This document shows positions 1 to 25,925 of a stretch of DNA of 25,925 nucleotides, piece after piece; within the stretch, counting starts at the first letter, position 1; each line of letters opens with the position of its first letter. This DNA is from a virus. The stretch is taken from IMG/VR virus record IMGVR_UViG_3300032316_000084, positions 1 to 25,925 of that record; one strand, 5' to 3'. Position numbers and translations under genes: made by a program. The notes below the pieces were generated by a model that was not told the origin of the DNA, ran no database searches, and was given only the letters and a program-made list of their open reading frames with translations.

Positions 1-2
1 CG

Positions 3-68
3 CTACTAAGTGACGGTGTGCTAGAAAAGATAGGCGCACAAGTACAGGAAGAGGCAAAAAATGGGTAG
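3..68 (+). CDS. C-terminal end of an unidentified phage protein (5' truncated)
   Basis: An open frame enters from the left edge and ends at TAG 66-68, giving 21 residues that finish in QEEAKNG. The last 8 bases overlap the start of the next gene, and this frame's GAAGAGG (about 50-56) would serve as that gene's ribosome binding site. This tight overlap is the main reason to think the frame is a real gene end. The fragment is charged and probably helical. It is too short to assign a family, and chance openness of 22 codons cannot be ruled out. Confidence 0.4.
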   Translation, partial: LLSDGVLEKIGAQVQEEAKNG

Positions 69-369
69 CGGCGCAGATAGAGAGTTTGTGCTATGTGACT
101 CATGCGGGGCAGAAAAGTACGATAACGAAGTATGCCCGTGGTGTAGTTTAAAAGTTAGTCCGCTAAATAAACAAGAGGGCGGGTCGCACTACAAAGACAT
201 GATTATTCAGCCAGTAGAATACATCACGGCTAACCGACTAGGTTTTTTAGAGGGCAACGTAATCAAGTACATTACACGTCATATCGCTAAGAATGGCGCT
301 GAAGATATACGTAAGGCCATACACTATTGTGAACTAATCTTAGCGACTAGATATAAGGATATAAAATGA
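61..369 (+). CDS. DUF3310 family protein with N-terminal zinc ribbon
   Basis: A 102-residue protein. Residues about 40-102 carry the DUF3310 pattern seen in many phages: a GGSHYK start, a PVEYI segment, then NVIKYITRH and a helix ending in a paired-residue stretch (DIRKAIHYCELI). DUF3310 proteins are sometimes annotated as nucleotide kinases, but their biochemical role is not settled. Ahead of it sits CxxC-x9-CxxC (C12, C15, C25, C28), a likely structural zinc ribbon. A good GAAGAGG site precedes the ATG. The 3' end overlaps the next gene by ATGA, so the two are probably translationally coupled. It belongs to the + strand, early-type operon that runs against the late genes. The family call is firm; a replication or metabolism role is inference from the family and position. 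Confidence 0.85.
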   Translation: MGSGADREFVLCDSCGAEKYDNEVCPWCSLKVSPLNKQEGGSHYKDMIIQPVEYITANRLGFLEGNVIKYITRHIAKNGAEDIRKAIHYCELILATRYKDIK

Positions 370-806
370 GTTACGAACACCAGTTAAAGTATGAACGGTT
401 AAAAGAATCAATGTATAATCTTATGGCAGAAAACCCTCAAACGCGTCGTATGCTGATGCAGGCGTTTAACTTAAGTAAAGATCAGTTGAGCAACCATCTA
501 CAACGCTTGATTGATAAAGGCTACATCAAGCTACATAAAGATAAGATTGAAGAACGTAGAGTTAAAGCTATTATGGTGTCACAGTATTATGCTAACCCTA
601 ATATGCCTTACAGACCTAAAACTGCAGAACAGTTAGCTAAAGAGACAGTTCAACGTTTTGCTGGATCAACTGCTACAAAGCGAAAACGCGAAGAGGACCC
701 GCCAGGTGTATATCGTTTATTAGACTACCCGATTGCGTCACCTAAGAAAACACGTAAACATACCACGGTGAGTATTTCTAGTGGCTTTAATCAGTTGGGG
801 TGGTAA
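366..806 (+). CDS. winged-helix/HTH-like phage protein
   Basis: A 146-residue basic protein. Residues about 27-63 look like a winged helix-turn-helix: a helix (RRMLMQAFNL), then LSKDQLSNHLQRLIDKGYI as recognition helix, then a strand. This resembles MarR/ArsR-like architectures. The middle (85-112) is rich in K and R. The C-terminus from about residue 113 (PPGVYRLLDYPI) to the final SGFNQLGW looks like a conserved tail motif, perhaps an interaction peptide. It starts in an ATGA overlap with the DUF3310 gene and is followed after 2 bases by a small gene. It probably binds DNA and may regulate early or late transcription, but no target can be seen. The helix-turn-helix reading is moderately sure and the function is unknown. 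Confidence 0.6.
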   Translation: MSYEHQLKYERLKESMYNLMAENPQTRRMLMQAFNLSKDQLSNHLQRLIDKGYIKLHKDKIEERRVKAIMVSQYYANPNMPYRPKTAEQLAKETVQRFAGSTATKRKREEDPPGVYRLLDYPIASPKKTRKHTTVSISSGFNQLGW

Positions 807-808
807 AA

Positions 809-976
809 ATGAGAGATCAAAAAGTGCAGCTACAAAAATGGTGTTGGTGGAATAAAGGTGAATGTGTCGTTGAAGTGCTAAGGTCAGGTCACTTTCCCAC
901 TACTGCTATGGTAAAAATGCCTAATGACCGTGAAATAGAGGTAGATATTGATGAATTACTCATTAACTTTGACTGA
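809..976 (+). CDS. small 55-aa hypothetical protein
   Basis: ATG at 809 lies 2 bases after the stop of the winged-helix gene, with a G-rich stretch (GGGGTGG) just upstream as a likely ribosome binding site. The 55-residue product has a QKWCWWNKGEC segment near its N-terminus, then beta-strand-like stretches ending in an acidic tail (EIEVDIDELLINFD). This could be a small SH3-like or beta-barrel fold. Its last codons overlap the start of the next small gene. No family is recognised. Tight spacing, a plausible ribosome binding site and codon use like its neighbours support it being real. Confidence 0.55.
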   Translation: MRDQKVQLQKWCWWNKGECVVEVLRSGHFPTTAMVKMPNDREIEVDIDELLINFD

Positions 977-1103
977 ATACGCGATTTGCTATTTCCCTGC
1001 ATTTTTGGCAGGGTTTAGCATGTGTGGGGCTATGGTAGCCTTAACCCCACTCTTTTCTCGCGTTATACGTCGATTGCAGAAGCCAAAAATCTACCGATTT
1101 TAA
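951..1103 (+). CDS. small 50-aa predicted membrane protein
   Basis: The frame starts at ATG 951 inside the end of the 55-aa gene (26-base overlap) and ends at TAA 1101-1103. GAGGT at 938-942, 8 bases before the ATG, is a good ribosome binding site. The product has an uncharged hydrophobic stretch from about residue 11 to 36 (AICYFPAFLAGF onward), enough for one transmembrane helix, followed by a basic tail (RVIRRLQKPKIYRF). That tail suggests an N-out/C-in orientation by the positive-inside rule. It is the last + strand gene before the convergent late operon. Two hairpins lie inside its coding sequence. The role is unknown; small membrane proteins at operon ends are common in phages. Confidence 0.5.
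   Translation: MNYSLTLTEYAICYFPAFLAGFSMCGAMVALTPLFSRVIRRLQKPKIYRF
995..1013 (+). other. perfect 6-bp GC-rich hairpin near the end of the + operon
   Basis: CCCTGC (995-1000) and GCAGGG (1008-1013) are perfect inverted repeats around a 7-base loop, followed by TTTAG. The hairpin lies within the coding sequence of the small membrane protein. It could attenuate transcription or stabilise the 3' end of the message. The U-run is too short to call it a terminator alone. Confidence 0.35.
1022..1058 (+). terminator. possible rho-independent terminator of the + strand operon
   Basis: GTGGGG (1022-1027) pairs with CCCCAC (1043-1048) across a 15-base loop, and TCTTTTCTCG follows directly. An alternative inner pairing is GGCT with AGCC. 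The structure lies inside the last + strand coding region, 40-50 bases before the convergent junction, where a terminator is expected. The long loop and interrupted U-tract make it a modest candidate. Confidence 0.35.
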
Positions 1104-1117
1104 TAAAAAATCGTTTT
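1095..1117. terminator. AT-rich hairpin at the convergent operon junction, possibly bidirectional
   Basis: CGATTTT (1095-1101) pairs perfectly with AAAATCG (1107-1113) around a 5-base loop, followed on the + strand by TTTT. Read from the - strand, the same stem is followed by a short spacer and then TTTTT. It spans the stop codon of the last + gene and abuts the stop of the last - gene, exactly between two convergent operons. The stem is weak because it has only two G-C pairs. Confidence 0.5.
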
Positions 1118-1289
1118 AAGAGTCATATTCGTCAGTTTCGACATACATCTCTAATCCGTCACCACTAAATTCAATTCTGCCCATGTTAGTGGTGATTGTG
1201 ATTAGTTCAGTATCATAATCAACTTCGATTTCTTCAATTGTTTGGCCTAGAAGGTCCTCACAAATTTCTTCAGGTGTGCGTTCAGACAT
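1116..1289 (-). CDS. small 57-aa acidic protein, last gene of the late operon
   Basis: The - strand ATG at 1287-1289 is preceded by CTGAGGTAAC, an excellent ribosome binding site formed from the last codons and stop of the upstream metallophosphoesterase gene, so the two are coupled. The 57-residue product is very acidic (about 17 D/E). It has an N-terminal helix (TPEEICEDLLGQTIEEIEVD), then beta-strand-like stretches (ELITITTNMGRIEF) ending EMYVETDEYDS. An acidic, compact protein of this kind could mimic DNA or bind a basic partner, but that is speculation. No family is recognised. The clear ribosome binding site and sensible length make a real gene likely. Confidence 0.65.
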   Translation of the reverse strand: MSERTPEEICEDLLGQTIEEIEVDYDTELITITTNMGRIEFSGDGLEMYVETDEYDS

Positions 1290-1291
1290 AG

Positions 1292-2452
1292 TTACCTCAG
1301 CATATCAGAGTTAATAGTTAGTCGGCTTACTTCACCAAACTGCTTGGAATAGGTAATCACTTTTGCATCTCTACCTGACAGCCATCCGCCACGAGCAGAA
1401 TACGCATCACCTGGTGCTAGTGTACGATGCTGCTCGACAATCATCAAGTTGTTTTCTTTAACGTCAATAGAATGATAATGGCCCATGTGCGCGTAGGCGT
1501 GTTTAGTACGTCCGAACATCTCACGGAACTGCCCTGCAAACACTTCTGATACGTTTGACACTTTACGTTTATGACCGTGATGAAAGAACAACGCAGTCTT
1601 ACCGAACTCATACGCGTTGTACGGGTTAGGCGACTTGTCAACCGTTATGCGCGGTTCGTTCTCATACAATACGCTGAACCACTCACGTAGCCATATCTGT
1701 GACACAGGATCGTGATTAGCATCTGCCATGATGATGTGTACGTGTTGGTGTTTAGCAAGCAGCATGTCAATGACTGTGCGTAGTACACGGATCGCTGAAC
1801 GCACGACTTTAGCAAAGCGTGTGTCTACGTCAAGTAGATGTTTAGATGCTGGCGTGACTGCATCCATGCCATCGAAGTGTAAGAAGTCTGATAGTTGTGC
1901 AAACACGGCTGTGTCTGCGTTAGGTGACTGTGCAATGGCCTGCTCAAACCACTTAACTACTAGCGCCTGTGCAATGTCAAGGTCCCAGTTCTCGCCAGCC
2001 TCTTCGTCCCAGGCGAGCATGCCTAGATGGTAGTCAGTTATCACGTAACAGTTGAGTAGGTTGTCGTTACCGAGTGCAGGTGCAGGTAGCGCAGTCAAAC
2101 GAGGGATGTCGTCTTTCATGCCGTCAATGACTGCCTTCATCATCTCTTGCAGTTTGCTGTCGTCTATCTTAGACTTGACCCATTGACCTGACGCTTTACC
2201 TTCAGCGTTATAGTAGGTTGACACACCTCTAACAATGAACGGCTCTGGTACAGGTCGCACCATGTCTTGCTCAGGTGCGTACCCGCTTGTGGCAGCACGG
2301 CGGCGTAGTAAGCTAAAAGCTTCTACTATTGCGCTGTGATTAATGTTTAGTGATCTGGCGGCAGACCTAATTCCACCGTATTCGTTAACTGCGTCTATAT
2401 ATTCTTTTTGGCGATCTGTTGCGTAAGCCTTTAAACCTTCATCGATTAACAT
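1292..2452 (-). CDS. HTH domain fused to calcineurin-like metallophosphoesterase
   Basis: A 386-residue protein. Residues about 10-52 form a helix-turn-helix of the kind found at the N-terminus of small terminases and phage regulators (GGIRSAARSLNINHSAI). Residues about 134-380 are a metallophosphoesterase: metal-binding motifs appear in order as D140-x-H142, D189 (QLSDFLHFDG), N246-H247-D248, H292/H294 (FHHGHK) and GHYH (324-327). These match the calcineurin-like phosphodiesterase/nuclease superfamily, with the usual GD and GNH partly altered (LSD, ANH). It likely hydrolyses phosphodiesters using two metals; the substrate is unknown and may be DNA, given the fused HTH. The start overlaps the Rz stop by 14 bases. 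It sits directly behind the lysis genes, so it is expressed late. Fold assignment is firm. Confidence 0.85.
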   Translation of the reverse strand: MLIDEGLKAYATDRQKEYIDAVNEYGGIRSAARSLNINHSAIVEAFSLLRRRAATSGYAPEQDMVRPVPEPFIVRGVSTYYNAEGKASGQWVKSKIDDSKLQEMMKAVIDGMKDDIPRLTALPAPALGNDNLLNCYVITDYHLGMLAWDEEAGENWDLDIAQALVVKWFEQAIAQSPNADTAVFAQLSDFLHFDGMDAVTPASKHLLDVDTRFAKVVRSAIRVLRTVIDMLLAKHQHVHIIMADANHDPVSQIWLREWFSVLYENEPRITVDKSPNPYNAYEFGKTALFFHHGHKRKVSNVSEVFAGQFREMFGRTKHAYAHMGHYHSIDVKENNLMIVEQHRTLAPGDAYSARGGWLSGRDAKVITYSKQFGEVSRLTINSDMLR

Positions 2453-2894
2453 TTTCTTGGTCTCTAACCCACTCTTGTAAGTGTAGCAATTGTAAGACGT
2501 CAGACGCGCAATCTAAGGGACTAGCGTTGACGGTACTAGGTACATCGCTTTCGGTTTTTCCATCAATGCTTTCGGTGGTGTCGGAAATGTCGGACACGTC
2601 ACGGGTATTTGTGTTGCGCACCCATTTAATAGTAGGGTGAGCAGCGTAGTAAGCATTAAGTTTCTTGACAGCATTTGCATATTCCTTCGCTACATTAGAA
2701 GTAATTTGTTTCTGTTCGGTGACAATTGCATTATTCTTTTGTTGCAAGGCTTCAGTACGTATGCTTAATTCTAGCTTGAACGCATCAAACTTTGCCTTTT
2801 CGCCTGCATAGCCTTGATAGTAACCCAGTAAACCAGCGCTTAAGATAGCGCAGGCCACGGCGATCTGTTTCCAATATAGTATCAATAGATTCAT
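2439..2894 (-). CDS. Rz: Rz-like inner-membrane spanin
   Basis: A 151-residue protein with one N-terminal transmembrane segment (about residues 5-26, LILYWKQIAVACAILSAGLL) and a short glycine/tyrosine hinge. A long charged helical region follows (about 33-82, with KLELSIRTEALQQKNNAI), typical of the periplasmic coiled coil of i-spanins. Rz acts with Rz1 to fuse inner and outer membranes in the last step of lysis. The start forms an ATGA overlap with the holin stop and no strong ribosome binding site is visible, so coupled translation is likely. A complete Rz1 frame lies inside it, which strongly supports the call. The C-terminal part (about 95-151) is less conserved and acidic. The family call rests on topology and context, not detailed sequence similarity. 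Confidence 0.8.
   Translation of the reverse strand: MNLLILYWKQIAVACAILSAGLLGYYQGYAGEKAKFDAFKLELSIRTEALQQKNNAIVTEQKQITSNVAKEYANAVKKLNAYYAAHPTIKWVRNTNTRDVSDISDTTESIDGKTESDVPSTVNASPLDCASDVLQLLHLQEWVRDQENVNR
2513..2680 (-). CDS. Rz1: Rz1-like outer-membrane lipoprotein spanin, nested within Rz
   Basis: A 55-residue frame (ATG 2678-2680, stop TAG 2513-2515) lies wholly inside Rz in another reading frame. It has a lipoprotein signal peptide: an arginine at residue 6, a hydrophobic core (LMLTTLLTLLL) and a lipobox ending L18-N19-G20-C21. The predicted mature lipoprotein of about 35 residues is proline-rich (PTFPTPPKALMEKP), as in Rz1 proteins. Nested Rz/Rz1 pairs are the textbook arrangement in lambda-like lysis cassettes. 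Asn at the -2 lipobox position is less usual but tolerated. Rz1 would be lipid-anchored in the outer membrane and bind Rz across the periplasm. GAAGGAATATGCA just upstream offers a plausible ribosome binding site. ATG at residue 3 or 9 are alternative starts. Confidence 0.85.
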   Translation of the reverse strand: MQMLSRNLMLTTLLTLLLNGCATQIPVTCPTFPTPPKALMEKPKAMYLVPSTLVP

Positions 2895-3079
2895 TTGGTG
2901 AGTTTAGTTGTAGATATAAAACGTAGAGCCATATTAACGCCAGACACAAGGGCAACAATAGCGAAATATACACGAGGATCAAAATAGCCTTGCACAATAT
3001 TAAGAGACGCTTCACATGCTGCTCCTACACCAATGATAAAGTTAAACCATAATACCTTAGATTTATACCAACGCTTCAT
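2891..3079 (-). CDS. small holin-type membrane protein
   Basis: A 62-residue protein with a short basic N-terminus (MKRWYKSK) and two hydrophobic segments, about residues 9-28 (VLWFNFIIGVGAACEASL) and about 38-55 (YFAIVALVSGVNMALRF), ending in a basic tail. This matches the small two-helix putative holins common in phages of this type. It would assemble in the inner membrane and release the endolysin or trigger lysis. It is coupled on both sides by ATGA overlaps, with the endolysin stop upstream and the Rz start downstream. Position and topology make the call likely; no motif proves pore formation. A second, overlapping GTG-started frame is discussed under findings. Confidence 0.75.
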   Translation of the reverse strand: MKRWYKSKVLWFNFIIGVGAACEASLNIVQGYFDPRVYFAIVALVSGVNMALRFISTTKLTK

Positions 3080-3492
3080 AGTGTTTTACCTGATTGGAAG
3101 TCTTGCAAAGTTAATCCGCCTGTGTATTGACAATGCGCTAATTCTTTAAATTTGCCAGTCCATCTGCCAGCCCATTCCAAGCCTAGCTCTTCTGCGATGA
3201 TTCCGCAAGCAGTAAAAAGCGCTTTGTTATCCCATTGACATTTACCGTTGACAATCGGACAGAAGTCAAACGCTACGCGCCAGTTATGGAACGACTGACC
3301 TGCCTTAGCATTAGTGACTATCTTGCCTGGTGTTGTGCGCCCTTGATTGTAGAGTGCTGTTTGGCTTTCAGCGTCACGATAGGTTGACGTGATGATAACG
3401 TCAATATTTTGCTTTGCACATGAAAATATGAATCGCTCACATAGCGTTTTAACTCTAGGATGCAAGTCTGACAGATTACGGCTATTTACCAA
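3076..3492 (-). CDS. endolysin, peptidase M15 (D-Ala-D-Ala carboxypeptidase/L-Ala-D-Glu endopeptidase type)
   Basis: A 138-residue single-domain enzyme of the M15 (VanY/LAS) zinc peptidase family. Visible motifs are TSTYRDAESQ (35-44), the SxH...D zinc motif with H69 and D76 (SFHNWRVAFDF), and ELAH with E117 as likely catalytic acid/base and H120 as third zinc ligand. The C-terminal GGLTLQDFQSGK resembles the usual end of phage M15 lysins. It would cut the peptide stem of peptidoglycan in the periplasm. No signal peptide is seen, so it needs the holin. The start is TTG (3490-3492): no ATG occurs elsewhere in the frame, and the homologous pattern (NSRNLSDLHP) begins right after it. It overlaps the upstream stop by 11 bases and the holin start by ATGA. 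Confidence 0.9.
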   Translation of the reverse strand: MVNSRNLSDLHPRVKTLCERFIFSCAKQNIDVIITSTYRDAESQTALYNQGRTTPGKIVTNAKAGQSFHNWRVAFDFCPIVNGKCQWDNKALFTACGIIAEELGLEWAGRWTGKFKELAHCQYTGGLTLQDFQSGKTL

Positions 3493-3742
3493 AATAGATA
3501 GTCCCCATCACAAGGCCACCCACGATCAACCATACGATACGCTCAACCCATGCGCTACCTGCGTGTGCAACTTCAATCTTATTTACTCTGCCTTCGATTG
3601 CAGTTTGGTTCTGATCATAGTTATCCATGCGTCTGAATAAGGTAATCATGCGTTCTTCCATACGTGCTAAAGAGATGATTGCCTCGCCTACCTTATCTAG
3701 CTTCTCTTCAATCCTATTCAGTCGCGTTGTTTGATCGTCCAT
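3482..3742 (-). CDS. XhlA-like coiled-coil protein with C-terminal membrane anchor
   Basis: An 86-residue protein. Residues about 5-58 form an amphipathic helix with heptad spacing (LNRIEEKLDKVGEAIISLARMEER) and likely form a coiled coil. Residues about 65-83 (VERIVWLIVGGLVMGTIYF) are a single C-terminal transmembrane helix. This order resembles the XhlA/hemolysin-type proteins found beside phage holins and lysins. A good AGGA site lies 8 bases before the ATG. It is the first gene of the lysis cassette and overlaps the endolysin start by 11 bases. It may be an accessory or second holin; the exact job is not shown by the sequence. Confidence 0.65.
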   Translation of the reverse strand: MDDQTTRLNRIEEKLDKVGEAIISLARMEERMITLFRRMDNYDQNQTAIEGRVNKIEVAHAGSAWVERIVWLIVGGLVMGTIYFGK

Positions 3743-3751
3743 GATAAAGTC

Positions 3752-6169
3752 CTATTGTGCTAATGCGTTACGGTTTTTTTGGTTAGATAATGCGTTGTTA
3801 ACTTGACCTGCAGCTAACCCCGTTGGTGATTTAGCACCTTGTAATACTTTAGCGCCTGCGCCAGTAATAGCTGCGCCACGTTGTTGCATTGAAGCTTGAC
3901 GTTCCATTGCTTTTGTTAACCCTGTAGCCGCACGTTCAGGCGAAAGCATTTCATACGCTAAATCCATAGCAAGCTTTTGCGATATTTTACCCTCTAACCT
4001 AGATATGATGGCGTTAGCAAACGTAACCACTTTAGATAGAAAGTTAGGTAGTTTACCCATTGAAGCTTCAGGTATTTGACGGCCTGCTTTTGCACCTGCA
4101 CTAGCTTGCGTTTCAAAGTTTGCTTGCCTTTCAAAATCTTTAGTTAACCCTTCAATTTTAGCTATTTGATCTGGCGTAAAAATTTCTTCAAGTTTAGAAA
4201 ATCTAGGCTCTTTAAGTACATTTTTAATTGTTTTTGGCGCTTCTTTTACTGCGGAAGCAAATACGCCTGGACGTAATTTTTCTTCAGATAAAGCAGACTC
4301 CATTTTATCTTTTAAATATTGCGCAACTTCCATTTGATTGATTGGTTTACTTTGCGCAGCATAAGTTTCTCTTGCTGTTTTATAAGCCGGAATTTCATTG
4401 TCAACCCAATTAAGGTATTGTTCTTTAGTTTTTTGAATAGCTCTAGTTTGATTAGGTCCTAAACCATTATCTTTAGGATTAGCTAGTAGTTCATCCATGC
4501 CTTTTTTTAAGTAATCTAATTCTCTACCTGTATATCGTGCAAATTGCGCAGGGTCAGTTATTGTTACCATGTTAAGTGAAACTGGGTCTCTAACTTGTCT
4601 TTGAGATGCAGGTTTGTTTACGCCTATACCAAAAGACTCGCCTTCTTCTTTAGCTAATTGTTTTGCTTTAGCAAGTGCTAAATCCATTGATGGGCGACTT
4701 AAAAGGTCAGTCAATTTAGCGTTTGCTTGCGCAGATTGAACATCAGATAGACCATAGTTAATTGCTTTTGAGCTATTTCTTGCAGTTATTGCCGCAGCTT
4801 GTTCTGCCTCTGTTCCAGCTAAAGTAGTCATTTCGGCTTTACGGGCTGCATTTTGCGCTGTAGTTCTAGCTAAATATTCTGTAGGTGCATAGTTCGCCAC
4901 TTCTTTTTGAAGTGCCGCATATTTAGCAACTTTAGCCGCTTCTGCAGCTTGACCTGCAGTAGGCATACTGCCTGGTACGATCTCAGGGTTATTACGTAAC
5001 GCATTTACAATGTTTGCGCCTTGTCCTTCAGCCGCATTTAATCGTACTGCTGCGGCAGGGTCTACTACGTTTGCAATATAATTAGTTATTGCGCCCGCAG
5101 GTTTAGTTACGATAGGCGCTGCTTTTTGCAAAGCCATAACTGGAATGGTAAAAGGATTAGTTACGTTAGACGCTACAGCCAATTTATTAGCGACACCTGC
5201 AGCGCCTAAGTTTCTAGCCGCACTTGCACCGCCAGTAAACAGAATAGATATATCCGCTGCCACAGCAGCAGGATCGGTTTCTAACGCAGTTAAGAACTTT
5301 TGCGGTGAGCCGTAACGTTCTTTATATACGCCACCGACTGCATTAGCTTTAGCTACAGCATCTTGCATAAACGCTTGATCAGGTTTAACCGCGCTTGTAT
5401 ATCTGTTTTCAACAGGCGTAGCTTTGCCTGGGATAGCTTGACTTAAATTATAAAGCCCACCTGCAGCCGTTTTAACAATATCCTGTGGGTGCGTAAGCGC
5501 TTCAACGGTACCTGAAATTAAATTACTTACAGAAGAAGGAGCGTTGTAAACTGCTTTTAACGGGTCAAAATGTAATCCTTTAGCTTCATCTACCGTTTTA
5601 GGCTTACCTGACGCTACCCATTCGTCATACGATAGTGGCGCAGACGCTGCAGATTTACGTGATGGTATTTCAGATGTAGCTGCAGTTTTAGGTTTACCTG
5701 ATGCTACCCATTCGTCATAAGATAAAGGCTGGTCCATATTTTCACCTGCTTGTGCGGAAGGAACGATTGAGCTTAATATTCTATTTGCATAGTTTGCACG
5801 TGTAGCATTTTTCTTTTCATTAGCGCCTGCGCGTTCATAGTGATCTGAAAAATTAAATGCGGCTTCGGTTGCATTTTTAGAGTTTAACAATTTATCTCTA
5901 GCACGTGTTTCTGTTGTGTTTAGTTCGTGATCAATAAACTCTAACTGTGCTGTCGGGTCTTTAATATCTTTTTTGTTTTTTAATGCAAAGTCCATAAATG
6001 ACTTTTTACGGCTACCTAACCATTGCGCTAATCCAAATGCGCCCGATGTAGGATTTTTTGCCGTAGGGTTTAACGTACTCTCTTGCATGAGATTACCTGC
6101 GATACCTGCCGCTTGATGCGGTTCGTATCCTTTACCAGTAAAAAATGAGACTACGTCTTGTTCGTTCAT
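3752..6169 (-). CDS. DNA-ejection/internal virion protein with N-terminal phage tail lysozyme domain
   Basis: An 805-residue protein. Residues about 1-135 match the phage tail lysozyme family (Phage_lysozyme2): FFTGKGYEPHQAAGIAGNL is followed by MQES with E30 as likely catalytic acid, then GAFGLAQWLGSRK, and a terminal helix with NFSDHYERAG. It would open a local hole in peptidoglycan during genome entry. Two exact copies of a 15-residue PLSYDEW motif follow (148-162 and 178-192). The remainder is long, helical and alanine-rich, as in ejected podovirus core proteins such as P22 gp16 or T7 gp16. It is third in a row of ejection-type genes and starts in an ATGA overlap. The lysozyme domain is confident; the role of the rest is inferred from position and composition. 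Confidence 0.8.
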   Translation of the reverse strand: MNEQDVVSFFTGKGYEPHQAAGIAGNLMQESTLNPTAKNPTSGAFGLAQWLGSRKKSFMDFALKNKKDIKDPTAQLEFIDHELNTTETRARDKLLNSKNATEAAFNFSDHYERAGANEKKNATRANYANRILSSIVPSAQAGENMDQPLSYDEWVASGKPKTAATSEIPSRKSAASAPLSYDEWVASGKPKTVDEAKGLHFDPLKAVYNAPSSVSNLISGTVEALTHPQDIVKTAAGGLYNLSQAIPGKATPVENRYTSAVKPDQAFMQDAVAKANAVGGVYKERYGSPQKFLTALETDPAAVAADISILFTGGASAARNLGAAGVANKLAVASNVTNPFTIPVMALQKAAPIVTKPAGAITNYIANVVDPAAAVRLNAAEGQGANIVNALRNNPEIVPGSMPTAGQAAEAAKVAKYAALQKEVANYAPTEYLARTTAQNAARKAEMTTLAGTEAEQAAAITARNSSKAINYGLSDVQSAQANAKLTDLLSRPSMDLALAKAKQLAKEEGESFGIGVNKPASQRQVRDPVSLNMVTITDPAQFARYTGRELDYLKKGMDELLANPKDNGLGPNQTRAIQKTKEQYLNWVDNEIPAYKTARETYAAQSKPINQMEVAQYLKDKMESALSEEKLRPGVFASAVKEAPKTIKNVLKEPRFSKLEEIFTPDQIAKIEGLTKDFERQANFETQASAGAKAGRQIPEASMGKLPNFLSKVVTFANAIISRLEGKISQKLAMDLAYEMLSPERAATGLTKAMERQASMQQRGAAITGAGAKVLQGAKSPTGLAAGQVNNALSNQKNRNALAQ
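5594..5728 (-). repeat. two direct copies encoding an identical 15-residue PLSYDEW motif
   Basis: Bases 5594-5638 and 5684-5728 encode the same 15 residues (PLSYDEWVASGKPKT) in the ejection protein, separated by 15 codons. The two DNA copies differ at several third positions, so the protein motif is conserved despite drift. This points to selection on the peptide and not a very recent duplication. Confidence 0.85.
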
Positions 6170-7413
6170 CGTTTTTTAGCGCTCGGATGAGTTTTTAAAT
6201 ATGCTTCATAGTCTAGCTGATCTTTAGTCTTTCCTGCGGGTGCAGCAGGTGCAGCAGGTGCTTTACCTGCGCCTTTAATAGCGTCAGGTTTAAAGTATTG
6301 CGTTTCACCCCATGTAGTTTGGTACGTATCTTTAGCTTGATCTTTAATTCGTTCAAAGGTTGATATTACGCGTTTAAATGCCGCTTCCGCATCTTTTTCA
6401 TCTAGCATGTAATCAATAGCATCAATTTGTGCTTCAAGCATTGGCCATTCACGTTCAGTCAAAGCACCAATACTGCCACCAGAACGAACTAACTCTAAGC
6501 CAGCAGACTTCATATCTGCTTTAACTGTCTCGATATTCTTTTTAACTTTAGCGGTATTGCCAGTAAACTGTCTAGTAATTGCAGCGTTATATCCGCCAAA
6601 ATTACCTTCAAACCCGCTTTTATTTTCAGGGCTTAAAATTTCATTTACTTTAGATATTGCATTATCCATTTTAGATATAACGGTCTTAGTAGCATTATAG
6701 TCTGTACCGTGAACTTTACTTTGTTTATTGTACTCAGCGCTACCTGGCACTTGCATAACAGTTTGTTTTTTAGCGTCCCATACTTCACCTGGTTTAAGTG
6801 TAGGGATATCTGTGCTACGCTCAGGTTTAAACGGTGCAGTATAGATAGCTTTATTATCAGGGCCTAACACTACATTACCTGGGGCAACTTCTCTAGGTTT
6901 TTGAGATTCAATATACTTATCCGCTGACATAGCTAGTTGCGGAATAAGCGCAGGATCATACTGTGCAGGTAACAATTTACCTAGTTCAGGGATGTCTTTA
7001 ATTGCGTTTACACCCCATTTTTCGTATGAGGCTTGATCTCTAACCGTAGGCAATAAATCGCGGTGGAACTTAATGCTGTTAGCTTTAAGTGTTGAAGCAG
7101 CTAATTCACTTTCCCGTTTATCTTTATTTACTTTAGCTTCGGATTCAGTTAGTAGTCTAGCTTCGTCTAAATATCCACCTTTAACCAATGCGTTTACCTG
7201 ATCAGCTACAGACATATCTTTTGCAAAACCACCTAGTGTTGAACGTAAACGATTGCGATCTTCAATCTTACGCTGGGCTTCTCCCAAATTTAATTGGTTA
7301 AGCTGATTAGACTGCTGTGCATTTTGCAAAGCGTATACGTTAGCCATCTGATTAAGTGGAGACTCAATCTGAACTGGTTTAACCCCTAAAGCAATATTTG
7401 AATCTATAGGCAT
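6166..7413 (-). CDS. putative internal virion/DNA-ejection protein
   Basis: A 415-residue mostly helical protein. The N-terminus is glutamine- and asparagine-rich (MANVYALQNAQQSNQLNQLN), then come charged helices and a stretch about 245-350 with QFTGNTAKVKKNIETVK and GALTEREWPMLEAQIDAID. The C-terminus is alanine/proline-rich and lysine-rich (GKAPAAPAAPAGK). Proteins with this N-terminal pattern sit between the DNA-transfer protein and the lysozyme-bearing core protein in P22-like phages. It has a good AAGGAT site before the ATG and its stop overlaps the next start by ATGA. I infer a capsid-internal or ejected role from place and composition; no catalytic motif is seen. Confidence 0.65.
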   Translation of the reverse strand: MPIDSNIALGVKPVQIESPLNQMANVYALQNAQQSNQLNQLNLGEAQRKIEDRNRLRSTLGGFAKDMSVADQVNALVKGGYLDEARLLTESEAKVNKDKRESELAASTLKANSIKFHRDLLPTVRDQASYEKWGVNAIKDIPELGKLLPAQYDPALIPQLAMSADKYIESQKPREVAPGNVVLGPDNKAIYTAPFKPERSTDIPTLKPGEVWDAKKQTVMQVPGSAEYNKQSKVHGTDYNATKTVISKMDNAISKVNEILSPENKSGFEGNFGGYNAAITRQFTGNTAKVKKNIETVKADMKSAGLELVRSGGSIGALTEREWPMLEAQIDAIDYMLDEKDAEAAFKRVISTFERIKDQAKDTYQTTWGETQYFKPDAIKGAGKAPAAPAAPAGKTKDQLDYEAYLKTHPSAKKR

Positions 7414-7426
7414 GATTTAATCCTTA

Positions 7427-8200
7427 TTAAGGTCTATTATACCCTGTTTGTGGAAGACCCATTCGCGACTCAAAATTAGAGGCACTTGTATATGGACCTG
7501 CATTTGCACTAGGGAATATTCGGTTCATCAATTGGTTTTGCTGATAAATATTAGCTGCACCACCAAGCGCGTTATTCCACGCATTAGCGCTACCTACGTA
7601 ACCTGACGCAGCAGCATTACCTGCGTTCATGTACGCGTTACCTGCGTTAGTTGCATAGTTTTGACCTGCCGTACCTAACGTATTGGCTGTCGTTTGGCCT
7701 TGACCTGCAAGACTTTGTAGAGGGTTCAAGATGTTTGCGCGGTTAGTGTTATAGCGGTTGTACGCGTTTTGGTACTCTTCTGAGGCCAAACCTTGTCCGT
7801 AACGTGTAGCGCCTCTTAACGCTGCACCTGACAACATACCGCCGCGTGATGCCGCAGTACGATCAAGCGCTTTAAGTCCTTCTTCCATACGGAACGCATA
7901 GCCAGGGTCTTGTTCAAAGTCTGCCATGCTAAAAGTTTTAGCAGCAGAACCATACCCTGCTGCGCCTGCGTTACCACTAAGACCTAACAAGTCCATCAGC
8001 CTGTTTTGACCTTTATATCCAGCTTCAAGAAACGGCTTTTGCGCAGCCTGATTCTCTTTAAACATTTTATATTCAAGGTCTGCCGAACGATTGGCCGCGT
8101 TTGCTTGCGTCTCCGCTGCGTTCTCCGCTGCATTAGATGACATCGCTCCGCCAAGTAGACTTGCCCCTGCTGAAATTAATCCACCTACTAAACTAGCCAT
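7427..8200 (-). CDS. DNA transfer protein (P22 gp7/p32-like ejection protein)
   Basis: A 257-residue protein starting at ATG 8198-8200, where GGGAG lies 7 bases upstream. An upstream in-frame extension to 8284 is rejected because it lacks this signal and adds an unrelated leader. The N-terminus is a glycine/alanine-rich hydrophobic stretch (LVGGLISAGASLLGGAMSS), typical of phage ejection proteins that enter membranes. It is followed by FEQDPGYAFRMEEGLKALDR and RGGMLSGAALRGATRYGQ, which recur in proteins annotated as DNA transfer protein p32. The C-terminal third is rich in N, A, G and Q. It overlaps the upstream gene by 8 bases and leads the three-gene ejection block. The family call is good; ejection into the host envelope is known for relatives. 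Confidence 0.8.
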   Translation of the reverse strand: MASLVGGLISAGASLLGGAMSSNAAENAAETQANAANRSADLEYKMFKENQAAQKPFLEAGYKGQNRLMDLLGLSGNAGAAGYGSAAKTFSMADFEQDPGYAFRMEEGLKALDRTAASRGGMLSGAALRGATRYGQGLASEEYQNAYNRYNTNRANILNPLQSLAGQGQTTANTLGTAGQNYATNAGNAYMNAGNAAASGYVGSANAWNNALGGAANIYQQNQLMNRIFPSANAGPYTSASNFESRMGLPQTGYNRP

Positions 8201-8663
8201 TGTAATACTCCCATTCTTCAAAAGTTTCAAACGCGAAAAACTCGCGTATCTCGCGTGAAACTTCACGCATGTGATTGTATCCACCTAACAAGAAAGCTGT
8301 TGCTATGTACAGTTCTATCCCTAAGTTGCGGATATGAAAAGCTAAGTTGCGAACATGTTTCTTTTCGCTTAAGCACATTTTATTTGAGTCAAAAAACGCA
8401 CTAAAGCACGTCATTAATAATGGCATGTAATACGCCGTGTTTGCTACAAACCATTTATTCTGCGGTAAAACAAACAATAGATTAACAAAGATTCTGTGAA
8501 CGTGTTCGTCCTCAAGCTCTACATCTTTGTCAATCAAATCATCCCATAATTCAAATGCAGAAAGAATATTATCAATACACTCTAACGCTTCTACGTGGCC
8601 TAAAAACCAACGGTGCGTGTTTGCATCTCTTAAATCGTGCCATTCTTGAGGCATAGTAGCCAT
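8193..8663 (-). CDS. unknown 156-aa helical phage protein
   Basis: The 156-residue product is rich in aromatic and histidine residues and appears all-helical (for example FLGHVEALECIDNILSAFELWDDLIDKD and EKKHVRNLAFHIRNLGIELYIATAFLLGG). One stretch near residues 64-90 and another near 118-129 are fairly hydrophobic, but not clearly membrane segments. ATG at 8661-8663 has AAGGA 6 bases upstream; a second ATG three codons later is possible. It lies between the spike-base protein and the ejection genes and overlaps the DNA-transfer gene by 8 bases. That suggests a virion or assembly role. I do not recognise a named family. Confidence 0.6.
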   Translation of the reverse strand: MATMPQEWHDLRDANTHRWFLGHVEALECIDNILSAFELWDDLIDKDVELEDEHVHRIFVNLLFVLPQNKWFVANTAYYMPLLMTCFSAFFDSNKMCLSEKKHVRNLAFHIRNLGIELYIATAFLLGGYNHMREVSREIREFFAFETFEEWEYYNG

Positions 8664-8707
8664 CTGTTATCCTTTTTCCTGCATTGATGTAGCTAATTGC
8701 TGTGTCA

Positions 8708-9208
8708 TTACTGGATAAATTCCACTATGTCGCCTACGTTAAGGCCAGTCAAGAACGTAACCACCGTTGTGCTAGTTTCTGTGTAGTTCAGCGTTACAAC
8801 TTGTTTGCTACCGTTAACCAACACGTTTAGGCTGTTATTGCCTGGCGTATAAACAAAGCCTACCGTAAACGCGGTCTGACCTGCTGTTGCTGTAATATAG
8901 TTTTGTGATCTAGCGGCAGGTAACCCTGTGATGTTATCCATCACCCAAATTTGCGTGTCTGTCGAGGTCTTTAATACTAGCTTGTATGAATTAATACCAT
9001 CTAGCCATATCTCGTATGGCGGTCTACCTGCTGCGTTTAGCACGATAGGATTTGAGTTTGCGGTTAAGCCTGTTGATGAAGTATACGTTGGCGCAGGCGT
9101 TGTTGTCCCTGCTAGATAGGTGTACAATAACCCGCCTGCTAATGGGACACCATTATCATTAAAAAACTGCCACCCAGCGCCGCCTAACGGTGATAAACTA
9201 ACAGACAT
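8708..9208 (-). CDS. tailspike/fibre head-binding-type protein
   Basis: A 166-residue beta-rich protein. Residues 8-85 carry a pattern familiar from the N-terminal virion-binding domain of many phage tailspikes: GGAGWQFFNDNGVPLAGGLL, YTYLAGTTTPAPTYTSSTG, NPIVLNAAGRPPYEIWL and YKLVLKTS. The C-terminal half (about 100-166) is a second small beta domain (TAGQTAFTVGFVYTPGNN ... VNGSKQVV). There is no receptor-binding or enzymatic domain, so it is more likely an adaptor or short fibre than a full spike. GGAG before the ATG is a good ribosome binding site. It follows a small membrane-protein gene and overlaps it by 11 bases. Confidence 0.75.
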   Translation of the reverse strand: MSVSLSPLGGAGWQFFNDNGVPLAGGLLYTYLAGTTTPAPTYTSSTGLTANSNPIVLNAAGRPPYEIWLDGINSYKLVLKTSTDTQIWVMDNITGLPAARSQNYITATAGQTAFTVGFVYTPGNNSLNVLVNGSKQVVTLNYTETSTTVVTFLTGLNVGDIVEFIQ

Positions 9209-9461
9209 ATATAACTCCTAACGTAACAACAGCGCCTAGTACCGTGGCTAACCAATCGTAAAAATCGCAAGTATGGATTGTTGGATGCTGATAATCATAC
9301 CACTCTTTTGCGCCCGCTACCACTATTACGACAAATAAAGCGTAGTATCCAATAAAAAAGTATGCTATAAGCGCAATAAGCGATCCAATATTAAAATGCG
9401 CTTGCTTATCAAACGGTACTGGAATACGTGAACTTGAAAATAATCTGATTAATTTATCCAT
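9198..9461 (-). CDS. small membrane protein resembling YfiM/DUF2279-type proteins
   Basis: An 87-residue protein with two hydrophobic helices (about 25-50 and 69-86). Polar residues at conserved-looking positions are DKQAHFNIG (18-26), AKEWYDYQHP (51-60) and CDFYDWLATVLG (65-76). The order D-K-x-x-H-F-x-x-G, K-E, D-x-x-D-W resembles YfiM/DUF2279-like membrane proteins, which occur in phage genomes near tail or lysis genes. ATG at 9459-9461 lies 2 bases after the spike stop. An in-frame TTG at 9480-9482 is a rejected alternative because the extra residues add nothing recognisable. The role is unknown; effects on the host envelope or superinfection are only possibilities. Confidence 0.55.
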   Translation of the reverse strand: MDKLIRLFSSSRIPVPFDKQAHFNIGSLIALIAYFFIGYYALFVVIVVAGAKEWYDYQHPTIHTCDFYDWLATVLGAVVTLGVIYVC

Positions 9462-9463
9462 GA

Positions 9464-10903
9464 TTAGTAGCTCGGATACCAAAAAGTGCCATCATATATC
9501 ATTGTAAGTGCTTTTCCTACGACGGCTGTTGAAGCTATCTTAACGTTACCTGCGGTTGTCGTAGTAAAAATACCTGTAGGGATAAACGTTAGACTTCCTC
9601 TAAAAGATTGATATGGCGGGTTAATTGTATTAATCGCAGTCGTACCTGAAATATACATTACGTTCCCTGCGTTCCAAGTTTCTATTGTTGAAGCTGAAGC
9701 AACAGTAGTAAAGCTTATAGCGTTTGAATTTGCTAAAACCTCTGTGCTAGTTAAAACACCAGAACCATCATAGTTTATAGTGTATGTGTTAGTGAATCGA
9801 CCAATAGCATTTGATACTTGTAGTGCGCCAACTTGAGCTGCACTACTGTTTATAAGTTTAATTGCACTCCAGTTATTAATTTTACAGTTGTTAAAATAAA
9901 TGACTATAGGTGTTGTAGTTGTACCTTTTACTAACGTGTTACCTGAGTAAGAGCCTACATTATTACCGCGTTCAATGGTGCAGTTATCTAATACAATTGG
10001 TCTAGCGTTAGTTCCGTCTATTGTAGTAGCTAAAGTAATTATGTTTGCTGAATCAGAAGCCATGTAGAAGTTAAACGTATCTCTAATAGTAACGCCACCG
10101 CCATCAATATAAAAGTTATTCCCCGCCATTTCTAGCGTTACGCCAGATAATAAAAAGCTATTCCCTGATACGCCATAACCTAACTGTGAACTTGTTTTTA
10201 ATATTTCACCACCAATTATTGATAAAGCGTTAGCTGGGTTTTGTAATGCTAACGCTGCTGTTTGCCACGTTGTTGCGTTATAGCCTGGTTGTGAAGTCCA
10301 TTCATAAGGATTGCAATCTAATGAAGGGGACACTAAAGTTAAGAACCCGTTTGATTGATTTCCAGTAAAACAGATTTGAACAGCTCTAAAAGTTAAGCTA
10401 TAAATAGTATTTTCTGATTGCGCTGCATCTACTGATGTTGACCCTGCTTCTTGTCCGTAAATCAATCCGTTGACTGCGTTAGATATACGCATGCCATAGA
10501 CTTTATTATATTGTGCTGGCGCACCAGAACTTACGCTATACCATCTAACGCCACTAGTATAGTTTTTAAAGTTTACGTTTACGTTTACGTTATATAAGGT
10601 TAATTCTCTGCCTGTAATGGCAAGAACGAATTGTGCTGTAGCGCTACCTGTATCACGAGTTCCAATTAAACTATACCCATTAAAGTCAATTGTTTGACCT
10701 ATAGAAGATATTGTTACCGTATCTACGCTGTAGTTCTTAGTAAAGACAATAGAAAGACCGCTATCAAAAGCAGCTTGTACTTTTAAAGTATCTGTTGCGC
10801 CATCAAAATCTTCTACGCTAACTGATTCAGCTAGTTTGTCGTTAATAGGTCGGTTAACCGTAGTCTGACCTGTAAGTTCATATTTTGGTATTAAAGTTGC
10901 CAT
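9464..10903 (-). CDS. tailspike-like protein, predicted beta-helix
   Basis: A 479-residue protein. The N-terminus (about 1-80) ends in SVSVEDFDGATDT and IDFNGYSLIG, the entry region of many right-handed beta-helix tailspikes of the pectate-lyase-3 type. Residues about 85-400 are made of short strands with many N, T, S, G and I/V residues (for example NNFYIDGGGVTIRDTFNF, IVLDNCTIERGNN), as in a parallel beta-helix. The last about 70 residues (FIPTGIFTTTTAGN to FWYPSY) match the end of the fibre protein at 13258-14016. It likely binds or degrades surface polysaccharide; no catalytic residues can be assigned by eye. A good AAGGA site precedes the ATG. Confidence 0.7.
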   Translation of the reverse strand: MATLIPKYELTGQTTVNRPINDKLAESVSVEDFDGATDTLKVQAAFDSGLSIVFTKNYSVDTVTISSIGQTIDFNGYSLIGTRDTGSATAQFVLAITGRELTLYNVNVNVNFKNYTSGVRWYSVSSGAPAQYNKVYGMRISNAVNGLIYGQEAGSTSVDAAQSENTIYSLTFRAVQICFTGNQSNGFLTLVSPSLDCNPYEWTSQPGYNATTWQTAALALQNPANALSIIGGEILKTSSQLGYGVSGNSFLLSGVTLEMAGNNFYIDGGGVTIRDTFNFYMASDSANIITLATTIDGTNARPIVLDNCTIERGNNVGSYSGNTLVKGTTTTPIVIYFNNCKINNWSAIKLINSSAAQVGALQVSNAIGRFTNTYTINYDGSGVLTSTEVLANSNAISFTTVASASTIETWNAGNVMYISGTTAINTINPPYQSFRGSLTFIPTGIFTTTTAGNVKIASTAVVGKALTMIYDGTFWYPSY

Positions 10904-10913
10904 TATGCGTCCT

Positions 10914-11732
10914 TTATGCTAAAAGTATTTTTTTCCATGCGCCATTATACACATAGAAGAAATTGTTAGTTGTATCATAGTACATAGGTACATACCCCGC
11001 TATTGTTGCAGGTACGCCTGTAGGTGCGCCTGCTGCTGCAGGTATATAGTTAAACCCATCTGCCATAGTTGTCGTGCCTGCTGTGGCAAATATATTACCC
11101 GTTACATTAAAATTAGCACCGTCAAAAGTTAACTTTGTATTAAATGCGGTAGTATCTAGCGCAGATTGATACGGTATCTGATTGGCTAATCCACCTGCTA
11201 CATTTGTTGCTTTACCTACGGTTATCGTAGTAGGGTTAGTCCATTGTGGAGCTGTACCGCTAGAAGTAAGTATAAAGGTGCTTGACCCTATGGCTAGTTT
11301 ACTTAACGCTGTACCTGACGCGTAAAAGCTTAAATCGCCTACTGCATAACTTGTTAGCCCTGTACCGCCATAAGTTGTCGTAATTGGTGTTGCGTTCCAT
11401 GTACCTAACGTTAGTGTACCTACGCCTGTAATGCCTGTGTATGCGCCTTGAATACGGGCTGTGTTAATATTACCGCTAACAATCTGCGTTGCGTCAATTG
11501 CTATAGGTACATTACTAACCCCTGTAATTCCGCCAAAATCATTTACTGTTACTTGTGCTACATTTGTAGCAGAGCCATACGTACCTGCAGTAATTGTGTT
11601 AGTTCCAGAGTATGTAATTGCGTAAATATTATTAAAAAATCTAAACCATTCGTTTGATACAATACCTGTCTGTGGGTCGACAAGCGAAACTCTAGGCGCA
11701 GGTATGCGGGTGTAGTTAGGCGTTTGTGCCAT
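10914..11732 (-). CDS. tail fibre-like protein
   Basis: A 272-residue protein. The N-terminus (IPAPRVSLVDPQTGIVSNEWFRFFNNIY) resembles the start of small structural fibre proteins in related phages. The middle has the low-complexity fibre motifs TLTLGTWNATPITTTYGGTG, followed by YAVGDLSFYASGTALSKL. The C-terminus from about residue 245 (VPMYYDTTNNFFYVYNGAWKKI) is a terminal beta module. It starts within the end of the gp10-like gene (17-base overlap, with GGAG as ribosome binding site) and is followed by the beta-helix spike gene. It is probably a trimeric fibre or linker that carries or joins the spike. The host receptor is unknown. Confidence 0.7.
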   Translation of the reverse strand: MAQTPNYTRIPAPRVSLVDPQTGIVSNEWFRFFNNIYAITYSGTNTITAGTYGSATNVAQVTVNDFGGITGVSNVPIAIDATQIVSGNINTARIQGAYTGITGVGTLTLGTWNATPITTTYGGTGLTSYAVGDLSFYASGTALSKLAIGSSTFILTSSGTAPQWTNPTTITVGKATNVAGGLANQIPYQSALDTTAFNTKLTFDGANFNVTGNIFATAGTTTMADGFNYIPAAAGAPTGVPATIAGYVPMYYDTTNNFFYVYNGAWKKILLA

Positions 11733-13254
11733 TTAGAATTAACTCCGCACCCATAATAGCTATTTTAACTGGATCAGTTCCAGACACTTCATACACGCGA
11801 TCACGTAGCTTTTGTGTCATTCCTAGACGACGCCAAATAGTACGATATCCATATTGGCCTATACGCCCCATGCTAGTCCAATGTTCATTAGACCAAGTAT
11901 GACCGCCATCATCAGCCCATCGTAACATTACGCGAGGGTTTGCACCTTCTACTGTAGCTACAGTTACTAGTAAATCTTCGCCTGACTCAGTAGTAATAAA
12001 ACTTCCTGATTCAGTAGTTAATAATCCTTCTAGTGGGTCTAATGGGTCTATGCCATTAAGACCTACCCCTGTTTCAGCTTCTAATTGAAGGCTATGTTGT
12101 GCAGTTCGTTTTAAATTGTTTTGACCGCTAGGTAACGCTCTCCAAGAACGTAACCATTTTTGTGGTTCGCCATTGTCTGCATATACATCTAAATCAAATT
12201 TATAAATGTTACCGTTTACGTAATCGCCAACTAATGTTGTTGATTGGAAATTACATTGACAGTTTGAACGATGACGCGCAAACTCGCCATTAACTAAGCT
12301 AGCACGTTCGTGCCATGATCCTGTCGCTACGTCATACACCCATGTGGCGTTAGCGGTAGGAAAACTAATCACATAGAAGGCATGGCCTTCTTGTTGGTAT
12401 GTGTACGCTACAGCGTCTGATATAGTGCCGTAGTTCTGTATTGCATACTCTACAGCATGTGTCGATACACGTTGCGCTGCGTAGCCGTTAGACCTAAACA
12501 CTACGCCAAACCCACGAGGGTCGTTACCTAGCCAAAAGAGAGAGTTATCTAGCTTGGCTACTGAATATGGTGCAAGACAGCCAGTCTCGTTAAATGCACC
12601 TTGAATAGGGATTAGAGGAAAGTCTGTCGCGCCTGAATCATACCAAACTTCAGTTGTATCTGTACCAAACACCCATAGTTCACGATGAATAGTGTTAAGG
12701 GCTACTACACCGTCAGGTGAGCCTTCAGCACTAGCAAAGTCTAATGGGTCTACTGACGTGCCATCAAGAAGCTGGGTAATCCATATCTTTTGGCTATCAG
12801 GTTCGTTGTAGACAAAGTAGCCATCTAAATAGCATACTGTACCTGCGCCTGTGAAGTCAGGATCGGTAATCTTAGCAAACACGTTGGTTACTTCGTTGTA
12901 AATGTAGCCTAATGGATTAGCAGCAATAAATATCTGAGTACCATTGTCAGCAAATGTGACTGGCCCTGACCCTAACACTTCACCAATATACATTGACGTG
13001 TAATCTGTATTTATTTTATAAAAGCCTGTACCTGATACGCAGTACGCATCTGTACCGTTTGTTTGATGCGCCCACAGACCTCTAATAGGACCTGTACCTA
13101 CGGTGCATAATGTTGTTAGTCCAGGCGCACGATTAAGATAGCCTATCTCTAAGCCGTTCTCAGGGGTAGCTTCAGGAAACAAATTAATCATGCGGTTATC
13201 CGCAGCATTAATGCTTCGTGCTACATATGATTGTCCGAGTATAGGTGATTTCAT
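11716..13254 (-). CDS. P22 gp10-like tail hub/packaged DNA stabilisation protein
   Basis: A 512-residue protein. It begins with SPILGQSYVARSINAADNRM and INLFPEA, then GYLNRAPGLTTL, a pattern typical of the gp10-type packaged-DNA stabilisation proteins of P22-like phages. Beta-propeller-like repeats follow (for example ELWVFGTDTTEVWYDSG, RGFGVVFRSNGYAAQRVSTHAV, TWVYDVATGSWHER). The C-terminal part has LRWADDGGHTWSNEHW and RTIWRRLGM. In P22, gp10 forms a hexameric hub below the gp4 adaptor, closing the filled head. The gp4-like gene lies two genes upstream, consistent with this. No ribosome binding site is clear; its ATG follows the preceding stop closely, so coupled translation is likely. Confidence 0.8.
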   Translation of the reverse strand: MKSPILGQSYVARSINAADNRMINLFPEATPENGLEIGYLNRAPGLTTLCTVGTGPIRGLWAHQTNGTDAYCVSGTGFYKINTDYTSMYIGEVLGSGPVTFADNGTQIFIAANPLGYIYNEVTNVFAKITDPDFTGAGTVCYLDGYFVYNEPDSQKIWITQLLDGTSVDPLDFASAEGSPDGVVALNTIHRELWVFGTDTTEVWYDSGATDFPLIPIQGAFNETGCLAPYSVAKLDNSLFWLGNDPRGFGVVFRSNGYAAQRVSTHAVEYAIQNYGTISDAVAYTYQQEGHAFYVISFPTANATWVYDVATGSWHERASLVNGEFARHRSNCQCNFQSTTLVGDYVNGNIYKFDLDVYADNGEPQKWLRSWRALPSGQNNLKRTAQHSLQLEAETGVGLNGIDPLDPLEGLLTTESGSFITTESGEDLLVTVATVEGANPRVMLRWADDGGHTWSNEHWTSMGRIGQYGYRTIWRRLGMTQKLRDRVYEVSGTDPVKIAIMGAELILNGTNA

Positions 13255-13257
13255 ATT

Positions 13258-14016
13258 TTAAACGTAAGATGGGTACCATTTAGCCGTTGTCACATCATAC
13301 GTTAAACTTAACGCTCTGTTAACAACTGCCGTGCCTAATACCGCAATGTTACCTGCTGCGGTCCATGTAAATGCACCTGTAGGGATAAATACTATAGTGC
13401 CACCGCCAGCCGAAATTGGGGCTGGTGCTGTTATTGTCACTATTGCGGCAGTACCACTAATAAATGTAATTGGCTTAGTTGGTGCAATAGTTGTTGCACT
13501 TGCAATAGTTGGTGCAGCGGCTGTAGTTGCTTCTAGCCCTGAGTATTTAATGTTTGTAAACGTAGGGCTACCAGTACAGTTATCTAATACGCCACTAGCA
13601 GGCGTGCCTAAGACTGGTGCAGTCAACACCATGCCTGATGACGTACATGCTGAAATTACGCCGCTTGCAACGGTGCCTAACGCAGGTGTAACCAACGTAG
13701 GCGATGTTGCAAACACTAGCGCACCTGACCCTGTCTCACCTGTCACAGCGGCGGCTAAATTGGTGCTAGATGGCGTTGCTAAGAATGTTGCAACACCCGA
13801 TCCTAAACCTGAAACGCCAGTAGATACGGGTAGCCCTGTACAATTAGTTAGAGTACCTGAAGCTGGAGTACCTAATGCGGGAGCAACAAAAGTCCTGTTT
13901 TTACATAAGTCATCAACGGAAATTTGTTTAGTTACGCTACTTTGCACAAAAGGCACTTTATCCGCGCCTGTAGCAGAAGTAGCTGCAGGTAATTGTAGTA
14001 TGGTTACTGAAGTCAT
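13258..14016 (-). CDS. tail fibre-like protein with GTPASG repeats
   Basis: A 252-residue protein. After a short N-terminus (SVTILQLPAATSATGADKVP) it has imperfect repeats of the form ALGTPASGTLTNCTGLP, with further copies at ALGTVASGVISACTSSG and VLGTPASGVLDNCTGSP, familiar from phage fibre shafts. The last about 72 residues (FIPTGAFTWTAAGN to KWYPSYV) form a C-terminal domain shared with the beta-helix spike downstream. It lies between the gp4-like and gp10-like genes, so it probably attaches to the tail. The repeat shaft and the shared tip make a fibre call likely; the receptor is unknown. Confidence 0.75.
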   Translation of the reverse strand: MTSVTILQLPAATSATGADKVPFVQSSVTKQISVDDLCKNRTFVAPALGTPASGTLTNCTGLPVSTGVSGLGSGVATFLATPSSTNLAAAVTGETGSGALVFATSPTLVTPALGTVASGVISACTSSGMVLTAPVLGTPASGVLDNCTGSPTFTNIKYSGLEATTAAAPTIASATTIAPTKPITFISGTAAIVTITAPAPISAGGGTIVFIPTGAFTWTAAGNIAVLGTAVVNRALSLTYDVTTAKWYPSYV

Positions 14017-14024
14017 ATTAATCC

Positions 14025-14735
14025 TTAATAGTTACCAGCAAAAATGTTGTAGCGTTGACGAGTGCCTACAATGCTGTAAGGCAAGCTCATAATATCGTCA
14101 GGGTTGTTGATACGTTTCAAGTTACGCTTAGATGCCATCGCAATGCGTGATACTTGTGCGCTTGGCTCTACGCCAAACTCAGGTGCTATCTCGCAAGCTA
14201 AATTATATTTAAACGCACGTAAGTAACCTGGCGGGAAGTATAATTCTGTCGCTAACGTAGCTGGTTGTGTTATTTCTTCAACAGATACAAAATGCCATTC
14301 CAATACCTTAGTAGGTTTTGGATAGACGTACATTTCAACGTTGGGGTATGTCATGTTTACCCAAATAACTTGTGGGTAAGTAGATGTTACTGTCTTAACC
14401 GCAATACCGTTGTATTGTTGTTGGTTGATAAACTTGATACCGAAAGAGATGCCGTTTGACGGGTCTTTAAAGTATGTTGAATCTTCTAGCAATATTGGAC
14501 GATTGCCTACAAAGTCACCTGTAGGACCTAATGTTCTTGATAATACGTTAGGTGGCCATGAGAATACTTGGTCTTGCGTACTGTATACAGCTAGACGTTC
14601 TGTATTCCAGCTATCTATCATTTGGTTTAATGCAGTTAACGCATCTTGTGATGTTTCTGCAGATGGAGTTTCGCCTTCGGCTAAAATGCCAAGTAATCGT
14701 AACGCTCCATTAATTTGATCGCCAGCCGTTGCCAT
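14025..14735 (-). CDS. P22 gp4-like head-tail adaptor (tail accessory factor)
   Basis: A 236-residue protein with the gp4-type start AGDQINGALRLLGILAEGET and SQDALTALNQMIDSWNTERL, followed by AVYSTQDQVFSW. The C-terminal region has LYFPPGYLRAFKYNLACEIAPEFG and RIAMASKRNLKRIN, again typical of this family. In P22, gp4 docks as a ring under the portal, stabilises packaged DNA and binds gp10. A strong GGAG site precedes the ATG. It is preceded by a 59-aa gene and followed by a fibre gene 8 bases away. The family call is confident. Whether it also has the lysozyme-like activity reported for P22 gp4 cannot be judged. Confidence 0.85.
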   Translation of the reverse strand: MATAGDQINGALRLLGILAEGETPSAETSQDALTALNQMIDSWNTERLAVYSTQDQVFSWPPNVLSRTLGPTGDFVGNRPILLEDSTYFKDPSNGISFGIKFINQQQYNGIAVKTVTSTYPQVIWVNMTYPNVEMYVYPKPTKVLEWHFVSVEEITQPATLATELYFPPGYLRAFKYNLACEIAPEFGVEPSAQVSRIAMASKRNLKRINNPDDIMSLPYSIVGTRQRYNIFAGNY

Positions 14736-14746
14736 ATTAAGGCTCC

Positions 14747-14926
14747 TTATTCTTTTCTACGTCGTTTAACTTCCAGTTCATTGACGGGAGCCGCAACTAC
14801 TGTCGGTTCAGCAGGCGTATCAGGATTATACTCTATCCAGCCGTTTTGTGCATCTGCTTCTACTTCTGCTTCCATATAGGCAATTTTAGTGCCGTGTATT
14901 TCATGTTTTAAATAAGTAATAGCCAT
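14747..14926 (-). CDS. small 59-aa hypothetical protein
   Basis: ATG at 14924-14926 has AGGATAAAAA directly upstream as a good ribosome binding site, and the stop TAA is at 14747-14749, 11 bases before the gp4-like start. The product begins AITYLKHEIHGTKIAYMEAE, has an NGWIEYNP segment, then a proline/alanine stretch and a strongly basic tail (VKRRRKE). The NGWIEY phrase is common in tiny phage proteins lying between capsid and tail genes. The gene lies just after a hairpin terminator, so its transcript would depend on read-through. Function is unknown; a small capsid-associated or assembly role is inference. Confidence 0.65.
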   Translation of the reverse strand: MAITYLKHEIHGTKIAYMEAEVEADAQNGWIEYNPDTPAEPTVVAAPVNELEVKRRRKE

Positions 14927-14939
14927 TTTTTATCCTGTA

Positions 14940-14961
14940 AATAAGGGCCGAAGCCCCTATT
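14940..14961 (-). terminator. UUCG-tetraloop hairpin after the 157-aa virion-type gene
   Basis: On the - strand, AATAGGGGC pairs with GCCCTTATT (one G-U pair) around a TTCG tetraloop closed by C-G. The 3' arm is U-rich and runs into the ribosome binding site region of the 59-aa gene. It lies 1 base beyond the stop of the 157-aa gene. It is the third of three such hairpins in about 1 kb and likely a partial terminator or RNA-stabilising element. Confidence 0.7.
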
Positions 14962-14962
14962 T

Positions 14963-15436
14963 TTATGGTGCATTGTGAATAATTGCAAAGTTAAGTACGA
15001 TAGCTTCTGATAAAGAACCACCGCTAACGTTACGTAATGTTACTACTGCAGAACCTGCAGTTAAGCTATCAATCCAAGCATTGTAGGTGTTTGCTGTTGC
15101 TTGACCGCCACCAATGTTAAGAATAATAGTGTCTTTTGCGCTAATTATAGTGTTGTTTAATGTAAATGAAACGCTAGTATTGGCGTTCAATGCTGCATTG
15201 TTCATTGTAATTTGACCTGCAGATTTATTTAACGTTACTGCTGTTGATTTGCCAGAAGTGGCGGCTTGCGTAGCTGAACCTTGTGCGTCTGCTGAATAAC
15301 CAATTTCTAGTGCAGAATACACAGTCGTACCTATGATAGTGCTAGGTGTTGTTGCGCCAATTGGCGAATTATTAATTGTAGCGCCTGATAGCTCAGGGTC
15401 TGAATAGGCTACGCCTACTGGTTTGGTATTTGGCAT
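14963..15436 (-). CDS. probable virion-associated (head decoration-type) protein
   Basis: A 157-residue protein. Residues 1-45 include KPVGVAYSDPELSGATINNS and the next stretch IGATTPSTIIGTTVYSALEI. The rest (about 55-157) is a beta-rich domain (STAVTLNKSAGQITMNNAAL ... IILNIGGGQATANTYNAWI ... VTLRNVSGGSLSEAIVLNFAI), a pattern often found in capsid-associated and fibre domains of aquatic phages. It lies two genes downstream of coat, with a strong AAAGGAA site, and is bracketed by UUCG hairpins. The context suggests abundant production together with coat, but no biochemical role can be read from the sequence. Confidence 0.6.
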   Translation of the reverse strand: MPNTKPVGVAYSDPELSGATINNSPIGATTPSTIIGTTVYSALEIGYSADAQGSATQAATSGKSTAVTLNKSAGQITMNNAALNANTSVSFTLNNTIISAKDTIILNIGGGQATANTYNAWIDSLTAGSAVVTLRNVSGGSLSEAIVLNFAIIHNAP

Positions 15437-15450
15437 AATATTTCCTTTAT

Positions 15451-15474
15451 TAAAAATCCACCCCGAAGGGTGGA
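15451..15474 (-). terminator. strong UUCG-tetraloop terminator after the 138-aa gene
   Basis: On the - strand, TCCACCC (complement of 15468-15474) pairs perfectly with GGGTGGA (complement of 15457-15463) around a TTCG loop, and TTTTTA (15451-15456) follows at once. This is a textbook rho-independent terminator. It lies 9 bases past the stop of the 138-aa gene and 14 bases ahead of the next start codon. Confidence 0.85.
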
Positions 15475-15483
15475 GTTATTACA

Positions 15484-15900
15484 TTAACCTACGCGGTACA
15501 CAGAGTAAGCGTTTTCAGCAGTTTTACGGAAACGGAATAAACCGCTTGATGTAATTGCCAATGCTACTGTAGCGTTACCGCCATCAGAAAAGCCTGTACC
15601 TGAACCTAATGCTAACGCGCCAGTACCTGAAGATGTACCTAAGTTAACAATGCTTAAATCAAAAGTTGAACCAACTTTAGCTGAGCTAACAACTGCTTCA
15701 ATTAAAGCTGCTGAAGGCAATGTGTATGTTTGAGCAGCAGTAGCACCTGAACCAACTAACAAAATACCTGCTGTAACTTGAGCTGCTGTTAATGTAGCTG
15801 TTGCTGCTACAGATAACGGAGCTGCTTGATAACCTAAAACAAGTTCGCCTAAGTTACCGTCACCTAATTGATAACCACCTGCGCCATTTGGAAGAGCCAT
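15484..15900 (-). CDS. probable capsid-associated protein next to coat
   Basis: A 138-residue protein with a glycine-rich N-terminus (LPNGAGGYQLGDGNLGELVL, then GYQAAP) and a beta-rich remainder (about 30-138: AATATLTAAQVTAGILLVG, TYTLPSAALIEAVVSSAKVG, GLFRFRKTAENAYSVYRVG). It follows the coat gene directly and has the same very strong AAAGGAA leader as coat and the next gene. It is flanked by UUCG hairpins on both sides. Similar short beta proteins after coat genes in phages are often head decoration or head-fibre proteins. That role is inferred from place and composition only. Confidence 0.6.
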   Translation of the reverse strand: MALPNGAGGYQLGDGNLGELVLGYQAAPLSVAATATLTAAQVTAGILLVGSGATAAQTYTLPSAALIEAVVSSAKVGSTFDLSIVNLGTSSGTGALALGSGTGFSDGGNATVALAITSSGLFRFRKTAENAYSVYRVG

Positions 15901-15927
15901 GATAATTTCCTTTACTAATATAATGTT

Positions 15928-15947
15928 GAAACCCCACCGAAGTGGGG
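15928..15947 (-). terminator. UUCG-tetraloop hairpin after the coat gene
   Basis: On the - strand, CCCCAC pairs perfectly with GTGGGG around a TTCG loop with C-G closure (stem 15932-15937 with 15942-15947), followed by TTTCAACATTATA. It lies 10 bases after the coat stop. The stem is strong but the U-tract is short, so it may only partly stop transcription or may protect the coat message's 3' end. Confidence 0.75.
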
Positions 15948-15957
15948 CTTACCTAGA

Positions 15958-17160
15958 CTAACCCCAGATACGGGTAGCCATTTGTGGACGAATTGTAGCA
16001 AAGCCATATAGAACGTCAATACGGCAAGGCAAACGATCGTTGTTAATGTCATATTGACGAACAACACGTAGTGAGATGCCATTGTGTACTTGACGTGAAG
16101 CCATGTCTACGCCTTGTGGTAACAACAAGTCAGCAGTTGCAAAAGTGATTGCATCTTTATGGTAAACCAAGTTTTGTGCGTATTGTGTTGAAGCTGCACC
16201 GAACATAGTTACTACAGCGCCTGCTACAGGGAAACTGTCTACAGTTGCCAATGCGTTGTTAGGAGTATAGATTGCTGGTGAAACAGAAACTGTTGTTGTT
16301 GAAGAACCTGTTGCAGCAGCAGTTACTGTAAATTGTTGCAATGAACCAGTTGTTTCACGTGTTTGTGGGTTAACTGCATAAACGTTAGCGATTGTAAAGA
16401 TGTCGCCTACGTTCCATGTTTTGCTTGAACCTGTGAAGCTCAAACCGATAGAGCTTGTACCTTCAGCAGTAATTGTTGAAGTAACTGTGATTGCTGTACC
16501 CCATGCACCAGTAGTATGTTGTTTGATTGATTGAGACATGTTAACTTCTTCGAAGCCCAATACGCCCATACCCATCATACCGTTTTTGAATTGACGTGAA
16601 ACTGTGTCAGTTGGGTTAAACAAACCTTTCATACCTTCAACCAAGCCAGCGTTAGCAGCAGGGTTAACAGTAGCGTAACGTGGTGACATTACAGCAGCAC
16701 CTTCGTTTAGTTTTTGTTGAGCTTGCAACAATACCAATGAAGTTGATGGTGTAGTACCTGGTGTACCTACTGAGTTGTAGATTGCTTTGTATGCGTTTGC
16801 AACGTCAGCATCAACGCTAGAAGCCAATTGTGAAATACGTGGTTTCAATACACGTTCTGCAAAGTCATCTAATTGCATAGTTAATTCAGCTGATGTGAAG
16901 TTAACGCCAATGTGTTTTTGTTGTGCAACAGTCAATGTTGTGAACTGTTCGTTGTCGTCTTGAACTTGTAGAGCTGCACCGTCAGTTACTAAAGCGCGAT
17001 CTGGTAAACGGATACGCAATGTAGAACCAATTTTAGCGCCTTCTACGGCAAAAGAATCATCGTACTGACGATTCACGTTACGTGTGATCACAAGGTTGTT
17101 CTCTAGGATTTCTAAAGCTTTACGAGTGATCATATCAATGGTTAAAATTGAATTTGACAT
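15958..17160 (-). CDS. major capsid (coat) protein, P22 gp5-like
   Basis: A 400-residue protein with the P22-type coat start (SILTIDMITRKALEILENNL, VITRNVNRQYDD), then GAKIGSTLRIRLPDRALVTD, FTSAELTMQLDDFAERVLKP, and a C-terminal VRQYDINNDRLPCRIDVLYG. This matches the HK97-fold coat family of P22-like phages. It is slightly shorter than P22 gp5 (430 residues). Residues about 220-320 are a beta-rich insertion with TSTITAEGTSSIGLSFTG, in roughly the place where P22 coat carries its inserted domain. It directly follows scaffold, has a strong AAGGAA leader, and is followed by a UUCG hairpin. It builds the icosahedral shell around scaffold. The family call is confident. Confidence 0.88.
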   Translation of the reverse strand: MSNSILTIDMITRKALEILENNLVITRNVNRQYDDSFAVEGAKIGSTLRIRLPDRALVTDGAALQVQDDNEQFTTLTVAQQKHIGVNFTSAELTMQLDDFAERVLKPRISQLASSVDADVANAYKAIYNSVGTPGTTPSTSLVLLQAQQKLNEGAAVMSPRYATVNPAANAGLVEGMKGLFNPTDTVSRQFKNGMMGMGVLGFEEVNMSQSIKQHTTGAWGTAITVTSTITAEGTSSIGLSFTGSSKTWNVGDIFTIANVYAVNPQTRETTGSLQQFTVTAAATGSSTTTVSVSPAIYTPNNALATVDSFPVAGAVVTMFGAASTQYAQNLVYHKDAITFATADLLLPQGVDMASRQVHNGISLRVVRQYDINNDRLPCRIDVLYGFATIRPQMATRIWG

Positions 17161-17180
17161 GATATTTCCTTATATAAAAG

Positions 17181-17966
17181 TTAGCGGTTTTTTTTCGCTT
17201 CCCATGCCTTTGCTTGTCTAGCTCTTTCAGCCGCAATCCAATCAGATGTAGACATCGTTTTTACAGACCTAGGGTCTGTCGTGTCATACGCTGGTGAACC
17301 ACTACCTTTAGCCGTCACAGGCGATATAGGCGCAGGTGCGCTTGTTGTTTTCTTAGTAACAGGCTCGTTAGCAATTTTTGCTTCAAGTCTGCCAATTTCT
17401 TTTGCTTGTAAGATTGGCGCTAAACGAGCAATACGTTCAGCTTCTTTAATGTTTGTCCCTAGGTAATAAGCCAGGTCAGGACCTACATCTGAAGCTTGAA
17501 TAGATTGAGCCATCACTTGAGTAATAGGAACACTAGGGTTGTATGCAACTTGCTCGAAGTCGTCATACTTTGCTCGTGCTTCTTCTTCCTTGTCGTGGTA
17601 GGACTCTAAAATTTCATGCTGTTGCCTTTGTTGTTCTCTTTGCTCAATCAACTGTTCAGCTTTTTGTACTGCCAATGCTTCGGCATACGCTTCTACTGAT
17701 TCAAACTGATCAGGCGCGGGGACATCTTTAGGCGCTACAGGTGTTGAAGCCTGAGCAGCACGATCTCTTTCCCATTTACGTTGTTCTCTTGCCAAGCGTT
17801 TGCCAATGGCTGCATCTAGTTCTTCTTGTGAGAATACTTTAGAGGCTTCTGCTGGCTTTTCTTCCGACACTTCTACTGCTGGTGCATCAGTTTCAGGAGC
17901 TGTCGTAACTTCTGTCTCTGGCGCGGGTACTTCCGCTATTACTTCTACTTCTTGGTTTTCACTCAT
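17181..17966 (-). CDS. scaffolding protein
   Basis: A 261-residue highly charged protein. Residues 1-42 are acidic and proline/glutamate-rich (VEVIAEVPAPETEVTTAPET). Then come VFSQEELDAAIGKRLAREQR and long helical stretches rich in Q, E, K and R (about 90-140). The C-terminus is basic (AERARQAKAWEAKKNR), like the coat-binding end of P22 gp8. It lies directly upstream of coat, the standard scaffold position. It would direct procapsid assembly and then leave the shell. No protease motif is present, so it is probably released intact as in P22. Composition plus position make this call strong. Confidence 0.85.
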   Translation of the reverse strand: MSENQEVEVIAEVPAPETEVTTAPETDAPAVEVSEEKPAEASKVFSQEELDAAIGKRLAREQRKWERDRAAQASTPVAPKDVPAPDQFESVEAYAEALAVQKAEQLIEQREQQRQQHEILESYHDKEEEARAKYDDFEQVAYNPSVPITQVMAQSIQASDVGPDLAYYLGTNIKEAERIARLAPILQAKEIGRLEAKIANEPVTKKTTSAPAPISPVTAKGSGSPAYDTTDPRSVKTMSTSDWIAAERARQAKAWEAKKNR

Positions 17967-17984
17967 TTTGTTTCCTTAGAAACC

Positions 17985-18001
17985 CTAGTGAACTGCACTA
18001 G
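17985..18001 (-). other. hairpin in the leader between the coiled-coil gene and scaffold
   Basis: CTAGTG (17985-17990) and CACTAG (17996-18001) form a perfect 6-bp inverted repeat with a 5-base loop, lying about 15 bases before the ribosome binding site of scaffold. No U-run follows on the - strand, so it does not look like a normal terminator. It might modulate scaffold translation or mark an RNA processing site. Confidence 0.3.
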
Positions 18002-18012
18002 TACAGTTTTTA

Positions 18013-18510
18013 TTATACGTTTATTGCTGCTACTTTTGCTTGGAACGCTTTAATACGTGCATCTAATGTAGCACGATCAGCTTCAAGCGTTGCTAGTAGT
18101 GCTTCTGCTTTTTCGTTAGCTTTAGCTACGGCTGCTTCTGATTCTGTCAAGCTTTTTAGTTTACCAGAAAGTGATTTCTCACGAGCATCTAAATCTTCAT
18201 TAACTGTTTTTGCAGTTACTTCAAAAGAAGCTACAGTTTTATCTAAATTAATCTTTCTAATGTCTGACTCAGCGTTTTTAAGTTTAGCTGCAAGTAAATT
18301 GTCGTCAGCTTCAGCTTTCTTAGCTGCGGCATAAGCATCTGCATCTGCACGTAACTTGTTAGCATCTTCTACTGCTGACAAAGCACCTTGACGGGCTTCA
18401 AGTTCAGCTTTTAATACTGCCATCTCGCCTAAGTCTTTAAGGAACTGTTTAGTAAAATAATCTACTAATTTTCCTGAATCAATACCGCCATTACCGTTTG
18501 AAATATCCAT
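18013..18510 (-). CDS. unknown 165-aa coiled-coil protein upstream of scaffold
   Basis: A 165-residue almost entirely helical protein, rich in A, K, E, D and L. It has long heptad-like stretches (LKAELEARQGALSAVEDANK, LDAREKSLSGKLKSLTESEA, LEADRATLDARIKAFQAKVA). The N-terminus is glycine/asparagine-rich (MDISNGNGGIDSGK) and then amphipathic (LVDYFTKQFLKDLGEM). It lies between a small beta protein and the scaffold gene. A capsid-assembly or internal virion role is plausible from position and fold, but no named family is recognised. The G-rich GGGGTTA leader is a usable ribosome binding site. Confidence 0.6.
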   Translation of the reverse strand: MDISNGNGGIDSGKLVDYFTKQFLKDLGEMAVLKAELEARQGALSAVEDANKLRADADAYAAAKKAEADDNLLAAKLKNAESDIRKINLDKTVASFEVTAKTVNEDLDAREKSLSGKLKSLTESEAAVAKANEKAEALLATLEADRATLDARIKAFQAKVAAINV

Positions 18511-18520
18511 TTTTTAACCC

Positions 18521-18826
18521 CTATGCGTAGTAGCTGATATTAATTTTAGCACTAGCTGTTTGCTCAATAAATTTGATCTTAGTCAAATCACCATCGTACT
18601 GTAATGTAACGCCTACTGCTAGTGGCATGCCTACAGATGCAGTAGGGTTGACATCATCATCGCGCCAACGGACAGCTTGGCCTTCTGGCGTAATCAATGC
18701 AATAGAAGGTCTGCAATTAAGCCCGTTTAGGTCAACGTAAGGAACTGTCAGTCCTGTAGCTGTACTAAGTGCTGTAATTTGCTGATACCCTAGACGTGTG
18801 GTAATAGCTTTTAAGTTAACTGACAT
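18521..18826 (-). CDS. unknown 101-aa beta-rich virion-type protein
   Basis: A 101-residue protein with short strands throughout (KAITTRLGYQQITALSTATG, PSIALITPEGQAVRWRDDDV, GMPLAVGVTLQYDGDLTKIK, KINISYYA). Small proteins with a QAVRWRDD and VGMPL pattern occur beside capsid genes in related phages and are thought to be structural. Its ATG directly abuts the TAA of a 38-aa gene, whose last codons supply the AGGAG ribosome binding site, so the two are coupled. The function is unknown; a head-surface or portal-vertex role would be inference only. Confidence 0.6.
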   Translation of the reverse strand: MSVNLKAITTRLGYQQITALSTATGLTVPYVDLNGLNCRPSIALITPEGQAVRWRDDDVNPTASVGMPLAVGVTLQYDGDLTKIKFIEQTASAKINISYYA

Positions 18827-18943
18827 TTAAATTCTCCTACGTTGTGTAAATGATCGAATCTCGATCAATAATTGTTGACCTGCGGTAATAATACTCCCAA
18901 AAAACCCACCTGCAAAGAACGCACCCCCAAAAAAGTTACCCAT
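18827..18943 (-). CDS. 38-aa Phe/Gly-repeat microprotein
   Basis: ATG at 18941-18943 overlaps the TAA of the 71-aa gene (TAATG) and has AGAGG 7 bases upstream. The stop TAA directly precedes the ATG of the 101-aa gene. The product has three FF-G repeats in a row (NFFGGAFFAGGFFGS), then a hydrophobic stretch (IITAGQQLLIEI) and a basic tail (TQRRRI). Together they could form one glycine-zipper-like membrane helix. No family is recognised. The exact stop-start joins on both sides and a good ribosome binding site are strong signs of a real coding gene. It might be a membrane-active small virion protein or mainly a coupling leader. Confidence 0.65.
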   Translation of the reverse strand: MGNFFGGAFFAGGFFGSIITAGQQLLIEIRSFTQRRRI

Positions 18944-19158
18944 TACGCATCCTCTGATGCTAGTTGTAGTGGAGTTAAGTCCTCATCTGTCCAAAAGTCT
19001 TTAGCAAGCATAATGACAAGGTGTTCTTTGTTACGCTTTAAGCAATCAGTCCAATCTTCGTCAGTCATCCACTCAGGCTTGCCACCATTAATAAGATTTA
19101 CTGAATCCATTGCTGCTTTGTAATGTTGTGCGATTTGTTCTACTGTTTCTTCAATCAT
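18943..19158 (-). CDS. unknown 71-aa acidic protein
   Basis: A 71-residue acidic protein: a helix (EETVEQIAQHYKAAMDSVNL), then INGGKPEWMTDEDWTDCLKR, then NKEHLVIMLAKDFWTDEDLT. The tryptophan-rich WMTDEDWxxCxxRN ... KDFWTDEDLTP pattern appears in small proteins of many phages near capsid genes, but I know no assigned role. A good AAGGAGA site lies before the ATG. Its stop overlaps the 38-aa gene start (TAATG). It follows the large fibre gene with a 16-base gap. Confidence 0.6.
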   Translation of the reverse strand: MIEETVEQIAQHYKAAMDSVNLINGGKPEWMTDEDWTDCLKRNKEHLVIMLAKDFWTDEDLTPLQLASEDA

Positions 19159-19174
19159 TTTATTTCTCCTTAAA

Positions 19175-20791
19175 TTAACCTACGTTCCAAGCTGACCCTG
19201 TTGAATATACTGGAACTGGAACTGCGCCACTTCCAACTACTGCCATTCCAAATACAGGGGTTGTAGCATCCGTTACAAAAGCCCTTGCACCTACACCTAC
19301 AGTTGAAGCAGATGGAAGTGTTGCTACTGTATAAGTAGTAGATTGAATTACACCAAATACTTTTGTTATTGTTGTAGCAGTTTTTCCAATTACTGTAGTG
19401 TTAGAACCTAGACCTTGTGCGCCTTGACCAATGACAATAGCATTAGTTTCATTATCTGCTACACCTAAACAAGATGACCCAATGTACACACCGTTGGATG
19501 GGTCAAACATACCACCGCCACCAGTTTTTATAGCCCCAGCACTTTTACCTATACCAACATTGTTAGAACCTGTATATGTAAATCTTAATGCTTGTCCACC
19601 AATCCCAGTATTAAAACTACCAGTAGTGTTGCTTTCTAATGCTGAAGTGCCATTTGCAATATTTTCAGTACCAGTAGTAATGCCAGCCAAAGCATTGCCA
19701 CCCAATGCCATGTTATATGTGCCAGAAGTTAAACTTCCCATCGTGCCAACATAACTAACACCGATATTACCAATACCAGTTGTTGAAGCATTGGTTAAAG
19801 CAGCTTGCCCTACAGCAAGATTGTTAGAGATATTAGCTGCACCTTTACCTACCTTAACCCCATTAAATGTTGCATCTTTTGGGGTAGTAACATTACCATT
19901 AAGTGTTGTAGTGCTTGTTCCTGCTGTAGAGCCAATAGCAATGTTGGTCGTTGAACCTGCTACTCCATTTGTGCCAATATTGACTGTTTTAGTTGAACCT
20001 GATGCTGTTGCCCCAGTACCCATATTGACTGCTTGTGTAACTGTGCTTCTACCAAAAACAATTCCACCTGTACCACTTGCCCCACCAATTGCTAGTGTGC
20101 CTGATGTTTGATTTGTAGCAATGTTTTGATTGGCAGTTGTGCCGTTACCGCCAACATTTAATGCCCCGTAAATATATGAATTTGATGTAGAATTGTTACC
20201 AAATGTTGTTGTGTTTGAACCTAATCCTACTGCGTTATAGCCAATTGCAATTTCCTCAGTAACAGACGGACCACTAGAAGATGCGTTATATCCAATATAT
20301 ACATTTCTATAGCCTGTATCAAAACCATCCCCAGCACTACTTCCAATAACAACATTTTCATACCCAGATGTGACTAATTTTGCAGCATCATACCCAATAG
20401 CAATATTGTTTGAACCAAAGATTGCAGTTGAAAGCGCATTTGTACCAATGGCAATACTCAAAGCATCATACGCACCACTTATGGGAACAGAATTACTAAC
20501 TAAAATACCACTATAGAAAATTGCATCACTAGCAGTTAGACTACCACAACCTAGACTACCACTAAAACTTGCGGAATCTCCGTTTAAAACACCAGTAACT
20601 GTAACATCGCTAGAAAATGTTGGGTTAGTATCTAATACAACACTACCTGTGCCTGTAGATGTAGTTGTATTTGTACCCCCATTGGCTACAGGCAATACGC
20701 CTGACAAGGTGTGATCCGCGTCCCATGCTGTAGCGCCTGTAGCACTAAAAGTGCCGTCTGCAAGTGTAGAATGTTTAACGGTTACGGTCAT
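19175..20791 (-). CDS. large tail fibre with two YadA-head-like repeat blocks
   Basis: A 538-residue protein. The N-terminal part (about 1-60) has HSTLADGTFSATGATAWDAD and VLPVANGGTNTTTSTGTGSV, frequent in phage fibres. Residues about 112-211 and 321-482 hold repeats spaced 14-24 residues (NNIAIGYDA, ENVVIGSSA, RNVYIGYNA, ... NMALGGNA, NVGIGKSA) that resemble the left-handed beta-roll head repeats of YadA-type adhesins. Both blocks end in GLGSNTT. The C-terminus (FVTDATTPVFGMAVVG ... VPVYSTGSAWNVG) is a terminal module with no peptidase or chaperone motif visible. It lies between portal-side and scaffold genes, unusual for a fibre. It is coupled by ATGA to the gene before it. It likely forms a trimer that binds host surface. 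Confidence 0.75.
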   Translation of the reverse strand: MTVTVKHSTLADGTFSATGATAWDADHTLSGVLPVANGGTNTTTSTGTGSVVLDTNPTFSSDVTVTGVLNGDSASFSGSLGCGSLTASDAIFYSGILVSNSVPISGAYDALSIAIGTNALSTAIFGSNNIAIGYDAAKLVTSGYENVVIGSSAGDGFDTGYRNVYIGYNASSSGPSVTEEIAIGYNAVGLGSNTTTFGNNSTSNSYIYGALNVGGNGTTANQNIATNQTSGTLAIGGASGTGGIVFGRSTVTQAVNMGTGATASGSTKTVNIGTNGVAGSTTNIAIGSTAGTSTTTLNGNVTTPKDATFNGVKVGKGAANISNNLAVGQAALTNASTTGIGNIGVSYVGTMGSLTSGTYNMALGGNALAGITTGTENIANGTSALESNTTGSFNTGIGGQALRFTYTGSNNVGIGKSAGAIKTGGGGMFDPSNGVYIGSSCLGVADNETNAIVIGQGAQGLGSNTTVIGKTATTITKVFGVIQSTTYTVATLPSASTVGVGARAFVTDATTPVFGMAVVGSGAVPVPVYSTGSAWNVG

Positions 20792-21150
20792 GCTAAAAAC
20801 CTTAATTTATATAGTGTTGCTAAGTAAAGCGCTACAATTTCGTCAATCAGATTCTGTATTGCAGTATCTGTTTCATCGCATACTTTATATCTGTCTGCTT
20901 CAATTTCTTCTAATTGATTCTCTAAAAATTGAATTACATTAGTAGTCTTTTTAGCTGTCTGCAAAGTTATTGGTCCCATCAAACCATGTCGGCCTTGATA
21001 GGCTTCAGCAAAGTTATCTGCTAACTCAATAATGTTTTCGTAAAACCTTTGTAGCGCTTTATGCTTTGAATAGCTACGTGTATTAAGATGTACTGAGTGC
21101 GTTACATCTCTTGCTAAAAACAGCATCCCTACAAAATCACAGGCTTTCAT
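20788..21150 (-). CDS. Dps/ferritin-like helical protein (resembles DUF5856)
   Basis: A 120-residue all-helical protein with helices at about 8-24, 30-53, 61-85 and 92-118. The first half (RDVTHSVHLNTRSYSKHKAL, FYENIIELADNFAEAYQGRH) recalls the DUF5856 family of phages, by memory of the pattern. Residues H18, H30, D45 and E49 have the same spacing as the Dps ferroxidase residues (H51, H63, D78, E82 in E. coli Dps); Dps D67 would correspond to Q34, so that residue is missing. The length is shorter than Dps (167). A four-helix bundle near the portal is therefore likely, with possible metal or DNA binding, but iron oxidation is not established. It is coupled by ATGA overlaps on both sides. Confidence 0.6.
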   Translation of the reverse strand: MKACDFVGMLFLARDVTHSVHLNTRSYSKHKALQRFYENIIELADNFAEAYQGRHGLMGPITLQTAKKTTNVIQFLENQLEEIEADRYKVCDETDTAIQNLIDEIVALYLATLYKLRFLA

Positions 21151-23342
21151 TGTTGCATCCCTTCAGGTGGCATCATAGGCTGTTCTTCTTGCATTGGCAT
21201 CTCGCCTTGTGGCATTTCGTCAGGCATATCTCGATCAGGCATCATGCCTACTAAGTCGCCACTATCTAACATGCCATTCACGGTACCCATTACAATGTCT
21301 TGTATCTGTTCTGGCGACATAGACGCTTGGACTGCGCTAATACGTTTAGTTTCAGCATCGTAAGCTTTAATGTTAGCTTCTTGCTCTTTAATCGCCAAAT
21401 CTTGCGCTTCCATAGACTTGCTAACGTTTTGCAACATGCTATGTAGCTGATCTAGCTCTTGACCCATCGCTTCTAATTGTTGATTTGCTGCCGCTAATGC
21501 TGGGTCCTCATCTTGATCGCTTAATAGCTTAGGATCAATCGTTTTAGCAAAACGTTTAGCCATCTCTTGTGCGCCAGGCCAATCCATGTTCTTAACAAAC
21601 AAATCGCCAGCCACTTGCCACAATTGTGGGTTGCCTTGCAATAGTTGACTCATTGCATCTAGTGATTCTTGACGTTTTGTCATGTAACTTGGGCCAGTAG
21701 ACACCGCAATGTCGTACTTACCGACGCTAGGATTGTATATTTTCTCAATTACAATGCCTGTTTCGTCTACTATTTTCTTGATTGGTTCAGGCTGTTCAGG
21801 GTTAATTTTCGCTGATTTTACTTCGCCATCAATGCCAATAATACGTGCTACACGCTCTGTATCGTAGATTTTTGGGATTAAATCCACTAATTGACGTCCA
21901 ATATGACGAATAGCACGTGCTAAATTGTCAATATAGTGGTACGTACCCGTATCGCCTTGTTTTTCTCTTGCTAAAATTGCTTTCCCTGATCGTTCGTTGC
22001 TTGTTGCACCTAAACTAGAGTCATATTGACCTGTAGATGACTTAATATCGTCTGAAGCGCCTGCTTTTGCTTGTAATAGACCGCTAGAAGCCATTGGTGG
22101 TTGCGCACGTTGCGGTAAAGGTAAAACGCTACCTGCACCATCTGTTACGTCAGGGTTAACCTCTAAATAAGGCCAATTTGTCGTGTTTGCAGTTTTCCAT
22201 TGAGTCTCGTAGCCTTCAAATTGACCGCCGTAACCGATAAATGGTGCTTTTGGCGCCAATGCCAACATCTCAGCTTCTTGTGAAACCCAGTAGTTGTACA
22301 TACGTTGTGCATCTTTTGCATTACGTATAAGGCCAGACACGTACAATCGTCCATCTACTTCATACTCGTTACCTACTACACGCACAACAGGGATGTAGCA
22401 ACCTGCCCACTCTTGTTCTTGCAAAATTTCAAAGCCGTTTGTCTTTAGCCACTTGACTTTTTTAACGTCAGCAGTACGTGACTTGATAGGTTTTTGGCCC
22501 ATCTCTTTCATTTGCTTATCTTCAGGGCTATTCTCTACTACTGAGATGTTGCCACGGTATAGATTTAACCTAGATGGTGTGTGATCTATGTAAAAATACT
22601 CTGCAATACGGACTGTATCTTCTGTTAGCCATTGGCTTAATGAAGAGTCGCCTACACCCTGTTGCATAATGGATGATATTGGCGCTGCATCAGGGAATTG
22701 ACGCTCATATTCAGCTTTTGTCATATCCTCTGTAATAAAACACCATTCAGCATCAGCGCCAGTTGGGTCTTGGATTGTAGGGTCCATGTACACGCTAAAG
22801 GAATTGCGGATGCGACCAATGTAGATGTCTTGATCAAATGTATTGTCGTCGCAATATTTAGTTAGTACACGGATGTAACCTTCACCATAGGTGACTTGAT
22901 TCTCACATGCGGTGTCGTATGCGACATCTGCATCTGAGATATATTCAATATGCCTAATAACTCCCTCGAATATCTCTGCGACCTCTACGTCAGCATTATC
23001 ATCCACAGGAATTACCTTCACCGAAGGTCGGTTTTGGCGTTGTTCATTAGTAACTTGATGAACGTGTTGAGGTAACTTGTTGATTGTTAAGCAAGGTCTA
23101 GCATTAATCGTTTGGCCTTGTACTGAACCGCGTGTTGCTAATACATCCGCAGGCCATTGCCATTGGTTGTCTGGCGAACCAGCCTCAAAACGTAAATCGT
23201 CAAGCTCATCTTCTCTTGACTCTGAGTAAGCAGAAACCGCCATAGAAAAACGGCTACGCATTGTAGCCAGCATATCCCTAGGATCGCTTTTCTTGTTGTT
23301 GCCATTAGCGACAACACCGACGGTTACCATTTCATCACTCAT
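21147..23342 (-). CDS. portal protein, P22 gp1-like
   Basis: A 731-residue protein, close in size to P22 gp1 (725). The P22-type portal pattern is seen in FEAGSPDNQWQWPADVLATR, RPCLTINKLPQHVHQVTNEQ, GYIRVLTKY, IRNSFSVYMDPTIQDPTGAD and LIRNAKDAQRMYNYWVSQEA. The C-terminal third is helical (about 615-690, NQQLEAMGQELDQLHSML), matching the barrel, and ends in a methionine/proline/glutamate-rich tail (EMPQGEMPMQEEQPMMPPEG). It forms the dodecameric ring through which DNA is packaged and ejected. It overlaps the GroES-like start region by 8 bases and the following gene by ATGA. The call is confident. Confidence 0.9.
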   Translation of the reverse strand: MSDEMVTVGVVANGNNKKSDPRDMLATMRSRFSMAVSAYSESREDELDDLRFEAGSPDNQWQWPADVLATRGSVQGQTINARPCLTINKLPQHVHQVTNEQRQNRPSVKVIPVDDNADVEVAEIFEGVIRHIEYISDADVAYDTACENQVTYGEGYIRVLTKYCDDNTFDQDIYIGRIRNSFSVYMDPTIQDPTGADAEWCFITEDMTKAEYERQFPDAAPISSIMQQGVGDSSLSQWLTEDTVRIAEYFYIDHTPSRLNLYRGNISVVENSPEDKQMKEMGQKPIKSRTADVKKVKWLKTNGFEILQEQEWAGCYIPVVRVVGNEYEVDGRLYVSGLIRNAKDAQRMYNYWVSQEAEMLALAPKAPFIGYGGQFEGYETQWKTANTTNWPYLEVNPDVTDGAGSVLPLPQRAQPPMASSGLLQAKAGASDDIKSSTGQYDSSLGATSNERSGKAILAREKQGDTGTYHYIDNLARAIRHIGRQLVDLIPKIYDTERVARIIGIDGEVKSAKINPEQPEPIKKIVDETGIVIEKIYNPSVGKYDIAVSTGPSYMTKRQESLDAMSQLLQGNPQLWQVAGDLFVKNMDWPGAQEMAKRFAKTIDPKLLSDQDEDPALAAANQQLEAMGQELDQLHSMLQNVSKSMEAQDLAIKEQEANIKAYDAETKRISAVQASMSPEQIQDIVMGTVNGMLDSGDLVGMMPDRDMPDEMPQGEMPMQEEQPMMPPEGMQQ

Positions 23343-23613
23343 TTATCAGTCCAATCACTTCCGTGTTACGCATCATTAGGTAATCTTTACCGTCGATAGT
23401 CGTCGTTTGACCTGTGTACTCACCAAACATAATATGATCCCCAACTTGAACATCCATATTTGATAAGTTTCCATTTTCTAATTTCTTCCCTGGGCCAATT
23501 GCGCGTACGTATCCGCTAAACAACTTCTTAGCACCTGGTACAAAAATAATGCTACTTACTACTTCTTCGTCTTGCTCAACTACGATGCAGTCGCTTAATG
23601 GTTTAAGTCTCAT
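23335..23613 (-). CDS. GroES-like co-chaperonin (Cpn10)
   Basis: A 92-residue protein with GroES features throughout: LKPLSDCIVVEQDEE (like RPLHDRVIVKR), a shortened mobile loop with hydrophobic triplet IIF (about 22-24) where GroES has IVL, then SGYVRAIGPGKKLENG, VQVGDHIMFGEYTG, IDGKDYLMMRNTEVIGLI. It is slightly shorter than E. coli GroES (97). It would cap the host GroEL ring, probably to help fold the phage coat; P22-type coat folding depends on GroEL/ES. It starts in an ATGA overlap with a 46-aa gene and ends 8 bases inside the portal gene. T4 gp31 is the classic phage analogue. Family call confident; dependency of this coat inferred. Confidence 0.9.
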   Translation of the reverse strand: MRLKPLSDCIVVEQDEEVVSSIIFVPGAKKLFSGYVRAIGPGKKLENGNLSNMDVQVGDHIMFGEYTGQTTTIDGKDYLMMRNTEVIGLINE

Positions 23614-23750
23614 TTGTTACCTTTTTTAGTAGCTTCTCTTTTTGCTGAGTACGCAATTGCAACGGCCTGTTTAATAGGTTTGCCTGCTTTAATTTCTGCT
23701 TTGACGTTTTCACGAAACGCACTTTTGCTTGGTGATTTTTTTAACGGCAT
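23610..23750 (-). CDS. small 46-aa lysine-rich protein
   Basis: ATG at 23748-23750 lies 1 base after the stop of the preceding gene, and the stop TGA overlaps the GroES-like ATG (ATGA). The 46-residue basic product (PLKKSPSKSAFRENVKAEIK, then AGKPIKQAVAIAYSAKREAT) belongs to a recognisable type of tiny phage protein with the AGKPxKQAVAIAxS motif. These are common near terminase and portal genes, but I know no proven function. Charge suggests nucleic-acid or protein binding. The AAAGGTAAG upstream is a likely ribosome binding site. Confidence 0.75.
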   Translation of the reverse strand: MPLKKSPSKSAFRENVKAEIKAGKPIKQAVAIAYSAKREATKKGNK

Positions 23751-23751
23751 T

Positions 23752-23904
23752 TTACTTACCTTTCTTAGCTGTCTTAGCTGACTCTTTAAAGTCTTTAGCT
23801 GTTGGTGCGCCTTTAGCGCCAGGCTTTCTCATCTTTTCGCCTGAACCTGCTTTAATGCGTTCTTGTTTTGCGTGAATGTTTGCGTACAAACCTGTATTAG
23901 CCAT
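23752..23904 (-). CDS. small 50-aa basic phage protein (GLYANIHAK type)
   Basis: ATG at 23902-23904 is placed 1 base after the terminase stop, with GGGAAG 6 bases upstream. The frame could extend upstream to 23949, but the extension has no signal and overlaps the terminase. The product (ANTGLYANIHAKQERIKAGS, then GEKMRKPGAKGAPTAKDF) has the GLYANIHAKxxRIxxGSGEKMRKPG pattern that recurs in many phages. The role is unknown. It is strongly basic with a lysine-rich tail. Its place between terminase and portal suggests a link to packaging or capsid assembly, which is inference. Confidence 0.75.
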   Translation of the reverse strand: MANTGLYANIHAKQERIKAGSGEKMRKPGAKGAPTAKDFKESAKTAKKGK

Positions 23905-23905
23905 T

Positions 23906-25432
23906 TTAGCTTCCCATCCATGAGTTAGATATACCGCCACCGTTAGCATACGACTTTTTTATGCCTTTGTCAACATACTCACGATGCGCTACTGGAAATG
24001 CAAAAGTTACACATAGCGCGTCCGCTGCATCAGGACTTGCCATGCCTCTTGCCTTCATCTCTTTCTTACCTTCTAAGAAGATCGTACCACTACTGTTTGG
24101 CTTTTTCATCGGACCTGTGAGGTCTGACTTGAGTTTTCTATCCTCTGGTATGCTCGCAGTCTTGAGCCACTCTCTCATGGCGCCCCACATCTCTGCTCGC
24201 TTGTTGCCCCACATGATGCTGTTCTTGGCGCGTGATCCGAAGTTCACTCCTCTGACCTTGTAGCGTTGCTCGGTTAGCCTGTCCAATATGCCATACCCCA
24301 GGCCACCTTCGTCAATGACTGTCATCACAGGCTTGAACTCTTCTATCGCCTCGATGACACGTCCAACGATAGACATCGTGTCCTCGCCTTGGTAGCGTTT
24401 TATACTAATGATGTCACGCCCTTGACGCACAAGGATGACCGTGCTATCCGCGCCCCCGCGTGCTGGATCAACGCCGATAACGATAGGTGCAGACGTATCC
24501 TTATATCTCTCACGCTTGAACGCGTCCTCGACAAGTGTCGGGCTGATAAACTGATCTTCACCTGCTGATGGAAACTCACCGTATACCTCGACCCGCGCCT
24601 GTGATGAGTCCTCTCCATACTCGGCAATAATCTGTTCATATACCGCTTTATCTGTATCCTCGACCTGACGTGCATCTATTTGTCTCCCATGCCAAAAGTC
24701 ACGCTTAGAGTTGAAGCACTCAAAGAAGTAGCCTTGGTTACGGCGCGGGTTGCTGAACGCGAACCAATACCGATCTAATATGTTCTCCGTGAAGAAGCCA
24801 GCCCCCACGGACCAGATGCCGTCAGGTATACCGCTCGCCTCATCAAATATTAACATCATGCCGTCGTGGTTATGCACACCCGCGTAACTGTCTGGGTTCT
24901 CTTCACTCCACAGCTTACCCTCAGCCGCCCAATACCGCGTCCCCTTTTTCAAGTCGCGCTCGACTAGCTCACACACCCACTTGGCTGGCACGAGCTTAGT
25001 CGCGCTGATCTCCCACCAATGCGCGTTGATGATCATGGCCTGCCACTTAGTCAGCTCGCCCCATGTGACTGACCTGAGCTGCGACTCGCTGTTAGCTGAC
25101 ACCACTACACTTGAGCCTATGCGTGTCGTTAACATCCACAAGATTAGCCAGCTCACTAACGCTGACTTACCGATCCCCCGCCCTGAGCTGACTGCCTCGC
25201 GTAGCGTTGTCATGTCGACTTGACCGCGATTATCTTTGATGTGCTTGGCGATTGTTCTTAGCACCTCGCGTTGCCATTGTCTTGGCCCCTTGAACTTTGC
25301 TAACGGCGTGTTGGCTTGCCCCCACGGGAACGCAAACAGCACGAACGCTTCAGGGTCATCCGCAACACGCGGGTCCCACAGACGTGACATCAATAACTGT
25401 TCTTCATCCGAGCTATATATAGGTAGTTGCAT
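23906..25432 (-). CDS. terL: terminase large subunit (DNA-packaging ATPase/nuclease)
   Basis: A 508-residue two-domain packaging motor. The ATPase domain has Walker A at G84-x-G-x-G-K-S (SGRGIGKSA, 83-91), Walker B LIFDEA (194-199, with D197 E198) and a coupling motif FSNPRR (226-231). The nuclease domain has the RNase H-like acidic residues D322 (VIGVDPARGG), D374 (TVIDEGG) and D468/D471 (SPDAADAL). It drives DNA into the procapsid through the portal and cuts concatemers. The start overlaps the stop of the 138-aa gene by one base (TAATG) and no ribosome binding site is clear, so coupled translation is likely. Family call confident. Confidence 0.95.
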   Translation of the reverse strand: MQLPIYSSDEEQLLMSRLWDPRVADDPEAFVLFAFPWGQANTPLAKFKGPRQWQREVLRTIAKHIKDNRGQVDMTTLREAVSSGRGIGKSALVSWLILWMLTTRIGSSVVVSANSESQLRSVTWGELTKWQAMIINAHWWEISATKLVPAKWVCELVERDLKKGTRYWAAEGKLWSEENPDSYAGVHNHDGMMLIFDEASGIPDGIWSVGAGFFTENILDRYWFAFSNPRRNQGYFFECFNSKRDFWHGRQIDARQVEDTDKAVYEQIIAEYGEDSSQARVEVYGEFPSAGEDQFISPTLVEDAFKRERYKDTSAPIVIGVDPARGGADSTVILVRQGRDIISIKRYQGEDTMSIVGRVIEAIEEFKPVMTVIDEGGLGYGILDRLTEQRYKVRGVNFGSRAKNSIMWGNKRAEMWGAMREWLKTASIPEDRKLKSDLTGPMKKPNSSGTIFLEGKKEMKARGMASPDAADALCVTFAFPVAHREYVDKGIKKSYANGGGISNSWMGS

Positions 25433-25848
25433 TATTGCGGTATTTCTACGTCAAGATTACCTGTCTTGTTTCGTCTAGCCCAAGTGCCTTCTTTATATGG
25501 TGCTGGGTTCTCTACCCAACGTGGGTCTTGCGTTGTACGGCTGTATCGGCTTTCGCCTGAAAATGCTGGGTGATTAGGTAACTTAAATTTGTCAGTAAAG
25601 TGCATTTGCATGTCTGACGGGTTAATACTTGTCTGCGCGTCTCTATCGCCTTTAATTAAGTCCATAAAGAACCCGCGCATGTCGTAGTCATTAGACTCAG
25701 GTATTCTGTTCTGCAACACCCAACCTCTATACATCTTTTCTAAGTGAGGTGGCAGTTCAGTTGTTTTGATTGGAAGTAGTGGCGTTGCGACAAGGGCGTT
25801 GTTTTGTGAAGGGCCATACAATAATTCTCTGAGATTATTAGCTGCCAT
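25432..25848 (-). CDS. unknown 138-aa protein upstream of terminase
   Basis: The 138-residue product has a central motif DYDMRGFFMDL (54-64), followed by MHFTDKFKLPNHPAFSGESR and an aromatic/basic tail (WARRNKTGNLDVEIPQ). The D-Y-D-x-R-G ... F-x-D-x-x-K-x-P-N-H-P-x-F-S-x-E-S pattern occurs in proteins of many aquatic and enteric phages, often near terminase, but I know no assigned function. The place suggests a role in packaging or as a virion component. It overlaps the previous gene by 11 bases. It is not a recognisable small terminase, because no HTH is seen. Confidence 0.6.
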   Translation of the reverse strand: MAANNLRELLYGPSQNNALVATPLLPIKTTELPPHLEKMYRGWVLQNRIPESNDYDMRGFFMDLIKGDRDAQTSINPSDMQMHFTDKFKLPNHPAFSGESRYSRTTQDPRWVENPAPYKEGTWARRNKTGNLDVEIPQ

Positions 25849-25925
25849 TTTCTACCACCGTTCCTTCAATAACACGCGATTGAGCTTCTTGCAAAGCTTG
25901 AGTAATACTTATTTTCTGATACACA
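25838..25925 (-). CDS. 3' end of an unidentified gene upstream of the terminase operon segment
   Basis: An open frame enters from the right edge on the - strand and stops at TAA 25838-25840, giving 28-29 residues (YQKISITQALQEAQSRVIEG, then TVVENGS). It overlaps the 138-aa gene start by 11 bases, and its GAAGGAACGG region could serve as that gene's ribosome binding site. It could be the small terminase, by position upstream of terL, but too little is present to tell. Confidence 0.45.
   Translation of the reverse strand, partial: VYQKISITQALQEAQSRVIEGTVVENGS

Follow-up and report, generated by a model that had tools for sequence, protein, structure and literature searches.

The 38-residue FF-G microprotein encoded in the window, i.e., the whole stretch of 25,925 bases analysed here, a virus record with coat, scaffold and spike-like genes, is best explained as the smallest representative of an accessory protein family of phages. 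In such proteins, an exchangeable body would be carried by a short C-terminal tail that anchors it on the virion, likely through the 101-aa barrel protein encoded immediately downstream, and we give this reading about an even chance. Comparison of related loci establishes that the tail is kept as a peptide, and that the bodies differ while the tail and the downstream gene stay together. The suggestion of an earlier note that the microprotein may be a minor virion protein is plausible. The features that the analysis draws on are as follows:

18827–18943, minus strand: gene of the 38-aa FF-G microprotein, stop codon included (translation; in-frame pN/pS)
18951–18955, minus strand: AGAGG, likely ribosome binding site of the 38-aa gene (sequence)
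18943–19158, minus strand: 71-aa ORF with a TAATG join to the microprotein gene, not its usual neighbour (ORF list and comparison of loci)
18893–18934, minus strand: FF repeat of period five, residues 4–17, part of the exchangeable body (translation; other bodies stand at other loci)
18830–18865, minus strand: conserved C-terminal tail IEIRSFTQRRRI, residues 27–38, common to many bodies (codons vary, peptide held)
18833–18838, minus strand: AGGAGA within the final codons, likely ribosome binding site of the 101-aa gene (sequence; codon use in 82 tails)
18521–18826, minus strand: 101-aa gene, predicted small jelly-roll-like barrel in its long-loop form (AlphaFold model, fold matches, family alignment)
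15958–17160, minus strand: P22-type coat protein gene (Pfam PF11651, 1.6e-38; PHROG major head protein, 2e-74)
19175–20791, minus strand: 538-aa fibre or spike-like gene in a variable block (PHROG tail spike, 3e-13; virion structural, 1.2e-13)
20788–21150, minus strand: 120-aa DUF5856 gene, upstream border of the variable block (Pfam PF19174, 1.9e-23)

The frame lies on the minus strand, where translation from 18943 to 18827 gives MGNFFGGAFFAGGFFGSIITAGQQLLIEIRSFTQRRRI followed by the stop codon; the plus strand has no open frame in 18827–18943. The earlier note named no strand, and its description of a 38-codon frame with stop-start joins on both sides is confirmed on the minus strand in all parts. 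The last A in the TAA of the 71-aa ORF (19158–18943) is also the A of the microprotein's ATG, an AGAGG site precedes this start, and the microprotein's own TAA is followed immediately by the ATG of the 101-aa ORF (18826–18521), the ribosome site of which is encoded in the last codons. The arrangement goes beyond chance, in that 73 distinct FF-G ORFs (that of the window included) end in the same tail; 22 of them have an upstream join of the TAATG type, and 19 an overlap of the ATGA type. Since a Shine-Dalgarno-like four-mer precedes just 23 of these 73, coupling rather than an own ribosome site may be the rule for FF-G ORFs.

As judged from its substitution pattern, the 38-codon frame is a gene under protein-level selection. 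Among 38 distinct 38-codon sequences, including that of the window, pN/pS is 0.38 in frame, and 1.26 and 1.75 in the forward frames +1 and +2, both of which contain stops. The reverse frames give 0.80, 0.46 and 1.44, and the one at 0.46, near the in-frame value, carries 0.84 stops per sequence. Within the gene, the ratio is 0.42 for codons 2–26 and 0.19 for the tail core. The proposal of a conserved, translated microprotein is therefore supported, both by the in-frame ratio and by conservation ahead of the same downstream gene. Conservation between the same two genes, as the earlier note had it, holds for the downstream gene but not for the upstream neighbour, which changes between loci. The 38-aa protein has no match up to an E value of 10 in 50,697 named phage records, and neither it nor the 101-aa protein matches any PHROG or Pfam family at E values up to 0.1.

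The N-terminal part of the microprotein is built from the units FFGGA, FFAGG and FFGSI. The repeat has a period of five. Of the three tandem FF-G units named in the earlier note, the first two conform to FF-x-G and the third does not; among the 38 distinct 38-codon sequences, the third unit conforms in just 9. A scan with the multi-unit FF-G body returned two loci only, the window itself and a near copy. The five-residue period is reminiscent of pentapeptide-repeat proteins, for which the consensus is A(D/N)LXX; the differences are that only three units exist here and that the repeat residues are unlike this consensus. No Pfam pentapeptide-repeat profile matched the 38-aa protein at E values up to 0.1, although its shortness could hide a match.

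The tail links the microprotein to a much larger set of proteins. Many kinds of ORF precede the 101-aa gene in the 98 loci inspected, and most of them end in (I/V)(E/K)(I/L)RSFT(E/Q) and a short basic end. Proteins of 38 to 1009 residues, otherwise differing, have these last 12 residues in common at the same place, with the consensus (I/V)(E/K)(I/L)RSFT(E/Q)xRR(F/I). All loci together contain 195 tail ORFs, 163 of them distinct, of which 74 are of the FF-G type and 89 of other types. Ungapped identity over the 20 residues preceding the tail divides the 163 into 28 clusters; as several of these resemble one another, the number of unrelated bodies is smaller than 28. The bodies include long repeat-rich and long Gly-rich ones. 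Ten long tailed proteins matched no PHROG at E values up to 0.001, and Pfam gave only matches below the cut-off, the best being Gly_rich_2 with 24.2 bits against a cut-off of 24.3, and for this reason these bodies are unnamed by family. We also note that several FF-G proteins (L094, L095, L097, L106, L134 and L140) have a variant of the tail into which a repeat is inserted, VEIRTFATSFTQ(S/H)RRLS.

The core [IL]RSFT[EQ] is constant as a peptide and variable in its codons. In 82 distinct 12-codon tails, Arg4, Phe6 and Thr7 are invariant and use six, two and four codons, respectively, which argues that RSFT is kept by peptide selection; for tail codons 3–8, pN/pS is 0.116, with a pS of 0.75. The basic end follows a different pattern: codon 10 is AGG in 76, and codon 11 is AGA in 78, of the 82 tails, so that a translation signal accounts for part of the basic end. 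The basic end pointed out in the earlier note is thus present, but its value as a membrane feature is weakened, since two of the Arg codons form the ribosome site of the next gene.

The association between tail and 101-aa gene was followed from three sides. The sets selected by the 101-aa gene and by the coat gene each represent the best-scoring 80 of a longer list, and close relatives are consequently over-represented. When loci are selected by the 101-aa gene, a strict tail stands directly upstream in 69 of 80 (best 80 of more), and one (L133) of the other 11 has a near form. When they are selected by the tail, using a pattern scan for a tail-like end followed by AGGAGA that gave at least 120 stretches, the next start is that of a 101-aa homologue in 116 of the 118 sites examined, and the other two lie at a contig edge. 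Overall, 194 of the 195 tail ORFs precede a 101-aa homologue, and the remaining one is cut by a contig end. When loci are selected by the coat gene (best 80), 62 are without a barrel gene and without a strict tail, many of their contigs being short, and a tail is found in 13 of the 18 that have the barrel gene. Among the 34 coat-chosen loci that also have a DUF5856 gene, the tail is scored in 7 of 10 with the barrel gene and in 1 of 24 without it; these 24 probably cover the region, and their single loose match was rejected as an out-of-frame chance match. One (L008) of the three loci with barrel and DUF5856 genes that were scored as tailless has the near form LRSLAERGRF.

The number of tails per genome is about one. 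Among 28 contigs with lengths of 28 to 51 kb, 22 have a single match to the tail pattern, 2 have two matches and 4 have none; a control pattern gave one match over all 28. The double matches lie near both contig ends and are probably end repeats. Two of the four negative contigs (L094 and L142) have variant tails outside the pattern, and the other two (L127 and L151) have no tail before the barrel gene. The tail ORF is directly upstream in 148 distinct combinations, with the next start lying between 1 base ahead of and 2 bases past the end of the stop, and one regular expression detected no natural tail-barrel fusion in 278 loci. Because the tail adjoins the barrel gene, part of their linkage reflects shared history and hitch-hiking. 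Some loci depart from the common arrangement. In L141 and L143, frame changes seem to have degraded the body and tail immediately before the barrel gene, with AGGAGA kept, and in the long-form loci L118, L119, L125 and L127, and L148 and L152, an ORF of 54 to 59 aa, of two sequence types, replaces the tailed protein.

The 101-aa protein is predicted to be a small jelly-roll-like barrel. Its AlphaFold model is all-beta, with a mean pLDDT of 91.6. The best match among solved folds is the PM2 spike protein P1, followed by a gamma-carboxylase domain and cupins with Z-scores of about 6 to 7; the Z-score of 8.0 for P1 has to be read with the tool's own warning that top values between 7 and 8 are common for models lacking a clear match. 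Foldseek returned no PDB entry for the model at an E value of 0.001 or less, whereas 13 viral models matched at this level, i.e., 12 uncharacterised proteins and one tail fiber protein. A profile of the 101-aa protein matched no solved structure, and in the 50,697 named phage records the protein has weak or partial matches only. A distant relative is the 95-aa protein encoded just after the major head protein gene in siphovirus ctPCi537 (MW202577; profile E value 1.4e-12), which in tblastn matches a 91-aa barrel relative at 5e-7 and has no tail upstream. The 91-aa relative itself matches the carbohydrate-binding module 5fu5 weakly (E value 0.058). Barrel homologues are also present at 11 loci in bacterial and archaeal genomes, the nearest two in Betaproteobacteria assemblies and others in Robbsia, Achromobacter, two Rhizobium and Rhodanobacter; metagenome-assembled genomes with such a locus are labelled Ferruginibacter, Bradyrhizobium, Pseudomonadota and Shapirobacteria. 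As a separate observation, the 157-aa protein encoded at 14963–15436 of the window matches phrog_18251 (4.1e-29), and the protein right after the ctPCi537 barrel relative (L163:7274-7633) matches the same family weakly (0.0094), so that the phrog_18251 gene and the barrel gene may travel together.

Two forms of the barrel protein differ by eight residues between GYQQ and RWRDD, which the short form lacks. With the 91-aa relative as query, the best 80 of 299 loci comprise 37 of the short form, 40 of the long form and 3 that could not be parsed. None of the 37 short-form loci has a tailed neighbour, and in 35 of them the DUF5856 gene stands directly before the barrel gene. The 40 long-form loci have 30 strict tails and one more visible at a contig edge, 7 near forms (e.g., LRSLTERGRY), and 2 without a tail. 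Over all loci, a pool that is biased because one set was chosen by the tail, the 249 long-form loci have 225 strict tails, 9 near forms and 15 without a tail directly upstream, and the 46 short-form loci have none, with 7 loci unparsed. In a tree of 119 rows calculated with the loop left out, one side of a branch holds 84 tailed, 8 untailed long-form and 1 short-form sequences. The tree has few columns and many open forks, and according to it the association of loop and tail may rest on one ancestral change. Long-form proteins without a tail do exist, as in L028 and L280.

Exchange of a body can be seen directly in one close pair of loci. Upstream, the window and L090 agree at 86%, up to about 60 bases inside the 538-aa gene; downstream, they agree at 91 to 97% from codon 23 of the 38-aa gene on. 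Between these agreeing flanks, L090 has an ORF of 342 aa that runs in frame into the same tail. A comparison of the window with L082 or L083 finds 97 to 98% agreement over the FF-G gene and the next 2.5 kb, and upstream the agreement stops about 95 bases inside the 538-aa gene; in L082 and L083, an ORF of 66 aa keeps the beginning of that gene, and its rest and the 71-aa gene are missing. With respect to descent, tail identity follows the barrel protein to a modest degree more than it follows the body. In pairs with barrel identity of at least 85%, tail identity is 0.87 to 0.97 whatever the body, and in pairs below 75% it drops to roughly 0.70 to 0.72, also where the bodies agree. Over all pairs, which are not independent, the rank correlation of tail identity with barrel identity is a modest 0.27, and that with body identity 0.13.

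The variable block upstream has features of its own. The ORF before the FF-G gene often starts like the 538-aa gene, MTVTVKHSTLAD, with relatives MTVSVTHSTPAD, MTIAVTHSTVAD and MPITVNHSTPAD. These upstream ORFs range from 66 to 671 aa (L082, L260, L265, L232, L245, L025 and L252), and form a second modular family with a fixed N-terminus and a variable remainder. The DUF5856 gene stands between the portal and fibre genes, and its product matches a PHROG of starvation-inducible regulators (8.9e-26); the counterpart in a named phage record is called DNA binding.

We propose that the tail would serve as a short anchor through which the body is docked to the virion, and that its docking partner would most likely be the 101-aa barrel protein, the long-loop form of which accompanies the tail. 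The FF-G body could then be a minimal or cap-like substitute for the long bodies, repeat-rich and Gly-rich, that relatives carry, and because the last Arg codons double as the ribosome site of the barrel gene, both proteins may be made in step. In its most complete form, the proposal is that each genome has one plug-in slot that accepts any body, whether as small as an FF-G peptide of 26 residues or as large as a repeat protein of 1000. A C-terminal tail of 8 to 12 residues would load this body on the virion by docking on a dedicated jelly-roll adaptor, and adaptor loop and tail would have arisen together from a bare-adaptor ancestor. This full version is offered tentatively, as possible rather than probable. 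When the 38-aa and 101-aa proteins were modelled as a single read-through chain, the tail remained undocked and without a strand, at a pLDDT of about 50 to 54, a result that concerns one covalent geometry only.

The tail could alternatively anchor on another virion protein, such as coat, portal or fibre, or associate the chains of a multimeric fibre, with the barrel as a mere neighbour. This we consider unlikely. The position of the gene in a structural block near the coat and scaffold genes would suit such an arrangement, as would the lack of docking on the barrel in the fused model. However, the 62 coat-chosen loci without a barrel gene, 24 of them with DUF5856, have no real tail, and the tail accompanies one particular form of the barrel, that with the long loop.

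A distinctly less likely explanation is that the tail acts in cis, as a nascent peptide that together with the ribosome site sets translation of the barrel gene, in which case the body could be that of any upstream gene. Such an action can be considered because the tail was not seen away from its place in the loci examined, and the direct upstream position in 148 distinct combinations, the roughly single tail per genome and the ribosome site within the last tail codons are in line with it. On the other hand, the barrel gene goes without a tail in all 37 short-form loci and in 15 of the 249 with the long form, and protein-level selection also acts on the FF-G body (codons 2–26, pN/pS 0.42).

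The earlier note also suggested a membrane-active protein, and a membrane-active or lysis-related microprotein would be compatible with the richness in FF-G, the short hydrophobic stretch and the arginine-rich end. Here, the partial role of the basic end as a ribosome site and the location among structural genes speak against it, and membrane activity is unlikely as a general role because the same tail, at the same place, ends long repeat-rich, Gly-rich and other bodies; we regard this explanation as very unlikely. A mere recombination junction kept by DNA homology, with a functionless peptide, is highly improbable and was already disfavoured, since the tail-core DNA varies synonymously with few amino-acid changes (codons 3–8), even if the agreement between the window and L090 starts just before the tail.

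The proposed accessory virion protein with its tail anchor can be compared with known systems. In tailed-phage fibres and decoration proteins, variable parts are exchanged on a fixed anchor. Here, by contrast, what stays fixed is a short tail at the C-terminus, and everything N-terminal to it varies, with bodies as small as about 26 residues. The family belongs with modular accessory phage proteins, a known kind, and has an unusually small fixed part. Among the papers listed for the tail letters, for DUF5856 in phages and for related themes, none was recognised as concerning this family; the letters of a sequence can rarely be searched in text.

The nearest working parallel is found in encapsulin cargo peptides. 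One account describes about 10 C-terminal residues conserved on different cargo proteins, encoded beside the gene of the shell that receives them (PMC7355545). A short conserved C-terminal peptide on different proteins beside the gene of a particle protein is the common feature; unlike in encapsulins, the neighbour is a small jelly-roll-like protein and not a shell, there is about one client per genome, and both binding and loading are putative. Membership in the encapsulin cargo class was excluded, since the neighbour is the 101-aa barrel gene, and the coat further down is of the P22 type. With respect to the barrel, a jelly-roll cement protein of 140 aa, Bbp16 of podophage BPP-1, decorates a head of HK97-like fold, as presented in another study (PMC3863775). 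As a small jelly-roll protein of a podophage, Bbp16 illustrates what kind of protein the 101-aa product may be, although the 101-aa profile search of solved structures found no sequence link between them and the virion location of the 101-aa protein is putative. Bbp16 is absent among the fold matches listed for the 101-aa model, an absence that is uninformative.

For metagenomic podoviruses, these results provide one rule for unannotated genes, small as well as large, of many genomes: it is the tail that is conserved, and not the whole protein. Such families escape annotation that relies on similarity over whole proteins. Should the tail be a docking peptide, these phages would change their accessory proteins with minimal parts, and the tail would, if this is true, represent a short, natural display tag for particles.
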